Source of the DNA: Natronoarchaeum mannanilyticum
GTDB taxonomy: Archaea > Halobacteriota > Halobacteria > Halobacteriales > Natronoarchaeaceae
Direction: 5' to 3'
DNA: 64,000 nucleotides
Assembly: GCF_039522665.1 (NCBI RefSeq)
Contig: NZ_BAAADV010000007.1
Location: forward strand, 434,001-498,000
Both the position numbers and the translations under genes were made by a program. Below are positions 1-64,000 of the stretch, piece by piece. Numbering within the stretch: the stretch's first letter is position 1; the number at the start of each line of letters is the position of its first letter. The notes below the pieces were generated by a model. It was given only the letters and a program-made list of their open reading frames with translations, did no database searches and was not told the origin of the DNA.

Positions 1-462
1 TTGATCGGTCGATCGAACGCCGCCGAAGACGGCTTCGTCGGGACCGTCCTCGGAATCCGAGACGTTCCCGTCAGTCGCGTTTCCGGTCCCGGACTCGTTT
101 CCGATCGACGCGTTCCCGGCGGTCTCGTTCGCGGTTCCGGTCCCGTTTAGCGTCGTATTCCCGGCGGTCTCGTTCGTCGCGTTTCCGTCGGAGAAGATAG
201 AGCCGACGTCGCGCCCGCCGACCGCCGCGGAGAACGCGCTCGGACCGTCGCCGTACGTCGCGTCCCAGGCGGCCGACAGAGCCGACGGCTCGTCGGGCTC
301 CCGGTCGCCGTCGGCCGACTCGTTACCGTCTCCGTCGTCATCGGTCGGCGAGACGCGGGCGCCGGTGATGATCAGCCCGGCGCCGATCGCCGTGATCCCG
401 CCGGCGCCGATCAAGCCCAGTAGCTGGCGGCGGGTCGGCCCGTCGTCGCCCTCCTCACTCAT
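1..462 (-). CDS. Tat-exported protein, N-terminal part only
   Basis: The first 154 codons are present with no stop, and the gene runs off the left edge of the window. The start is ATG at 462, with a TATA-like CTATAA about 33 bp upstream, which fits a leaderless transcript. Residues 11-33 form a twin-arginine signal: RRQLLGLIGAGG followed by a hydrophobic stretch. After it comes an acidic Asp/Glu/Gly linker and an Asn/Thr-rich stretch full of N-x-T/S sequons (NAT, NET, NTT, NGT). That composition is typical of haloarchaeal surface or secreted proteins that are N-glycosylated by AglB. No catalytic domain is visible in the part present. The role is unknown; a secreted protein or the linker of a larger exoprotein are both possible. 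Confidence 0.7.
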   Translation of the reverse strand, partial: MSEEGDDGPTRRQLLGLIGAGGITAIGAGLIITGARVSPTDDDGDGNESADGDREPDEPSALSAAWDATYGDGPSAFSAAVGGRDVGSIFSDGNATNETAGNTTLNGTGTANETAGNASIGNESGTGNATDGNVSDSEDGPDEAVFGGVRSTDQ

Positions 463-853
463 GCCCGGGGGCACGCACCGTTCGGCGTTAGTTATAGGGT
501 GCCAAACTCGACGCCGTGGCGCGGCTTCGGACCGGCGTCGCGGCGCCGATACGTGATCGGTTGGCCTGTCGGTCGTAAGACAGCCTTACCGGTGAGACGC
601 GGGCGCCGGCGTCGACCGACCACGAGGCGGGGTCGAACGGCGAGGCGGCGAGACGCGTCCGGATTCCGCCTTCGAGAACAGCGGTTAGGAACCGCCGTAC
701 GGGCGTCCGCGTCGATCGGGCTGTCGCAGCCGCCGCGTCGGCGTCGTGCGGGTCTCGATACGGTCGCCTTACTGCCATCTGAACGCTGACAGAACACTCC
801 TGCGAGCTAGTAAGGGTAGCTTTAGGAGCCCCCCGGCCATACGAGGTGAACCG
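463..853. other. Intergenic region without a gene
   Basis: This is a 391 bp gap between the divergent Tat-protein gene and priS. All open frames here give Arg-rich, non-acidic translations unlike haloarchaeal proteins, so I call none of them. It holds the promoter of the minus-strand gene near 490-500 and presumably that of priS. I see nothing else. Confidence 0.6.
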
Positions 854-2062
854 ATGGAGGAGCGCACCCGCGCGTACCTTCGAGGTCGGTTCCGCGACTA
901 CTACCGACGGACCTCGATTGCGCCGCCGCCCGACGCCAGCCAGCGCGAGTGGGGCTTTATCCCCTGGACCGAGGGGCCCGGGACCACGATGGTCCGCCAC
1001 CGGTCGCTGCTAGAGCTGGGTGCGCTCGACGAGTTTCTGGCGCGCAAGCGACCGCGCCACGTGTACTTCTCGGCGGGTCGCTACGACGACCCGAGCGCGG
1101 GCAACATGAACCGGAAGGGCTGGCGGAGCTCGGATCTCGTATTCGACCTCGACGCCGACCACCTGCCCGGCGTCTCGCCGACCGAGGACAGCTACGAGGA
1201 GATGCTCGCGGTCTGCAAGGACGCCCTGTTCCGTCTGCTCGACATCCTCGAAGACGACTTCGGCTTCGAGGACCTGACCGTCGTGTTTTCGGGCGGCCGC
1301 GGCTATCACGTCCACGTCCGCGACGACGGCGTCCGCGAGCTGGACCGCGAGCAGCGCCGCGAGATCGTCGACTACGTGCGCGGCATCGACGTCGAGTTCG
1401 ACCACCTGATCGAACACGAGACCGTCGGCGGCACCGCGGGCCGCTCCAGCCCGGCGCACAAGCGCTCGCTGATCACCGACGGCGGCTGGAGCCGGCGAGT
1501 CCACGAGCGACTCGACGCGTTCGTCGACGAGCTGCTGGAACTCCCCGAGGAGGATGCCATGGAGCGACTCCGTGAGTTCGACGGCATCGGCGAAGGGAAG
1601 GCCCGCGGCGCGCTCACGGCCGCGCGGAACAACCGCGAACAGATCGCGGCGGGTAACGTCGACGTCCATCCCGCATTCTACCAGCTCGCGGGCATCCTCG
1701 CCGAGGACGTGCTCGACGCCGAGAGCGCACCGATCGACGAGCCGGTGACGACCGACACGAACCGGCTGATCCGCCTGCCGGGCAGCCTCCACGGCGGCAC
1801 CGGCCTGCGCGTGCTGCGGATCGACCGGAACGAACTGGCCGACTTCGAGCCGCTGACCGACGCCGTCACCGAGCAGTTCGTCGGCCAGGAGATCCGGATC
1901 GACGTGACCGGGATCGATGATATGCCGGGCGAATCACAGGACAGCGCGATGATCAGTCTTGGCGGCGACAGTTTTACAATAACCGAGGGTGCACAGACAG
2001 TACCCGAGCACGTGGGCGTCTACCTGATGGCCCGCGGCCACGCGGAAAAGGAAAAAGAATGA
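854..2062 (+). CDS. priS: DNA primase small (catalytic) subunit PriS
   Basis: This 402-residue protein is the catalytic subunit of archaeal/eukaryotic primase. It makes the primers for replication in complex with PriL, which is not in the window. The metal-binding motif DLDADH lies near residue 99. It is followed by the family motif SGGRGYHVHV near residue 146 and a basic nucleotide-contact segment (KRSLI) about 50 residues later. The ATG at 854 is chosen because GAGGTGA stands five bases before it and because homologues start with this MEERT-like end; an open frame extends further upstream but is non-acidic. The gene lies 7 bp before the GINS subunit gene, so the two replication genes are probably cotranscribed, a linkage known from other haloarchaea. 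Confidence 0.95.
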   Translation: MEERTRAYLRGRFRDYYRRTSIAPPPDASQREWGFIPWTEGPGTTMVRHRSLLELGALDEFLARKRPRHVYFSAGRYDDPSAGNMNRKGWRSSDLVFDLDADHLPGVSPTEDSYEEMLAVCKDALFRLLDILEDDFGFEDLTVVFSGGRGYHVHVRDDGVRELDREQRREIVDYVRGIDVEFDHLIEHETVGGTAGRSSPAHKRSLITDGGWSRRVHERLDAFVDELLELPEEDAMERLREFDGIGEGKARGALTAARNNREQIAAGNVDVHPAFYQLAGILAEDVLDAESAPIDEPVTTDTNRLIRLPGSLHGGTGLRVLRIDRNELADFEPLTDAVTEQFVGQEIRIDVTGIDDMPGESQDSAMISLGGDSFTITEGAQTVPEHVGVYLMARGHAEKEKE

Positions 2063-2069
2063 GCCACGA

Positions 2070-3065
2070 ATGAACCTCGACGACCTGCGATCCGTCCAGA
2101 GCAAGGAGCGCCAGAAGGACAGCCTCCAGCATCTGCGGGATTCGTTCTACGAGGACGTCGGGGAGTACGTCGCCGAACTCAAAGACGAGCGCGACCGGGC
2201 CGCCGAGCGCGCCGAGGACCCGTTCTCCTCGGAGGAGGTCGGCCGGCTCACCGACGAGATCGAGACCGCCGAGGAGGTCGTCGAGGCGATCTACGAGCGC
2301 CGGATGGGCAAGCTCGTCAAGCGCGCCAGCCTCGCCGCGGCCGGGATGCCCTCCGACGAGGAGGGGCTGACCGCCGAGGAGCAGGACCTGTTCGAGGATC
2401 TGGTCGATCGGATCGAGACCAACAAGTCCCACGTTCTCGACGTGCTGGCGGGCGAGGTCGACGGGAACGCGGGTGACGACGATCCGACCGCGAGCGACGC
2501 CGAAGCGGCTCCGACCGACACAGCCACCGGTACCGCACCGGGCGACGCGGACGCCGCGGCGTCGCCGCCGAGTTCCGACCGGACCGACCCGACCGCGCCG
2601 GACGCCGACCCCACGCCGGTCGACGGCGACCGGAGCGACGCCGACGACGCCGATTCGTCGGCAGATCGACCGTCCGGCGAGGCATCTTCCGTCAGCGCGG
2701 CCGATCTGATGGGCGGTGGAGAGGCGGACGCCGGCGACGGCGGATCGCCAGATCCGGCTGCCGACGATGGCGAGCTGGCGTCCGGCGATGCCGAGCGCGA
2801 CGCGGCGCCGTCGGGAAGCGCGACGCCGGCCGACGACGGGAGCGGAGCAGACGCCGCGGACGGTCCCGGCGAAAGTACGGACGCGCCCGATGCCCTACCC
2901 GAATTCGACGAGGACCGGACGACCGTCCGCATCACGGAGGACGTCGGCGAGATCTTCGGCGTCGACGAGCGGGAGTACGAACTGAGCGCCGAGGACGTCG
3001 TCACGCTGCCGGAGACGAACGCCGAACCGCTGATCGAGCGCGACGCCGCCGAGCGGCTGGACTGA
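2070..3065 (+). CDS. GINS complex subunit (Gins51-like)
   Basis: A 331-residue replication protein of the archaeal CMG helicase complex (Cdc45/GAN-MCM-GINS). The first roughly 125 residues form the helical A domain (MNLDDLRS..., a long helix with YVAELKDERDRA). A disordered Asp/Ser/Ala-rich linker of about 150 residues follows. The C-terminal 50 residues look like the small beta-rich B domain (VRITEDVGEIFGVDEREYEL). The A-then-B order is that of the Sld5/Psf1-type archaeal Gins51. The very long acidic linker is haloarchaeal. The gene follows priS after 7 bp, which supports the assignment. The link between priS and GINS at the replication fork is established knowledge; the precise subunit label is inferred from domain order. 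Confidence 0.9.
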   Translation: MNLDDLRSVQSKERQKDSLQHLRDSFYEDVGEYVAELKDERDRAAERAEDPFSSEEVGRLTDEIETAEEVVEAIYERRMGKLVKRASLAAAGMPSDEEGLTAEEQDLFEDLVDRIETNKSHVLDVLAGEVDGNAGDDDPTASDAEAAPTDTATGTAPGDADAAASPPSSDRTDPTAPDADPTPVDGDRSDADDADSSADRPSGEASSVSAADLMGGGEADAGDGGSPDPAADDGELASGDAERDAAPSGSATPADDGSGADAADGPGESTDAPDALPEFDEDRTTVRITEDVGEIFGVDEREYELSAEDVVTLPETNAEPLIERDAAERLD

Positions 3066-3133
3066 TTGAGACGACCGCGGCGATACCGCGCCGGAGCGGA
3101 ACCCGTTTTGCGCTCGACGCACTCTGATCGTGC

Positions 3134-3616
3134 ATGCTCGATGTCGGCGACGAGGCGCCCGAGTTCGAACTGCACGATCAAAACGGCGAGCCGGTCGCAC
3201 TCTCGGAGTTCGAGGGGCGCAAGGTCGTCGTCTACTTCTACCCGCGGGCCGACACGCCCGGTTGCACGACCGAGGCGTGTAGCTTCCGCGACGCCTACGA
3301 CGAGTTCGCGGAGCGTGACGTCGCAGTCCTGGGGATCAGCGACGACCCGGTCGAGGATCTCGCCGACTTCGCCGAGAAGCACGATCTGCCGATCACGCTG
3401 CTGTCCGACGAGTCGGGCGAGGTCGCGAGCGCGTACGACTCCTACGGCGAGAAGAACATGTTCGGGAACACGTTCGACGGCGTGTTCCGCAACACGTACG
3501 TCGTCGACGAGGAGGGCCGAATCGCGGCGACCTACGAGGGCGTCGATCCCGAGGGACACGCCGAGGAGATCCTCGCGGATCTCACGTTCGGCGACGAAGC
3601 GACGAAAGGAAAGTAG
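3134..3616 (+). CDS. bcp: Peroxiredoxin, Bcp/PrxQ type
   Basis: A 160-residue thiol peroxidase that reduces hydrogen peroxide and organic hydroperoxides with electrons from thioredoxin. The AhpC/TSA fold is complete. The peroxidatic Cys sits in PGCTTEACSF, and the second Cys five residues later is the usual PrxQ resolving position. FYPRADTPGC and the FxxTYVVDEEGRI region near residue 115 are family signatures. The length is typical. The protein is cytosolic, with no signal peptide. It starts 68 bp after GINS with its own ATG and is likely a separate unit. It is convergent with the membrane gene that follows. Confidence 0.95.
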   Translation: MLDVGDEAPEFELHDQNGEPVALSEFEGRKVVVYFYPRADTPGCTTEACSFRDAYDEFAERDVAVLGISDDPVEDLADFAEKHDLPITLLSDESGEVASAYDSYGEKNMFGNTFDGVFRNTYVVDEEGRIAATYEGVDPEGHAEEILADLTFGDEATKGK

Positions 3617-3634
3617 TGGGTCCGAGTCGATTGA

Positions 3635-4699
3635 TTACAGGCCGAGGTAGCCGGAGTTGGGCAGCAGGTCCAGCAGGTACAGCACGCCGATGGCGAGCGT
3701 GTAGATGAAGATCGACATCGCGGGCGGGTCGACGTGAGTGCCCGAGTGGGCGTAGGCGATCCGCTGGGTGGCCTCCGCCAGCAGCGAACCGACGACGCCG
3801 CCGAAGATCGCGGCGAGCATCACGACGAGCTCGCTGCCGGTGGCGCCCGCGGCGACGACCGCGAACGTCGAACCGCCGAGCGTGATGTGGTGAGTGACCG
3901 GGAACTTCTCGACGCCCAGGTTCAGGAACAGCAGGCTGGCCGCCGAGATGCCGTACGCCATGAAGATGCTGCCGGTCATGATCCAGGTCCACCCGCCCAG
4001 CGCGCCGCCGACGAGGCCGATCGCGGTGACGCCGGACCACTTGTACTGCTGGGGCAGCCACGGTTCGACGGAGAGCCGGCCGCTCCCGTCGCCGCGTTCC
4101 TCCTCGCGCGCGAACGGCGACATGTCGAAGTAGCCGTCGCCGCGCGGGCTCCCGATCACCGGGTAGCCGAACACCGGCCGCGCGATCAGCGCGGTCGCGA
4201 ACACGGCGAAGGCGATCGTGTCGAACGGCAGGGCGAGCCCGTTACCGATCCGGACGATCAGCATGCCCAGCACGCCGAAGATCGCACCGACGGCGAGGAT
4301 GTCCGGCTTCGTGCCGAACGCGTAGAGGATGTTCTTCCCGAAGTGGTAGTCCCAGTCCGGGGGCTCCATCTCGCCGTAGCGCATCCCCGCGTACGACGTC
4401 GCCGCGACGCCGCCGGCGAAGGCGACGTGCGGGCCGGTGACGGGACCGAACCCGATCGTCCCGGTCACGCCGGACGCCAGGTTGGCGCCCGCGAGTTCGG
4501 TGAACTCCGTGCCGGTTCCGCCGAGCGCTGCCAGGCCCTCGCCCAGCAGGACGACGAACCCGGTGAAGACGAACGACGGCAGCGCGCCGACAGCGGCGCC
4601 GAACGCCCCGCCCGCGGCGGCGGCGAGCACGAGCACGAGGAAGTGCTCCCACTCGAGACCGATGACCGGAACCTGCATCACGGCCAGATCGACTACCAT
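3635..4699 (-). CDS. Membrane protein linked to glpK, putative glycerol facilitator
   Basis: A 354-residue polytopic membrane protein with about eight to ten hydrophobic segments, many with Gly/Ala-rich small-residue patches (AAAAGGAFGAAVGALP; FGGVVGSLLAEA). The ATG at 4699 lies two bases beyond the glpK stop, with a GGTGA-like Shine-Dalgarno inside the end of glpK, so the two are translationally coupled. It is not a classical GlpF aquaporin: I see no pair of NPA motifs. In Haloferax the gene at this place, after glpK, has been labelled glpX and proposed to be a glycerol uptake protein; it is unrelated to the fructose-bisphosphatase of the same name. The glycerol transport role here is inference from position. 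Confidence 0.75.
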   Translation of the reverse strand: MVVDLAVMQVPVIGLEWEHFLVLVLAAAAGGAFGAAVGALPSFVFTGFVVLLGEGLAALGGTGTEFTELAGANLASGVTGTIGFGPVTGPHVAFAGGVAATSYAGMRYGEMEPPDWDYHFGKNILYAFGTKPDILAVGAIFGVLGMLIVRIGNGLALPFDTIAFAVFATALIARPVFGYPVIGSPRGDGYFDMSPFAREEERGDGSGRLSVEPWLPQQYKWSGVTAIGLVGGALGGWTWIMTGSIFMAYGISAASLLFLNLGVEKFPVTHHITLGGSTFAVVAAGATGSELVVMLAAIFGGVVGSLLAEATQRIAYAHSGTHVDPPAMSIFIYTLAIGVLYLLDLLPNSGYLGL

Positions 4700-4701
4700 A
4701 G

Positions 4702-6240
4702 TTACTCACCACCGTCGCGTGCCCAGTCGAGCGACCGATCGACGGCCTCCGACCAGCGCTCGTACTTGTCCTCGTAGTCGGCGCTCTGGTCGGGCTCGAA
4801 CTCGCGGTCGATCTGCCAGTTGTCCCGGAGTTCGTCGGCCGTCTCCCAGTAGCCGACCGCCAGTCCCGCCGCGTACGCCGAGCCGAGCGCGGTGGTCTCG
4901 TCGACCTGCGGCCGCGCGATCTCGGTGTCGATGATGTCCGACTGGAGCTGGCAGAGGAAGTTGTTCTTCACCGCGCCGCCGTCGACCCGCAGCGTCTGCA
5001 TGTCGATGCCGCTGTCGGCCTCCATCGCCTCGGCGACGTCGCGGGTCTGGTAGGCGATCGACTCCAGGGTCGCCCGCACCAGGTGTTCCTTGCGCGTCCC
5101 GCGGGTCATCCCGAGGATCGTCCCCCGGGCGCGCTGGTCCCAGTGGGGCGCGCCCAGCCCGGTGAAGGCGGGCACGAAGTAGACGCCGTCGGTCGAGTCG
5201 ACGCTCCGCGCGAGCTCGGCGGTCTCGGCGGCGTCGTCGATGAGCTCCATGTCCTCGAGCCACTCGATCGCGGCGCCCGTGATGAAGATCGCGCCCTCCA
5301 GCGCGTACTGGACGGGTTCGCCCGAGCGCTGGAAGCCGACGGTCGTCAGCAGCCCGTGGTCGCTCTCGACGGCCTCGTTGCCGGTGTTCATCAGGAAGAA
5401 CGAGCCCGTCCCGTAGGTGTTCTTCGCGTCGCCCGCGTCGAAGCAGGTCTGGCCGAACAGCGCGGCCTGCTGGTCGCCCAGCGCGCCCGCCACGGGCACT
5501 TCGGCGTCGAGGAACCCGTCGGCGTCCGTGTGGCCGTACAGGTCCTCGTCGCTGGAGGGGCGTACCTCCGGGAGCATCTCGCGTGGCACGTCGAACTCCT
5601 CGAGGAGCTCGTCGTCCCACTCCATCTCGTGGATGTCGAACAGCATGGTCCGCGAGGCGTTCGTGACGTCGGTGATGTGGTTGCCGGTGAGGTTGTAGAT
5701 CACCCACGAGTCGATCGTGCCGAAGAGGATCTCGCCCTCTTCGGCGCGCTCTCGCACATCCGCGGGCCGGGCGCGCTCGGTCTTGATCGGGTCGGCGTTG
5801 TCCAGCAGCCACTCGGCCTTCGTCGCCGAGAAGTAGGCGTCGGGCTCCAGGCCGGTCTTTGCCTGCACGTCGTCGGCCTTGCCCTCCTCCTGGAGCTGCT
5901 CGACGCGGTCGGTCGTCCGGCGGTCCTGCCAGACGATGGCGTTGTGGATCGGCCGCCCGGAGTCGGCGTCCCACAGCAGCGTCGTCTCGCGCTGGTTGGT
6001 GACGCCGATCGCCTCGAGCTGGTCCGCGCTGATGCCGGCTTCCGCCAGCGCCTGCGTGATGACGTCTTTGGTGTTCTCCCAGATCTCTCGGGGGTCGTGC
6101 TCGACCCAGCCGGGTTCCGGGTAAATCTGTTCGTGCTTTTCGTAGGCGTTCGCCACAACCTGCCCGCCGTGGTCGAACACCATGAATCGCGTGCCGGTCG
6201 TGCCCTGGTCGACAGCGCCGACGTAGGTATTCTCTGTCAT
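4702..6240 (-). CDS. glpK: Glycerol kinase
   Basis: A 512-residue FGGY-family kinase that phosphorylates glycerol to sn-glycerol 3-phosphate with ATP. The N-terminal phosphate-binding segment AVDQGTTGTR is intact. Further landmarks are the family stretch NQRETTLLWD, the WQDRRT substrate-contact region, and the C-terminal ATP-binding GGAVKNNFLCQLQSDI. The ATG at 6240 (MTENTYVGAVDQG) is chosen over an upstream in-frame ATG at 6276 because homologues begin just before the AVDQG strand. The length is normal. It is the first gene of an operon with the putative facilitator and is divergent from glpABC. Together these genes carry glycerol to dihydroxyacetone phosphate, the main carbon route for haloarchaea growing on Dunaliella-derived glycerol. 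Confidence 0.97.
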   Translation of the reverse strand: MTENTYVGAVDQGTTGTRFMVFDHGGQVVANAYEKHEQIYPEPGWVEHDPREIWENTKDVITQALAEAGISADQLEAIGVTNQRETTLLWDADSGRPIHNAIVWQDRRTTDRVEQLQEEGKADDVQAKTGLEPDAYFSATKAEWLLDNADPIKTERARPADVRERAEEGEILFGTIDSWVIYNLTGNHITDVTNASRTMLFDIHEMEWDDELLEEFDVPREMLPEVRPSSDEDLYGHTDADGFLDAEVPVAGALGDQQAALFGQTCFDAGDAKNTYGTGSFFLMNTGNEAVESDHGLLTTVGFQRSGEPVQYALEGAIFITGAAIEWLEDMELIDDAAETAELARSVDSTDGVYFVPAFTGLGAPHWDQRARGTILGMTRGTRKEHLVRATLESIAYQTRDVAEAMEADSGIDMQTLRVDGGAVKNNFLCQLQSDIIDTEIARPQVDETTALGSAYAAGLAVGYWETADELRDNWQIDREFEPDQSADYEDKYERWSEAVDRSLDWARDGGE

Positions 6241-6492
6241 GGTTGGTCGATGTCGCCGGACCGATCGTCCGGCCACGCCACCGATTTACCGACGGTGGCG
6301 CGTTGTCAGTAAACATAAGCCACATTCATTATAAATGTTTCCTAAAACGGCTTCGTTTCGGATCCCGTAACGCAATAGAATTTAAAATAGCGCCGAAGTC
6401 GGATTCGTTTGTACTCTCGAACGAGTTCTTTACCAAATAGCTCGGAATAGCGGTAAAGTAAAGTGGCCGGCGCGCTACGATTCACCAGACGA
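6241..6492. promoter_or_regulatory. Divergent glpK / glpABC control region
   Basis: A 252 bp AT-rich spacer in otherwise GC-rich DNA. For glpK the best TATA box is TTTATAAT on the minus strand at 6328-6335, about 88 bp before the ATG. It lies inside an inverted repeat, ACATT-N7-AATGT (6322-6338). For glpA the best candidate is TTTAAAATA at 6381-6389. An 11-bp near-direct repeat occurs at 6348-6358 (CGGCTTCGTTT) and 6400-6410 (CGGATTCGTTT), 52 bp or about five helical turns apart, and flanks the glpA box. These are good candidate operators for the glycerol regulator, but which protein binds is not known from the sequence. Confidence 0.65.
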
Positions 6493-8289
6493 ATGCCAAC
6501 GAGTACCGAGGTCGTGGTCGTCGGGGGCGGTTCGACCGGCACCGGCATCGCCAGGGATCTGGCGATGCGGGGGGTCGACGTCGTCCTCGTCGAAAAGGGG
6601 AACCTCACCCACGGGACGACGGGGCGCATGCACGGGCTGCTCCACAGCGGCGGGCGGTACGCCGTGTCGGACCAGGCCAGCGCCGAGGAGTGTATCGAGG
6701 AAAACCGGGTGCTCAGGGACATCGCGAGCCACTGCGTCGAGATGACGGGCGGGCTGTTCGTCCAGCGACCGGAGGACGACGACGAGTACTTCCGCGAGAA
6801 GCTGGAGGGCTGCCGGGAGTGTGGCATCCCCGCCGAGGTTCTCTCGGCGGAGGAAGCCCGCGAGGTCGAGCCGTACCTCGCGAAGGACGTCAAGCGCGCG
6901 ATCCACGTCCCCGACGGCGCGATCGACCCGTTCCGCCTCTGCGTCGCCAACGCCGTCAGCGCCGAAAACCACGGCGGGCGCGTCGAGACCCACGCCGAGG
7001 TGACCGACGTGCTCGTCGAGGACGGCGCGGTCGCCGGCGTCGAGGTCCGCCACGACAGCGGCCCGGGCAAGCGCGAGCACGCGACGCCCGGCTCGACCGA
7101 GGAGATTCACGCCGAGTACGTCGTCAACGCGACGGGCGCGTGGGCCGGCCAGCTGGGGGAGATGGCCGGCGTCGACGTCGAGGTCCGCCCCTCGAAGGGC
7201 GTGATGGTCGTGATGAACGCCCGGCAGGTCGACACGGTGATCAACCGCTGCCGACCGAAGGGCGACGCCGACATCGTCGTCCCCCACGAGACGACCGCGA
7301 TCCTCGGGACGACCGACGAGGAGGTCGAGGACCCCGAGGACTACCCCGAGGAGCAGTGGGAGGTCGACATGATGATCGACACGCTGACCGAGCTGGTGCC
7401 GATCCTCTCGGAGGCCCGGACCGTGCGCTCGTTCTGGGGCGTCCGGCCGCTGTACGAGCCGCCGGGCACCGGCACCGAGGACCCGACCGACATCACGCGC
7501 GATTTCTTCCTGCTGGACCACGACGAGCGCGACGACCTGCCGGGGATGTCCTCTATCGTCGGCGGGAAGTTCACCACCTACCGGATGATGGCCGAGCAGA
7601 TCTCCGATCACGTCTGCGAGAAGCTCGGCGTCCGAGCCCGCTGTCGCACGGCCGAGGAACCGCTTCCCGGAAGCGAGGACGAGATGGCGCTCGACGAGGC
7701 GATGGACCGGTTCGGTCTGCGCTCGCCGGTCGCCCGGCGCAGCACCCAGCGGCTCGGCAGCCGCGCAGAAGATGTGCTCGACACGAACGAGGCAAACCCG
7801 GTGATCTGTGACTGCGAGTCCGTGACCCGCGCGGAGATACAGGACGCCATCGACCAGTCCGGCACGGACCTCAACGCCGTCCGGATCAGGACGCGCGCGT
7901 CGATGGGCAACTGCCAGGGCGGCTTTTGCTGTCTCGGGATGGCCCAGGAGCTCTCGCCGGAGTACGACGAGCAGGCAGTCAGAGACGCCTACGACGAGCT
8001 GTTCCAGGAACGCTGGAAGGGCGAGCGCCACGCGCTGTGGGGCGAACAGCTCTCCCAGGCGATGCTCAACTACGCCCTGCACGCCACGACGATCAACGCC
8101 GACGGCGACCCCGCCCGCACCGGCGAGTCGGTCGACTTCTCGGCGTTCGACGACGGGCGGCCGGGCGCGACCGAGTCGAGCGACGAGGGGACGTTCGACA
8201 GCGGGGTGCGCGCGACGGACGGCGGTGAGCGATCAGCCGGATCGCGAACGGACGCCGACCGTCCCGACGGAGGCGACCATGGCAATTGA
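6493..8289 (+). CDS. glpA: Anaerobic-type glycerol-3-phosphate dehydrogenase subunit A
   Basis: A 598-residue FAD-dependent dehydrogenase subunit that oxidises glycerol 3-phosphate to dihydroxyacetone phosphate and passes electrons to GlpB and GlpC and then the quinone pool. The N-terminal Rossmann motif [18 protein letters not shown] is followed by the DAO-family stretch [18 protein letters not shown]. At the C-terminus a BFD-like iron-sulfur segment is present, with CDCE near residue 438 and CQGGFCC near residue 474, as in bacterial GlpA. I start at ATG 6493; a GTG at 6463 is in frame but adds ten non-acidic residues. The gene ends in an acidic disordered tail. It overlaps glpB by 11 bp. 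Confidence 0.95.
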
Positions 8290-9574
8290 GGACGACGTGC
8301 TGGTGATCGGCGGCGGCGTCGCCGCCGTGGCGTCCGCGCTCGCCGCCCGCGAGACGGGCGCGCGCGTTCGCCTGATCGCCCACAAGCAGAGCACGCTCCG
8401 GCAGGCCAGCGGGCTGATCGACGTGCTCGGCTACCACCCGGAGGGCGCGGACGACGAGAGCCGGACGGCGCCGATCAGCGACCCGTTCGGGGCGCTCGAC
8501 GCCGTGCCAGAGGGCCACCCCTACGAGCGCGTCGGCGAGGAGGCGGTCCGCGGCGGACTCGACCTGTTCGACGACGCCGTCGGCGACGCGTACGCCGGCG
8601 GCCACACCGACCGCAACGCGCTCGTGCCGACTCACGGCGGGACGGTCAAGCCCACGGCGCGGTATCCCGCCGGCGCCGCCGCGGGACTGGCGAGCGACGA
8701 GCGCGACGCCTTCCTCGTCGGGTTCGACGCGGTGACCGGCTTCGACGCCGACGTGGCGGCCGACCACCTGCGCGCGGCGGGCGTCCCCTTCGACGTTCGC
8801 GGCGCGACACTGCGGTTCCCCGGCGACCTGCGCGACGACGCCAAGCTGACGCGGTACGCCCACCTCCTCGATCAGAACGACGAGATCGAGGTCGACGGGC
8901 AGTCCCGCCCCGCCCGCGAGGCGCTCGCCGAGCGCGTCAAGGCCCACCTGGGCGGCCACGAGCGCGTCGGCTTCCCGGCGATTCTGGGCGACGCCGAGCC
9001 GGCCGGGGTGCGGGCCGACCTCGCGGACTCGCTGGGCGCCGACGTGTTCGAGGTGCCGATGGGGCCGCCGAGCCTCCCCGGGATGCGCCTCTCGGACATG
9101 CTGTTCGAGGCGCTGGAAGATGCCGGCGTCCACGTCGAGACCGGCAACCCCGTCGTCGACGTCGAGGCCGACGGCGACCGCGTCGATCGCGTTATCGCCG
9201 AACACACCGCGACTCGCGTGCCCTACCGCGCCGAGCAGTACGTGCTCGCGACCGGCGGGCTCGTCGGGAAAGGCATCCGGTCCGACCGCGAGCGCGTCTA
9301 CGAGCCGATCTTCGACCTGCCGATCCCCCAGCCCGAGGACCGCTACGACTGGTTCGAGGAGGGGGCGTTCGACGACCACCCCTTCGCCCGGTTCGGCGTC
9401 CCCGTCGACCGCGAAACGCGGCCGCTGGACGCCGACGACGAACCGGCCTACGAGAACCTGCGGGCCGCCGGCGCCGTCGTCGGCGGCTACGACTTCGCGG
9501 CCGAGAAGTCCGGCTCCGGCGTCTCGCTGGCGACCGGCTACGCGGCCGGCACCGGAGCGGGTGAGCGCGCGTGA
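8279..9574 (+). CDS. glpB: Anaerobic-type glycerol-3-phosphate dehydrogenase subunit B
   Basis: A 431-residue flavoprotein subunit of the GlpABC complex. It begins with the dinucleotide-binding motif [17 protein letters not shown]. The remaining sequence has the GlpB pattern, with [13 protein letters not shown] near residue 40 and a C-terminal [15 protein letters not shown] flavin-contact stretch. The ATG at 8279 is preceded by GGAGG and lies inside the end of glpA, an 11-bp overlap that implies translational coupling. It is likely cytoplasmic on the inner face of the membrane, relaying electrons to the iron-sulfur subunit GlpC encoded 49 bp downstream. The length fits the family. Confidence 0.93.
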
Positions 9575-9623
9575 AACTGACCGACTGCGGGCTGCGACCA
9601 ACCGGACCCCGAAGTGATCTCCA

Positions 9624-10967
9624 ATGAGTGACGCCGAAACCCCCGACGACTACGACGTGACGGACGACTCGCCAGCCGCCACCGGCGACGACGAGTTCGA
9701 ACCGGTACAGGTGTTCCCCGAGTCCGAGGACATGGACCTCCGGCCCGGCTCGGACGACTGCTACAAGTGCTCGACCTGCGACACGAACTGCCCGGTCGCA
9801 GAGGTCGACGACGACTTCCCCGGGCCGAAGTTCCAGGGCCCCGAGCAGTGGCGCCTCAAGCGCAAGGACGACCACGACATCGACGACTCGGTGATGAAGT
9901 GCTCGAACTGCATGCGCTGCGACAGCGCCTGCCCCTCCGAGGTGCCCCTGAGCCAGATGCACAACACCGCGAGAGGCTCGTTCGTGGAGAATCAGATGGA
10001 CAAGCTCTCGCCGGAGTACATCCGGAATCGGATTCTCTCGAACTACCGCACGTCGGCCTGGCTGGCGTCGAAGGTGCCGCGCCTCTCGAACTTCATGATG
10101 AACTTCGGCCCCGCCCGGTGGGTGATGGAGAAGACGCTCGGCGTCACGGCCGAGCGGGACTTCCCCGAGTTCGCCGAGCAGACGTTCCGCGAGTGGTGGG
10201 TAGAGCGGGGCGGCGCGCAGGTCGAGAATCCCGACAAGCGCGTGGCGTACTTCCACGGCTGCTACTCCAACTACAACACGCCCGAAGTTGGGAAGGCGAT
10301 GGTGGAAGTGTTCGAGGAGTTCGGCTACGAGGTCATGGTGCCCGACCAGGGCTGCTCGGGGACGCCGATGTTCGCCAACGGAATGCTCGACGACGCGCGG
10401 CGTCACGCCGAGACGAACGTCGAGAACCTCGTCGCGGCGATCGGCGAGGGCGCCGACGTGATCGCCTCCTGTACCTCCTGTTCGCTGTCGCTGCGCCAGG
10501 AGTACCCCGAACTGTTCGACATCCACGGGATCGAGGACGTCTCAGAGCACACCTACGAGGCCCTGGAGTACCTGCGGATCCACGAGGACCTGGAGGGCGA
10601 ACTCGACGGTAGCGAGGTGGACTTCCCCGACCTGGCGTACCACGCGCCGTGTCACGCCCGCAACCAGGGCCTCGACGGACAGGCCATCGAGGTCGTCGAC
10701 CGGATCGACGGCGTCGAGGCCGAGGACGTCGGCGACTCCTGTTCCGGAATCTCCGGTACGTACGGTTGGAAGGCCGAGAAGTACGACCTCTCGATGGAGA
10801 TCGGCGAGGAGATGTTCGAGCACATGGAGGACGCCGAGGGCGACGTCGGCATGACCGAGTGTCCGACCTGCGCGATGCAGATGGGCCACGGCACCGGCTA
10901 CGAGATCCGCCACCCGCTCGAAGTGCTCGAGGCCGCGCTCGTCTCGGAAGACACATCATCGGCCTAA
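9624..10967 (+). CDS. glpC: Anaerobic-type glycerol-3-phosphate dehydrogenase iron-sulfur subunit C
   Basis: A 447-residue iron-sulfur subunit. Two [4Fe-4S] ligand sets are seen near residues 48-60 (CYKCSTCDTNCP) and 92-103 (CSNCMRCDSACP). Two cysteine-rich CCG-type domains follow: GCYSNYNTPEVG with a Cys-containing partner stretch (ASCTSCSLSL), then HAPCHARNQG with CSGISGTYG and CPTCAMQMGHG. This is the electron-transfer and membrane-anchor subunit that hands electrons from GlpAB to the menaquinone pool. An acidic N-terminal extension of about 40 residues is a halophilic addition. It is the third gene of glpABC, and the spacing suggests one transcript. Confidence 0.95.
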   Translation: MSDAETPDDYDVTDDSPAATGDDEFEPVQVFPESEDMDLRPGSDDCYKCSTCDTNCPVAEVDDDFPGPKFQGPEQWRLKRKDDHDIDDSVMKCSNCMRCDSACPSEVPLSQMHNTARGSFVENQMDKLSPEYIRNRILSNYRTSAWLASKVPRLSNFMMNFGPARWVMEKTLGVTAERDFPEFAEQTFREWWVERGGAQVENPDKRVAYFHGCYSNYNTPEVGKAMVEVFEEFGYEVMVPDQGCSGTPMFANGMLDDARRHAETNVENLVAAIGEGADVIASCTSCSLSLRQEYPELFDIHGIEDVSEHTYEALEYLRIHEDLEGELDGSEVDFPDLAYHAPCHARNQGLDGQAIEVVDRIDGVEAEDVGDSCSGISGTYGWKAEKYDLSMEIGEEMFEHMEDAEGDVGMTECPTCAMQMGHGTGYEIRHPLEVLEAALVSEDTSSA

Positions 10968-10984
10968 TCACAACTTCCCTCCAG

Positions 10985-12139
10985 ATGGATCTGAGCGAGC
11001 GCATCGCCCGGCGGATGGAGACCCCCGGCGGCGACGGCTTCATCGTCGACGAGAGCGCGCTGAACCCGGCGGTACACCTCCCCGAGCCGGTCGGCCGCGG
11101 CTCGGTCCTCGAACAGGTGCTCGACGCGCTCGGGCCGGTGTTCGACGGCGAGAGCCCCGAGGATGTCGCCGTCTACGGGCCGAGCGGCGCCGGAAAGTCG
11201 GCGGTGTTGACCGCACTGTGCTCCCAGCTCAACGAGAGTCTCGGCCGCAACGAGGACGCGATCTGGACGTCGACGCGCGGCACCGCCGCGGTCGCGCGGG
11301 CCCAGTTCGCCTACGTCGACGCGCGCCGAGCCGACAGCGATTTTCAGTACTACCACGCGATCCTCGAATCGATCTCGCCCAATCCCGTCCCGCGGCGCGG
11401 CGTCGGCACCGACGAGCTCCGCGAGCGGCTGGACGACGCCGTCGCGGAGCGGGCGGGCGCGGTCGTCGTCGCCGTCGACCACCTCTCCGAGACCGACGAC
11501 GACGTCGCCCACGTCCGGTCGCTGCTGGAGCCGGTCGCCGCGGGGACCTCCCTGGTGATGGTCGCCGAGGAGCCCCTGCCCGAGTGGAGCGGCCGCACCG
11601 TCAAGGTGCCGTCCTACCGTCCGCACGCGCTGGTCGACCTGCTCACCGAGCGGGCGTCCTACGGTCTGAGCAGCGGCGCGGTGAGCCACGACCAGGCGCG
11701 TCGGATCGCCGACTGGGCCGACGGCGACGCTCACGACGCGCTGGCGGCGCTGTTCGGCGCGGCGATCTCCGCCCAGCGCGACGACGCCGGGCGACTCCGC
11801 GAGTCGGACGTCGACGCGGGGATCGACGCCGTCCCGGACGACTGCGTCCAGATCGGTCGCGTGCTCTCGCTGCCGGAAAACCGACGGACGGTGCTCGCCG
11901 AGTTGCTCGCGACCGACGGCCACCGACAGCCGATCAGCGACGCCGCGGCAGCGGTCGGCGAACGGACCGACCTCTCCCCGAGCACGGTCCAGCGATATCT
12001 GTACGAACTCGCGGAAGACGGGCTGCTAACCCGAGAAGCGATCGAGGACAGGGACAGCAACGGTCGACAGCCCACGCGGGTTCGACCTCGGTTCCCGACG
12101 CTCGTCTTCGAGCGACTCGAGCGGCGGGCACGACTGTAA
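10985..12139 (+). CDS. Orc1/Cdc6-like AAA+ ATPase with altered active-site residues
   Basis: This 384-residue protein has the Orc1/Cdc6 layout: an AAA+ domain (Walker A GPSGAGKSAV with Lys71), a lid, and a C-terminal winged helix (about 300-375) of the kind that binds origin DNA. Two catalytic positions are unusual. The Walker B motif reads AVDHLSE, so the acidic residue after Asp165 is His166 instead of Glu. The sensor-2 motif that is usually GDARxAL reads GDAHDAL, with His250. The ATP hydrolysis cycle may therefore be impaired. The gene follows glpC by 17 bp in the same direction and could be cotranscribed. I see no ORB-like origin repeats beside it. It may be a paralogue with a regulatory role; that is inference. 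Confidence 0.8.
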   Translation: MDLSERIARRMETPGGDGFIVDESALNPAVHLPEPVGRGSVLEQVLDALGPVFDGESPEDVAVYGPSGAGKSAVLTALCSQLNESLGRNEDAIWTSTRGTAAVARAQFAYVDARRADSDFQYYHAILESISPNPVPRRGVGTDELRERLDDAVAERAGAVVVAVDHLSETDDDVAHVRSLLEPVAAGTSLVMVAEEPLPEWSGRTVKVPSYRPHALVDLLTERASYGLSSGAVSHDQARRIADWADGDAHDALAALFGAAISAQRDDAGRLRESDVDAGIDAVPDDCVQIGRVLSLPENRRTVLAELLATDGHRQPISDAAAAVGERTDLSPSTVQRYLYELAEDGLLTREAIEDRDSNGRQPTRVRPRFPTLVFERLERRARL

Positions 12140-12177
12140 CTTTGGGCACCGCTCTACTTCTCGGAGACAGCGTTTCC

Positions 12178-13248
12178 CTACTCCTCTGACGCGGCGTCGA
12201 CGGGCGACGAGCGCCCGCTTCGAGAGCCAGCAGCGCCGTCGCTCTGCGCGTCGTCCCCGTCGGCGTACTCCAGATCGTCGGTGTACCGATCCAGCGCCAG
12301 CACCGCAACCGCGCCCGCGACGGCCGTCAGCGCGGCGGCGCCGCCCGCCAGCGCGCTCGCAGCGATCGATTCCGGTATTCCCACCGCGGCGATACGCGCC
12401 GCGAGCGGACCTGCGCTCGCGTCCGCGAGCTCGACCGTCGCGTTGCGAAGCGGGACGAGAACGCCGCCGACCATCAGCGCCACGAGAAAGGCCAGCGTCC
12501 GCTCGCGATGGTGCTCCAGCGCCCACTTCACCGCGTGGGCGATCGAGAGGACGCCGACGGCCGCCCCCGTCAGGAAGGTGACCACGACGACGCCGGAGTC
12601 GACGACGGCGTCGACGCTGCCGCCGGACGCCAGCCCGACGAGGTCGCCGAGAAACGTCGTGAGCGCGTCGAGCATGTAGTAGTACTGCCCGAGCACCAGC
12701 AAGAAGAACGCCCCCGAGACGCCGGGGAGGATCGTCGCGCTCACCGCGATCATCCCCGAGAGGAAGATCAGCGGCAGCGCGTGAGGCGCCGCTCCGTCGC
12801 CGAGAAACACCATGCTTCCCGCGAGCGCGACGCCGACGGCCGCGACGAGTTTCGTCCGAGGATCCTCGAGCGACACCTGCCTGCCGAGCACGATCGCCGA
12901 CGCGCCGATCAGGCCGACGAAAAAGGCCGCCAGCAGTCCCGGGTACGACTCCGCGAGCGTCCCGACGACCTGCGAGACGGCGACGATCGCGGTCGCGATG
13001 CCGCCGCCGAGCGCGAGCAGGAAGCCGATATCCATCCGACGGAGTCCGTCGGCGAGTTCCGCCCGCGCGTCGGCGTCGTGCGGCCGCAGCGCGTGCTTCG
13101 CGAGGCGCGGGTCGACGTTCGTGATCGCGGTGACGAGGCGCTCGTAGATACCGGTGATGAGCGCGATCGTGCCGCCCGACACCCCCGGGACCGTGTCCGC
13201 GGTCCCCATGAAAATACCCTTGAGGTAGACCGATATCCAGCGTCGCAT
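12178..13248 (-). CDS. DUF368 membrane protein, PopT-like polyprenyl-phosphate translocase
   Basis: A 356-residue membrane protein with about nine hydrophobic segments. The two DUF368 signature repeats are clear: KGIFMGTADTVPGVSGGTIA at residue 9 and SATILPGVSGAFFLLVLGQY in the second half. Both carry PGVSGG/A, the inverted-repeat motif of this family. Bacterial DUF368 proteins (PopT) have been shown to return undecaprenyl phosphate across the membrane. Here the next gene on the same strand is the oligosaccharyltransferase aglB, whose product releases dolichyl phosphate or pyrophosphate on the outer face. A dolichyl-phosphate recycling role is thus the natural hypothesis. The acidic C-terminal tail (about 30 residues) is cytoplasmic-looking and disordered. 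Confidence 0.88.
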   Translation of the reverse strand: MRRWISVYLKGIFMGTADTVPGVSGGTIALITGIYERLVTAITNVDPRLAKHALRPHDADARAELADGLRRMDIGFLLALGGGIATAIVAVSQVVGTLAESYPGLLAAFFVGLIGASAIVLGRQVSLEDPRTKLVAAVGVALAGSMVFLGDGAAPHALPLIFLSGMIAVSATILPGVSGAFFLLVLGQYYYMLDALTTFLGDLVGLASGGSVDAVVDSGVVVVTFLTGAAVGVLSIAHAVKWALEHHRERTLAFLVALMVGGVLVPLRNATVELADASAGPLAARIAAVGIPESIAASALAGGAAALTAVAGAVAVLALDRYTDDLEYADGDDAQSDGAAGSRSGRSSPVDAASEE

Positions 13249-13372
13249 CTGTCTCGGTGTTGAGCGAGCGGCCTCAAAACCGTTCCTGTCGACGGCGTCG
13301 CTTCGATCCCGGAATCTCGCGGCAAAGCAGAAGTCGGGGAATCGCGTTCGCAGAAAGGGTTACTCGATCACG

Positions 13373-16198
13373 TCAGGGCCGAGCGGCGACCGGAGCGAGA
13401 CGCGCGGAGGTGTTCCCGTCGGTGGTCTGGGAGTCGTCCGTGTCGGTCTGAGCGCCGTCGTCGGTTCCGTCGGACGTGTTTCCGCCGTCGCTGGCGTTCC
13501 CGCCGTCGTACTCGCCCATCTCGACGTCGACGGACTCGCCGTCGATAACCGTGCTCTCGGACACGGCCGTCGTCCCCTCGGAGGAGATGCTGGCGTTCGG
13601 GTTCCAGCCGTCGCGCTGGTAGTCGGATCGCGAGACGTCGTCGCCGGCCACGATCGTGTAGTCGGTGGTCGCGTTCACCGCGCTGTCGGTGTAGCCGTCG
13701 GCGGGACCGAGTTCGTCGTTGGTCGCGTACGGAACGGTGACCGAGAACGAGCCGTCCTCGCCCGTCTGGACCTCCTGGGCGTACAGGAACGGCCGGTTGG
13801 CGTTGGTCTCCAGTTCGACCGCGGCGACGACGGTCTGGTTCGGCTCGGCCTCGCCGGTCAAGGTGGCGCCGTCGACGCGCTCGTAGGTCTTGACCGTGGA
13901 TTCGACACTCGCGCGCAAGCCGGCTCGTTGAATCTGGATCCGGGTTTGAGTCGTCTGATTCCATCCCTGCCCGCGGAGACCTCTAGACGTCCATACCTGC
14001 CTGTTACTTCCCGTCGGCAGCGACCCGACCGCCGAGAATCGCTCGTTCTCGTGGACGAGCCGGTAGTTGCTCAGGCCATTGGCGTCCTGGAAGTACAGCT
14101 GATTCATCATCGAGTCCCGATACTGCTCGCTCCCGGGCCGTACCCTCCCGTCTACGCTCGGGGGCGAGGTCCATTGGTTGATCGCCCAGAACTTCTGACC
14201 GGCCATCTCGTCGTCAATCATCACGTAACGGGTGTCCTCGCCTTCCTGCTGGGTGTTAGCGCTGTTTGCAACCTCGCGGAGCTCGTCGGTTTCCATCTCC
14301 GCGATCCGCTCGTCGGTGTCCTGCGAGGCGGGCAGGGCATCGAGCAGCAGGTTCGCGCGTTCCTCGGACTGGGCCTGGAAGAACCCGCTCGCGGTGCGGG
14401 CGCCCTGCTGGAACGGGTTAGCGACCGCAGGCCGTTCGCCTTCGACGGTGATCCAGTGGCCGTAGTCCCACCACGACATGACGCCGTAGGTGCCCGCGGG
14501 GTAGTCGTAGTCGTTCGTCTCGGAGTAGCTACCGTAGTACGCGAACTCCTCGTCCTCGCCCCCGTACGTCCCGGGTTCGGGGGTGTTGTCGTTCATCCAC
14601 TCGAGGCTGTCACCCCAGGTCGTCACATCGCCGGGACCGCGGGCGTTGGCCTGCTGGTAGGCCGTGGCGCCGCCAGCGCCGAACGAAACCGCGAGCGGGA
14701 AGACGATCAGGACGATCGCGGCCGCGACCGCCATAACCTGATACGCCTCGACCTCTTTCACGCGGTCGAACGATGGGACGCCCAGGAGATTCATCACGCC
14801 GCTGAGCGCGACGGCGTTGAGCACCGCCACGACGACGGCGAGGTAGTAGTGGAATCGAACCTGCGAGAGCGCCATCAGGGTGACGAAGACGGTCCAGACC
14901 GCGACGAGCATGTGCTCGGAGCGGTAGCGGTCGGGCATCGACACTGATCCCAGCACGAGCCACCCGAAGCCGACGATGGCCGCCAGATAGGTGAACCCGT
15001 AGTTCCGGAACATGAAGGTCATCAGACCGCCCCGTTGCTCGAGCGTCGTCTGGGCCTCCTGAATAGTGAGGGCGGCGTCGGACTGACCCATTAGCAGGGA
15101 ACGTTCCATCTGCGACCAGATCGTACCCATCACGTCCGGAACGACCAGCATTCCGACGACGATCGCGCCCGCGCCGATCGCGCCAACCGCGACCGGGTAC
15201 GACTGGGCATCGCGATCCTGTCGCTCCCAGACGCGAGCGAGCCAGGCGAGGAACACGCAGCCCACTGCCACTGTGAGCGCGAGCCCGACGTGGAGCAGCG
15301 ACATCGTGGTCGGGCCGGTGAACCCGAACTGATCGACCGTCGGCAGCACGAGCACGGCGCCGACGGTCAGGCTGATCGCCCCGACGATCGCCACGTGCTC
15401 GGGACTGCGACCGTGGAGCACGTCGACCGTGAGCGCGATCGCGAAGAAGGCGCCGAAGATGCCGACCAGCACGACGCCGGGCGGCCACGTCCAGAGATAC
15501 AGCGCCAGCGCGAGGCCGGCGAGCGCGCTCCACTTGAGCGTCCCGCGCAGCCCGCTCCAGTCGCCGTCTCGGAACTGCTCGAACACCGGCTTCTCGCGCT
15601 CGGCGACCGTCAGCGCGACCATCATCGCCAGCACGGCGATCGACTGGAACAGCACCTCGCCGACGTGGTGGTCCGTGAACCCGACGACCGAGCGCAGCAG
15701 GAACTGCCCAGGTAACAGCGCCAGTACGAGGACGCCGAACAGGCCGCCCAGCCGGTCGCTCAGGCGCTTGCCGATGTAGTACACCGGCACCGCACAGAGC
15801 ATCCCGAACACCGCCGGGGCGACGGCAAAGAGGATATCCGCCTGCCGGTCGCCGGGCGACCCCAGCCCCAGAATCAGGATCCCGGCGGCGATGAGCTGGT
15901 CGAACAGCGTGCCGAACTGTCCGGTGCTCGTCCCGAAGGGAAACTGGGTCCACGGGTCGAACGGCATCGTCGACAGCCAGTTTTCGACCGCGAACATCGT
16001 CTCGCGGTGGTGGTAGTAGGCGTCGTTTCCAATGAAGTACACCGTGCCGTCCCGGACGACCGAGTCGTACGACTGGAACCGCACCCACAACATGTACAGC
16101 ATCATCACAGCCAGCGCCGGGACGTGGTACCAGCGCTGCGCGAGATCGACGATGGACTCCGAGGACTCCACGTCGACCTGTTCCGTGTCCGTACTCAT
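13373..16198 (-). CDS. aglB: Dolichyl-phosphooligosaccharide-protein glycotransferase (oligosaccharyltransferase)
   Basis: A 941-residue STT3/AglB enzyme that transfers lipid-linked glycans to Asn in N-x-S/T sequons of S-layer and other exported proteins. About 13 transmembrane helices span the first 500 residues. The first acidic motif is NDAYYHH near residue 50, the TIxE motif appears as LTIQEAQ near residue 378, and the catalytic WWDYGHW lies near residue 575 at the start of the external domain. The C-terminus adds beta-rich domains and an Asp/Thr/Gly tail. ATG 16198 is preferred; in-frame GTG and TTG codons lie just upstream. A TATA-like CTTATTC lies 25-31 bp before it. The DUF368 gene downstream, 124 bp away, is likely functionally linked. 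Confidence 0.95.
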   Translation of the reverse strand: MSTDTEQVDVESSESIVDLAQRWYHVPALAVMMLYMLWVRFQSYDSVVRDGTVYFIGNDAYYHHRETMFAVENWLSTMPFDPWTQFPFGTSTGQFGTLFDQLIAAGILILGLGSPGDRQADILFAVAPAVFGMLCAVPVYYIGKRLSDRLGGLFGVLVLALLPGQFLLRSVVGFTDHHVGEVLFQSIAVLAMMVALTVAEREKPVFEQFRDGDWSGLRGTLKWSALAGLALALYLWTWPPGVVLVGIFGAFFAIALTVDVLHGRSPEHVAIVGAISLTVGAVLVLPTVDQFGFTGPTTMSLLHVGLALTVAVGCVFLAWLARVWERQDRDAQSYPVAVGAIGAGAIVVGMLVVPDVMGTIWSQMERSLLMGQSDAALTIQEAQTTLEQRGGLMTFMFRNYGFTYLAAIVGFGWLVLGSVSMPDRYRSEHMLVAVWTVFVTLMALSQVRFHYYLAVVVAVLNAVALSGVMNLLGVPSFDRVKEVEAYQVMAVAAAIVLIVFPLAVSFGAGGATAYQQANARGPGDVTTWGDSLEWMNDNTPEPGTYGGEDEEFAYYGSYSETNDYDYPAGTYGVMSWWDYGHWITVEGERPAVANPFQQGARTASGFFQAQSEERANLLLDALPASQDTDERIAEMETDELREVANSANTQQEGEDTRYVMIDDEMAGQKFWAINQWTSPPSVDGRVRPGSEQYRDSMMNQLYFQDANGLSNYRLVHENERFSAVGSLPTGSNRQVWTSRGLRGQGWNQTTQTRIQIQRAGLRASVESTVKTYERVDGATLTGEAEPNQTVVAAVELETNANRPFLYAQEVQTGEDGSFSVTVPYATNDELGPADGYTDSAVNATTDYTIVAGDDVSRSDYQRDGWNPNASISSEGTTAVSESTVIDGESVDVEMGEYDGGNASDGGNTSDGTDDGAQTDTDDSQTTDGNTSARLAPVAARP

Positions 16199-16526
16199 CA
16201 CCAAGACCGAGTCCCATACGGAGAATAAGCCTTGTCATCTCTGTACGGCCTCGGTGCAGAGCGTTGTACGGCCGTCGTACACGATATCAGCCGATAGCGG
16301 CACCGAGAGTATCGAAAACGAGCTATCGGCCTGAGAGGCCCGGACTAGATGCTCCGAGATTATCGGCCCGTACGACAGTAGTATTTGCAGCGAACTGGCG
16401 ACCTGGCGGTGCGTTTCAGGCACGCACGGCGCGGGCGCGAAGGAGATGCGTGGGGGGTCGATACCGCGGATGGCGGTTCCGGTGACTCGCCCGGACTGTT
16501 ATCGGGATCGCGACGGAAGGGGACCT
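16199..16526. promoter_or_regulatory. Divergent aglB / HAD-phosphatase spacer with a hairpin
   Basis: A 328 bp gap between divergent genes. The aglB promoter is indicated by CTTATTC on the minus strand (16223-16229). A TGTTATCG near 16497 may serve the HAD gene. A perfect 9-bp inverted repeat, GCCGATAGC (16290-16298) and GCTATCGGC (16322-16330), has a 23-nt loop. A direct repeat TGTACGGCC occurs at 16242-16250 and 16265-16273. No coding frame here looks real. Confidence 0.5.
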
Positions 16527-17309
16527 ATGAGCGAGTTCCGCGGTGCGATTCTCGACGTCGACGGGACGATCGTGCTCGGCGACCGGTCGATCCCAGGCGC
16601 GAGCGACGCCGTCGCCGCGCTTCGCGACGCCGGGCTGGAGTTGCTCCTGTTCTCGAACAACCCGAACAAGCGCCAGGACCACTACGCCGAGCGCCTCGGC
16701 AGCCACGGCATCGAGATCGAGCCGGATCGGTTCCTGACGGCGGCGACCGTCACCGCCGAGTACCTCGCCGACCGCCACGCGGACGACGATCTGCTGGTGA
16801 TCGGCGAGCCCGGACTGGTGGAGCTGCTGCGCGAGCGCGACCTCGCCCTCGGCGCCGATCCCGACGAAGCCGACGCCGTCGTCGGGTCGATCGACCGCAA
16901 GTTCGACTACGATCGGCTCACCGACGCGCTGTGGGCGCTCGACGGCGACGGCGTCGACTTCCTCGGCACCGATCCCGACGTGACGATCCCGGTCGAGGAT
17001 CATCTCGTCCCCGGATCGGGCGCCATCCTCGGAGCGATCTCGGCGGCGACCGGTCGCGAGCCCGACCGGATCCTGGGCAAGCCATCTGACGTCGCGATCG
17101 AGGCCGCGCTGGATCGGCTCGGCGTCCCCGCCGAATCGGTGCTCGTCGTCGGCGATCGGCTCGACACGGATATCGCGATGGGCGAGCGGGCGGGGATGAC
17201 GACCGCGCTGGTGCTGACCGGCGTGACCGATCGCGATGCCGCGGCGGCGTCCGACGTGACGCCGGATCACATCTTGGAGTCGATCGCCGATGTCGAGGAG
17301 CTGCTGTGA
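16527..17309 (+). CDS. HAD-IIA family phosphatase (NagD / 4-nitrophenylphosphatase type)
   Basis: A 260-residue cytosolic phosphatase of the HAD superfamily, subclass IIA. Motif I is DVDGTIVLGD (nucleophile Asp at residue 9), motif II is LLFSNNP, motif III is the Lys in GKPSDV, and motif IV is VVGDRLDTDIAMGERAGM. The C2-type cap lies between motifs II and III. Family members hydrolyse small phosphomonoesters such as phosphoglycolate, glycerol phosphate, UMP or pNPP; the true substrate cannot be told from the sequence. The ATG at 16527 has GGAAGGGG just upstream. It stands alone, with the divergent aglB promoter behind it and a low-GC islet after it. Confidence 0.93.
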   Translation: MSEFRGAILDVDGTIVLGDRSIPGASDAVAALRDAGLELLLFSNNPNKRQDHYAERLGSHGIEIEPDRFLTAATVTAEYLADRHADDDLLVIGEPGLVELLRERDLALGADPDEADAVVGSIDRKFDYDRLTDALWALDGDGVDFLGTDPDVTIPVEDHLVPGSGAILGAISAATGREPDRILGKPSDVAIEAALDRLGVPAESVLVVGDRLDTDIAMGERAGMTTALVLTGVTDRDAAAASDVTPDHILESIADVEELL

Positions 17310-17469
17310 CGCTGGGGCTGTGGTCGCGCTCGCTGCGCGGAAGTGACGTGCTGGCCGCGTGACGAGGATGTGTGCTCACTGCAGCGTCGCTAGAATCAGG
17401 ATTTGTCTATCTTATAACTGAATCAACGTTCGGTAGCTGTGCGAATCTATCGGCAGAACGTGCTCATGG

Positions 17470-17898
17470 TCAGCATTCAATGTCAGCGACCTGCGCCATC
17501 TGCGGGCGCTCGTCGCTGGGGTGTGCATACCAGAAATGAAACCGGAGACAGTAGTCCTCGTCAAGGTCGTCAACGCCTAAAATGTCAGCGCTTGCTGCGA
17601 AATCACCGACGGCTCCGTGTAACGCGACGGGAGAGACGTTTTCATTCGGCGCCATCGTCACTCGCTTGTCAACGCCCGCGTCGATGTGGTGTGATTCCCA
17701 GTCGAGCACACCAGTTTCGGTCTCAAGCGCAAGGTGGAACGTCCGTGCTCTATCATCCGTATTCCGGAGTTCGACGTTCACTTCTCTCAGGGTGCCGTCA
17801 GACGTGAACGAGCCGATACAGCCAGTGAAGCCGGATAACGTAGCGGTCGCGCCGAGGAGAACTTGGCGGCGTTGCACATCTCGGGCCACGCCCAGCAT
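17470..17898 (-). CDS. Putative Tat-exported lipoprotein
   Basis: A 142-residue protein of unknown function. The N-terminus reads DVQRRQVLLGATATLSGFTGC, a twin-arginine signal ending in a lipobox-like SGFTGC, so it is probably anchored by a lipid on the outer face. The mature part is a compact beta-rich domain (VNVELRNTDDRARTFHLALE) resembling the immunoglobulin-like domains of small haloarchaeal lipoproteins. The ATG at 17898 is used; a GTG at 17919 is also in frame. Base composition is markedly less GC-rich than the neighbours, as in the whole stretch from about 17.34 to 17.96 kb, which suggests recent arrival. Confidence 0.7.
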   Translation of the reverse strand: MLGVARDVQRRQVLLGATATLSGFTGCIGSFTSDGTLREVNVELRNTDDRARTFHLALETETGVLDWESHHIDAGVDKRVTMAPNENVSPVALHGAVGDFAASADILGVDDLDEDYCLRFHFWYAHPSDERPQMAQVADIEC

Positions 17899-18004
17899 CA
17901 GTAAGTATGTTTCCTGCACCTAACGATCAGTCATCCGACCGCATCGGCCGCCGACGGTTTCAATGAGTCAACAAAAATCGATCCGAGTCGTCGGGATCCC
18001 GAAC

Positions 18005-18457
18005 CTACTGTGCGTCGACGACGAGCACCGGGATATCCGTCGATCGCAGCGTCCGCTCGGTGACGCTGCCGAGCAGCGCGCGGCGGATGCCCGAGCGCCC
18101 GTGGGATCCCATCACGACGAGGTCGACGTCGTGGTCCTCGGCGTACTCCTCGATCACCGAGTGAGGACGCCCCGAGGCGACGTGCTCGACGACGTCGATG
18201 CCGCGCTCGCGGCCCCTGTCGGCCACGACACGAGTCGCGCCCTCCGCTCGCTCTCGGACCTCGTCCATCTCGCCCCAGTTGCCCTGCTCGATGCGATCGA
18301 GCTGTTCGGGGCCGAGACTCAGGCTCATCGAGTCCGTGTCGACGACGTACAGCGTGTGCAGTTCGGCGCCGTACGTCTCGGCGAGGTCGAGCGCGTGCTC
18401 GACGGCCACTTCGGCGGTGTCGCTTCCGTCGGTCGGAATGAGGATTTTCTCGTACAT
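18005..18457 (-). CDS. Universal stress protein, UspA family
   Basis: A 150-residue UspA-fold protein. It begins MYEKILIPTDGSDTAEVA and carries the ATP-binding pattern GSHGRSGIRRALLGSVTER near its end (G-x2-G-x9-G-S/T), so it should bind ATP. It starts two bases after the stop of the upstream symporter gene, making it the last gene of the acs operon (acs, DUF4212, SSS symporter, usp). Usp proteins often sit next to transporters in archaea and may tune their activity; that role here is inference. Confidence 0.92.
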   Translation of the reverse strand: MYEKILIPTDGSDTAEVAVEHALDLAETYGAELHTLYVVDTDSMSLSLGPEQLDRIEQGNWGEMDEVRERAEGATRVVADRGRERGIDVVEHVASGRPHSVIEEYAEDHDVDLVVMGSHGRSGIRRALLGSVTERTLRSTDIPVLVVDAQ

Positions 18458-18459
18458 TG

Positions 18460-20154
18460 TTAGTCGTCCGCGGGCGCGTCACCGCCGTCGGTCGCCACGA
18501 CGTCTTCGGCCGTTCGGTGCTGGCCCATCGGTTCGGGGCTGTGACACTGTCGGACGACGCGCTTGGTCTCCATGTCGGGCTCGTCGGTCACCAGCGAGAC
18601 GGCGATGGTGACGGCGAACACGACGGGGACGGCGATCAGCGCGGAGCCGATCGCGGGCACCCACGTCGCCAGCGCGTCGGAGAACGGCCCCTCGACGCCG
18701 CCGAGGTAGTTCGGCAGCACCTCGTTGATCATCGGAATCGTCCAGATGATCAGGCCGGTGGACATCCCGGCGAGCGCGCCGGGGCGGTTCGTGTTCTCCC
18801 ACCACATGCCGAGGAAGAACATCGGGAACAGCACCGCGCCGGCCAGCGAGAACGCGTACGACACCAGCGCGGCGATCGGCGCCGCGGGGTCGAGCGCGGC
18901 CAGCGTCGTGATGACGCCGAGCGCGATGATGCTCAGGCGGCCGACCAGCACCTGCTGGCGCTGGGTGGCCTCGGGGTTGATGATGTTCGTGTAGATGTCG
19001 TGGGAGATCGCCGACGAGCCCGCGATGAACAGGCCCGCGGTCGTCGCGATCGCAGCGGCGATACCGCCAGCGGCGACGAGCCCGACGAGCCACTGGGGAA
19101 GGTTCGCGAGCTGGGCGGCCAGCACGACGATGACGTCCCCGGCCGCACTGGTCATCCCCGGCTCACCGCCGCCGGGGTAGACCTGTCCGATGTTCTGGGC
19201 GTAGAGGTCGGTGCCGAACGCCGCGAACGCCGGGGCGCTCCAGTACAGCAGGCAGATGAAGAACAGTCCCCACACGGTCGACCAGCGCGCGGTCCGCTCG
19301 CTCTCGACCGTGTAGAACCGCACCAGAACGTGTGGTAACCCGCAGGTCCCGACGACCAGCGAGAAGCACGTCGCGATCCAGAGGTAATACGGTTCGTTGA
19401 CGAACGGCTCGCTGAACTCGCTGCTGAGTTCGCTGATCAGCATCCCGTACTCAAGCTGTGGAAGTACCGTCGAGTACCCCTGCGAGAGCCCCGTAAGGAG
19501 CAGGCCGACGAGGAACGCGACGATGAGGATGACGTACTGGACGGCCATGTTCTTGGTCGCGCCCAGCATCCCCGATATCGTCAAGTACCCGACCGTGATC
19601 GCCATCATGAACACGACCATCGACTGGTAGCCCGAGAGCCCGGGGATGCCGATGTCGCCGAAGATGTACAGCCCGACCAGCCCCATGCCGCGGGCCTGGC
19701 CGATGGCGTAGACGAACCCGATCAGAAACGTCGTGACCGCCGCGATGGCCCGGGCGCCGTCGGAGTTGAAGCGGTCGCCGACGAAATCCGGTGCCGTGTA
19801 CTTCCCGAATCGACGCAGCTGCGCCGCCATGAAGATCAGCAGGATGAAGTAACCCGTCGTCCAGCCGACGACGAACGCCAGGCCGTAGAAGCCCGACAGC
19901 GCGATCAGCGACGCCATTCCGAGATAGGACGCCGCCGACATCCAGTTGGCGCCGATCGCCATCCCGTTCTCGACGTTGCCGATCGAGCGGCCCGCGACCC
20001 ACATGTTCTCGGTATCCGCCACCCGGAAGACGAAGCCGATTGCCAGGAACAGCAACAGCATTCCGAGAACGATGATCGCCGGGAGCAGTTTGAACGAGAC
20101 GTCAAGCCCCTCCGGGAGTATCCCGGACTGGAGGACTGCGGTCGGGACCGTCAT
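18460..20154 (-). CDS. Sodium:solute symporter, ActP-like (large subunit)
   Basis: A 564-residue SSS-family transporter with about 13 membrane helices. The signature WMSAASYLGMASLIALSG near residue 70 and the stretch RRFGKYTAPDFVGDRF are typical of the ActP/VC2705 subgroup that carries acetate and other short monocarboxylates. It is overlapped by 4 bp (ATGA) with the DUF4212 gene upstream, which encodes its usual small partner subunit, and lies downstream of acs. Sodium-driven acetate uptake feeding acetyl-CoA synthetase is therefore the likely job. Substrate identity is inferred from context, not from residues. Confidence 0.92.
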   Translation of the reverse strand: MTVPTAVLQSGILPEGLDVSFKLLPAIIVLGMLLLFLAIGFVFRVADTENMWVAGRSIGNVENGMAIGANWMSAASYLGMASLIALSGFYGLAFVVGWTTGYFILLIFMAAQLRRFGKYTAPDFVGDRFNSDGARAIAAVTTFLIGFVYAIGQARGMGLVGLYIFGDIGIPGLSGYQSMVVFMMAITVGYLTISGMLGATKNMAVQYVILIVAFLVGLLLTGLSQGYSTVLPQLEYGMLISELSSEFSEPFVNEPYYLWIATCFSLVVGTCGLPHVLVRFYTVESERTARWSTVWGLFFICLLYWSAPAFAAFGTDLYAQNIGQVYPGGGEPGMTSAAGDVIVVLAAQLANLPQWLVGLVAAGGIAAAIATTAGLFIAGSSAISHDIYTNIINPEATQRQQVLVGRLSIIALGVITTLAALDPAAPIAALVSYAFSLAGAVLFPMFFLGMWWENTNRPGALAGMSTGLIIWTIPMINEVLPNYLGGVEGPFSDALATWVPAIGSALIAVPVVFAVTIAVSLVTDEPDMETKRVVRQCHSPEPMGQHRTAEDVVATDGGDAPADD

Positions 20155-20615
20155 TCGTCGACACCTCCCTCAGACGTGACGCCGCCGTCGGCGGCCGCAA
20201 CCGGTTCGTCGCTCGCCTCTTCGACCGTCGCGTGGTCGATGCCGTACTTCTCGTCAAGGGCGTCGCGCTTGCGCGCGTACCACAGCGAGAGGATCAGCGC
20301 GCCGGTCGGCGCGCCGAACGCGACCAGGAAGTAGTGCAGCGGGAAGCCGAGCACCGGCATCTCCGTCGTCATGACGCCGGGTGCGAGCCGCGTCAGCGTC
20401 ACCGGGCCGAAGACGACGACGGCCCAGATGACGAAGCCCGTCCAGACGATCTTGAGGTGATCGCGCATGAACGGCGTGCTCGGGTTGAGCAGGTTCACCT
20501 CGCTGCTGAGGTAGTCGGTTCGTTCGTGGTCCTGTGCGGCCTGCGTCGCGACGCCGCCGTCGCTCGCGAGCGGCGCCTCGTCGTCGTCGTCCGGATCAGT
20601 CGTTTCGTTTGCCAT
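20151..20615 (-). CDS. DUF4212 symporter small subunit
   Basis: A 154-residue membrane protein with two hydrophobic segments (residues about 55-75 and 90-115) between acidic ends. The core PFMRDHLKIVWTGFVIWAVV and FPLHYFLVAFGAPTGALILS are typical of DUF4212, the small subunit that accompanies one branch of SSS symporters. Its stop overlaps the start of the symporter gene by 4 bp, and its start lies 24 bp after acs. Haloarchaeal acidic extensions are present at both ends. It probably forms a complex with the large subunit in the cytoplasmic membrane. Confidence 0.88.
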   Translation of the reverse strand: MANETTDPDDDDEAPLASDGGVATQAAQDHERTDYLSSEVNLLNPSTPFMRDHLKIVWTGFVIWAVVVFGPVTLTRLAPGVMTTEMPVLGFPLHYFLVAFGAPTGALILSLWYARKRDALDEKYGIDHATVEEASDEPVAAADGGVTSEGGVDE

Positions 20616-20639
20616 TGTTGAGAGCCGTGTTCGGTCGAG

Positions 20640-22625
<1,986 letters not shown>

Positions 22626-22654
22626 GATACGAGATAACGATCACCTACGTTAAT

Positions 22655-22662
22655 GGTAAATC
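22655..22662 (-). promoter_or_regulatory. Likely TATA box of the acs operon
   Basis: GATTTACC on the minus strand, 30-37 bp before the acs ATG at 22625, sits in an AT-rich stretch (22625-22700) in GC-rich surroundings. The spacing fits a leaderless or very short-leader haloarchaeal transcript. Confidence 0.5.
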
Positions 22663-22887
22663 AGGCATCTAGCTGTACTAAACTGTAGGAAATCTATCTC
22701 GTGTTTTCCCTCAGCGGCCAAGAAAACCGCTATGAAGCTCTGTACGCCCAGATCGGGTTCGAATCCGAAGCGCGACCGAGCGCGCAGATCGGCGGCGCGA
22801 CGGGCCGCGGCCGCAGTCGAACGCCGCTCCGAGCGACCGAACGACGAAGAAGCTAGGACAGTTCTAGGTGCTTAAAATACCCCGGCA

Positions 22888-24768
22888 CTACTCGCCGCCG
22901 ACCGACCCCTCGAAGAACGTGTCGAGCAGCGCGCGCTGGCCCTTCCGGAGGTGGTTGTGCAGCGTCGGCGAGGAGACGTCCATCGAGTCGGCGACCTCCT
23001 CGGCGGTCGATCCCCGCGGCCAGTCGAAGTAGCCCGCGTAGTAGGCCGCCCGCAGCGTCGCCTCCTGGCGATCTGTCAGCTCGTCCTCGACGCCCTCGCG
23101 GAACTCGCGGACGGTCTGGACCGGCCGCTCGACCTCCCGCTTGCCGACGAGTTCGGTGTCGGGAAACGCCGTTCGGAGGCCGTCGACGACCGCCCGGAGA
23201 TCGGCGTCCTGCGCGACCTCCGCGACCAGGTCGCCGTCGCCGGACTCGAAGACGGCGTCGGTGATCGTCGCGCCGTGAGCCGCGAGAGTCAACAGCGGCG
23301 AGTCGCCCCCGACGACGAACTCCAGCAGCGCGCCGTCGCCGTGGGTCTCGACCAGTCGGACTTCCTCGACGCCGCGGTGCTCGACCGCCAGATCGAACAC
23401 GTCGCCCGGATCGGCGTCCGCGACGGTGACGTGAAACAGGAGCGACGAGGCCGAGACGGGGGCGATCGATTCGAGACTGAAGGTGCAATCGAGGCGCGCC
23501 GACGCGTCGACGAAGACGGCGCCCTCGTCGCGACAGCGGAACTCGAGTTCGACGGCGGCGTCCGACAGCAGGAGGTTCCGGCGCTGGATCGCCGTGAGCG
23601 CGTGCCCGATCCGGCGACCGAGCGCCGAGAGTTCCTCCCCTTCCCAGTCCTCCGGCGCGCCGCGGTCGGTCGCGACCGCGAGGACGCCGTAGGTCGTCTC
23701 CCGGTGAGCGAGCGGCACGGCCGTCACCGCGCCGACGCGGTCGGCGTCGACAACGGACCCTTCGCCGTCGCTCGCAGCCCCGTCGGCGTCGCCGGCGGGG
23801 AGCCCCTCGTCGATCTCGGCGACGCTGACCGCGCCGTCGCGAACGGCCTCGGTCCACGGCGGAACGGCCGACGCCTCGTCGAACCGCTCGATTAGGGCGT
23901 CGACGCCGGAGCGGTCGATGCCGGCCGCGGCCGCGGGCGTGGGGCGTTCGTCGGTCAGGTCGCTGGTCGCGATCCACGCACCAGCGTACTCGTCGCCCTC
24001 GGCCAGACGCTCGCAGACGCCCACCTCCAGATCGTCGCGATCCGACGCCGACAGCACGGCGTCGTCGACCGCCCGAACGCGATCGCCGAGGTCGACCCGA
24101 CGCTCCAGTCGGTCGGCGCGCTCGCGCAGTTCCTCCGCCCGCGAGGCTCCGTCGGACGCCCGCGCCGGAGCCGTATCGCCGGTCCCGACGTCGGCGTCCG
24201 AGAGCTCGGCCGCGACCGTCGATTCGTCGGGCTCGCCGAGGAGCCGGTCGAAGCTCTCGAAGCTCTCCCACCCGCCGACCGCCAGCACGACGCGGGGGTC
24301 GACGCGCTCTTCGACGAGCAGCGTCCGGGCGAAGTACGCACGAAGGTCGCTCGCTGCGACGGCCGCGAACCGGTCGTCGCCCGTCCGGTCGGCCGCCCGG
24401 TCGGCGACCTCCGCGACGAGCATCTGGATCCGCCGCGGCGAGACGTCGACGACCCGCTCGTCCGCGTCGATCCCGTTGCTCCGGACGTACCTGTCGAGCG
24501 AGCGCCGCAGGTCGTCGGGGACGTACGCGATCCGATCGCGTTCGCCGGATTCGGCGCGGACGTCGAGCAGCGCGCCGGACGCACGGTCGCCGGTCGATCG
24601 AACGTCGTCAGGGCGGAGTCGAGTCACCTCACCCGTCCGAAGTCCGACCTCGCCGATCAGGCGGACGACGAGCGCCTTGCGGTACGTCTCGGCGCTCTCC
24701 GCCAGTTCCCGGTACTCCGGGCCCGACAGCACGCCGTCGTCCGTGCTTTCCCGGGCGAGTGCACCCAT
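22888..24768 (-). CDS. Bat-type (HTH-10) transcription regulator with a degenerate tyrosine-recombinase domain
   Basis: A 626-residue regulator. Residues 13-180 resemble the catalytic domain of tyrosine recombinases: GLRTGEV supplies the box I Arg44 and SDLRAYFARTLL the box II Arg143. The box II His is Ser140 and no Tyr stands at the nucleophile position after GGWESFESFD, so it cannot recombine DNA by the known mechanism. Next come a coiled segment (about 205-235), a GAF-like sensor domain (about 240-410), the bacterio-opsin activator domain (about 415-555) and a C-terminal HTH-10 (AEEVADSMDVSSPTLHNHLRKG). It lies between two acs genes on the same strand. Control of acetate use is inferred from position only. 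Confidence 0.88.
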   Translation of the reverse strand: MGALARESTDDGVLSGPEYRELAESAETYRKALVVRLIGEVGLRTGEVTRLRPDDVRSTGDRASGALLDVRAESGERDRIAYVPDDLRRSLDRYVRSNGIDADERVVDVSPRRIQMLVAEVADRAADRTGDDRFAAVAASDLRAYFARTLLVEERVDPRVVLAVGGWESFESFDRLLGEPDESTVAAELSDADVGTGDTAPARASDGASRAEELRERADRLERRVDLGDRVRAVDDAVLSASDRDDLEVGVCERLAEGDEYAGAWIATSDLTDERPTPAAAAGIDRSGVDALIERFDEASAVPPWTEAVRDGAVSVAEIDEGLPAGDADGAASDGEGSVVDADRVGAVTAVPLAHRETTYGVLAVATDRGAPEDWEGEELSALGRRIGHALTAIQRRNLLLSDAAVELEFRCRDEGAVFVDASARLDCTFSLESIAPVSASSLLFHVTVADADPGDVFDLAVEHRGVEEVRLVETHGDGALLEFVVGGDSPLLTLAAHGATITDAVFESGDGDLVAEVAQDADLRAVVDGLRTAFPDTELVGKREVERPVQTVREFREGVEDELTDRQEATLRAAYYAGYFDWPRGSTAEEVADSMDVSSPTLHNHLRKGQRALLDTFFEGSVGGE

Positions 24769-24913
24769 CTTTCGTGATAGTCTGGGAGAGCGAACTTAAG
24801 TATTGGCGTTGTAGCAGTCGTCTCGTAGCCGCAAAGAACAGAGAGCCGGGAGGAAGTTCGACGACTCGACCCGAGAGTCGTTTCGTTGTGTCCTGGTTCT
24901 GCGAAATCCGTCG

Positions 24914-26923
<2,010 letters not shown>

Positions 26924-27026
26924 GGTACTCCCCCGCGCGACGAAATAAGTGTTCTCCCGAAGCGGTCGCCCGCGGGCGATCGGAACCGCGGCCGCTCCGG
27001 GCGGACGGGGCGTCGTACCGGACGGA

Positions 27027-27107
27027 GCCGAGCGTCGGAACGGCGTCGAACGACGAGGCGACGCCGAGCGACGGAACGGCATCGAGCGCCGGAGCGGGGC
27101 CGAGCGG
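27027..27107. repeat. Imperfect 36-bp tandem repeat upstream of the DUF2797 gene
   Basis: Two units of 36 bp (27027-27062 and 27063-27098), each beginning GCCGAGCG and sharing CGGAACGGC, plus a partial third. The stretch is intergenic, between the divergent acs paralogue and the DUF2797 gene. It is a local duplication in low-complexity GC-rich DNA, and I see no conserved motif with a known function. Confidence 0.6.
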
Positions 27108-27142
27108 AGGGCATTTATCGGTCGCCCGCCTACCGGCACGCG

Positions 27143-27910
27143 ATGCAGGTGGTCGGCTACGAGACGGCGTCGGCGCCCGACGAGGAAGCCGCGCTACTGC
27201 TCGCCGAAGGCGACGGCGGCGTCGAGCGGCGGCCGCTGGCGCCGGGCGAGGAGCTGGCCTACCGCCTCGAGAGCCGCCACTGCGCGGGGACGATCCACGA
27301 CGGCGGGCACGTCCCCTGCGAGAACGCCGCGGCGCCCCACTGCGACGCCCACGCGAGCACCTGGGTGTGCGCGCGCTGCACCGGCACGTGCCTGAAAGAC
27401 GAGATGGACTGCTACGAGGAGCACGCCGTGTACCTCGCCGCCTTCGCCCCCGACATCTTCAAGATCGGCGTCACGCGGTCGTGGCGCCTCGATACCCGCC
27501 TGCGCGAGCAGGGTGCCGATCGGGCCGCCCACCTTCGGACGGTGTCGAACGGCCGGATCGCCCGCGAGATCGAGGCCGAACTCGCGGGGAATCTGACCGA
27601 CCGAGTGCGAGTGCCCGACAAGATCGCCGGACTCCACCGCTCGGTCGACGACGGCGCCTGGCGGGCGGTGCTCGACGAGCTCGACCACCAGGAGACGTTT
27701 TCGTTCGACTACGGGCTCGATCTCTCCGTCCGGCCGGTCGCGGAGACGATCGCCTCGGGAACGATCAGGGGGGCCAAAGGACGCGTGCTCGTGCTCGAAT
27801 CCGGCGGCAGCGAGTACGCCGTCGATCTCCGGGATCTGGTTGGCTACGAACTGGAGCCGGGAAACGTCGAGCGCGAGCTTCAGTCGAGTCTCGGCGCGTT
27901 CGGGGAGTAG
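27143..27910 (+). CDS. DUF2797 family protein with Cys/His cluster
   Basis: A 255-residue protein of the DUF2797 family. The N-terminal 60 residues form a small beta region (residues 1-45), followed by a Cys/His-rich segment (RHCAGTIHDGGHVPCENA, then HCDAHAS and CARCTGTC) that looks like a zinc-binding site. The central part (VYLAAFAPDIFKIGVTRSWRLDTRLREQGA) resembles the GIY-YIG-like core seen in DUF2797 proteins: a YLA...KIGVT start with an Arg-containing helix. Whether it cuts DNA is unknown. ATG 27143 has TTTATC 24-29 bp upstream, consistent with a leaderless transcript. It is convergent with the next gene. Confidence 0.85.
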   Translation: MQVVGYETASAPDEEAALLLAEGDGGVERRPLAPGEELAYRLESRHCAGTIHDGGHVPCENAAAPHCDAHASTWVCARCTGTCLKDEMDCYEEHAVYLAAFAPDIFKIGVTRSWRLDTRLREQGADRAAHLRTVSNGRIAREIEAELAGNLTDRVRVPDKIAGLHRSVDDGAWRAVLDELDHQETFSFDYGLDLSVRPVAETIASGTIRGAKGRVLVLESGGSEYAVDLRDLVGYELEPGNVERELQSSLGAFGE

Positions 27911-27935
27911 CCCGTTCGCCGAGAACTCCTCGTTC

Positions 27936-28412
27936 TCAGTCGAGCCGGAGCGTCAGATCGCGGTCGGCGAGCAACTCCCGCATTCGCTCGACGCCGGCTT
28001 CCGGCTCCCACTCCGAGAAGGTGTAGTGACGGTAGGGATGGGTGAGCCAGGAGTACTCCCGGTGGGCGTACAGCTCGACGACGCCGGTCGCTTCGCGGAC
28101 GAGCGTGACGTGGAGCTGCTTGTCCGCGAGCGGTGACTCCCGCCGCACCCAGCTGCCCGCCGAGAGCCGCCCGTCGGCGCGGCGCTTCAGCGACGCGATC
28201 GGCTCCCGCTCGAACTCCAGCCGCCGTAGCGTCTCGCGGACCTCGTCGAGCGTGCGCGACACCGTGCCGACGTACTCGGCGGGATCGAGCGTGCAGATCG
28301 CGTACCCGCCGAGGGGTTCCTTGATCCGGTGGAGCGCCGGCAGGACGCGACGCCGAAGCCGGGTGACCCGATCGACCGGTGCGGGTTCGGACTGGGAGTC
28401 GGGCGTGCTCAC
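27936..28412 (-). CDS. Conserved hypothetical protein
   Basis: A 158-residue acidic, soluble protein that I do not recognise. It starts with GTG at 28412; no ATG is available near the start. It has no signal or membrane segment. A helical first half (LRRRVLPALHRIKEPLGGYAICTLDPAEYVGTVSRTLDEVRE) is followed by a beta-rich half with several Trp and Tyr (YAHREYSWLTHPYRHYTFSEWEPE). It is convergent with the DUF2797 gene, with a 25-bp gap, and looks conserved only in haloarchaea. The acidic composition and in-frame codon pattern support it as a real gene. Confidence 0.7.
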   Translation of the reverse strand: MSTPDSQSEPAPVDRVTRLRRRVLPALHRIKEPLGGYAICTLDPAEYVGTVSRTLDEVRETLRRLEFEREPIASLKRRADGRLSAGSWVRRESPLADKQLHVTLVREATGVVELYAHREYSWLTHPYRHYTFSEWEPEAGVERMRELLADRDLTLRLD

Positions 28413-28570
28413 GGATCACAGACCCCGTCGATCCCACAAGAACGTTTCGACGCGTCTCTCGGTGCGTTTGGTGTCCTCTCGGGACGCTTCACGAGCGATG
28501 TTGATCCGACAACCGCTAGCGGGACCTGCACCTCCCAAACAACTATTGTCAGCACAGCGTAGCATCACGC

Positions 28571-28978
28571 ATGAAGCAATCGAGCTACCGGTATCTCGGA
28601 CTGCTCGACCTGCTGCTGGTCGCCGCGCTCGTCGGCGTGTTCGGCCCCGCGGCGCTCGCCCGGAGCGTCGCCGCGCCGGGAATGATCGTCGCCGGCGTGC
28701 TCGCGCTGCTCGCCGGGACGGTCGCGGAGCTGTCGGTCGGCCCGGTCACCGTCACGTGGCGCCATCTCGTCGGCGCGTCCTACGCCATCTTCGCGCTCGT
28801 GATGCCCGCCATCTACGCGCCGACGGTGTTCGCGGGGTCGGCCGGCGGCGCGGAACTACTGTTGTTCGTCGCGGCGATCGTCGGCGGGGTCTCCCTGCTG
28901 TTCTACGGCGTCGACGTCGCCCGCGACGGCCGCCACTTCGAGGTCGACGCCGACGTCGAGCGGGCGATCGCACTGTAG
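28571..28978 (+). CDS. Four-helix membrane protein, hypothetical
   Basis: A 135-residue protein that is mostly four hydrophobic helices (about residues 9-30, 35-55, 62-85 and 92-113), with a short acidic cytoplasmic tail (DVERAIAL). No known motif is seen. It is of the size of small haloarchaeal membrane proteins of unknown role. It starts at ATG 28571, with an A-rich run upstream but no clear Shine-Dalgarno. It is convergent with the multicopper oxidase gene, 25 bp apart. Confidence 0.7.
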   Translation: MKQSSYRYLGLLDLLLVAALVGVFGPAALARSVAAPGMIVAGVLALLAGTVAELSVGPVTVTWRHLVGASYAIFALVMPAIYAPTVFAGSAGGAELLLFVAAIVGGVSLLFYGVDVARDGRHFEVDADVERAIAL

Positions 28979-29003
28979 CACCGGCGTCGAAGCCCAGCGG
29001 CGA

Positions 29004-30134
29004 TCAGCCCTCGTAGCCGGCGTAGTCCATCAGTTGGGCGAACACGTCGGAGTCCATCGCGGACTCGTAGACGATCCCGTTGACCATTCCGCCAGGGTAG
29101 AAGTTCCCGTTCATCGCGTGGTTGACCTTGTGGCAGTGCATGAGGTAGATGCCGGGATCGGCGTCGGCCTCGAACTCGATGGTCTTGCGTTCGGCGGGCG
29201 CGACGTCGACGATGTCCTGGTCGTGCTGGGCGGCCTCGGGCACCTGCCCGCCGTCCTTCTCGACGACGCGGAACCGGTGGTTGTGCGTGTGCATCGGGTG
29301 GTTCATGTACCCGTTGTTGGCCAGGTGGATGCGCACGGTGTCGCCCTCCGAGACGATGATCGGCGAGCCGTCCTCGGGGTGGAGCGTGCGGGGCGCGGAC
29401 TTGCCGTTCATCGTGAACACGTCGGGTCGGCGGTTGCGCGGGCTGTAGCTGGCGTCCTCGCCGGCCATCTGGCGGCTGAGCCGGGAGTCCCAGTCCTTCA
29501 TCGTCATGAACACCTCGCGGTCGGCCGGCTCGTACCCCTCGGGATCGACGCGGAAGACGCCGTACATCCCCATGTCGATGTGCCGGTGGGTCTGGTAGTG
29601 GCAGTGGTAGAGGTGCGTACCGGGCACGTTCGCGGGGATCTGGTAAGTGTGCTTCTCGCCGGGATCGACGCGGATGCCCGTCGTCGTCGGGACGCCGTCG
29701 TTCTCCCAGGTCTTGCTGACCCCGTGGAAGTGCAGCGTGTGGGGATGGTCGACGCCGGTGTTGTCCAGCGTCACTTCCATGTCGTTGCCCTCGGTCGTCC
29801 GGAGGATCGGACCGGGGACGCTGGGGTCGCGGTCGTCGGCCTGAAACGCCCACACCCGGGGGAGTTCGACGGGACCGCCCATCGTCTCCAGCGGGTGAGC
29901 CTGATGGACCGACGGCACCGTCCGCATCGTCACGCTGCCGCCCTGCTCGTCGACCTGCACGACCTCGGGCGGCGAGGTCGTCGGGAGGTCGGCGGCCGCC
30001 TGCTGGGGCTGCATCTGCGATTCCTGGGAGGGAGCGGTACAGCCAGCCAGCGCGAGGGTGCCCGCGCCGCCGGTCGCCGCCACGAAGTCGCGCCGCGACA
30101 TCTCCAGTCCGGGTGCGCCGATGTTGTCGCTCAT
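29004..30134 (-). CDS. Two-domain multicopper oxidase, Tat-exported lipoprotein
   Basis: This 376-residue copper protein has an SRRDFVAATGG Tat signal and a lipobox LALAGC (Cys32), so it acts on the outer face of the membrane. It has two cupredoxin domains. Domain 1 carries LHFHG (His135, His137) and HCHYQTHRHIDM (His177-Cys178-His179, His183, axial Met188), a complete type 1 site with trinuclear-cluster histidines. Domain 2 carries HPMHTH (His279, 282, 284) and HCHKVNH (His333-Cys334-His335, His339) with Asn344 at the axial place. The Cys-to-His spacing is laccase-like and not that of NirK nitrite reductase. The natural substrate is unknown; phenols, Cu(I) or metal ions are common for the family. 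A TATA box lies 30-36 bp upstream. Confidence 0.9.
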   Translation of the reverse strand: MSDNIGAPGLEMSRRDFVAATGGAGTLALAGCTAPSQESQMQPQQAAADLPTTSPPEVVQVDEQGGSVTMRTVPSVHQAHPLETMGGPVELPRVWAFQADDRDPSVPGPILRTTEGNDMEVTLDNTGVDHPHTLHFHGVSKTWENDGVPTTTGIRVDPGEKHTYQIPANVPGTHLYHCHYQTHRHIDMGMYGVFRVDPEGYEPADREVFMTMKDWDSRLSRQMAGEDASYSPRNRRPDVFTMNGKSAPRTLHPEDGSPIIVSEGDTVRIHLANNGYMNHPMHTHNHRFRVVEKDGGQVPEAAQHDQDIVDVAPAERKTIEFEADADPGIYLMHCHKVNHAMNGNFYPGGMVNGIVYESAMDSDVFAQLMDYAGYEG

Positions 30135-30163
30135 TGTGTACACCTCGACGTAAGAAGACCCGG

Positions 30164-30170
30164 AATATAA
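30164..30170 (-). promoter_or_regulatory. TATA box of the multicopper oxidase gene
   Basis: TTATATT on the minus strand, 30-36 bp before the ATG at 30134, the spacing of leaderless haloarchaeal genes. The divergent membrane gene has CTATAC at 30243-30248, 26-31 bp before its ATG at 30274, so the two promoters sit in one 139-bp spacer. Confidence 0.6.
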
Positions 30171-30273
30171 CGGGGAAAACTGGTTCTCACCGCGTGGGAA
30201 CGTCGCGAACATGTTCGGGACCCCATGCAGACTGCTAGAAAGCTATACCTATCGGGGCGTTGTGATCGCGACC

Positions 30274-31308
30274 ATGCCCTGGCACGCCCTGGAGGCGCTC
30301 GACGACGCGCTGACCGCGACGCGCGAGTTCCTGCTGCCGTTCTCGCTGCGGCGCTGGCTCACGCTGGCGGTCGTCGCGTTTTTCGTCTCCGGCGCGACGG
30401 CGTTCGAGCCGAGCCCCTCGTTCTCGTTCGGCGACGGCGCGGTGGGCGGCGGACCGGAGCCTGGTCCGCCCGACCCCGCCGGGATCGGGCTGTTCACCGG
30501 CGAACTGACTGCATCCCAGTTGCAGTTACTCGTGGCTCTCGTCGCCGTGCTGCTGATCGTCGGCCTCGTGCTGGCGTACGTCGCGACCGTGCTGGAGTTC
30601 GTGTTCGTCGAGATCCTGCGCGACCGGGAGGTTCAGATCCGCGGGCGCTTCGGCCGGTACACCGACGCCGGCGCGTCGCTGTTCCTGTTTCGGCTGGCCG
30701 TCGGCGTCGTCGTGCTCTCGGCGGTCCTCGGCGTCGTCGCGCTCGTGGTGCTGACCGGCGGGCTGTTCGTGATCGCGCTCGTCCTGCTCTCGCCGGCTTT
30801 CCTGCTGGTCGGCGTCGGGCTGTGGCTCCTGCTGGCGTTCACCGCCGACTTCGTCGTCCCCGCGATGATCGTCGAGGAGGCCGGCGTCGTCGACGGCTGG
30901 CGCGCGTTCTGGCCGGAGCTTCGCGCCGAATGGCGACAGTACGCCGCTTACGCGCTCGCGCGAATCGTTCTCGGCGGCGTCGCCGGCGTCGTCGCCGGGA
31001 TCGGCTTCGTCGCCGCAGGCGTCCCGCTGGGGATTCCGTTCGGCATCGTCGCGGGCGGCCTCTTTCTGATCGGGCAGGCGATCGGATCGAGCGCGATCGG
31101 GCTGGCGCTCGCGGGCGCCGTCGCGGCGCTGTGGCTGATCGCGGTGCTCGTCGTCGGCACGACGTTCGTGCAGGTGCCGATCCAGACGTACCTCCGGTAC
31201 TACAGCCTGCTCGTCCTCGGCGCCGTCTCGCCGGCGTTCGACCTGCTGGCGGACGTGCGCGCCGATCTCGCCGACGCATCCGATGCGTCCGACGCGTCCG
31301 ACCGGTGA
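30274..31308 (+). CDS. Polytopic membrane protein, hypothetical
   Basis: A 344-residue membrane protein with six or more helices, an acidic linker near residues 40-70 (FEPSPSFSFGDG...) and a short repeat tail (DASDASDASD). After the second helix comes a cytoplasmic-looking stretch, FVEILRDREVQIRGRFGRY. These features match a family of haloarchaeal membrane proteins of unknown function with N-terminal MPWHALEALDDALTATREF. ATG 30274 is chosen from the CTATAC box at the right spacing; an upstream in-frame ATG at 30211 would overlap the promoter. No transport motif is recognised. Confidence 0.8.
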   Translation: MPWHALEALDDALTATREFLLPFSLRRWLTLAVVAFFVSGATAFEPSPSFSFGDGAVGGGPEPGPPDPAGIGLFTGELTASQLQLLVALVAVLLIVGLVLAYVATVLEFVFVEILRDREVQIRGRFGRYTDAGASLFLFRLAVGVVVLSAVLGVVALVVLTGGLFVIALVLLSPAFLLVGVGLWLLLAFTADFVVPAMIVEEAGVVDGWRAFWPELRAEWRQYAAYALARIVLGGVAGVVAGIGFVAAGVPLGIPFGIVAGGLFLIGQAIGSSAIGLALAGAVAALWLIAVLVVGTTFVQVPIQTYLRYYSLLVLGAVSPAFDLLADVRADLADASDASDASDR

Positions 31309-31372
31309 TCTCGACGCCGGGGCGGCGATCGCCGGAACCAGTATTTCGTCAGTCGCGCACAACCGCTTGTGG

Positions 31373-31377
31373 TTTAA
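31373..31377 (+). promoter_or_regulatory. Likely TATA box of the thioredoxin reductase-like gene
   Basis: TTTAA in GGTTTAACC, 28-32 bp before the ATG at 31405. The location and the AT-rich core fit a leaderless haloarchaeal promoter. Confidence 0.5.
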
Positions 31378-31404
31378 CCGTCCTGATGTCCTAGCCGTGA
31401 GCGA

Positions 31405-32526
31405 ATGCACACCGACGAGACCTTCGATTACGACGTCGCCGTGGTCGGCGGCGGCCCTGCCGGACTGACGACCGCGCTGTACGCGACCCGACTCGGCCTC
31501 GACACGCTGGTCGTCAACCGGGGCGGCGGCCGAGCCGCGATGATGCAGGACACGCACAACGTCATCGGCGTCACGGAGGACGTCTCGGGCAACGAGTTCC
31601 TCCGGACGGCCATCGAACAGGTCAAAGAGTACGGCGCCGACTATCAGCAAGGCTTCGTCGAGGACGTCGAGCCGCTGTCGGGCGCCGAAGCCGAGGCTGT
31701 CGATTCCGACGCCGAAGATGGGGCTGACGCTCCTGATACCGAGAGCGGCTTCCGCCTCACGACGAGCGACGGCACGGTCGACGCGCTGAGCGTCGTGCTC
31801 GCGACCGGCTTCTCGGACGAGCGCCCGGACCCGCCGCTGCCCCGGACCGGGAAGGGGCTACACTACTGTCTCCACTGCGACGCGTACATGTTCGTCGACG
31901 AGCCGGTGTTCGTGATGGGCGCGGGCGACTCGGCGGCGAACGTCGCGATGATCATGCTGAACTACACCGACGACGTCGACCTGCTGACCCGCGGCGCGGA
32001 ACCGGAGTGGAGCGACGAGACCGCCGAGCAGCTCTCGAACCACCCGGTCGACGTGATCACCGAGGACGTGACGGGCGTGAACAACGACGAGAACGGCTGG
32101 CTGGAGTCGCTGGAGTTCGAGGACGGTGCGGTCCGCGAGTACCGCGGCGGCTTCCCGATGTACGGCTCGGACTACCACGCCGAGCTGGCCGACGCGCTCG
32201 GTCTGGAGCGCGAGGACGACGGCACCGTCGCGGTCGACGACCACGGGCGCACGTCGGTCGACGGCGTCTACGCGGTCGGCGACCTGACGCCGGGCCACAA
32301 CCAGATCCCGGTCGCGATGGGCGAGGGCGCGAAGGCCGGCATCGCGCTCCACATGGACCTGCGCGAGTTCCCGCGCGACGCCGACGAGATCGACGAGCGG
32401 GGGTCGGTCGGCGACAAGGAGGTCCCAGCCGTCTCTCCGGAGCTGCTCTCGACGGCGATCGCACACGACGGCCACGCCGGCGGCCCGCGGCGCGAAGCCG
32501 AAGTCGAAGCCCCCGGAGACGACTGA
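31405..32526 (+). CDS. Thioredoxin reductase-like FAD/NAD(P) oxidoreductase
   Basis: A 373-residue flavoprotein of the TrxB/AhpF class. The FAD motif VVGGGPAGLTTALYATRLG starts near residue 13. The redox-active pair is CLHC in HYCLHCDAYMF, near residue 154, in place of the usual CATC. The second nucleotide-binding GAGDSAANVAMIML follows at once, and the C-terminal FAD stretch VYAVGDLTPGHNQIPVAMGEG ends the core. An acidic insert (residues about 96-113) and an acidic tail are halophilic. A thioredoxin gene starts 64 bp downstream on the same strand, so the pair probably forms one disulfide-reducing unit. It could also reduce another small redox protein. Confidence 0.9.
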   Translation: MHTDETFDYDVAVVGGGPAGLTTALYATRLGLDTLVVNRGGGRAAMMQDTHNVIGVTEDVSGNEFLRTAIEQVKEYGADYQQGFVEDVEPLSGAEAEAVDSDAEDGADAPDTESGFRLTTSDGTVDALSVVLATGFSDERPDPPLPRTGKGLHYCLHCDAYMFVDEPVFVMGAGDSAANVAMIMLNYTDDVDLLTRGAEPEWSDETAEQLSNHPVDVITEDVTGVNNDENGWLESLEFEDGAVREYRGGFPMYGSDYHAELADALGLEREDDGTVAVDDHGRTSVDGVYAVGDLTPGHNQIPVAMGEGAKAGIALHMDLREFPRDADEIDERGSVGDKEVPAVSPELLSTAIAHDGHAGGPRREAEVEAPGDD

Positions 32527-32590
32527 CCCCGTTGCTGCGGAGAGGACGGTCGACGAAAGCCGAAAGCATCTCGATACCTGATTTACACCA

Positions 32591-32950
32591 ATGACGGACA
32601 CGCAACTCGATTCCGTTCCGGACTACGACGACGATCGCCCGGTCGAGCTCTCTAGCGGCGAGGAACTCGACGCGCTGGTCGCGGCGAACGACCTCGTCCT
32701 CGCGGACTTCTACACGAAAGGCTGCACGCTCTGCCAGTCGATCGAGCCGGTCGTCGGCAACGTCGCCCGCGCGACCGACGCCGTCGTCGCCACGCTGAAC
32801 CCCCGCGAGGACCTCGCGCTGGTCGAGGAGTACGACGTCCGCAGCGTCCCGACCCTGCTGCTGTTCTCGGGCGGCGAGCTCGTCGAGCGCGTGGCCGACG
32901 GGTTCGTCGGGGCCGAGCGCCTCGTCGAACTGGTCGAGCAGTACGAATAG
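32591..32950 (+). CDS. Thioredoxin-fold protein with CTLC active site
   Basis: A 119-residue thioredoxin. It has the strand-turn LADFYTKGCTLCQSI with active site CTLC instead of CGPC, the cis-Pro stretch VRSVPTLLLF, and a terminal helix. A change between the two Cys usually shifts the redox potential; the effect here is unknown. An acidic N-terminal extension of about 25 residues is halophilic. It lies 64 bp after the thioredoxin reductase-like gene, which is the likely electron donor. It is cytosolic, with no signal peptide. Confidence 0.9.
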   Translation: MTDTQLDSVPDYDDDRPVELSSGEELDALVAANDLVLADFYTKGCTLCQSIEPVVGNVARATDAVVATLNPREDLALVEEYDVRSVPTLLLFSGGELVERVADGFVGAERLVELVEQYE

Positions 32951-32984
32951 TCGTCCCCGCCGGTTCAGGCGTCGAGCCCGACGA

Positions 32985-33221
32985 TCAGGCGCGTTCGATC
33001 TCGACGCGCCAGAGGTCGTCGTCGACCTGCGTCGTCTCGTGGGCGTACCCCTTGCGTTCGAGCACCTCGTACAGCGGGACTGGCTCGAAGCTGTTGACCA
33101 GCGTCAGCGTCTCGCCGTCGGGGAGGTCCTCCAGGGCCGACATGATGTCGCCGAACGGTTCGCCGTCGATCTCCCTGACGTCGAGTTCCCGGCCACCGTC
33201 GCCGCTCGTATCGAGGCTCAT
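32985..33221 (-). CDS. DUF2249 protein (TusA-like fold)
   Basis: A 78-residue protein of the DUF2249 family, which has a TusA/SirA-like fold. The core is LDVREIDGEPFGDIMSALED followed by ETLTLVNSFEPVPLYEVLERKG and a final WRVEIERA strand. The TusA Cys is not present, so sulfur transfer by the TusA mechanism is not expected. In denitrifiers DUF2249 genes are often found with NO and nitrite reductase genes; here the heme-copper operon is about 1.5 kb away. The role is unknown. Confidence 0.82.
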   Translation of the reverse strand: MSLDTSGDGGRELDVREIDGEPFGDIMSALEDLPDGETLTLVNSFEPVPLYEVLERKGYAHETTQVDDDLWRVEIERA

Positions 33222-33359
33222 ACTCGATCGGACGGCTGGCGAGGGAAAAGGGGTTGTCCCGATTACGTTCGCCCCGCTCGGCGGGCGAGGAAGGCATCTC
33301 CGCCGCCAGCCGTCGAGCCAGCCCCTAACGGTTTGGTCGGCGGCGTCGAAGCCACGGAC

Positions 33360-34058
33360 ATGAGCACGACTGCCGTGATCGCCGGCGTCGGCCCCGGACT
33401 CGGGGCGTCGGTCGCCCGCAAGTTCGCGCGAGAGGGCTGCGACGTCGCGCTGCTCGCCCGCACCGAATCGCACCTGCAGGACCTCGCGAGGGACCTGGAC
33501 GAGACCGAGGGCGCCGGGCTGGCCGTCCCGACCGACGTGACCGACCGCGAGGAGGTCGCAGACGCGTTCGATCGGATTCGCGACGCGTTCGGCCCGGTCG
33601 ACGCGCTCGTCGTCAACGCCAGCGGCGGCGCCTGGAAGGGGCTCCGCGAGATCGACGTCGACGAGTTCGATCGGGCGATGGCGGTCGGCCCGCGCGGCGG
33701 CCTGCTCTGCTCGCAGGCGGCCGTCGACGATATGCTCGACGGCGACGGCGGAACGATCATCTTCACCGGCGCGACCTCCGCCGTCCGCGGGCGCGAGGGC
33801 GCCGTCGGCTTCTCGGCCGCGAAGTTCGCCGTCCGCGGGCTGGCCGAGTCGATGGCCCGCGAGCTGGGGCCCCAGGGGATCCACGTCGCCCACGTCGTGA
33901 TCGACGGCGGCATCGAGCCGCCGGAGAGTGAGGTCGACGACCCCGAGCAGTACCTCGATCCCGACGCGATCGCCGAGAGCTACTGGCACCTCGTCGAGCA
34001 GGACCGGAGCGCGTGGACGCTGGAACTCGACCTCCGCCCGCACGTCGAGGAGTTCTGA
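33360..34058 (+). CDS. Short-chain dehydrogenase family protein lacking the catalytic Tyr
   Basis: A 232-residue SDR-fold protein. The coenzyme motif GVGPGLGASVA at the N-terminus and the NASGG (NAG-like) motif are present, as is the catalytic-type Ser in FTGATSAV. In the YxxxK motif the Tyr is Phe151 (GFSAAKFA), with Lys155 kept. Without the Tyr the usual hydride-transfer chemistry is not expected, yet this variant occurs in a known divergent subgroup of the SDR family, so it may have a different activity or act as a binding protein. The start at 33360 has no clear Shine-Dalgarno. Confidence 0.85.
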   Translation: MSTTAVIAGVGPGLGASVARKFAREGCDVALLARTESHLQDLARDLDETEGAGLAVPTDVTDREEVADAFDRIRDAFGPVDALVVNASGGAWKGLREIDVDEFDRAMAVGPRGGLLCSQAAVDDMLDGDGGTIIFTGATSAVRGREGAVGFSAAKFAVRGLAESMARELGPQGIHVAHVVIDGGIEPPESEVDDPEQYLDPDAIAESYWHLVEQDRSAWTLELDLRPHVEEF

Positions 34059-34107
34059 CCTGCCGCTCCCCCCAAACGAACTTCCCCCGCGACGGCGTAC
34101 CGTCCGT

Positions 34108-34554
34108 GTGACCAGCCTGAAACTTCCGATCGGCGACCGGGGGATCGCAACGCAGGACGAGGCGGCCGACGCCGACGAGCAATCGTCCGGCGGCAGCCGC
34201 GTCCGCAAACTGCTCGCCGCGGCGGTCGCCGCCGGGGCGGCCTACCTGGCGGCCCGACGACTCCGGTCGTCCGGCGCCGACGCCGAAGCGCCCGAGAGAG
34301 GCTCGACGGCATCGACGGAGGCCGAGACGACCCACGACGAGGCGGGGGAACCGATCGAGGACGCCCCGGGCGAAGACCGCTCGCCGGAAGAGATCGCCGA
34401 GCGAGTCGGGGACGACGTCGACGCGGAACCCGCCGAACCGGGCGAGATGGCGATCGACGAGTCGGTCGTCGAGGACGCCGTCGACGAGGCCGAACTGTCG
34501 GCGGCTGACCAGGGGGACGCCGCTGCCGAAGACGACGAGGAAGAAGCTTCATAG
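34108..34554 (+). CDS. Small acidic protein with one membrane segment, hypothetical
   Basis: A 148-residue protein with a GTG start at 34108. After about 30 residues comes one hydrophobic helix of about 15 residues (KLLAAAVAAGAAYLAARRL), then a long acidic, Asp/Glu/Ala-rich tail with no fold signal (EDAPGEDRSPEEIAERVGDD). It is a typical haloarchaeal orphan, and no function can be given. The weak start signal and low complexity make this less certain than its neighbours. Confidence 0.55.
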   Translation: MTSLKLPIGDRGIATQDEAADADEQSSGGSRVRKLLAAAVAAGAAYLAARRLRSSGADAEAPERGSTASTEAETTHDEAGEPIEDAPGEDRSPEEIAERVGDDVDAEPAEPGEMAIDESVVEDAVDEAELSAADQGDAAAEDDEEEAS

Positions 34555-34656
34555 CGACGCCACCGCCCGAGGGTGAGCCCCGGGCAGTTCGGGCGCCCGG
34601 CGGCGGGTGATGCCGGAGCCGAGCCGCCCGACGGCCCGACGGTCATACGTCGGCCG

Positions 34657-34663
34657 TTTATTT
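34657..34663 (+). promoter_or_regulatory. Likely TATA box of the heme-copper oxidase operon
   Basis: TTTATTT within CCGTTTATTTCTACG, 56-62 bp before the first ATG of the operon at 34719. It is the only AT-rich element between the preceding gene and the operon. Confidence 0.45.
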
Positions 34664-34718
34664 CTACGCGAACGGATTCGGGATCAGATACACCGGGGAT
34701 ATGTGACGACTGTCGGGT

Positions 34719-34874
34719 ATGGCAACGGACGCGACGGAACGGTCCGAGGACGTACCGTGGCCCCAGCAGATACTCGACAGCATCTGGTTGCTGGCCCTCG
34801 CGGCCATCCTCTACTGGGTGCTCGCGTACGTGGTGTGGGGCATCGTCGACATCCTCGCGGTTCCCATGGGGTGA
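34719..34874 (+). CDS. Small single-helix subunit of the heme-copper oxidase operon
   Basis: This 51-residue protein has an acidic start (MATDATERSEDVPWP), one membrane helix (residues about 20-45, IWLLALAAILYWVLAYVVW) and the end VDILAVPMG. It lies six bases before the CuA subunit gene. It resembles the small CbaD-type subunits found before the subunit II gene of B-type oxidases in haloarchaea, so it is probably part of the membrane complex. It is easily missed in annotation because of its length, but the position and helix make it real. Confidence 0.75.
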   Translation: MATDATERSEDVPWPQQILDSIWLLALAAILYWVLAYVVWGIVDILAVPMG

Positions 34875-34880
34875 TCGCGG

Positions 34881-35855
34881 ATGGAATCACCGATCGACAA
34901 ACCCGAGGGTGACTGGTGGTCCGAGAAGATCAACCGCCGCGAGACGATCTGGCTCGGCCTGAGCGGCGGTTGGGCGCTCACGCTGTTCGGCTGGATGCTC
35001 GGCTGGTCGCAGTTCGGCGACCAGAACCAGGTCGGCGAGACGTACAAGCTCACGACCGAGCGGTTCCTCGAAAAGGTCCGGTCGTACAAGCAAGCCGCCG
35101 GGAGCCTGACCGTCGACGGCGAGGAGATGCTCGTCCCTCACGACAACGACGTGTACGTCGGCGCGCTCCAGTGGGACTGGGACGGCCTGCCGGTCGTGCT
35201 CCGGCCGGGCGAGACCTACCGGTTCCACCTCGGATCGTACGACGTCCAGCACGGCTTCTCGGTGCGCAACGAGGACAACCTGAGCCAGCAGATCTCGCTG
35301 CAGATCCTGCCGGGCTACGAGTGGGTCCTGGAGATGTCGTTCGACGACCCGGGCACCTACCAGGTCGTCTGCAACGAGTTCTGCGGCACGAGCCACCGGT
35401 CGATGCACGGCAAGTTCGTCGTCCGGGACCACGAGCCCGTCGAGACCGGCGCCGACGAGGGTAGCGGGTCGGGCGGCGACGAGTACGGCGGCTGGTTCAC
35501 GGGCGACGCGTCGGGCGGCCCGACGCCGAACTTCGACGGCGAGACGGCCGATCGGACCGGCCAGGAGGAAGTCACCGTCACGGTCGGCGGCGCCGAGGAC
35601 GCCAGCAGCTCGAACGTGTACGGTCCGCCGGCGGTTCGGGTCTCTCCAGGGACGACGGTCACCTTCGAGTGGGCGTCGGTCGGCCACAACGTCGCCGTCG
35701 AATCACAGCCCGACGGCGCGTCGTGGCAGGGGCACGAATCGCTCGAAGATAGCGGGTTCACGACACAGCACACGTTCGAGACGGAAGGCGTCTACAAGTA
35801 CTACTGCGACCCGCACCTCCGGGTCGGCATGAAAGGCGTGGTGGAGGTGGCGTAG
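34881..35855 (+). CDS. Heme-copper oxidase subunit II (CuA) fused to a halocyanin domain
   Basis: A 324-residue fusion. One membrane helix (about 22-47) anchors it. The CuA domain shows all ligands: His124 in VQHGFSV, then Cys164, Cys168, His172 and Met175 in CNEFCGTSHRSMHG. A Gly/Asp-rich linker (about 195-225) joins a type 1 copper domain of the halocyanin family with His269 (GHNV), Cys309, His312 and Met317 (YCDPHLRVGMKG). An electron donor is thus tethered to its acceptor, so electrons can pass halocyanin to CuA to subunit I. It lies directly upstream of subunit I with no gap. The ligand set is complete, so both sites should bind copper. Confidence 0.95.
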   Translation: MESPIDKPEGDWWSEKINRRETIWLGLSGGWALTLFGWMLGWSQFGDQNQVGETYKLTTERFLEKVRSYKQAAGSLTVDGEEMLVPHDNDVYVGALQWDWDGLPVVLRPGETYRFHLGSYDVQHGFSVRNEDNLSQQISLQILPGYEWVLEMSFDDPGTYQVVCNEFCGTSHRSMHGKFVVRDHEPVETGADEGSGSGGDEYGGWFTGDASGGPTPNFDGETADRTGQEEVTVTVGGAEDASSSNVYGPPAVRVSPGTTVTFEWASVGHNVAVESQPDGASWQGHESLEDSGFTTQHTFETEGVYKYYCDPHLRVGMKGVVEVA

Positions 35856-37568
35856 ATGTTCGGCTTCAGTACGCACGAGTACGACGACGAGGGGTTCCGC
35901 ACCTGCAACGTCACCGGCCTCACCATCCACCGCTCGGCGGAGGACATGGTGAAGCTGTACGGGCTCACCGCGATCGTCGCGCTGGCGATCGGCGGCGTCT
36001 TCGCCTTCTTCGTCGCGATGACCCGCTGGGAGCTGGTCTCGCTGCTCTCGCCCGCTGACTTCTACACGTACCTGAGCATGCACGCGTGGAACCTGCTGAT
36101 CTTCTGGATGATCTTCATGGAGATCGCCATCCTCTACGTCGGGGGCGCGTTCGTGCTCGGCAGGCGCCTCTCCCTGCCCCGGCTGGCGAAGGTCGGCTGG
36201 GTCGTCATGGCGACCGGCGCGGTCGTCGTCAACGCCGCGATCTGGACGACCGAAGCGCCGAACCAGGCGCCGCTGCTCACGTCGTACGTCCCGCTGCCCT
36301 CGAACTGGCAGTTCTACGCGGGCGCGATCGTATTCATCCTCGGCGCGGTCGTCGCCGCGCTGCCCTTTTTCGCGACGATCTGGCACGAGCGCCGCGAGAA
36401 CCCGAACGAGACGCTCCCGCTGGTGACGTTCGGCGCCTTCATCACCGGCATCGTCGCGCTGGAGTCGCTGGTCGGCGGGCTGATCACCTACGTCCCGACG
36501 CTGCTGTGGCGCGTCGGCGAGTTCTCGACGATGGATCCCGCCTTCTACCGCCAGATGTACTGGATCATCGGCCACGGTAGCCAGCAGATCAACCTGCTGG
36601 CGATGATCACCGTCTGGTACTTCCTGACACACGTGCTCGGCGGCGCGGAGGTCGCCAGCCAGAAGGTCTCGCGGACGGCGTTCGTGCTGTACCTGTTCTT
36701 CATCAACCTCGGGGCGGCCCACCACCTGATGTCGGACCCGGTCGTCTCGACGGGCTGGCGGATGTGGAACACCTCCTACGCCGCCTACGGCGCGGTGCTG
36801 GCGAGCATGATCCACGCGTTCGCGATCCCCGCCGGACTCGAAGCCGGGCGCCGCGCGAAAGGCAAGGGCGGCGGCCTGTTCGGCTGGCTCTGGTCGAGCC
36901 CGTGGGACGATCCGGGCTTCTCGGCGACGATCATGAGCATCATCCTCTTCGGCTTCCTCGGCGGGATCACCGGCGTCATGATGGGACAGATGCAGCTCAA
37001 CATGACCTGGCACAACACGCTCGCGACGGTCGGCCACTTCCACGCGACGGTCGTCACCGGGACGACGCTTGCGTTCATGGGGCTGGCCTACTACGTGCTC
37101 CGGCTGGTGTTCGGCCGCGACTGGGCGATGAAGCCGTTCGCGAAGATCCAGCCGTACCTCTACGCCGGCGCGATGTCGCTGCTCGTGTTGATGATGATGT
37201 ACGTCGGGATCCTCTTCGGCGTCCCACGGCGCCACCCCTCGGTGATGGACATCCCCGGCACGGAGTTCAGCTTCGCGCCCGCGAAGCCGTTCTTCGTCGT
37301 GTTCGGCGTCGCGGCGCTGCTGGCGATCCTCGGCGGCGCGCTGTTCGTCCTGATCGCCGTCGCCTCGCTCCTGACCGGCGATCGGTTCGACGCCGACTCG
37401 GTCGGCGACGTGACGCGCGCGGCCGCCGACGGCGGCGACGCGAAGCCGATCCACGAGTACAGCATGCGCGGCACCTTCACGCTGTGTCTCGTCTTCCTCG
37501 CGACGTTCGTCGTGCTGTGGGGGCTGAACTGGTACCTGCTCTCGACGGTCTGGCAGATCGGCCCCTGA
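35856..37568 (+). CDS. Heme-copper oxidase subunit I with Gln in place of the cross-linked Tyr; possible NO reductase
   Basis: A 570-residue B-type-like subunit I with about 13 helices. Heme and copper ligands are all seen: His76 in MHAWNLL (heme b), His240 in GHGSQQ, the pair His289-His290 in AAHHL (CuB), and His394 and His396 in GHFHATV. In oxygen reductases the first CuB motif is GHPxVY, with Tyr four residues after the His, cross-linked to it. Here that residue is Gln244, and the Pro is Gly241. Oxygen reductases need this Tyr; NO reductases of the family lack it. It may therefore reduce NO, or be an unusual oxidase. It starts directly at the end of the subunit II gene and is the core of this operon. 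Confidence 0.9.
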   Translation: MFGFSTHEYDDEGFRTCNVTGLTIHRSAEDMVKLYGLTAIVALAIGGVFAFFVAMTRWELVSLLSPADFYTYLSMHAWNLLIFWMIFMEIAILYVGGAFVLGRRLSLPRLAKVGWVVMATGAVVVNAAIWTTEAPNQAPLLTSYVPLPSNWQFYAGAIVFILGAVVAALPFFATIWHERRENPNETLPLVTFGAFITGIVALESLVGGLITYVPTLLWRVGEFSTMDPAFYRQMYWIIGHGSQQINLLAMITVWYFLTHVLGGAEVASQKVSRTAFVLYLFFINLGAAHHLMSDPVVSTGWRMWNTSYAAYGAVLASMIHAFAIPAGLEAGRRAKGKGGGLFGWLWSSPWDDPGFSATIMSIILFGFLGGITGVMMGQMQLNMTWHNTLATVGHFHATVVTGTTLAFMGLAYYVLRLVFGRDWAMKPFAKIQPYLYAGAMSLLVLMMMYVGILFGVPRRHPSVMDIPGTEFSFAPAKPFFVVFGVAALLAILGGALFVLIAVASLLTGDRFDADSVGDVTRAAADGGDAKPIHEYSMRGTFTLCLVFLATFVVLWGLNWYLLSTVWQIGP

Positions 37569-37601
37569 CGCTGGCCTGCCGCCAGGACGGTCGACCTGAG
37601 C

Positions 37602-37700
37602 ATCACGTCGCGGCGTCGTGACGCCGACCGTGCCGCGGCATCGTGACGCCGACCGTGCCGCGGCATCGTGACGCCGACCGTGCCGCGGCGCCGTGACGCC
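37602..37700. repeat. 25-bp tandem repeat with a palindromic core
   Basis: Units begin at 37617, 37642 and 37667, with a partial unit at 37692 and a degenerate one before the first. Each of the three has CGTGACGCCGACCG followed by TGCCGCGGC; in the first two the palindrome TGCCGCGGCA is perfect, and in the third the last base differs. It lies in the 181-bp gap after the heme-copper subunit I gene and before the membrane gene at 37750. It may be a terminator, a protein-binding array or a slippage product. Confidence 0.8.
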
Positions 37701-37749
37701 AACACATTCGGGACAACGACCACCCACGGGGCCCGCAAACCCAGAAACG

Positions 37750-38493
37750 ATGACCGACGAGTCGACCGACGCCGAGTCCGCACGATCCGACGCATCGGCG
37801 TCCCCGATACGCGCCGTCACGGGTCTGGTCGGGAGCGCCTGGAGCGCGCTCAAGACGGTGTACTACGCTAACTCGCTGAGCTGGCGATTCCTCAAGAGCG
37901 GGACGCTGCTCCTGTTCGGCTTTTTCCTGTGGGCCGGCGCGAACGTGCTGTACTCGTACAACCCCGACCTCGCGGTGCTCCGCTATCCGATGGCCTACGG
38001 GTTCGTGCTGATCCTGTACGGCCCGTTCCACCACCTGGTGGTGCTCCCGCTGGCGTTCCGCTGGCGACGGGACTCGGGAACCAGGCGAACCGTCGGCCGA
38101 AAGCTGCCGAACGCGATGCTGGCGGTCTTTCTGGCGGTCGTCCTCGTGCTCGGGACCGCCCCCGTCGGCGCGATGGTGGTCGATTTCCAGAGCACGCTCG
38201 GATCGGACGGGTCGGACGTCAGTCCCGACCTGATCTGCGAGGGCGCTGAGACGGAGAACGGAACCGAGATCAGCTGCGAGCTGTCGGAGTCCGAGGGCGT
38301 CGATCGCGTCGTCGTGACGAGCGGCGACACCAAGCTGGTCGACGACGCCGACCCGCCCTACGAGTTCACGATACGCGAGCGTGAGCTCGAATCCGTGACC
38401 GGGGAGAAGCAGTTCACCGTCGAGCTGGAGGACGAAGACGGAACGATGATCCGCCGGTACTCGCGGCGCCTGTCGATGATCGAGGGCGCGTGA
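37750..38493 (+). CDS. Membrane protein with external beta domain, hypothetical
   Basis: A 247-residue protein with three hydrophobic segments (residues about 52-72, 78-100 and 118-138), followed by an external domain of about 100 residues rich in Asp/Glu/Ser/Thr. The external part has an IG-like look (VVVTSGDTKLVDDADPPYEF and KQFTVELEDEDG) and contains two Cys (ICEG, SCEL) that could form a disulfide. It follows the heme-copper operon after 181 bp in the same direction, so it could be an accessory protein of that enzyme, but no motif supports it. ATG 37750 is chosen over an upstream in-frame ATG because the acidic part starts there. Confidence 0.75.
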   Translation: MTDESTDAESARSDASASPIRAVTGLVGSAWSALKTVYYANSLSWRFLKSGTLLLFGFFLWAGANVLYSYNPDLAVLRYPMAYGFVLILYGPFHHLVVLPLAFRWRRDSGTRRTVGRKLPNAMLAVFLAVVLVLGTAPVGAMVVDFQSTLGSDGSDVSPDLICEGAETENGTEISCELSESEGVDRVVVTSGDTKLVDDADPPYEFTIRERELESVTGEKQFTVELEDEDGTMIRRYSRRLSMIEGA

Positions 38494-38508
38494 GCCGAGG
38501 GGAGCACC

Positions 38509-38655
38509 CTACAGCTCGTACCGAACGACGCCGTCGCTGCCGCACTCCGGACAGGTCTCAGACCCGGTCCCGAGGCTGGTTCCGCAGTCCCGGCACTCGA
38601 AGAGCACGTCGCCTGGGTCGGGCCCGTCGATCAAGTGCTTGATCGCGCGGATCAT
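38509..38655 (-). CDS. Small zinc-ribbon protein
   Basis: This 48-residue protein has a helical start (MIRAIKHLIDGPDPG) and one zinc ribbon with CRDC and CPEC pairs. I start at ATG 38655 because it overlaps the stop of the upstream zinc-ribbon gene by four bases (ATGA), a clear coupling; an upstream ATG at 38691 would overlap by 40 bp. Such mini-ribbons are abundant in haloarchaea and probably act as binding partners of other proteins or nucleic acids. No function is known. Confidence 0.7.
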   Translation of the reverse strand: MIRAIKHLIDGPDPGDVLFECRDCGTSLGTGSETCPECGSDGVVRYEL

Positions 38656-38804
38656 CGCTTCGGGTCCACCACCTTCGAGCAGTCGGGACACTCCGCCCAG
38701 ACGCCCCCGCCGTCCTCGGCCTCGTACTCGATCAGGAGCTGTCCGGACGGAACTGCGGCGCCGCAGTTCGGGCAGTCGCCCAGATCGGCGTGCTGTGCGG
38801 TCAT
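38652..38804 (-). CDS. Small zinc-ribbon protein (upstream partner)
   Basis: This 50-residue protein has two Cys pairs, CPNC near residue 11 and CPDC near residue 42, around a beta core (LLIEYEAEDGGGVWAECPDC). It starts at ATG 38804 and ends inside the start of the second ribbon gene with an ATGA overlap. Two small zinc proteins made in equal amounts may form one complex. No known function. Its frame is masked by a much longer antisense-like open frame that I regard as non-coding. Confidence 0.72.
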   Translation of the reverse strand: MTAQHADLGDCPNCGAAVPSGQLLIEYEAEDGGGVWAECPDCSKVVDPKR

Positions 38805-38987
38805 GCGTTCGACCGGTAAGCGCGGGGAACTGGTCGGGCGAACGGGGCTGTCCTCATTACACCGTGCATCCGCCGGACGCCATAAAAACCCCCGGCAACC
38901 GGAGTGGAAGTAAAAACCATGGTATAACGACCGGCGCCCGGATCTGGCGCCCAAGCGCATAGAAAGTCCGTCGTCGTACAGGAGAGT

Positions 38988-40289
38988 ATGGTAACGGCGC
39001 TGCTCGCCGTCGGACTCGTTGTCGCGGCGTTCGTCGGATACAACATCGGTGGCTCCTCGACCGGCGTCGCGTTCGGGCCGGCGGTCGGGAGCCGCATCGT
39101 CGGCAAGGTGACCGCGGCGGCGCTGTTCACCGCGTTCGCGCTCCTGGGCGGCTGGACCGTCGGGCGGAACGTCATCGACACGATGAGCAGCCAGATCGTC
39201 CCGGCGAGCCAGTTCACGCTCGCGACGAGCGTCGGCGTCCTCTTTTTCGCCGGCGCGTCGCTGCTGATCTCGAACCTCTACGGCGTACCCGCCTCGACGT
39301 CGATGACGTCGGTCGGCGCCATCGTCGGGCTCGGCGTCGCCACGGGGACGCTCAACCAGGCGATCATGTTTCGGATCGTCTCGGCGTGGATCGTCGCGCC
39401 GCTGTTGGCGTTCCTGATCGGGATGGTGATCGGTCGTTACCTGTATCCGCACCTCGACGCCCGGTTCACGTTCACGCGGCTGGAGAACGCGCTGGTCACG
39501 ATCGATCGGACGGGGCGGCTGCCGCGGCCGGCGATCAACGAACGCGCGACGCCGCGGGACGTTTTCGGGGCCGGGGTCGTGCTCGCGATCGCCTGCTACA
39601 TGGGCTTTTCCGCCGGCGCGTCGAACGCGGCCAACGCGGTCGCGCCGCTGGTCGGCAACGGCGCCGTTTCGGTCGAGCAGGGGGTCCTGCTGGCGATCGG
39701 CGCCATCGGTCTCGGCGGCTTCACCATCGCCCGCCGGACGCTCGCGACCGTCGGCGACGGCATCACCGACCTGCCGATCCTGGCGGCGCTGATCGTCTCC
39801 TCGGTCGGCGCGACGATCATCACGATCCTCTCGCGGCTGGGTATCCCGGCGAGCCTCGCGGTGAGCACGACCTGCTGTATCATCGGACTGGGCTGGGGGC
39901 GGGCGAGCCGCGCGGTCACGGTCGTCGAAGCGGCGAGCCTCGCGGCCGATCCCGAGGTCGCGCAGATCGACGCCGACGCCGGCCCGGAGCTCTCGACGGG
40001 GGCGCTCGGCGCCGGACCGGGCGACGCCCCGTCCGCCGGACCGACGGTAGGCACGCTCGCAAGCAGCGAGGCCGACCAGCAAGTCGATTCCGAGCGTCGG
40101 GCCGAAGCCGCCGAGGAGAGCGACGCGGCGACGCCCGAGGTGCCGCCGATCGGCGAGGAGGAGTTCGACGAACTGGCCGCCGAGAGTCTGTTCGACCCCG
40201 CTGCGACCAGCCGCATCGTCTTCCTGTGGGTGCTCACGCCGACGCTGTCTGCGATCGGCGCGTACCTCCTGTTTGCGCTCGTGCTCTGA
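38988..40289 (+). CDS. Inorganic phosphate transporter, PiT family
   Basis: A 433-residue permease of the PHO4/PiT family that takes up phosphate with a cation. Two inverted repeats with the family signature are seen: GYNIGGSSTGVAFGPAVG near residue 17 and GFSAGASNAANAVAPLVGNG near residue 206. It has about ten helices plus an acidic cytoplasmic loop (residues about 325-400) before the last helix. The start at 38988 is preceded by GGAGAG. A universal stress protein gene follows after 85 bp on the same strand, a linkage also seen beside other transporters. It is a low-affinity-type carrier by family; regulation is not visible. Confidence 0.92.
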   Translation: MVTALLAVGLVVAAFVGYNIGGSSTGVAFGPAVGSRIVGKVTAAALFTAFALLGGWTVGRNVIDTMSSQIVPASQFTLATSVGVLFFAGASLLISNLYGVPASTSMTSVGAIVGLGVATGTLNQAIMFRIVSAWIVAPLLAFLIGMVIGRYLYPHLDARFTFTRLENALVTIDRTGRLPRPAINERATPRDVFGAGVVLAIACYMGFSAGASNAANAVAPLVGNGAVSVEQGVLLAIGAIGLGGFTIARRTLATVGDGITDLPILAALIVSSVGATIITILSRLGIPASLAVSTTCCIIGLGWGRASRAVTVVEAASLAADPEVAQIDADAGPELSTGALGAGPGDAPSAGPTVGTLASSEADQQVDSERRAEAAEESDAATPEVPPIGEEEFDELAAESLFDPAATSRIVFLWVLTPTLSAIGAYLLFALVL

Positions 40290-40374
40290 GGTGCCACGAT
40301 GCGCGGACCGGCGGTCCAGGTTCGGGACGACCAGTCCACCCGGAGCTATCACGCTAACGCTCGTGACCGACCAC

Positions 40375-40824
40375 ATGGGAGATCACGTGCTCGTCTGCGT
40401 CGACGGCTCCGAGGAGTCGATCCGCGCGCTCGACCACGCGTTCGGGCTGCCAGACGCGGACGTCACCGCAATCACCGTCGTCCATCCGTTCGATATCGAT
40501 CCGCTCACGCCCGGCCTCCAGTCGCCGCTGGGACAGGCCGGCGTCCCCGCGTACTCCCAGGAGTGGTATCAAAAGCAGTGGGACAACGCTCACGACCTCC
40601 ACGAGGAACTGCTCGAGCGCGCCGAGTCGTTTGACGGCGAGTTCGACAGCGTCGTAAAGCTCGGCACCCCGAGCAAGGAGATTCTGCAGTACGCCGAGGA
40701 GCACGACGTCGATCAGATCGTGATCGGCGCCGCGAGCGACGACAAACTCTCGCACGTACTGTTAGGCTCGACCGCGGAGACGGTGACGCGACGGGCCGGC
40801 GTGACAGTGACGGTCGTTCGCTGA
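40375..40824 (+). CDS. Universal stress protein, UspA family
   Basis: A 149-residue Usp that starts VLVCVDGSEESIRALDHAF and ends with IVIGAASDDKLSHVLLGSTAETVTRRAGVTVTVVR. The ATP-binding pattern is close to the consensus (G-A-x..LLGSTAET), although the first Gly pair is GAAS instead of GxxG. It lies 85 bp after the PiT phosphate transporter gene in the same direction. ATG 40375 is chosen, with GTG 40363 also in frame. A role in control or protection of the phosphate carrier is inference. Confidence 0.85.
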   Translation: MGDHVLVCVDGSEESIRALDHAFGLPDADVTAITVVHPFDIDPLTPGLQSPLGQAGVPAYSQEWYQKQWDNAHDLHEELLERAESFDGEFDSVVKLGTPSKEILQYAEEHDVDQIVIGAASDDKLSHVLLGSTAETVTRRAGVTVTVVR

Positions 40825-40855
40825 ACCGGCCGCGGCGGCGAGCCCGACGCCACGC

Positions 40856-41713
40856 TCAGAGGTGCGAGTCGTCGTACGACTGATCCGATCGCGAGGCGTG
40901 GCTGTTGCCGCACTCGCTGCACTCGTAGCGGTCCATCTGGTCGACGGAGACGTCCAGCGAGCCGCAGTTCCCGCAGTAGAACCCGTACCGCTCCTCGAAG
41001 GCCTCGTCCTCGTAGACCGGGAAGAAGGCGGCCGCCGTTCCAGATTGCTCGTCGTCGGTGTCGACGTACAGCTGCTCGCCGTCGTCGGTCGTCGTGGTGC
41101 GGTGGCCGTCGCGCTCCTCGGTGTTCGGAAACGTCGTGGACTCGGTCGAATCGCCGGCCGCGTCGCCGCTCTCTGACGCCGACGGTTCGGCGTCGCCCGA
41201 CGCCGATTCGGCCTCGTCGCCGGACGCCTCGGCGTAGGCGTACTCGACGAACGACTCGCCGCCGATCTCGATCTCGCGATCGCCGATCTGTTCGAAGCCG
41301 AGGCGTTCGGCGAACTGCGGGCCCTGCGTGGCTTCCTCCAGCGGATACATCCGCAGCTCCTCGGCCCCATCCTCGCGCAGTTCGTCGCGGGCCGCCTCGA
41401 ACAGGCTCGTCCCGATCCCCTTTCCGCGGTGCTCGGGGTCGACGAACAGCCACCGTATCTCGCCGATCGCGTCGGCGACGCGGCCGACGACGACGCCCGC
41501 GACGGTGGACTCCTCGACCTCGTCGTCGGTCTCCGCGACGACGTACGTCGCGTCGGCGTCCCCCGAACTTCCCTCCAGTCGGTCCCGGCCGAACTGGTCG
41601 TCGACCACCGCGTCGATCTGCTGGGGACTGATGGCGTAGTCCGCCGTCATCGAGCTCTCGACGAGTTCGTGGATCCGCCCCTCGTCGGCGGATCGAACGT
41701 CGCGTAGTTGCAC
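40856..41713 (-). CDS. GNAT acetyltransferase with C-terminal zinc ribbon
   Basis: A 285-residue protein with two parts. Residues 1-150 are a GNAT domain, with the acetyl-CoA loop in FVDPEHRGKGIGTSLFEAARDEL and a final strand FAERLGFEQIGD. A disordered acidic spacer (about 165-225) follows, then a zinc ribbon with CGNCG and CSECG near the end. The combination suggests acetylation of a protein or other partner bound through the ribbon; the substrate is unknown. The GTG start at 41713 is the first suitable one, since upstream codons are not conserved in character. It is convergent with the Usp gene. Confidence 0.88.
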   Translation of the reverse strand: MQLRDVRSADEGRIHELVESSMTADYAISPQQIDAVVDDQFGRDRLEGSSGDADATYVVAETDDEVEESTVAGVVVGRVADAIGEIRWLFVDPEHRGKGIGTSLFEAARDELREDGAEELRMYPLEEATQGPQFAERLGFEQIGDREIEIGGESFVEYAYAEASGDEAESASGDAEPSASESGDAAGDSTESTTFPNTEERDGHRTTTTDDGEQLYVDTDDEQSGTAAAFFPVYEDEAFEERYGFYCGNCGSLDVSVDQMDRYECSECGNSHASRSDQSYDDSHL

Positions 41714-41843
41714 GTTCGAATCTTCGGCCGCGGATCTCAAAAGCGGCGGGTGCGGCGGCCGCAGTCCGGGCGCGAGCGACAGTCCGCCGAGCGCGACGTT
41801 CCGCGACCGGAACTTTTTGAATCGGGCGACGTCACCTACGAGC

Positions 41844-42629
41844 ATGAACGAGAGCCCGCGATCGAACGCGCTACGGGAGACCGTCGAGTCGGGCGAGGCC
41901 GCGCTGGGCGTGCTCGATAACACGTACAGCCCGACGATGGTCGAGTTCCTCGGGGAGCTGGGGCTAGACTTCGTCTGGCTCGACCTCGAGCACGCCGGGC
42001 CGAGCCCGTCCGACGGGCCGAGCCTCGAACACCTGCTCCGGGCCGCCGAGCGCTCGGGCGTCGAGGCGCTCGTGCGACTCCCCGAGGCCGACCCGGCGCT
42101 GGTGCGAAAGGCGCTCGACGCCGGCGCGCGGAACCTGTTCGTCTCCCGGATCGAGACCGCCGAGGAGGTCCGGCGGGCGGTGCGGGCCGCGCGGTTCCGC
42201 TACGACGGCGAGGCGGGCGATCGCGGGATGGCGTCGCCGCGAGCCAGCCGCTGGGGCACCGCCGAGGACTACGTCGACGTCGAGGACGCCGAGACGGTGG
42301 TCGGCGCGACGATCGAGAATCCGACCGCGATCGAGAACATCGAGGAGATCCTCGACGTCCCCGAACTCGGGTTCGTGTTCGCAGGCCCGCTCGACATCTC
42401 CGTCGCGCTGGGCTACCCCGGCGAGCCGACCCATCCCGAGGTCGAGGACGCCGTCGAGGAGATCGAGACGGCCGCGCTCGACGCCGACGTTCCGCTGGGC
42501 GGGCTCGGCTTCGGTCCCGACGACGTCTCCGAGAAGATCGACCGGGGCTACCGGATCATCAACGTCGGCACCGCGACCGGCGCCGTGAAGCAGTCCGTCA
42601 CAGGGTGGCTCGACGGGATCGAACGGTGA
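41844..42629 (+). CDS. HpcH/HpaI aldolase family protein
   Basis: A 261-residue class II pyruvate aldolase-fold protein. The start LGVLDNTYSPTMVEFLGELGLDFVWLDLEHAG is the family core, with LDLEHA as the metal and substrate region. The Arg-containing RLPEADPALVRKALDAGA, SRIETAEE and FAGPLDISVALGYPG follow. Such enzymes split 4-hydroxy-2-oxo acids into pyruvate and an aldehyde. The true substrate is unknown. It is followed after 31 bp by an FNT-Usp fusion gene on the same strand, which may be in the same transcript. Confidence 0.92.
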   Translation: MNESPRSNALRETVESGEAALGVLDNTYSPTMVEFLGELGLDFVWLDLEHAGPSPSDGPSLEHLLRAAERSGVEALVRLPEADPALVRKALDAGARNLFVSRIETAEEVRRAVRAARFRYDGEAGDRGMASPRASRWGTAEDYVDVEDAETVVGATIENPTAIENIEEILDVPELGFVFAGPLDISVALGYPGEPTHPEVEDAVEEIETAALDADVPLGGLGFGPDDVSEKIDRGYRIINVGTATGAVKQSVTGWLDGIER

Positions 42630-42660
42630 CGCGACCAAAGTGCGGCGCGGCGGGTGACGC

Positions 42661-44616
42661 ATGAGCGATCCGGACGGCGACGACGGGGTCGGCGGTACCG
42701 GTCGCGGCGAGACGACGACCCACTCCAGTCGGAACGAGAGCCGAGAAGAGGGTCGCGGGACGGGTTCGGGCCGCCGCGATATAGAGGACGCCGAGCAGAC
42801 GGGACTGCACGATCGAGAGCAGCCCGATCCCGAGGAGTCGGTTCGCGAGGCCGTCGAGCGCTCCCGGAGCGGCGCGCCCGCGGTCGGCGCCGTCGTCCGG
42901 GACCGATTCTCCTCGGACGAGGTGTTCCAGCGGATCGTCGCCGCGGCCGACGAGGAGATCACCTCCGGGAGCCGCGAGCTGTTTTTCAGCGCGCTGGCCG
43001 CCGGCTTCGCGATCACGATCACGTTCCTGCTGTACGTCTCGCTGTACGCCTCGACCGGCGGCGACCCGGTCCTGAGCGCGCTGCTGTACCCGCTCGGATT
43101 CATCTACATCATCATCGGCCGCTACCAGCTGTACACCGAGAACACGCTGCCGCCGGTCGCGCTGACGATCGAGCGGATCGCGAGCGTGCCGGCGCTGCTG
43201 CGCAACTGGGGCGTCGTGCTGGCGGGCAACTTCACGGGCGGCGCGCTCGGCGCCGCCGCGCTGGCGTGGGGCGGCGTCTTCTCGCCCGAGGCGGCGACCG
43301 CGGCGGTCAGCATCAGCCAGAAGGGCGTCGCCACCGGCTGGTGGCCCTTGTTCTCGAAAGCCGCGTTCGCGGGGCTGGTCGTCGCCGGCGTCGTCTGGGT
43401 GGAGTACGCCGCCCGTGACACGATCTCCAGGCTCGCGGTCGTCTACCTGGCGTTCCTTGCGATCCCGCTGGGCGGGCTGTTCCACTCGGTGGTCTCGTTC
43501 ACCGAGCTGATGTACCTGGTGTTCGTCGGCGAGGGCGCGCTGCTCGCCGGCCTGTGGGGATTCGTGCTGCCGGTCCTGCTCGGGAACACGATCGGCGGCG
43601 TCCTGCTGGTGACCGTCGTCAACTACTTCCAGACGACCGAGCACCGGCTCGAATCCGCGCGCTTCGAGGGCGCCGACCGGCAGCTCTCGGCCGACGAGTG
43701 GCTGTTCGGTCGCTTCGCCGGGCGCTCGTACGTCCCGCTGATCGACACCGCCGACGCGCCCCGGGCGCAGGACGCCGAGTTCAACCTGCTCGTTCCGATC
43801 GCGAACCCGCGAACCGAGACTCAGCTCGTGGAGCTGGCCTGCCGGATCGTCGGCGAGCGCGAGGACGCCGCGGTCCACGTCGTCCACGTCGTCCAGACGC
43901 CCGAGCGCTCGCCGAGAGGGTACGGCGCCGAGCAGCGCCGCCAGATCGTCGCCGAGTCGAACGAGTTGCTGGAGGACGCCCGCGAGACGGCCCGTCGCCA
44001 CGACGTTACCTGCGAGACGTCGACGGTCGTCTCCCACCGCTCGTTCGAGGAAATATTCGACATCGCCGAGCGCGAGAACGCCGACCGGGTCCTGATGAGC
44101 TGGGGCGACAACCGGCTGTGGGCGTCCGGCCGCGCCGAGCGGCCGCTGAGCGAGCTCACTCGGAGTCTCCCGTGTGACTTCCTCGTGCTCGACGGCGACG
44201 ACCTCGACGCGTCGCGGATCCTGCTGCCGACCGCGGGCGGCCCGAACTGCGAACTGAGCGCGGACGTCACCCACGCGCTGCAGGCCTCCGTCGGCTCGGA
44301 GGTGACGCTGCTCCACGTCGTCGACGGGCCGGACGACCGCGACGCCGGCGAGCAGTTCCTCGCCGACTGGGCCGCCGACCACGATCTGGAGGACGCCGTG
44401 CGGGTGGTCGACGACTCGGGCGACGTCGAGCGCGCGATCGGCCGCAACGCGGCCGACCACACGCTGGTCGTGATCGGCGCGACCGAGGAGGGGCTGCTCT
44501 CGCGGCTCGCCACCGACTCGCTGCACTACGACGTTATCGAGGAGGTCGACGTGCCGATCCTGTTCGCCGAGCGCGCGAGCGACCGGAGCCTCCGGGATCG
44601 CCTGTTCGGCCGGTAG
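42661..44616 (+). CDS. FNT family anion channel fused to two universal-stress domains
   Basis: A 651-residue fusion. Residues about 95-335 form a formate/nitrite transporter domain with six helices, including FHSVVSFTELMYLVFVGEG with the pore His and GNTIGGVLLVTVVNYF, the family signature. After a linker, two Usp-type domains follow, starting at FNLLVPIANPRTETQ (about residue 374) and SRILLPTAGGPNCELS (about 518). The first 90 residues are a long disordered acidic N-tail. The FNT fold carries formate, nitrite, acetate or lactate. Usp domains may sense ATP or stress and gate the pore; that is inference. It is convergent with the disulfide reductase gene. Confidence 0.9.
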   Translation: MSDPDGDDGVGGTGRGETTTHSSRNESREEGRGTGSGRRDIEDAEQTGLHDREQPDPEESVREAVERSRSGAPAVGAVVRDRFSSDEVFQRIVAAADEEITSGSRELFFSALAAGFAITITFLLYVSLYASTGGDPVLSALLYPLGFIYIIIGRYQLYTENTLPPVALTIERIASVPALLRNWGVVLAGNFTGGALGAAALAWGGVFSPEAATAAVSISQKGVATGWWPLFSKAAFAGLVVAGVVWVEYAARDTISRLAVVYLAFLAIPLGGLFHSVVSFTELMYLVFVGEGALLAGLWGFVLPVLLGNTIGGVLLVTVVNYFQTTEHRLESARFEGADRQLSADEWLFGRFAGRSYVPLIDTADAPRAQDAEFNLLVPIANPRTETQLVELACRIVGEREDAAVHVVHVVQTPERSPRGYGAEQRRQIVAESNELLEDARETARRHDVTCETSTVVSHRSFEEIFDIAERENADRVLMSWGDNRLWASGRAERPLSELTRSLPCDFLVLDGDDLDASRILLPTAGGPNCELSADVTHALQASVGSEVTLLHVVDGPDDRDAGEQFLADWAADHDLEDAVRVVDDSGDVERAIGRNAADHTLVVIGATEEGLLSRLATDSLHYDVIEEVDVPILFAERASDRSLRDRLFGR

Positions 44617-44626
44617 GTACCTCTTC

Positions 44627-46084
44627 CTATTCCTCGCCCATCGTCACGTCGCTCCAGTCGGGCGTCCCCGCGTACGGAATCTCGGCGAGCTCGTCGAACG
44701 CCTTGAGCAGGACCTCGTTGCGCGCCGGGTGGACGTGGATCGTCTCGGCGACGTCGTCGACAGTCCCGCCGCCGCTGCGCAGCGCGACCAGCACCTCGTG
44801 GAGCAGCGTCGGCGCCTCCTCGCCGACGACGTGACAGCCGAGGATCTCGCCGTCGAGCGAGGCGAGCACTTTGACGAACCCGCGCTCGTCCTTCGCGACC
44901 ATCCCGAGGGGCACGTCCGCGTACTCGGCGCGAGCCGACTCGTACTCGACGCCGTCGTCGCGAAGTTCCGCCTCGGTCTTCCCGACGGCCGCGACGCGCG
45001 GCGACGTAAAGACGGCGTGCCCGAGGCCGGTGTAGTCGGCTTCTTCCTCGCCGTCGAGGACGGCGTTTCGGGCCACCACGCGCGCCTCGTAATCGGCGGC
45101 GTGCTTGAACAGCGGCGGTCCCGCGATATCGCCCAGCGCCCAGACGCCGTCGACGCTGCTCTCCAGGTACTCGTCCGTCTCCACGAAGCCGCCGTCGGTC
45201 GTCTCGATCCCGGCCGCCTTGACGTCAAGCCGGTCGGTGTTGGGTTTCCGGCCGGTGGCGACCAGTAGTTCGTCGCCGGAGACCTCGACCGTCTCGTCAC
45301 CATTGTCTCCGTCCCCACCTCCACCGCCATCTTCCTCACCGTCTGAGGGCTCGGCCGTCACGACGACCTCGCCGTCCCGCTCCTCGACGGCGGTCGCCTC
45401 GTGGCCGGCGTACACGTCGTAGCGCTCCTCGAACGCCGCCGTTACGGCCTCGCCGGCGGCTGCGTCCTCGCGGGGCACAAGCCGCTCGCTGCGACCGACG
45501 ATGGCCACCTCGGCCCCCATCTCCCCGAAGAAGTGACCCAGTTCGGCGCCGATGTACCCGCCGCCGAGGATCACGAGCCGGTCCGGGCGCTCGTCGAGGT
45601 ACAGCGCCTCGGCGCTGGTCAGGTAGTCCGCGTCCTCCAGACCGTCGATCGGCGGAACCGAGGGGCGAGCGCCCGCCGCGACGACGACCTGCTCGCCGCG
45701 GAGTTCCTCGCCGTCGACCTCGACGGTGCGCTCGTCGACGAACCGCGCTTCGGCGTCGAACAGCGTCTTGCGGTCGGATTTCCGGAGTTGGCGCTCCATG
45801 TGCTCGGCCTTCTCGAACACCGTCTCCCGAACCTCTGCAGTGATCGACGCGAAGTCGACGCCCTCGACGTCGGCGTCGACGCCGAACTCACCGGCGCGTC
45901 GGATCCCCTCGACCACGTCGGCCCGGTGGATCAGCCCCTTCGAGGGCACGCAGCCCCGCGTCACGCAGGCGCCGCCGAGCGGCCCCGGCTCGACGACCGC
46001 GACGTCCCCGCCCCGATCGGCCGCGGCGTCCCCGACCGCGGTCCCCGATCCCCCGCCGATGACAATCAGATCGAACTCTCGCAT
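44627..46084 (-). CDS. Dihydrolipoyl dehydrogenase / mercuric reductase-like flavoprotein
   Basis: A 485-residue class I pyridine nucleotide-disulfide oxidoreductase. It has the FAD motif VIGGGSGTAVGDAAADRGG, the redox pair in GGACVTRGCVPSK (CxxxxC), the NAD(P) motif LVILGGGYIGAELGHFFG, and the C-terminal HVHPARNEVLLKAFDEL with the His-x4-Glu dyad. It has no N-terminal HMA domain and no Cys pair at the C-terminus as in MerA. No dehydrogenase complex genes are near; upstream on the same strand are arsN2, a membrane gene and arsR (gap 55 bp). It could therefore be an arsenic- or thiol-stress enzyme, but a housekeeping Lpd is possible. An acidic Gly-rich loop near residue 250 is an insertion. 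Confidence 0.88.
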   Translation of the reverse strand: MREFDLIVIGGGSGTAVGDAAADRGGDVAVVEPGPLGGACVTRGCVPSKGLIHRADVVEGIRRAGEFGVDADVEGVDFASITAEVRETVFEKAEHMERQLRKSDRKTLFDAEARFVDERTVEVDGEELRGEQVVVAAGARPSVPPIDGLEDADYLTSAEALYLDERPDRLVILGGGYIGAELGHFFGEMGAEVAIVGRSERLVPREDAAAGEAVTAAFEERYDVYAGHEATAVEERDGEVVVTAEPSDGEEDGGGGGDGDNGDETVEVSGDELLVATGRKPNTDRLDVKAAGIETTDGGFVETDEYLESSVDGVWALGDIAGPPLFKHAADYEARVVARNAVLDGEEEADYTGLGHAVFTSPRVAAVGKTEAELRDDGVEYESARAEYADVPLGMVAKDERGFVKVLASLDGEILGCHVVGEEAPTLLHEVLVALRSGGGTVDDVAETIHVHPARNEVLLKAFDELAEIPYAGTPDWSDVTMGEE

Positions 46085-46139
46085 GGGCACTACTACGACG
46101 GATCGCAGTAAATGGGCACTGGGAGCCCCGACGCCGTCG

Positions 46140-46580
46140 CTACAGCCGTTTCCGCATACAGGTCGCCGACGAGGGACAGAGCTCATCGAACTCGGCAGTA
46201 TCGCGGATCGAGGGCGGAGCCTCGGCACGCCCGATCTCCTCGAAGCCGCGGTCCGCGAAGAATTCGGCGGCGGTCGTGGTGAGCAGGTACAGCGCCTCGA
46301 CGCCGGCAGCCTTCGCTTCGGCTTCGAGCGCGTCGTAGAGCTCGGTCCCCCAGCCGCGATCCCGGTGCGATTCCTCCACGACGAGCGACCGCACGAGGCC
46401 CTCGGCGCCGTAGCGTTCGAGCCCGCCGACGCCGATCGGCTCCTCGCACGCACGTCCCACGTAGAAACAGTCCGGCTTCGATTTGACGTCCGCCGTCGGC
46501 AGATCGTTCTCGGCCAGTAGCCGCTCGACGTATCCGAGATCCTCGGCGGCGCGGCGGAGTTCGAGGCGTTCGGTCGCCAT
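46140..46580 (-). CDS. arsN2: GNAT acetyltransferase, ArsN2-like
   Basis: A 146-residue GNAT protein. The pattern LLAENDLPTADV, then GVGGLERYG, LVRSLVVEESHRDRGWG, LYLLTTTAAEFFADRGF and FDELCPSSATCMRKRL closely follows the ArsN2 family of arsenic-resistance acetyltransferases. The acetyl-CoA loop is HRDRGWGTELY. The start ATG at 46580 lies seven bases after the stop of the membrane gene, making it the third gene of an arsR-led operon. Family members are thought to act on organoarsenical compounds; the substrate here is unknown. It could also serve other amine substrates. Confidence 0.85.
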   Translation of the reverse strand: MATERLELRRAAEDLGYVERLLAENDLPTADVKSKPDCFYVGRACEEPIGVGGLERYGAEGLVRSLVVEESHRDRGWGTELYDALEAEAKAAGVEALYLLTTTAAEFFADRGFEEIGRAEAPPSIRDTAEFDELCPSSATCMRKRL

Positions 46581-46585
46581 CGTTC

Positions 46586-46978
46586 TCAACCGTAGCACGG
46601 GCACGGCGTCCGACGCCTGTCCCGGTCCTCGCCGTACGAACCGATCCAGTGACGTCCCGGATCGACGGTTTGGGACCGGTCCCGAACGGCCTCGACTCGT
46701 TTCGCCGCCGACAGGACGACCGTCCGCGCCAGCGTCGGCGCAACCGCAGCGCCGGCCACCGACACCAGCAGCGTCGCGACGCCGGCGACAGTTCCGGGAG
46801 ATCGCCAGACAGTCGTCACGAGCGCCCCGGTCAGCGCGACGGAGCCGAGCGTGAACAGCCCCGTCAGCGCGAGCCACGCGCCGACGGCGATCACCTGCCC
46901 GGCGCGGCGGACCGCCGACGCGGCGTCGACGGGCGCTCGCGCGGTGATCACTCCCCCGGCACCGGCATCCGAACTCAC
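46586..46978 (-). CDS. Two-helix membrane protein of the arsR operon, hypothetical
   Basis: A 130-residue protein with two hydrophobic segments (about residues 29-55 and 60-85), a basic-acidic tail and the unusual end RTPCPCYG, with two Cys near the C-terminus. It starts with GTG at 46978 and overlaps the stop of arsR by four bases (GTGA), so it is coupled to the regulator. It lies seven bases before arsN2. No known family is recognised. The CPC motif could bind a soft metal or metalloid, which would fit the operon; this is only a suggestion. Confidence 0.72.
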   Translation of the reverse strand: MSSDAGAGGVITARAPVDAASAVRRAGQVIAVGAWLALTGLFTLGSVALTGALVTTVWRSPGTVAGVATLLVSVAGAAVAPTLARTVVLSAAKRVEAVRDRSQTVDPGRHWIGSYGEDRDRRRTPCPCYG

Positions 46979-47355
46979 GATTCCGCCTCCCTCGTCGCGT
47001 CGACCGCGGCGAGCAGTTCCTCGGCGCGCGACGTGGTCTCGTAGTGGCGCCAGCGCCCCTCCTTCCGTCGGTCGACGAACCCCGCCTCGTAGAGCGCGTT
47101 CAGCGCGCGGCTCGTCGTGCTCTGGTTGACATCGAGCTCCGGGACGAGCTCGCACGCGCAGACTTCCTCCTGGGCAGCGTCGATGAGCCGGAGCAGTTCG
47201 TAGCGCGTGTCGTTGGCCAGCGCGCCGAACGCGCGCACGTCGACTTCGACATCGTGCTCCGTGAGCCCGTGATCGACGGCCGAACAGCAGCCGCCCCCGG
47301 ATTCGGTTCCCGATCGCTTCCCCTCGACCTCGCCGGACGCCGGTTCGCCATCCAT
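46975..47355 (-). CDS. arsR: ArsR-family metalloregulator
   Basis: A 126-residue winged-helix repressor. The HTH comprises VDVRAFGALANDTRYELLRLI and NQSTTSRALNALYEAGFVDRRKEG. The sensor helix has EEVCACELV, close to the ELCVCDL metalloid site of ArsR, and an N-terminal GGGCCSAVDHG adds two more Cys. These Cys could bind As(III) or Sb(III). It heads an operon with a small membrane protein, ArsN2-like acetyltransferase and a disulfide reductase. The operator is expected in the 117-bp spacer upstream. The start ATG 47355 gives a typical length. Confidence 0.92.
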   Translation of the reverse strand: MDGEPASGEVEGKRSGTESGGGCCSAVDHGLTEHDVEVDVRAFGALANDTRYELLRLIDAAQEEVCACELVPELDVNQSTTSRALNALYEAGFVDRRKEGRWRHYETTSRAEELLAAVDATREAES

Positions 47356-47472
47356 ATGCGTACATTCGAATATTGGAATACATCGATATAAGCGTGTGGG
47401 ATCGCTGCGGTCGCAAACGAGTACAGCGCCTCGTCAGGAACTTTAAACGTCGCGAGAGTGTATCACACGCGC

Positions 47473-49065
47473 ATGAACACGGAGTGGGCCGACGCGGATC
47501 GCCTGGCCGCGCTGCGCGAGGGGATCACCGTCGTCGGCGATCGAGACGAGATGTCGGTCGAGGCGCCCGCGACCGGCGAGGAGATCGGGGCGGTCCCCGC
47601 GTGTACGGACGAGGACGTCGCCGAGGCGACCGAACGCGCCCGCGCGGCGCGGGCCGACTGGGTCGAGCGCCCGATCGAGGAGCGGGTCGCCGCGATCGAC
47701 CGGTTCCACGATCTGCTGCTCGACCGACGATCGGACGTGCTCGATCTGATCCAGGTCGAAACCGGAAAAACCCGTCGCGACGCCGTCGAGGAGGTGATGG
47801 ACGTCGCCGTCAACGCGCGCCACTACGGGAACCGAGCGCCGAAACTGCTGGAGTCGGAGCGTCGCTCGGGCGCGATTCCCCTCGCGACGAAGGCGGTCGT
47901 CCGCCGACGGCCGGTCGGCGTCGTCGGGCTGATCTCGCCGTGGAACTACCCCGTGGTGCTGACCGTCTCGGACGCGCTGCCGGCGCTGCTTGCGGGCAAC
48001 GCGGTCGTCTGCAAGCCCGCCGCGGAGACGACCCACGTCGCGCTGCTCGCTCGCGAACTGTTGATCGAGGCGGGCGTTCCCGGGGATCTGTTCCAGGTCG
48101 TCAGCGGTTCGGGCGAGCGCCTCGGCGAACCGCTGATCGACCGCGTCGACTTCGTCGGGTTCACCGGCTCGACAGCGGTCGGTCGGGAGGTCGCCGCGCT
48201 GGCCGGTCGGAATCTGCTACCGTCCTCGCTGGAACTCGGCGGGAAGAACCCGCTGCTCGTGCTCGACGACGCCGATCCCGAATCGGCGGCCGCGGGCGCC
48301 GTCCGGGCGTCGTTCGCCAACGCCGGCCAGCTCTGCATCTCGACTGAGCGGCTCTACGTCCACGAATCGGTGTACGACGCGTTCGTCGACGAGTTCGTCG
48401 CGGCGACCCGCGACCTCTCGCTGGGCGCCGAGATCGGCTTCGGCGCCGACGTCGGCTCGCTGCAGTCCCAGGCCCAGCTCGACAAGGTGCGCTCGCACGT
48501 CGAGGACGCCGTCGAGCACGGCGCCGACGTGCTGACGGGTGGTCGCGCCCGTCCCGATCTCGGGCCGTACTGCTTCGAGCCGACGGTGCTGGCGGGCGTG
48601 ACGCCGGAGATGGACGCCCACGACGAGGAGACGTTCGGGCCGGTCGTCTCGCTCTACGAAGTCGGGAGCGTCGACGAAGCGGTCGGGCGCGCCAACGACT
48701 CCGAGTACGGGCTGAACGCGTCGGTCTGGACGAGTGACGAGCCACGCGGCGAGCGGGTCGCCGAGCGCATCGACTGCGGGACGGTCAACGTCAACGAGGG
48801 GTACGCCGCGGCGTGGGCGTCGGTCGACGCGCCGATGGGCGGGATGGGGGATTCGGGAATCGGCCGCCGCCACGGCGACGAGGGGCTGACGAAGTACACC
48901 GAAACGCAGACCGTCGCAACGCAGCGATTCGCGCCGATCGGCCCCGGCCCGCTGCCGGACAATCTCTGGGCGGCCGGCCTCGTCCCGGCGCTGCGAGCCT
49001 GGAAGCGCGTCAGCGAACTGGGCAGGGCTCGCACCTGGACGAACCTGCTGGGGTGGCGCTCGTGA
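47473..49065 (+). CDS. Aldehyde dehydrogenase, succinate-semialdehyde dehydrogenase-like
   Basis: A 530-residue NAD(P)-dependent aldehyde dehydrogenase. It has the coenzyme region ISPWNYPVVLTVSDALPALLAG, GFTGSTAVG, the catalytic Glu in ELGGKNP and the catalytic Cys in ANAGQLCIS. The end GIGRRHGDEGLTKYTETQTVA is typical. It resembles succinate-semialdehyde dehydrogenases, but a plain long-chain aldehyde role is possible given its neighbour, an SDR-type reductase whose GTG start overlaps its stop by four bases. ATG 47473 is preferred to the ATG at 47458. It is divergent from the arsR operon. Confidence 0.9.
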   Translation: MNTEWADADRLAALREGITVVGDRDEMSVEAPATGEEIGAVPACTDEDVAEATERARAARADWVERPIEERVAAIDRFHDLLLDRRSDVLDLIQVETGKTRRDAVEEVMDVAVNARHYGNRAPKLLESERRSGAIPLATKAVVRRRPVGVVGLISPWNYPVVLTVSDALPALLAGNAVVCKPAAETTHVALLARELLIEAGVPGDLFQVVSGSGERLGEPLIDRVDFVGFTGSTAVGREVAALAGRNLLPSSLELGGKNPLLVLDDADPESAAAGAVRASFANAGQLCISTERLYVHESVYDAFVDEFVAATRDLSLGAEIGFGADVGSLQSQAQLDKVRSHVEDAVEHGADVLTGGRARPDLGPYCFEPTVLAGVTPEMDAHDEETFGPVVSLYEVGSVDEAVGRANDSEYGLNASVWTSDEPRGERVAERIDCGTVNVNEGYAAAWASVDAPMGGMGDSGIGRRHGDEGLTKYTETQTVATQRFAPIGPGPLPDNLWAAGLVPALRAWKRVSELGRARTWTNLLGWRS

Positions 49066-50162
49066 CGGTCTTTCTCACTGGGTTCCCGGGCTTCCTCGGC
49101 TCGGCGCTGATCGACCGCCTGCTCGATCGGGACCGGCGAGTCGCCTGTCTCGTCCAGCCGAAGTACCGCGAGGACGCCGAGCGGCGGGCCGCGGAACTCG
49201 TCGGCGATGAGCGCGGCGACGACCCGGCCGACGACCGGAAGGACCGGATCGACTTGTACGAGGGCGACATCACGGAGCCGGACCTCGGCCTCGACGCCGC
49301 CGACCGCGATCGCCTGCAGGACGCCGTCGAGGAGGTGTTTCACCTCGCCGCGGTGTACGATCTGGGCGTCAGCCGATCGGTCGGCGAGGCCGTCAACGTC
49401 CGGGGGACAGAGCACGTCCTCGACTTCGCGGAGAGCATCGGCGACCTCCGGCGGTTCCAGTACGTGAGCACCTGCTACGTCAGCGGCCGCCACGACGGGG
49501 TGTTCGCTGAGAGCGATCTCGACGTCGGACAGACGTTCAACAACCACTACGAGGCGACGAAGTTCGAGGCCGAGGTCGCCGTGCAAGCGCGGATGGACGA
49601 GGGGCTCCCGACCACGATCTACCGGCCGGCGATCGTCGTCGGCGACAGCCGGACCGGCGAGACCGAGAAGTACGACGGACCCTACTACCTCGTACACTTT
49701 CTCCTCGAACAACCCGGATTCGCAGCGCTGCCGCGGACCCCCGGCGCCGACGACTGCGAGGTCAACGTCGTGCCGCGGGAGTACGTCGTCGACGCGATCG
49801 ACCACCTGAGCGCGCTCTCGAGATCGGAGGGCGAGGTGTACCAGCTCTGCGATCCGAACCCGCCGACGGTCGCCGAGATGACCGCGGCGTTCGCCGAGGC
49901 GACCGACACCCGCGTCCTGTCGGTTCCGGCGCCGAAAGGGCCGACGAAGCGCGCGCTCTCGCTCGGTCCGGTCCGGCGGTGGACCGGGATCGAACCCGCG
50001 GTGATCGACTACTTCGACCACCCGACGCGGTACGTCGGCGCCACCGCGCGCAAGCACCTCGCTGGGAGCGGCATCGAGCCGCCGCCGTTCGGAAGCTACG
50101 TCGAGACGCTGGTCGAGTTCGTCCGCGAGCACCCCGAGATCGGGTCGGACGCCAGAGTCTGA
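49062..50162 (+). CDS. Extended SDR reductase (NAD-binding_4 / thioester-reductase-like)
   Basis: A 366-residue extended short-chain dehydrogenase. The N-terminal FLTGFPGFLGSALIDRLL binds NAD(P). The stretch VFHLAAVYDLGVSRS, the Thr/Ser site YVSTCYVSG and the YEATKFEAE motif (Tyr and Lys of YxxxK) are intact. These traits match the thioester reductase and fatty acyl-CoA reductase group of the NAD-binding_4 family. A GTG start overlaps the aldehyde dehydrogenase stop by four bases. A joint aldehyde-to-acid and acyl-to-aldehyde pathway, for example for isoprenoid- or lipid-derived substrates, is possible but only inferred. An acidic insert near residue 45 is halophilic. Confidence 0.85.
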   Translation: MTVFLTGFPGFLGSALIDRLLDRDRRVACLVQPKYREDAERRAAELVGDERGDDPADDRKDRIDLYEGDITEPDLGLDAADRDRLQDAVEEVFHLAAVYDLGVSRSVGEAVNVRGTEHVLDFAESIGDLRRFQYVSTCYVSGRHDGVFAESDLDVGQTFNNHYEATKFEAEVAVQARMDEGLPTTIYRPAIVVGDSRTGETEKYDGPYYLVHFLLEQPGFAALPRTPGADDCEVNVVPREYVVDAIDHLSALSRSEGEVYQLCDPNPPTVAEMTAAFAEATDTRVLSVPAPKGPTKRALSLGPVRRWTGIEPAVIDYFDHPTRYVGATARKHLAGSGIEPPPFGSYVETLVEFVREHPEIGSDARV

Positions 50163-50278
50163 CCGCGAGTCGGTCGCGTCGGCGTCGCGCCGTGGCTGGC
50201 AGCCGCGTCAGCACCAAGCCGTTTCCGGGATCCGCGTCGGCGTCACGCCTTTGGCGGTCGACCGACTCACGACCCCGT

Positions 50279-51751
50279 ATGTGGCTCGGCGAGGGCTACT
50301 GGCTCGTCCGCTTCGTCTTCCAGCGCGGGCTGGCGGCGATCTACCTGCTGGGCTTTCTGGCCGCGGCGCGACAGTTCCGCCCGCTCGCCGGCGAAGACGG
50401 CCTGCTGCCGATCGAGCGGTACGTCGAGCACGCCTCGTTTCGGGAGCGCCCGAGCCTCTTTTACCTGTATCCGAGCGACCGCGTCATCGGCGCCGCGGCG
50501 TGGACCGGCGTCGCTCTCTCGGCGCTGGCGCTGCTCGCGGGCCCCTACTGGCTGCCCGAGCCGTTCGCCGTCCCCGCCGCCGTGCTGCTGTGGGCCGCGC
50601 TGTGGCTGCTGTACCAGTCGTTCGTCAACGCCGGCCAGCTGTTCTACGGGTTCGGCTGGGAGTCGATGCTGCTGGAGACGGGCTTTCTCGCGATCTTCCT
50701 GGGTGCCGGCGACGCCGCGGCGCCCGCGCTGGTGATCTGGCTGCTGCGCTGGGTGCTCTTCAGAAATATGTTCGGCGCCGGGCTGATCAAACTGCGCGGC
50801 GACCAGTGTTGGCGCGACCTGACGGCGATGGACTACCACTACGAGACCCAGCCGATGCCGAACCCGCTCAGCTGGTTCGCCCACCACCTGCCCGATCGGG
50901 TCCACCGCGCCGAGACGTTCGGGAACCACGTCGTCGAGCTGCTGGTCCCGTTCCTCTACTTCGCTCCCCAGCCGTTCGCGTCGATCGCGGGCGTCGCGAC
51001 GATCGGCTTCCAGGGCTGGCTGCTGCTGACGGGCAACTTCTCGTGGCTCAACGCGCTGACGATCGTGCTCGCGGTCAGCACCTTCAGCGACGGCGTCCTC
51101 GCCGCCGCGCTGCCGGTCGGTGTCCCGTCGCCGACGCCCGCGCCGGTCGGGCTGGAACTGCTGGCGCTCGTGCTCGCGGTCGGCGTCGTCGCGCTGAGCG
51201 TCCAGCCCGTCAGGAACATGCTCTCCGAACAGCAGGTGATGAACACCGCGTTCGACCCGCTGCACCTCGTCAACACCTACGGCGCGTTCGGCTCGATCAC
51301 GAAGCGGCGCCACGAAATCGTCGTGCAGGGGACCGACGACGCGGAGATCACGGCGGACACCGAATGGAAGACCTACGAATTCCCCGGGAAGCCGACCGAC
51401 CCGGGTCGTCGACCGCCCCAGATCGCCCCGTACCACCTGCGGCTGGACTGGCAGCTCTGGTTCGCCGCGATGGCGCCGTCGCCGCGGCGCCAGCCCTGGT
51501 TCACCCGGCTGCTGGTCAAGCTACTGGAGGGCGACGAGGGGACGCTGAGTCTGATCGCGGAGAACCCCTTCCCCGACGAGCCGCCCGAACACGTCCGGGC
51601 GGTGCGGTACCGGTACCGCTACACGAGCCCCGAAGAACGGTCGAACACCGGCGACTGGTGGCGCCGCGAGCGCGTCGGGACGTACGTCGAGCCCACCTCG
51701 CTCGACGAGGTCCGCGGCGGAACTGCATCGAGACGGCGGCGCGGCCGCTGA
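50279..51751 (+). CDS. Lipase maturation factor family membrane protein
   Basis: A 490-residue protein of the LMF1 family. It has about eight helices in the first 330 residues, among them YGFGWESMLLETGFLAIF, and family motifs FRNMFGAGLIKLRGDQCWRD and FGNHVVELLVPFLYF. The soluble C-terminus (about 340-490) includes APYHLRLDWQLWFAAM and NPFPDEPPEHVRAVRYRYR. Animal LMF1 helps fold lipases in the ER; archaeal members lack a defined substrate. A DCC thiol-disulfide protein gene lies convergent, 41 bp away. Such proteins often neighbour LMF genes in other genomes. ATG 50279 is chosen; the open frame upstream is not acidic. Confidence 0.9.
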   Translation: MWLGEGYWLVRFVFQRGLAAIYLLGFLAAARQFRPLAGEDGLLPIERYVEHASFRERPSLFYLYPSDRVIGAAAWTGVALSALALLAGPYWLPEPFAVPAAVLLWAALWLLYQSFVNAGQLFYGFGWESMLLETGFLAIFLGAGDAAAPALVIWLLRWVLFRNMFGAGLIKLRGDQCWRDLTAMDYHYETQPMPNPLSWFAHHLPDRVHRAETFGNHVVELLVPFLYFAPQPFASIAGVATIGFQGWLLLTGNFSWLNALTIVLAVSTFSDGVLAAALPVGVPSPTPAPVGLELLALVLAVGVVALSVQPVRNMLSEQQVMNTAFDPLHLVNTYGAFGSITKRRHEIVVQGTDDAEITADTEWKTYEFPGKPTDPGRRPPQIAPYHLRLDWQLWFAAMAPSPRRQPWFTRLLVKLLEGDEGTLSLIAENPFPDEPPEHVRAVRYRYRYTSPEERSNTGDWWRRERVGTYVEPTSLDEVRGGTASRRRRGR

Positions 51752-51792
51752 ACTTCGATCTCGCCGGCGGTTCGATCTCTCCGCGCCGCGGA

Positions 51793-52188
51793 TCAGTCCG
51801 CGGACTCGGAGTCGTCGTCGCGACGCGCCGGCGGCGTCGTCGACATCACCTTGCCGGCCGTCTCGCGGTTGTTCGCGATCAGGCGGTAGACGCCCTCGCG
51901 GAGCCGGTCGTAGTCCTCGAACTGCCGCGCGAATTCGATGGCGTCGACGAGTTCCTCGGGCACGTCCGATCGGACGATCGCCTCCTCCATCGCCGCGCCG
52001 CAGGAGTACACCTTCTCGTCGGTGACGAGGTGGGCACACTCCTCGTAGTCCTCGGGGAGCCGGTCGCGCAGCTCCGGCGTCAGGTCGGCGAAGCCGACGA
52101 TCGGTACGTCGGAGCGTTCGTCGACGAACTCCGCCCACCAGGTGCAAAAGCCGCAGTCGTCGTCGTAGACGAGCGTCGCCTCGGTCAT
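51793..52188 (-). CDS. DCC (DUF393) thiol-disulfide oxidoreductase-like protein
   Basis: A 131-residue protein of the DUF393/DCC1-like family. The signature YDDDCGFCTWW is at the N-terminus, with a CxxC that may form a disulfide. The rest is a thioredoxin-like fold with GFADLTPELRDRLPEDYEE and a Cys at VYSCGAA. It starts at ATG 52188. Its position next to a lipase maturation factor gene, convergent, recalls the common bacterial pairing of the two. It may help oxidise or reduce thiols in the partner or its client; this is inference. Confidence 0.88.
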   Translation of the reverse strand: MTEATLVYDDDCGFCTWWAEFVDERSDVPIVGFADLTPELRDRLPEDYEECAHLVTDEKVYSCGAAMEEAIVRSDVPEELVDAIEFARQFEDYDRLREGVYRLIANNRETAGKVMSTTPPARRDDDSESAD

Positions 52189-52314
52189 GGTTCCGCCTAC
52201 GAACTCCGGCAACTAACGCTTGTCCTCTCGGCGCGACGCCGGACGTCGAGCCGAGGCGCCGACGCCCACCGGCGCAGCCGTGGCCCTAACTACCTTCGCC
52301 GGGAACGGACGACC

Positions 52315-52485
52315 ATGGAGCGGTTCGCGCGCCTGATCGTCGCCGGCGGGCTCGCGCTGGTCGGCGGGCTCTGGATCGCGATGCTCGCCGACGCCTGGAC
52401 GCCAGCGTGGCTGCTCGGGGTCGGCGTCGCCGCGCTCGGCGCCGGGGCGAACGTCGCGGGGTTCGTCGGCGAACTCGAACTGTGA
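52315..52485 (+). CDS. Two-helix mini membrane protein, hypothetical
   Basis: This 56-residue protein consists of two hydrophobic segments (RLIVAGGLALVGGLWIAML and LLGVGVAALGAGANVAGFV) with a short charged start and end (MERF..., ELEL). It starts at ATG 52315 and ends 54 bp before the convergent zinc-finger gene. No family is recognised. The clean start, acidic end and balanced length suggest a real small membrane protein. Confidence 0.6.
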   Translation: MERFARLIVAGGLALVGGLWIAMLADAWTPAWLLGVGVAALGAGANVAGFVGELEL

Positions 52486-52539
52486 GCGCGGCGACGGGAC
52501 CCGACGCCGCGGCCCGACCGCCGAGTCGACACCCCGGCG

Positions 52540-52725
52540 TTAGCTCTCTCTCGCGGAGTGGTGTGTCCAGTCCGCGAACTCGACGAACGACGTCGAACCG
52601 CAGGCCGCACATTCGGTCGGCGGCTCGAAGCTGTGGTCGCCGTCCTGGGAGTGGGCGGTGCCCGCGTAGATCGCCTGACAGCCCTCGCAGACGTACCGGT
52701 CCGGTTCTTCTGGTTGATGCGCCAT
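52540..52725 (-). CDS. Small zinc-binding protein
   Basis: This 61-residue protein has a CEGC and a CAAC pair (residues about 13-16 and 39-42) that form one zinc ribbon around a rubredoxin-like beta core (YVCEGCQAIYAGTAHSQDGD). The start ATG 52725 is preferred to GTG 52737 because ATATTAC lies 23-29 bp before it. Similar mini-ribbons are widespread in haloarchaea. The function is unknown. Confidence 0.72.
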   Translation of the reverse strand: MAHQPEEPDRYVCEGCQAIYAGTAHSQDGDHSFEPPTECAACGSTSFVEFADWTHHSARES

Positions 52726-52873
52726 GCGATAACTCACGACGCGAATCGTAATATCCGTGGGGCCCGCAGCGCCGACGGCACCCGCCCGACCCTACCGACG
52801 CCCGCCCGTTCGACCGCGATCCGGCACCGCAGCAGTGATGCCGGTCCGGCGAGAGCGCCCGGTAAGACCCACC

Positions 52874-53590
52874 ATGTCGGAGCAGCCGTTCGTCGTCGCG
52901 ATCAAGGAGTCCGCTCGGGAGCGCAACGAGTCGGTCGACCGACTCGTGGCGGACGCCGGCCCGCGGCGCCGCTACGGTTCGCGCGCAGACGCCGAAGCCG
53001 AGGCGGCCGACCTCTCTGCGGACGGCGGGGACGTGCGGTTGCAGGCCGTCGCGCCGCGGGACGACACCGATGCCGACGCGTACCTGGTCGGCGCGAGCCG
53101 GGGGGCGCCGCCGATTCCAGACGGCGACCCCGAAGACGGCTGGCGATACTCCGTGACCGCCGACCAGTACGGCGCGCTGGGCGAGGCGCTGCTGACGGCG
53201 GGCGACGGCGCGGCGACGCCGCTGGACCACTATCTCCGCCGCGAGTTCGACCTCTCGCGGGAGGCCGACCTGACGGTCGAGGTCGACGCCGATCCCGCAC
53301 CGGTGACGGCGGCGAACCGGACGGGCGAGTGGCGACCCGACTGCGCGCTGACGGTGAAAATCGCCGGCCGCCGCGTCGGAACGTACCGCTGCGAGATCAA
53401 GACCGGCGACGGGAGACTGGAACGCAACCAGCGCGCGATCGCCGAAGCGACGGCGAGCGAGACGCCCGCGCTTCTGGCGCGGGTCGACGTCACGGAGCTC
53501 CCGGCCGAGTACGAAGTCTCGTTCGAGCGACTGGGGGACGACGACGCCGCCGGCGATCCCGCCCAGAGGACCGTCGACGACTGGGAGTGA
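52874..53590 (+). CDS. Conserved haloarchaeal protein with a possible PD-(D/E)xK nuclease core
   Basis: A 238-residue acidic protein that I do not recognise as a named family. Near residues 153-180 the stretch RPDCALTVKIAGRRVGTYRC is followed by EIKTGDGRLERNQRAIAEA, which has the D...E-x-K spacing and the trailing basic helix with Gln of the PD-(D/E)xK nuclease superfamily. The N-terminal half is helical and has no known domain. A restriction-like or repair nuclease role is therefore possible but rests on one motif. ATG 52874 has no clear Shine-Dalgarno. It is convergent with the MBL-fold gene, 9 bp apart. Confidence 0.75.
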   Translation: MSEQPFVVAIKESARERNESVDRLVADAGPRRRYGSRADAEAEAADLSADGGDVRLQAVAPRDDTDADAYLVGASRGAPPIPDGDPEDGWRYSVTADQYGALGEALLTAGDGAATPLDHYLRREFDLSREADLTVEVDADPAPVTAANRTGEWRPDCALTVKIAGRRVGTYRCEIKTGDGRLERNQRAIAEATASETPALLARVDVTELPAEYEVSFERLGDDDAAGDPAQRTVDDWE

Positions 53591-53599
53591 GGGAGACGG

Positions 53600-54571
53600 C
53601 TACACGATCGCGTCGAGGTCGGGCGAGCCATCGAGGAGCCGGTACCCTTCGGGAGCGCGCTCGACGACGCCGCGGCGCCGCAGGTGATCGAGGTGCGCGT
53701 ACGCCTCGCCGGGGCCGTGGAGGACGTGAATGCCCTCCAGATCGCCGAACAGGTGTGCACTCACCGTCCAGGCGTCCGCCGGGGCATGGGCGTCGAGCAC
53801 GTCGACGACGCGTTCGGTGCGCTCGCGGTGGTGCTCGATGATGGTTCTCGCTCGTTCGGCGGGCGCCTCGATGACGTCCCGATGGCCCGGCCAGGCGCGC
53901 TCGTACTCGCGATCGGCGATCCGTCGCAGACTCGCGAGGTACTGCTCCAGGGGTCGCTCGACGCGGAGGTCCGCGCCGCCGACGTTCGGCGTGTACTCGG
54001 GAAGGATCGCGTCGCCGACGAACGCCTCGCGCCCGTCTTCCGTTTCGAACTCGAAGCAGGTGAGCCCGGCCGTGTGTCCGGGCGCGTGGAGCGCTCGCAG
54101 CGTCCGGTCGCCGACCGCGATCTCGTCGCCGTCCGCGATCGTCCCGACCGTCTCGGGCGGGTCGACCAGCGCGTCCGACTCTAGCATCTCGCGGAGCCCC
54201 TCACGTTTCTCGGCCGGCATTCCCCACTCCTCGAACGTGCGTTCGTGGCGCTCGCGGAGCGCCGCCCGGGCGTCGGCGTCGCGGCGAACCATCGGGGCGT
54301 CGGCCTCGTGGACGACGACGCGCGCGCCGCCGGCGTCCTGAATCGTGCCTGCGAGTCCCGCGTGGTCAGCGTGCCAGTGGGTCAGGAGCACCGCGTCGAC
54401 GCTCTCGAAGCTGTGGCCCCGGTCGGCGAGGCCGGCTTCGAGCTGTTCGCGGACGCCCGGCGTCGCGACGCCGGCGTCGATCAGGGCGGTCGCACCCTCG
54501 GCCTCGACGAGGTACGCGTCGTTGTTCCCCTCGAACTCCTCGTTGTCCAGCGCGATCGGATGGACCTGCAC
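53600..54571 (-). CDS. MBL-fold metallohydrolase with C-terminal winged helix
   Basis: A 323-residue metallo-beta-lactamase-fold hydrolase. The metal motif is THWHADHAG, followed by LHAPGHTAG and FVGDAILP, then AWPGHRDVI. After the hydrolase domain a helical segment and a small winged-helix-like end (AHLDHLRRRGVVERAPEGYRLL) follow, as in the LACTB2-like group. Substrates of this group include thioesters and nucleic acids; none can be assigned here. The start is uncertain: GTG 54571 gives the family N-terminus (VQVHPIALDNEEF), with no better ATG nearby. It is cytosolic. Confidence 0.85.
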   Translation of the reverse strand: MQVHPIALDNEEFEGNNDAYLVEAEGATALIDAGVATPGVREQLEAGLADRGHSFESVDAVLLTHWHADHAGLAGTIQDAGGARVVVHEADAPMVRRDADARAALRERHERTFEEWGMPAEKREGLREMLESDALVDPPETVGTIADGDEIAVGDRTLRALHAPGHTAGLTCFEFETEDGREAFVGDAILPEYTPNVGGADLRVERPLEQYLASLRRIADREYERAWPGHRDVIEAPAERARTIIEHHRERTERVVDVLDAHAPADAWTVSAHLFGDLEGIHVLHGPGEAYAHLDHLRRRGVVERAPEGYRLLDGSPDLDAIV

Positions 54572-54690
54572 GACTCGACGGAGAAGGGCCAGTACCGTCA
54601 ATGTTGCTGGCTCGGAGCCCTCGAAAGGTCCGAACGGCGATGGCCGGCGGCGTTCGGAGGCCGCTGGGAGCGCCGTTCCGACGCCGCCGG

Positions 54691-55557
54691 TCAGTGTTCG
54701 ATTTCGGTGATCTTGGCGCGCCAGTAGGGCAGGTCGCCGTCCGGAAGATTCCACTCGACCTCGGCCACGGTCGGCACGAGCATTCCGCTTCGCTCTCGGT
54801 AGTCCCAGAACCGGCCGGTCCACCGGGTCGCCTCGAAGCCGTCGTCGACCGCACGGGGCCGGTCCTCCGCGACGACGCGCTCGACGAGGTGATCGTCGTC
54901 GAAGTGAAAGACCAGCGAAACCGTCGTGTCGTCGTGCTCCAGCGTCGCCCGCGCCGAGCGCTCGTCGATCGCCGCCCACTGGACACCCTCGCCAGGCAGC
55001 AGCGCGGTCGGGTACCACACGGCCTCGGCGAGGTAGCGCTGCAACTCGCCGGCGTCTAACTCGGGTGACTGCTCCGCGTCCGCGACGGTGAGCACCGACA
55101 GTACCGCGGCGCGGAGCGATCCCTCGCCGCCGACGTAGGCGTCGACGACGCGCACCGGGACGAACGGCACCACCCGGATCGTGGCGTCCCAGACGAACCC
55201 CGGCGGATCGACGGCGACGTTCTGGGTCGCTTCGAGCGGCTTCCACGCCGAGTCGGCGTCGCCGAGGCGAAACCGGCCGCGCTGTTCGAGCCGGACTGTC
55301 CGACTGTACGGTTGCCCTTCGTCGAGTACCGTCTCGAAGTATCGGCTGACGGGCGAGGGAAGGTCCGCGACGTCGTCCGGGTCGAACGTCCGGTCGGCGC
55401 GATCGGATGCGGAGTCGAGCAACTGCGCCCGCCTGTCGTCGGCGCCAGTCCGTACCGATCGGGCCACGCCAACGGCGAATGCAGCAACCGCGATCAGAGC
55501 GACGGCGATCAGTCCGGCTCTCGAATGAACCCTGCGCGCGCCGCGTTTCGATCCCAT
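54691..55557 (-). CDS. DUF6544-like protein with N-terminal membrane anchor
   Basis: A 288-residue protein with one hydrophobic N-terminal segment (residues 13-35, AGLIAVALIAVAAFAVGVARSV) and an external domain. The core (LPSPVSRYFETVLDEGQPY, then FRLGDADSAWKPLEATQ, then RLEQRG) resembles the DUF6544/DUF6920 family of unknown function. Later it has GRFWDYRERSGMLVPTVAEVEW with conserved aromatic residues. It may be anchored in the membrane with the domain outside. ATG 55557 has TTATCATC about 25-30 bp upstream, so the transcript is probably leaderless. Function unknown. Confidence 0.78.
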   Translation of the reverse strand: MGSKRGARRVHSRAGLIAVALIAVAAFAVGVARSVRTGADDRRAQLLDSASDRADRTFDPDDVADLPSPVSRYFETVLDEGQPYSRTVRLEQRGRFRLGDADSAWKPLEATQNVAVDPPGFVWDATIRVVPFVPVRVVDAYVGGEGSLRAAVLSVLTVADAEQSPELDAGELQRYLAEAVWYPTALLPGEGVQWAAIDERSARATLEHDDTTVSLVFHFDDDHLVERVVAEDRPRAVDDGFEATRWTGRFWDYRERSGMLVPTVAEVEWNLPDGDLPYWRAKITEIEH

Positions 55558-55731
55558 ACGGTCGGTAGAACGCGCGTGATGATAAGCCCGTAGCGAACGC
55601 CGCATGGGCCTTGCTTTGGAATCTGCAGTATCATAACTTTAAGAACCGAAGTATAGCTCTTCACAGCATAGTTTCGGATCTAATCCCGATATCGGTCGAC
55701 GAACGATCGACGCCCGTGTCGATTCCACCAG

Positions 55732-55737
55732 CTATAT
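55732..55737 (+). promoter_or_regulatory. TATA box of the 190-residue membrane gene
   Basis: CTATAT in AGCTATATGCC, 26-31 bp before the ATG at 55763; a clear leaderless promoter inside the AT-rich 205-bp spacer (55558-55762). Confidence 0.6.
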
Positions 55738-55762
55738 GCCCGCGGTGGCGTCAGGTCCCGCC

Positions 55763-56335
55763 ATGGCGACCACAGAGCGGATCGACCGGCGGACGATCGG
55801 ACTCGGCGCGGCGCTCGGTGCCGCGGCGTACGTGCTCGGCTACCTGGTGACGTACGTAACCCAGCGCGGCTCCGTCGAGGAGCGCTTCGAGGGGTTCAAT
55901 TTCGTCGCCGATCTGTTGGGCGGCGATCCGATCCCGGCCTGGAAGGGAGTGGGGTGGCTGTTCTACAACGCCCACTTCGTCGACACCGAGATCCCCGGGT
56001 TCGGCGGCACCCAGACCCGGAACTTCGTGGCGAACGCCGACGGCGGCTCGCTCGCGCTGCTGTTTCTGGTCCCGCCGCTCCTGTTGCTCGGCGCGGGCGT
56101 CGTGGCCGCGACACTCTCGCGCGCCGCCACAGCCGCGGACGGCGCGACGGCCGGCGCGCTCGTCACCGTCGGCTACCTCCCGCTGGCGGTCATCGGCCTC
56201 CTCGCGTTCGGCTACGCGGTCGGCGACGGAACCATCGCGCCCGACGCGATCACCGCGGTGCTGCTGGCGGGCGCGGTGTACCCGGCGGTGCTTGGCGGCC
56301 TCGGCGGCGCACTCGGCGCCGCGGTCGGCCGGTGA
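55763..56335 (+). CDS. Haloarchaeal membrane protein, hypothetical
   Basis: A 190-residue protein with four or five hydrophobic segments. The first (about residues 8-30, TIGLGAALGAAAYVLGYLVTYV) is followed by an external loop of about 60 residues with several aromatic residues (VGWLFYNAHFVDTEIPG), then three to four helices rich in Ala, Gly, Val and Leu. It resembles small haloarchaeal membrane proteins of unknown role. ATG 55763 fits the TATA box. No transport or enzyme motif is seen. Confidence 0.72.
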   Translation: MATTERIDRRTIGLGAALGAAAYVLGYLVTYVTQRGSVEERFEGFNFVADLLGGDPIPAWKGVGWLFYNAHFVDTEIPGFGGTQTRNFVANADGGSLALLFLVPPLLLLGAGVVAATLSRAATAADGATAGALVTVGYLPLAVIGLLAFGYAVGDGTIAPDAITAVLLAGAVYPAVLGGLGGALGAAVGR

Positions 56336-56409
56336 GCTGATCGGGACTCGCTTCCGGTCGCGATAACTCACCGAAATTATCATTACGTACCGGCGTTTCG
56401 AGAGCAGTA

Positions 56410-58893
56410 GTGCCAGACGATACCACGCGCCGCGGCGTGCTCACGGGCGTTCTCGCGGCCGGCGTCGGCGGGCTCTCGCTGTCCTCGGCGTCCGACCTGC
56501 TCGACCAGTTCGCGCCGCTGTCGGGCGACGCCTGGGACGCCGCGGATCGGTCGCTCCCCGACGCGGTCGAGAGCCCGTACGGCGACGCGAGCCTACGCGT
56601 CGACGACGACGGCGTGTCCCACGTCGAGGCCGACGACGAGCGCGCGGCCTACTTCGCGGTCGGCTACGTCCAGGCGTTCGACCGCGGCTTCCAGCTCGAT
56701 CTTCAGCGACGCCAGATGCGCGGTCAGCTTTCGGAGGTCGTCGGCGAGGCTACTCTGGAGAGCGACGAGTTCCACGTCGCGATGGACTTCGCGGGAGCGG
56801 CCGAAGCGACCTGGGAACTCGTCGCCGACACCCGCGCGGGCCCGCTCGTCGAGGCGTACGCCGACGGCGTCAACGCCGCCTTCGAGAGCGAGCAGCTGCA
56901 ACTGGAGTACGAGCTGCTGGGCTACGAGCCCCGGCCGTGGACGCCCGCGGACTCGATGCTGATGGAAAAGCAGATCTCGTGGGATCTCACGGGGAGCTTC
57001 GTCGAACTCCGGCGGGCGCTCCTTCGAGAGCGGCTCGACGAGGAGCTGTTCGCGGAGCTGTTCCCGCGGCGGCTGGACCACGACGTGCCGATCCTCCGCG
57101 AGTCGACCGCCGGCGTCGGCGGCGCGGACGTCGGGAGCACCGGTGGAAGCGAGGGAAGCGACGGACAAGACGCCGGGAGCGCCGCGGCATCGAGAGGCTC
57201 CGAATCGGCCGTTACCGGACGCTCCGAGCCGGTCGATGCAGGGCATTCCGCCCCGATCGACGCCGACCTGACCGCGTGGCTCTCGGGGTTCGAGACGCCG
57301 ACCGGCGTCGGCTCGAACAGCTGGGTGGTCTCGGGCGAGCACACCGCGAGCGGGGCGCCGCTGCTGGCCTACGACCCCCACCTCTCGCTGATGGCGCCGC
57401 CGGTGTGGTACGAGCAACACGTCGAAACGCCAGAGCGTTCCGTGCGCGGGGCGACGTTCCCCGGCGTCCCGTTCGTCATCGCGGGCGCGAACGACGGCGG
57501 CGTCTGGTCCTTTACGAACGTCGGCGCCGACGTGCTCGACTGCTACCGCTACGAGGTCGACGACGCGGGCGAGCGCTACCGCTACCGCGGCGAGTGGTGC
57601 GAGTTCGAGATCGAGGAGCGCGAGATCGCGGTTTCGGGCGCCGAGAATCGGACGCTCGACGTCAAAAAGACAGTCCACGGGCCGATGATCGAACGCGACG
57701 GGCGCCGCGTCGGCGTCGCGTGGACCGGCCACACCGCCACGCGAACGACCGAGGCGATCGAGGAGTTCGGCCGGAGCGAGGGGCTGGCCGACCTGCGCGA
57801 GTCGACGCGGAAGTTCGACCTTCCGACCCAGAATCTGGTGTACGCCGACAGCGACGGTCGAACGATGTACTACGCCACCGGCAAGCTCCCGATCCGGCGG
57901 ATCGACGGCGAGGAAGTTCGGGGCGATCGGATCTTCGACGGTTCGGCCGGCGAGGCCGAGTGGGAAGGGTTCGAGCCGTTCGGCGAGTCCTCGTGGGACG
58001 GCTTCGTCCCCTTCGAGGAGAAGCCCCACGCGATCGACCCGGACGTGCTCGCCACGGCTAACCAGCGCGTCGCGGACGACCCAGCACACTATATCGGCGC
58101 CGACTACGCGACGCCGTACCGCGGCGCACGGATCTACGAGCGCCTCGACGCCGCGGTCGCCGAAGGCGAACAGATCGACCGCGAGTTCCACCGCGACCTG
58201 CAGAACGACGTTCGGGACGGGCGCGCCGAGCAGTTGGTGCCCGAACTGCTCGCCGCAGTGAACGACAGTCCAGACGCCGGCGATCGGCTCGCCGACGCCG
58301 CTGCCACGCTCGACGAGTGGGACTACCGAATGTCGCGGGACTCGCGGGGGGCGCTGGTGTTCGCCCGCTGGATGGACCATTTCCGCCGCCTGACGGCCGA
58401 ACCCACGTTCTCCGAGGCTGATCTCGACGAGTCGTACTACCCGAACGACTGGGTGCTCGCGACACTATCGGACGACAGCGCGCTGTACGATGACCGGTTG
58501 CGCGCCGAGACGATGGTCGCCGCCCTTGGCGAGGCGCTCGACGAGATCGACGCCGAGGGCTGGTCGACGTACGGCGTCTGGAACTCGACGCGGGCGATCG
58601 ACCACCCCTTCGGCGCCCAGGCGCCGTTCCTGAACTACGACGGGCTGGCGGCCGACGGGTCGCCGGCGACGGTCAAGAACTACCGCGTCGACTCGGCGGT
58701 CGGATCGAGCTGGCGCATGGTCGTCGAGCCGGGTGGGGACGCCACGGCGATCCTGCCCGGCGGAAACTCGGGCGACTACTTCTCCGAGCACTACGACGAC
58801 CAGTTCGAACGCTGGCTCGACAACGACCAGAAGTCGATGGATCGGACGATCGAGGGCGAGGAGACCGTGGCGTTCGAGTGTGAGTCGTCGTGA
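56410..58893 (+). CDS. Penicillin acylase family protein, Tat-exported
   Basis: An 827-residue Ntn-hydrolase precursor with a GTG start. The Tat signal is TTRRGVLTGVLAAGVGGL. A first chain (about 60-250) carries GYVQAFDRGFQLDLQRRQM and the stretch YEPRPWTPADS. A Ser/Gly-rich spacer (about 236-285) is followed by GVGSNSW at Ser302, the conserved start of the second chain after autocatalytic cleavage, with Asn303 and Trp305 of the SNxW signature. Family members cut amide bonds of beta-lactams or acyl-homoserine lactones; the haloarchaeal substrate is unknown. The C-terminal HPFGAQAPFLNYDGLAADGSP fits the family. A small membrane gene overlaps its end. Confidence 0.9.
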   Translation: MPDDTTRRGVLTGVLAAGVGGLSLSSASDLLDQFAPLSGDAWDAADRSLPDAVESPYGDASLRVDDDGVSHVEADDERAAYFAVGYVQAFDRGFQLDLQRRQMRGQLSEVVGEATLESDEFHVAMDFAGAAEATWELVADTRAGPLVEAYADGVNAAFESEQLQLEYELLGYEPRPWTPADSMLMEKQISWDLTGSFVELRRALLRERLDEELFAELFPRRLDHDVPILRESTAGVGGADVGSTGGSEGSDGQDAGSAAASRGSESAVTGRSEPVDAGHSAPIDADLTAWLSGFETPTGVGSNSWVVSGEHTASGAPLLAYDPHLSLMAPPVWYEQHVETPERSVRGATFPGVPFVIAGANDGGVWSFTNVGADVLDCYRYEVDDAGERYRYRGEWCEFEIEEREIAVSGAENRTLDVKKTVHGPMIERDGRRVGVAWTGHTATRTTEAIEEFGRSEGLADLRESTRKFDLPTQNLVYADSDGRTMYYATGKLPIRRIDGEEVRGDRIFDGSAGEAEWEGFEPFGESSWDGFVPFEEKPHAIDPDVLATANQRVADDPAHYIGADYATPYRGARIYERLDAAVAEGEQIDREFHRDLQNDVRDGRAEQLVPELLAAVNDSPDAGDRLADAAATLDEWDYRMSRDSRGALVFARWMDHFRRLTAEPTFSEADLDESYYPNDWVLATLSDDSALYDDRLRAETMVAALGEALDEIDAEGWSTYGVWNSTRAIDHPFGAQAPFLNYDGLAADGSPATVKNYRVDSAVGSSWRMVVEPGGDATAILPGGNSGDYFSEHYDDQFERWLDNDQKSMDRTIEGEETVAFECESS

Positions 58894-59363
58894 GTTCGAG
58901 CGATCGGGGTGGGGAGGAAGCGAGCGTTCGATCGCGTGACGCCGAGACGGCACCGGGCGACGCCGAAGCGACGGCACGCGACGACGAATCGGAACCGAGC
59001 GACGCCGAAACGGCATCGGGCGGAACCGGAGATCGGCTTCGCGACGCTCTGGATCAGGCGCGGACGCGGCGGCGATTCCACGCCGTCGCGCTCGCCGGCG
59101 CGGCAGCGTTCGGACTCCTGTTCGCGTGGCTCCACTGGATCGGCCTCGTGCTGGGCGGCGCGCTGGTCGCGCTCGTCGCGCCCAGCGTCCGGCGCGGCGC
59201 CGCGTACGCGCTGGCGTTCGGCGTCCTCGTGCTGGTGGCGTTCGCGGTCTCGATCGGCGACGCGGCGCTGCTCGTCCCCGAGATGCGACCGATCGTCTTC
59301 GTCACCGTCGGTGCCGGGATCGGGCTGCCGCTGCTGGGATCGCTGGCGCGCGGGATCGTCTGA
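58890..59363 (+). CDS. Small membrane protein coupled to the penicillin acylase gene
   Basis: A 157-residue protein with a GTG start that overlaps the acylase stop by four bases. An acidic, Ser/Ala-rich N-tail of about 55 residues is followed by three to four helices (residues about 64-155). The tail has short repeats of the type DAET. No family is known to me. The coupling suggests a partner role for the exported acylase, for instance anchoring or sensing, but this is only inferred. Confidence 0.7.
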   Translation: MSSSDRGGEEASVRSRDAETAPGDAEATARDDESEPSDAETASGGTGDRLRDALDQARTRRRFHAVALAGAAAFGLLFAWLHWIGLVLGGALVALVAPSVRRGAAYALAFGVLVLVAFAVSIGDAALLVPEMRPIVFVTVGAGIGLPLLGSLARGIV

Positions 59364-59444
59364 ATCGCTGACGACCGGGCCGAAACCCAGTCATCGCATC
59401 CGGGACCGTTACACTAATTCGAGGAATGAGCCTTCGAAGTTGGT

Positions 59445-60818
59445 ATGGACGGCCTCCGAGCGCGCGTGCTGTCGGTCTGGCGGCGCACGATCGCGCTGTC
59501 ATGGCCGATCGCCGTCCAACAGACGTTCAACACGCTGATGCGGACGGTCGACGTCATCGTCACGGGGCTGTTCTCGCCGGCCGCGGTCGCCGCGGTCGGG
59601 CTGGCCGACCTGTACGCCCAGTTCCCGCTCCGTGCGGGGCTCGGGCTCGGCTCGGGTGCGATCGCCCTCTCCAGTCAGGACACCGGCCGGGACGACGCCG
59701 ACGCGCGCGATCAGGCGATCAGCCAGGCGCTGCTGCTCGGCTTTCTGGTGGGGATTCCCCTGGTCGCGCTCGGGATCGTCGCGGCCCGGCCGCTGATCGC
59801 GCTGCTGGGCGCCGACCCCGAGGTCGTCGCGATGGGCGGCACCTACCTCGCGATCGTATTCGCTGCGGCGCCGATGCGCATCGTCGGCCTCGTGAGCGCT
59901 CGCTCGCTCCAGGGGACCGGCGACACGCGGACGCCGATGCTCGTCAACATCGCCGCGAACGGGTTCAACATCGCCGGTACGGTCGGTCTCGGCCTGGGTA
60001 TCGGCGCCCTGCCCGAACTGGGCGTCGTCGGCGTCGGCGTCGCGACCGCGGTCAGCAGGACGTTCGAGGCCGTCGCGTTCGCGCTGGCGTTTCTCAGCGA
60101 TCGGACCGATCCAGTCCTGCGGCGGCCGACCGACCCGACGATCGCGCGCCAGCTCGTCGCGGTGAGCCTGCCGAACTTCGCCGAGGGGATGAGCACGTCG
60201 CTCGCGAACTTTCCCTTCAACGCCCTGCTGCTCACCTTCGGGACGGACGTCAACGCCGGGTATCACATCGGCCGCCGAATCTATCAGCAGGTCGCCGGAC
60301 CGCTGTACCGCTCGTACAACGTCGCCGCGAGCATCGTGGTCGGCCAGTCGCTGGGCGAATCGGAGCCGGCCCGGGCGCGCTTCGAAGGGCGGGCCATCGC
60401 CGCGCTGAGCCTCCTCACGCTCGGGGGCGCCGGGATCGTTCTCGTCGCGGGCGCCGACCCGCTGGCGGGCGCGTTCACCAGCGACGCCGCGACCCGCCGG
60501 TACGCCGCCACGTTCGCGGGGGTGTTCGGCGTCTCGATGTTCTTCTTCGGGATCTTCTTCCCGTTCGCGGGAAGCCTGCGGGGTGCCGGCGACACCAGAA
60601 CGCCGTTCTACGCCAACCTCTCGGGGACGGTCGTGTTCATGCTCGGCTTCTCCTATCTCGCCGGCGTCACGTTCGACTACGGACTCGCGGGGGTGTACGC
60701 CGGGATGCTGCTGTGTTACGCCTGGTGGGCGCTCGTCGTCACCGCGGGGTTCCGCTGGGGCGACTGGGCCGACACCGCGGCGTCGATGATGGCCGAGCGC
60801 GCCGGGACGTCCGACTGA
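59445..60818 (+). CDS. MATE family efflux transporter
   Basis: A 457-residue transporter with 12 helices of the MATE family (sodium- or proton-driven drug and metabolite export). The N-half has SWPIAVQQTFNTLMRTVDVIVTG and the GTGDTRTPMLVN motif, which is repeated in the C-half as GAGDTRTPFYAN. This DTRTP pair is a hallmark of the DinF-type group. The repeats confirm the two-fold symmetry. ATG 59445 follows a GGTATGG context with no strong Shine-Dalgarno. The substrate is unknown. Confidence 0.93.
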   Translation: MDGLRARVLSVWRRTIALSWPIAVQQTFNTLMRTVDVIVTGLFSPAAVAAVGLADLYAQFPLRAGLGLGSGAIALSSQDTGRDDADARDQAISQALLLGFLVGIPLVALGIVAARPLIALLGADPEVVAMGGTYLAIVFAAAPMRIVGLVSARSLQGTGDTRTPMLVNIAANGFNIAGTVGLGLGIGALPELGVVGVGVATAVSRTFEAVAFALAFLSDRTDPVLRRPTDPTIARQLVAVSLPNFAEGMSTSLANFPFNALLLTFGTDVNAGYHIGRRIYQQVAGPLYRSYNVAASIVVGQSLGESEPARARFEGRAIAALSLLTLGGAGIVLVAGADPLAGAFTSDAATRRYAATFAGVFGVSMFFFGIFFPFAGSLRGAGDTRTPFYANLSGTVVFMLGFSYLAGVTFDYGLAGVYAGMLLCYAWWALVVTAGFRWGDWADTAASMMAERAGTSD

Positions 60819-60902
60819 CGGACGCGAGGACGGATGGTATTCGTCTCGCCGATAGGTCGTCCGACGGGTACGTTTATTCCTCTCGGCGACGAACGTGGTG
60901 GT

Positions 60903-61124
60903 ATGGAATCCAAACGGATCAAGCGGGCGCTCAGTCGAGCGCGCCACGCCGCGGTCGGCGCGGGTATCGGTGCCGCGATCGGCGGACTGTTCAGCAAAAA
61001 CAGCGCCAGCACGGGCGCGGCACTGGGCGCCTTGGTCGGCGCGACGATCGGCGAGAAGCGAGTCGGCGTGGAGTCGCGAGTCAAGGAAGTGACCGAGAAG
61101 CGACAGTCCGAAAGCTCGGACTGA
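60903..61124 (+). CDS. Small Gly/Ala-rich protein, glycine-zipper-like
   Basis: This 73-residue protein has a basic N-terminus (MESKRIKRALSRARH), a glycine-rich core with two alternating Gly/Ala segments (AAVGAGIGAAIGGLF and GAALGALVGATIG) and an acidic tail. The core looks like a glycine zipper, a motif of membrane-associated proteins. TATA-like TTTATT lies about 30 bp upstream of ATG 60903. It may bind membranes; the role is unknown. Confidence 0.65.
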   Translation: MESKRIKRALSRARHAAVGAGIGAAIGGLFSKNSASTGAALGALVGATIGEKRVGVESRVKEVTEKRQSESSD

Positions 61125-61200
61125 CGCGCGGCTGCCGAAACTCGACGGGTTTCTTCGACGAATCGGCTCGATACCGTCCGGTACGTCCGGCGTTCGGCGG

Positions 61201-62445
61201 TTAGACCGGATCGCGAAGCGCCCAGACGTCCGTTTCGGGATCGAGGTTCGACGGCTCGGCGCCGCGATCGGTCAGGATGCCGGCGTGGTACAGCATCGCC
61301 TTGAGCTGGAACACGGTCGGCGAGTGGTAGGTCTCGCCCGTCGAGAGCGGCTCGGTCCGCAACTCGCCGTCGGGGCCCAGCACCCGGCTCCGGACGTCGT
61401 CGGTGCCGCGGACGAACAGTTCGACCGTAAGCGAGGGGTGGAGCTCGTGGAGGTACGTAACGAGTTCGACCAGTGTCGGCGTCTCAACGCCGTCCTCGTG
61501 CATATGTTGAATCTCCTCGACGAGCAACTGCGTCGCCGGGTACGCGTAGACGACGCGGCGCGCGAGCTGTCCCCACCGCGGCGCCGCGTCACAGAAGCGC
61601 CGGCGAGAGCCCTTCCAGTCGTCGAACGCGTCGAGCGCGGCATCGGCCGACCCGTACTCGCGGAGCGCGAACCGAACGACCTCCCGGCCCAGCGGCGTCA
61701 GCTCGGTCCGCGTCGGCGTCACGTCGACGAGATCGAGAAATTCGGCACCCTGTCGAGCGCCCTCGACCGCGCCGACGACTCGCTGTGCGACGACCGACTC
61801 GGTATCTTGCCGATGATAGACGGCGAGCGGGTACGCGAGGTAGTTCTTCGGATGATTCAGGGAGAACGACCGGTCGGCGACGCCCTGCGCGCTCGCCTGG
61901 AAGCGGATCGCGTCGGTCTCGCTCGTGGTGCAGTTGCCCACGACCCGCGGCCGCTCGATCGGCTCGACGACGCCGTCGGCGTCGACGCCGAGGACGCCGA
62001 CGTTCAGTTCGCTGGCGAGCGTCCGCGCCGACTGCGAGATCGCCGGTGTCGGCGCCGCGACGTACGCGGCGTTGGCCTCGTGGAGCCGGTCGTACGCTTG
62101 CACGACGCCGCGCTCGACGTCGACGCGGCCGCCCTCGGTCCGCCCCTTCGCCTCGATCGCGACCAGCGGCGGGTCGTCGCCGAGGCGGTCGGCCGCGAGC
62201 CACTCGTCGTCGAGCGTCCGGACGCCGACCAGGTCGGGATAGCCCGTCCCGACGCGGATGTGGTTGAACGGCGCGAGCGTCTCGCGGATCGCCGGGTCGA
62301 TCGGCTCGTCCGCGATCCAGCGCTCCTGCCCGAACTGCGTATCGACGACCGCGTAGCCCCGCCGGTCCTCGTCGTCGGGAAAGAGGCGACGCTTCGCGTG
62401 GGCGAGCACGTGGGGTTCGGTCATCGACCCCGCCGCGGCTGTCAT
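61201..62445 (-). CDS. Conserved haloarchaeal protein with PD-(D/E)xK nuclease-like N-terminus
   Basis: A 414-residue protein. Near residues 68-100 the stretch GYPDLVGVRTLDDEWL is followed by PPLVAIEAKGRTEGG, with D...E-x-K as in restriction-like nucleases, then VVQAYDRLHEANAAYVAAP, a helix with conserved Gln/Tyr. The C-terminal part (about 250-410) is helical, with a winged-helix-like stretch (TPTRTELTPLGREVVRFAL), and ends FQLKAMLYHAGILTDRG. This suggests a nuclease joined to a DNA-binding part. It is not recognised as a described restriction system; no methylase lies near. ATG 62445 is chosen by the upstream TTTGATTAC; ATG 62424 is the alternative. Confidence 0.8.
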   Translation of the reverse strand: MTAAAGSMTEPHVLAHAKRRLFPDDEDRRGYAVVDTQFGQERWIADEPIDPAIRETLAPFNHIRVGTGYPDLVGVRTLDDEWLAADRLGDDPPLVAIEAKGRTEGGRVDVERGVVQAYDRLHEANAAYVAAPTPAISQSARTLASELNVGVLGVDADGVVEPIERPRVVGNCTTSETDAIRFQASAQGVADRSFSLNHPKNYLAYPLAVYHRQDTESVVAQRVVGAVEGARQGAEFLDLVDVTPTRTELTPLGREVVRFALREYGSADAALDAFDDWKGSRRRFCDAAPRWGQLARRVVYAYPATQLLVEEIQHMHEDGVETPTLVELVTYLHELHPSLTVELFVRGTDDVRSRVLGPDGELRTEPLSTGETYHSPTVFQLKAMLYHAGILTDRGAEPSNLDPETDVWALRDPV

Positions 62446-62548
62446 GCTACAGACGCTTCTGGGGCAGCGTAATCAAACTACCGCGAACGGAGAGCGTCGA
62501 CGCCGCAGCGCGGGCGTCGATCAGACGGGAACTGCGAGTCGGGGCCGA

Positions 62549-63346
62549 TCAGAACGGGAACAGCGAGTCGGCGTCGGGGTCGCGCTCCAGCAGCTCGATC
62601 TCGTGGCCGTCCTGGTCCTTCGTGAACGCGTACATGTCGTCGCAGCTCTCGGGGTCGCGGTAGTCGGCGGCTTCTCGGACCATGAGCTGCTCCCAGTCCT
62701 CGTGCAGGTCGTCGATCCGGACGCAGAGGTGGCCCCAGGCGTCGCCCAGATCATAGCTCCGGCCGTCGTAGTTGTAGGTGAGCTCGACGGCCATCGCCTC
62801 GGGCGCGGCGTCCTCGGGCTTCATGAAGTAGTTGGCGAACGTGTCGGACTCCCAGCGCCCGGTGTGTTCGTACTCGAACTTCCGGGTCCAGAAGCCCAGC
62901 GCGTCGTCGGCGTCCTCGACGCGGATCATCGTGTGGTCGAGCGACCACAGCGCCCCCTGATCGGGGTCGCGCTGGACGATCTCGACCTCGTGGCCGTCGG
63001 GGTCCTTCACGAACGCGTAGCTGCCGCCGCAGGACTCGGGGTCGCGGTAGTCGTCGACGCCCTCGTCCATCAGCTGCTCGTAGTACGATTCGAGTTCGCC
63101 CTCGGGGACGCGCACCGCGATGTGACCCCAGGCGTCGCCGAGTTCGAGGTCGCTCTCACCTTCGTTGTGGGTGAGTTCGAGCATCGCGCCCTCCTCGTGC
63201 ATCTCCTCGGGGCCGAGATAGACGATGGTGAAGTCGTCGCCCTCGTGGCGATCCTTCTCCTCGTAGTCCAGGTGAGTCTGGTACCACTCCAGCGATTCCT
63301 CCAGGTCCTCGACGCGCATCATGACGTGGTCCAGCGTTCCGTCCAT
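62549..63346 (-). CDS. VOC family protein with two glyoxalase domains
   Basis: A 265-residue protein with two glyoxalase I-type halves (about 1-127 and 135-260). Each half keeps the four-ligand pattern: His in LDHVMMRV, Glu in MLELTHNE, His in AWGHIAV and Glu in GHEVEIV for the first; His in LDHTMIRV, Glu in VELTYN, His in AWGHLCV and Glu in GHEIELLE for the second. It may therefore bind two metals, or pair its halves, for methylglyoxal detoxification or dioxygenase-type chemistry. The thiol cofactor in haloarchaea is gamma-glutamylcysteine rather than glutathione, so the exact substrate remains open. It is divergent from msrA. Confidence 0.9.
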   Translation of the reverse strand: MDGTLDHVMMRVEDLEESLEWYQTHLDYEEKDRHEGDDFTIVYLGPEEMHEEGAMLELTHNEGESDLELGDAWGHIAVRVPEGELESYYEQLMDEGVDDYRDPESCGGSYAFVKDPDGHEVEIVQRDPDQGALWSLDHTMIRVEDADDALGFWTRKFEYEHTGRWESDTFANYFMKPEDAAPEAMAVELTYNYDGRSYDLGDAWGHLCVRIDDLHEDWEQLMVREAADYRDPESCDDMYAFTKDQDGHEIELLERDPDADSLFPF

Positions 63347-63465
63347 GCGCGTTTCTACGACGGTGGCGGGCAAAAACGTGGTGAACGCGGACAGCTGATC
63401 GCCCGCTTCGACGGATACCAATGCGGGGGCGAAGCACGGAAATCCGCGCGGACCCAGAGACGCGT

Positions 63466-64000
63466 ATGGACCGTACGAGCGCGACCCGAGAACTGGCGCT
63501 CCGGTCGCCGGCCGAGAACGCGGCATCGGCGGCGGGCGAGAGCGGGGCACCGACGCCGAGCGAGACCCGAACGGCGACGTTCGGGATGGGCTGTTTCTGG
63601 GGCCCGGACGCACGGTTCGGCGCGGTCGAGGGCGTCGTCCGGACACGAGTCGGCTACGCCGGCGGGACGACGGCCGATCCGACGTACCACTCGCTGGGCG
63701 ATCACACGGAGGTCGTCCAGATCGAGTACGATCCCGAGAAACTGGCGTACGACGACCTGCTCGACGCGTTCTGGTCGAACCACGCGTGGAACTCGTCGGC
63801 TCGCAAACGCCAGTACCGGGGCGTCGTCCTCGCACACGACGACGAGCAGTACGAAGCCGCGCAGCGGCGTCGCGACGAACTGGCCGAGCGAACCGGCGAG
63901 ACGGTCGCGACCGACGTCGAGAGGCTCGACGAGTTCTACCTCGCCGAGGACTACCATCAGAAGTACGAACTGCGGTCGACGCCGGTCGTCGGCGACGAGC
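63466..64000 (+). CDS. msrA: Peptide methionine-S-sulfoxide reductase, N-terminal part
   Basis: The first 178 codons are seen; the gene continues past the window edge. It reduces methionine-S-sulfoxide in damaged proteins. The catalytic motif is FGMGCFWGPDARF (Cys near residue 43), followed by TRVGYAGGTTADPTYHSLGDHTEVVQIEYDP, the family core (given here in short pieces: GYAGG, GDHTE, EYDP), then HAWN and RQYRG. The N-terminal 35 residues are a disordered extension typical of haloarchaea. The last part (DEFYLAEDYHQKY) is the usual YHQ(K)Y motif. Start ATG 63466. It is divergent from the double glyoxalase gene. Confidence 0.95.
   Translation, partial: MDRTSATRELALRSPAENAASAAGESGAPTPSETRTATFGMGCFWGPDARFGAVEGVVRTRVGYAGGTTADPTYHSLGDHTEVVQIEYDPEKLAYDDLLDAFWSNHAWNSSARKRQYRGVVLAHDDEQYEAAQRRRDELAERTGETVATDVERLDEFYLAEDYHQKYELRSTPVVGDE

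Follow-up and report, generated by a model that had tools for sequence, protein, structure and literature searches.

A probable eNOR-type nitric oxide reductase with a halocyanin-fused subunit II in Natronoarchaeum mannanilyticum

Oxygen reductases carry a cross-linked tyrosine in the active site, and a heme-copper catalytic subunit with glutamine at this position raises the questions of which gas it reduces and to which family it belongs. One such subunit I is encoded at 35856..37568 (+ strand) of the window, the 64,000-nucleotide stretch of Natronoarchaeum mannanilyticum DNA analysed here. A preliminary description of the locus suspected a CuA-type NO reductase annotated as a cytochrome oxidase, but could not tell the family by eye. 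The suspicion is now well supported, and the family can be named: assignment of subunit I to eNOR rests on the glutamine signature, the clade in which the protein is found and its genomic linkage to the nitrite reductase NirK. It is considered very probable that the operon at 34719-38493 encodes an eNOR-type nitric oxide reductase, with NO as its predicted substrate.

The subunit I frame translates without stops into 570 amino acids with the features of an eNOR-type heme-copper catalytic subunit (PF00115 COX1, 3e-53). The complete set of six heme and CuB ligands (His76, His240, His289, His290, His394 and His396), and the glutamine four residues after His240, are as previously described and were confirmed by translation, by phmmer comparison with ba3 oxidase and by alignment. 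In a phmmer search of the PDB, residues 32-500 align with Thermus thermophilus ba3, which places GHPIVYF opposite GHGSQQI and the cross-linked Tyr237 of the Thermus enzyme opposite Gln244, within the active-site codons His240-Gly-Ser-Gln243-Gln244 at 36573..36587 (+). All of the PDB sequence matches were ba3-like and no solved eNOR structure was among them; an AlphaFold2 model of subunit I (mean pLDDT 82.5, pTM 0.88) has the heme-copper oxidase fold, with ba3 structures as its best match. The motif GHG[ST]QQIN was present in 30/30 best matches when 394 haloarchaeal genomes were searched, in an unbiased way, with the whole protein, so Gln244 is not a product of chance or sequencing error. In the alignment, site 244 is Gln in 41/41 eNOR rows and Tyr in 11/11 B-type rows, the bacterial loci having been retrieved by patterns that included QQ, which makes the invariance there partly circular. 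Gln243, Gln244, Asn246, His320, Glu89, Asn305 and Tyr308 are invariant in the 41 eNOR rows and essentially absent from the 11 B-type rows. Tyr255 and Ser317 are also invariant in eNOR and mostly retained in B-type sequences, and the K-channel Thr312 position of the B-type oxidases (Thr in 11/11 rows) is occupied by His320 (codon 36813..36815, +) in all 41 eNOR rows.

The residue at this site differs between families, being Tyr in oxygen reductases, Glu in cNOR and qNOR, Asn in sNOR and CuANor and Asp in gNOR, with Gln as the signature of eNOR (PMC8756737, including Table A4). Neither Glu nor Asn is present at His+4 in subunit I; the qNOR of the same genome reads HMWVE, and the sNOR-like rows with GHVFIN (L186-L188) form a separate clade. 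In the C-type (cbb3) oxidases, the active-site tyrosine has its one other known site, on helix VII, six residues ahead of the CuB histidine pair. A tyrosine supplied by another helix had been put forward as a finding that would count against NO reduction. That idea fails at the helix VII site, where the cbb3 references have Tyr (FLYIWAGPHH) and no tyrosine was found in the eNOR rows, which have Ile (Ile283 here) or Leu. It keeps some ground on helix VIII, where Tyr308 and Tyr311 are conserved among the Q-type sequences and could conceivably represent a wholly new active-site tyrosine position.

A tree of 76 rows places all 41 Q-type sequences on one side of a branch with an SH-aLRT of 100; the rows of qNOR, of the sNOR-like GHVFIN proteins and of the ba3 (Tyr-type), A-type and C-type oxidases lie outside it. 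Clustering with proven oxygen reductases, also raised earlier as a counter-indication, is not seen. The link to the proven R. marinus eNOR is a probable one, made through the published Gln signature and membership of the Q-type clade. The novelty implied earlier does not hold, as the family, its chemistry and its presence in Halobacteria are already known: four NOR families have been characterised biochemically, eNOR among them; it is related to the B family and includes a member reported to reduce NO (PMC11388526), and it has been reported in Natronomonas and as a cluster across the Halobacteria (PMC8756737). The window operon is a further member of this family, with a fused-cupredoxin feature. 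Within the 394 haloarchaeal genomes the distribution is sharply bimodal, with 71 genomes encoding a protein 62-84% identical to subunit I (in one of them the gene is split in two), followed by a gap to <=34% identity, where the ba3 oxidases begin. Outside the haloarchaea, Thermus, Defluviimonas and Thermomicrobium plasmids encode relatives with 41-42% identity over 97% of the length, and more than 500 candidate stretches with subunit I relatives were found in bacterial and archaeal genomes. In the Thermus thermophilus plasmid eNORs (L040:11983-13665 and L041:11983-13668), the GHFH of the remaining 39 rows is GHFK, which puts Lys at the position of the second ligand to the low-spin heme, so that a His/Lys-ligated or altered heme is possible; their CuA is present, with Asp for Glu (CNDYC). 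Subunits I from an Azospirillum plasmid (L150) and a Hyphomicrobiaceae genome (G397, L190) read HN[LM]HY at the site on helix VI, have YH for the HH pair of CuB, and form a divergent B-related group adjoining eNOR in the tree.

Subunit I is preceded by two smaller genes and followed by a third, all on the + strand. The operon begins with a 51-aa single-helix protein (34719..34874) resembling subunit IIa of B-type oxidases (PMC3128077), which is conserved ahead of the subunit II gene in eNOR loci of both haloarchaea and bacteria; an equivalent small one-helix frame is present in the Thermus, Thermomicrobium and Defluviimonas loci. Subunit II (34881..35855; 324 aa) lies directly upstream of subunit I and comprises one helix, a CuA domain with the complete ligand set (CNEFCGTSHRSM and an upstream His) and, after a linker, a C-terminal halocyanin domain (residues 215-323; 35523..35849) with the full type-1 Cu ligands (CDPHLRVGMKG). 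This domain matches TIGR03102 at 4e-26, just below the curated cut-off, and PF00127 at 4e-17. The tethered halocyanin that had been proposed for this locus is therefore real, and it is a C-terminal fusion to subunit II with complete copper ligands. Subunits II and I are paired in 21/21 haloarchaeal loci, the window included, and the halocyanin fusion occurs in 8/21 of these versus 0/79 bacterial loci in which the CuA subunit could be read; it appears to be a less known feature of the family, of which an earlier description may exist. Haloarchaeal eNOR operons close with a conserved membrane protein, about 240 aa long (37693..38493, likely ATG at 37750), which adjoins eNOR in 19/21 loci, again including the window, gave no family match in profile searches and is putatively an extra subunit or assembly factor. 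A heme o synthase gene is located between subunit I and this membrane protein in the nearest haloarchaeal relatives and directly downstream of eNOR in 32/70 bacterial loci; it is not found in the window operon, and one distant homologue is present elsewhere in the genome. A bc-type cytochrome b gene occurs in 61/80 bacterial eNOR loci (L047-L126), often less than 2 kb away, which hints that electrons come from a module dedicated to the enzyme; none is found in the window operon.

Across genomes, eNOR is associated with nitrite reductase. NirK is encoded in 67/71 eNOR carriers compared with 147/323 non-carriers among the 394 haloarchaeal genomes (Fisher p 7e-16); such p-values overstate independence because the genomes are related, and the safer genus-stratified test, across 15 genera, gave a CMH z of 6.5 and an odds ratio of about 30. 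NirK was found within 15 kb of eNOR in 11/34 genomes with listed positions. At bacterial eNOR loci, NirS was nearby in 13/80 and NirK in 4/80, many of the contigs being short, and a Thermus eNOR adjoins NirS-like and NirK-like genes. There are 25 haloarchaeal genomes with NirK and eNOR and no qNOR; as a point against the association, 32 NirK-positive genomes of the 394 have neither reductase. Simple replacement of qNOR by eNOR was considered and is not claimed: eNOR occurs in 25/57 NirK-positive genomes without qNOR and in 42/157 with it (p 0.02), and the effect is weak within genera (CMH z 1.5). In the N. mannanilyticum genome itself, NirK lies beside qNOR on contig 1 and eNOR is elsewhere; neither NarG nor NosZ was detected in the assembly, which is about 96% complete, and the predicted span is therefore nitrite to N2O. 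Five A-type oxidases with GHPEVY are available for O2. A Tat-type two-domain multicopper oxidase in the window (29004-30212, - strand) was assessed as a NirK candidate and discarded at 59 bits against a cut-off of 296 bits, the true NirK being that on contig 1. A box at 30206-30217, about 70 bp before its likely start, is a perfect denitrification motif (CGAACATGTTCG), and in H. mediterranei denitrification induces operons that encode multicopper oxidases (PMC11218638). Movement of nitrite could involve a protein encoded 5 kb downstream of the operon (42661-44616, +), in which a formate/nitrite transporter (Form_Nir_trans) is joined to a domain of the universal stress protein type (Usp).

The region upstream of the operon contains a palindromic box, CGAACGGATTCG (34669..34680), 50 bp before the first gene, whose halves match the haloarchaeal denitrification motif CGAAYATDKTYG with two mismatches at the centre; in Haloferax mediterranei, this motif is a mark of denitrification gene promoters (PMC11218638). 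A box is found at the same position in 8/11 relatives with a located small subunit, and chance placement within one 20-bp bin would be very unlikely, although the relatives are not independent; the window holds two such boxes, with about 1.9 expected by chance. A CGAA-N4-TTCG box also occurs 77 bp before the qNOR of the same genome, and another lies some 50 bp ahead of the open reading frame for a Tyr-type A oxidase on contig 7 (L003:1245), suggesting that this oxidase is regulated by low oxygen or denitrification. The latter copy weakens the reading of the box as denitrification-specific, since low oxygen rather than NO may be what it reports, and at most the box points to low-oxygen or denitrification-type control of the eNOR operon. 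A bacterioopsin-activator-type regulator (BAT/HTH_10, NarO/DmsR class; 22888-24768, -) is encoded about 10 kb from the operon. Elsewhere in the genome, a 513-aa membrane protein with weak heme-copper similarity (C1:226619-227683; L008, L009) has a denitrification box at -50, and its relatives (family F19) are found near eNOR or NirK in three other genomes (L139, L142, L145).

From these features a route for catalysis can be proposed. Electrons would pass to the type-1 copper of the fused halocyanin, then to CuA of the same polypeptide and on to the low-spin heme (His76/His396), which would in turn supply the high-spin heme/CuB pair (His394; His240, His289 and His290), where 2 NO + 2 e- + 2 H+ would yield N2O + H2O. 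The pocket would be formed by Gln243, Gln244 and Asn246 in place of the oxidase Val, Tyr and Trp; a tyrosine radical would be unneeded because there is no O-O bond to break. An eNOR is expected to have one proton channel; here, protons would probably be drawn from the cytoplasm via a K-like path (Ser317, His320 and Tyr255), in which His320 replaces the B-type Thr. Alongside NirK and a separate qNOR, the enzyme would constitute the NO-removing or the energy-conserving step of a partial denitrification from nitrite to N2O. Reduction of NO by the window complex is a prediction from gene content and residues, and either respiration of NO or its removal alone may be the role.

Other readings of the locus need to be weighed against that of an eNOR-type NO reductase. 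The enzyme might descend from the B-type oxidases and act as a terminal O2 reductase at low oxygen, dispensing with the tyrosine and reducing NO incidentally at most. The fold and the closest solved structures are those of ba3 oxidases, the CuA subunit II and IIa-like helix resemble those of an oxidase, and the upstream box is shared with an A-type oxidase of the same genome; but a tyrosine is absent from both known positions, the association with NirK is strong, five Tyr-bearing A-type oxidases already serve the genome and a family member has been reported to reduce NO (PMC11388526), and this reading is considered improbable. Membership of another non-Tyr family (sNOR, gNOR, bNOR/CuANOR, cNOR or qNOR) is scarcely credible: there are several of these families, and CuA is also a feature of bNOR, but the site residue is Gln and not the Asn of sNOR and CuANOR, the Asp of gNOR or the Glu of cNOR and qNOR (PMC8756737, Table A4), and the sNOR-like GHVFIN and qNOR rows lie elsewhere in the tree.

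A more substantial alternative concerns the role and not the chemistry, which is the same as that of the preferred explanation, so that confidence in the two overlaps. The window eNOR may detoxify NO under oxic or microoxic conditions, with qNOR and NirK as the respiratory pair. This is a credible reading, held with somewhat less than even confidence, given that NirK lies next to qNOR and apart from eNOR, that NarG and NosZ were not detected and that eNOR has been cited as reducing NO under microoxic conditions (PMC11388526). It is countered by the 25 genomes with NirK and eNOR and no qNOR, in which eNOR would have to deal with the product of NirK, and by the CuA entry and K-like path, which suggest energy coupling.

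Two papers on haloarchaeal denitrification describe qNOR/NorZ as the only NOR class of the group (PMC8400030, PMC8301774); the eNOR counts obtained here disagree with these qNOR-only reviews and agree with PMC8756737. Annotated by default as cytochrome oxidase subunit I, eNOR goes unseen, and with the family in 71/394 haloarchaeal genomes, 25 of them with NirK and no qNOR, the capacity to form N2O is under-counted when qNOR alone is scored. No NO assay of a haloarchaeal eNOR was found in the literature searched, which did not extend to the key primary eNOR papers. The halocyanin fusion to subunit II and the breadth of eNOR in haloarchaea appear to be less known. The CuA-halocyanin fusion offers a direct handle on electron delivery to a CuA-type NOR in organisms whose c-type cytochromes are thought to be replaced by proteins of the blue-copper kind. 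Speculatively, and with a doubtful chance of being right in full, haloarchaea may have an eNOR form of their own, a complex of four proteins made up of the IIa-like helix, the CuA-halocyanin fusion, the Gln-type subunit I and, as a true subunit, the ~240-aa membrane protein, with a tethered blue-copper protein replacing cytochrome c, coupling NO reduction to the proton motive force, in a family that is the sole NOR of a sizeable set of NirK-bearing haloarchaea.

In comparison with known systems, the window operon is closest to the eNOR family described from R. marinus, Natronomonas and other Halobacteria, Chloroflexi and Proteobacteria (PMC8756737, PMC11388526), with which it shares Gln at CuB-His+4, all of the heme and CuB ligands, a CuA cupredoxin subunit II immediately upstream and B-family ancestry, at about 40-45% identity to bacterial members. 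It differs in the halocyanin at the C-terminus of subunit II and the extra membrane protein at the operon end and, unlike its nearest haloarchaeal relatives and many bacterial loci, it has no heme o synthase gene. With the ba3 oxidases of Thermus and haloarchaea it shares the overall fold, CuA subunit II and small IIa-type subunit, but it has Gln for Tyr, His at the Thr312 position and Gln/Asn for Val/Trp, is about 30% identical and belongs to a separate clade. Haloarchaeal ba3 uses halocyanin as its redox partner, in some cases as a fusion to subunit IIa (PMC3128077), whereas in the window it is carried on subunit II. Haloarchaeal qNOR (NorZ/NorB) has the expected NO reduction and the NirK association in common with eNOR, and N. 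mannanilyticum has both enzymes; qNOR, in contrast, consists of one subunit, uses quinol, has Glu at the site and forms a separate clade. The bNOR (CuANOR) of Bacillus azotoformans is likewise a CuA-containing, B-family-related NO reductase, and is set apart by its published site residue only, Asn (PMC8756737, Table A4); gNOR is set apart by description, with a published Asp where the window protein has Gln.
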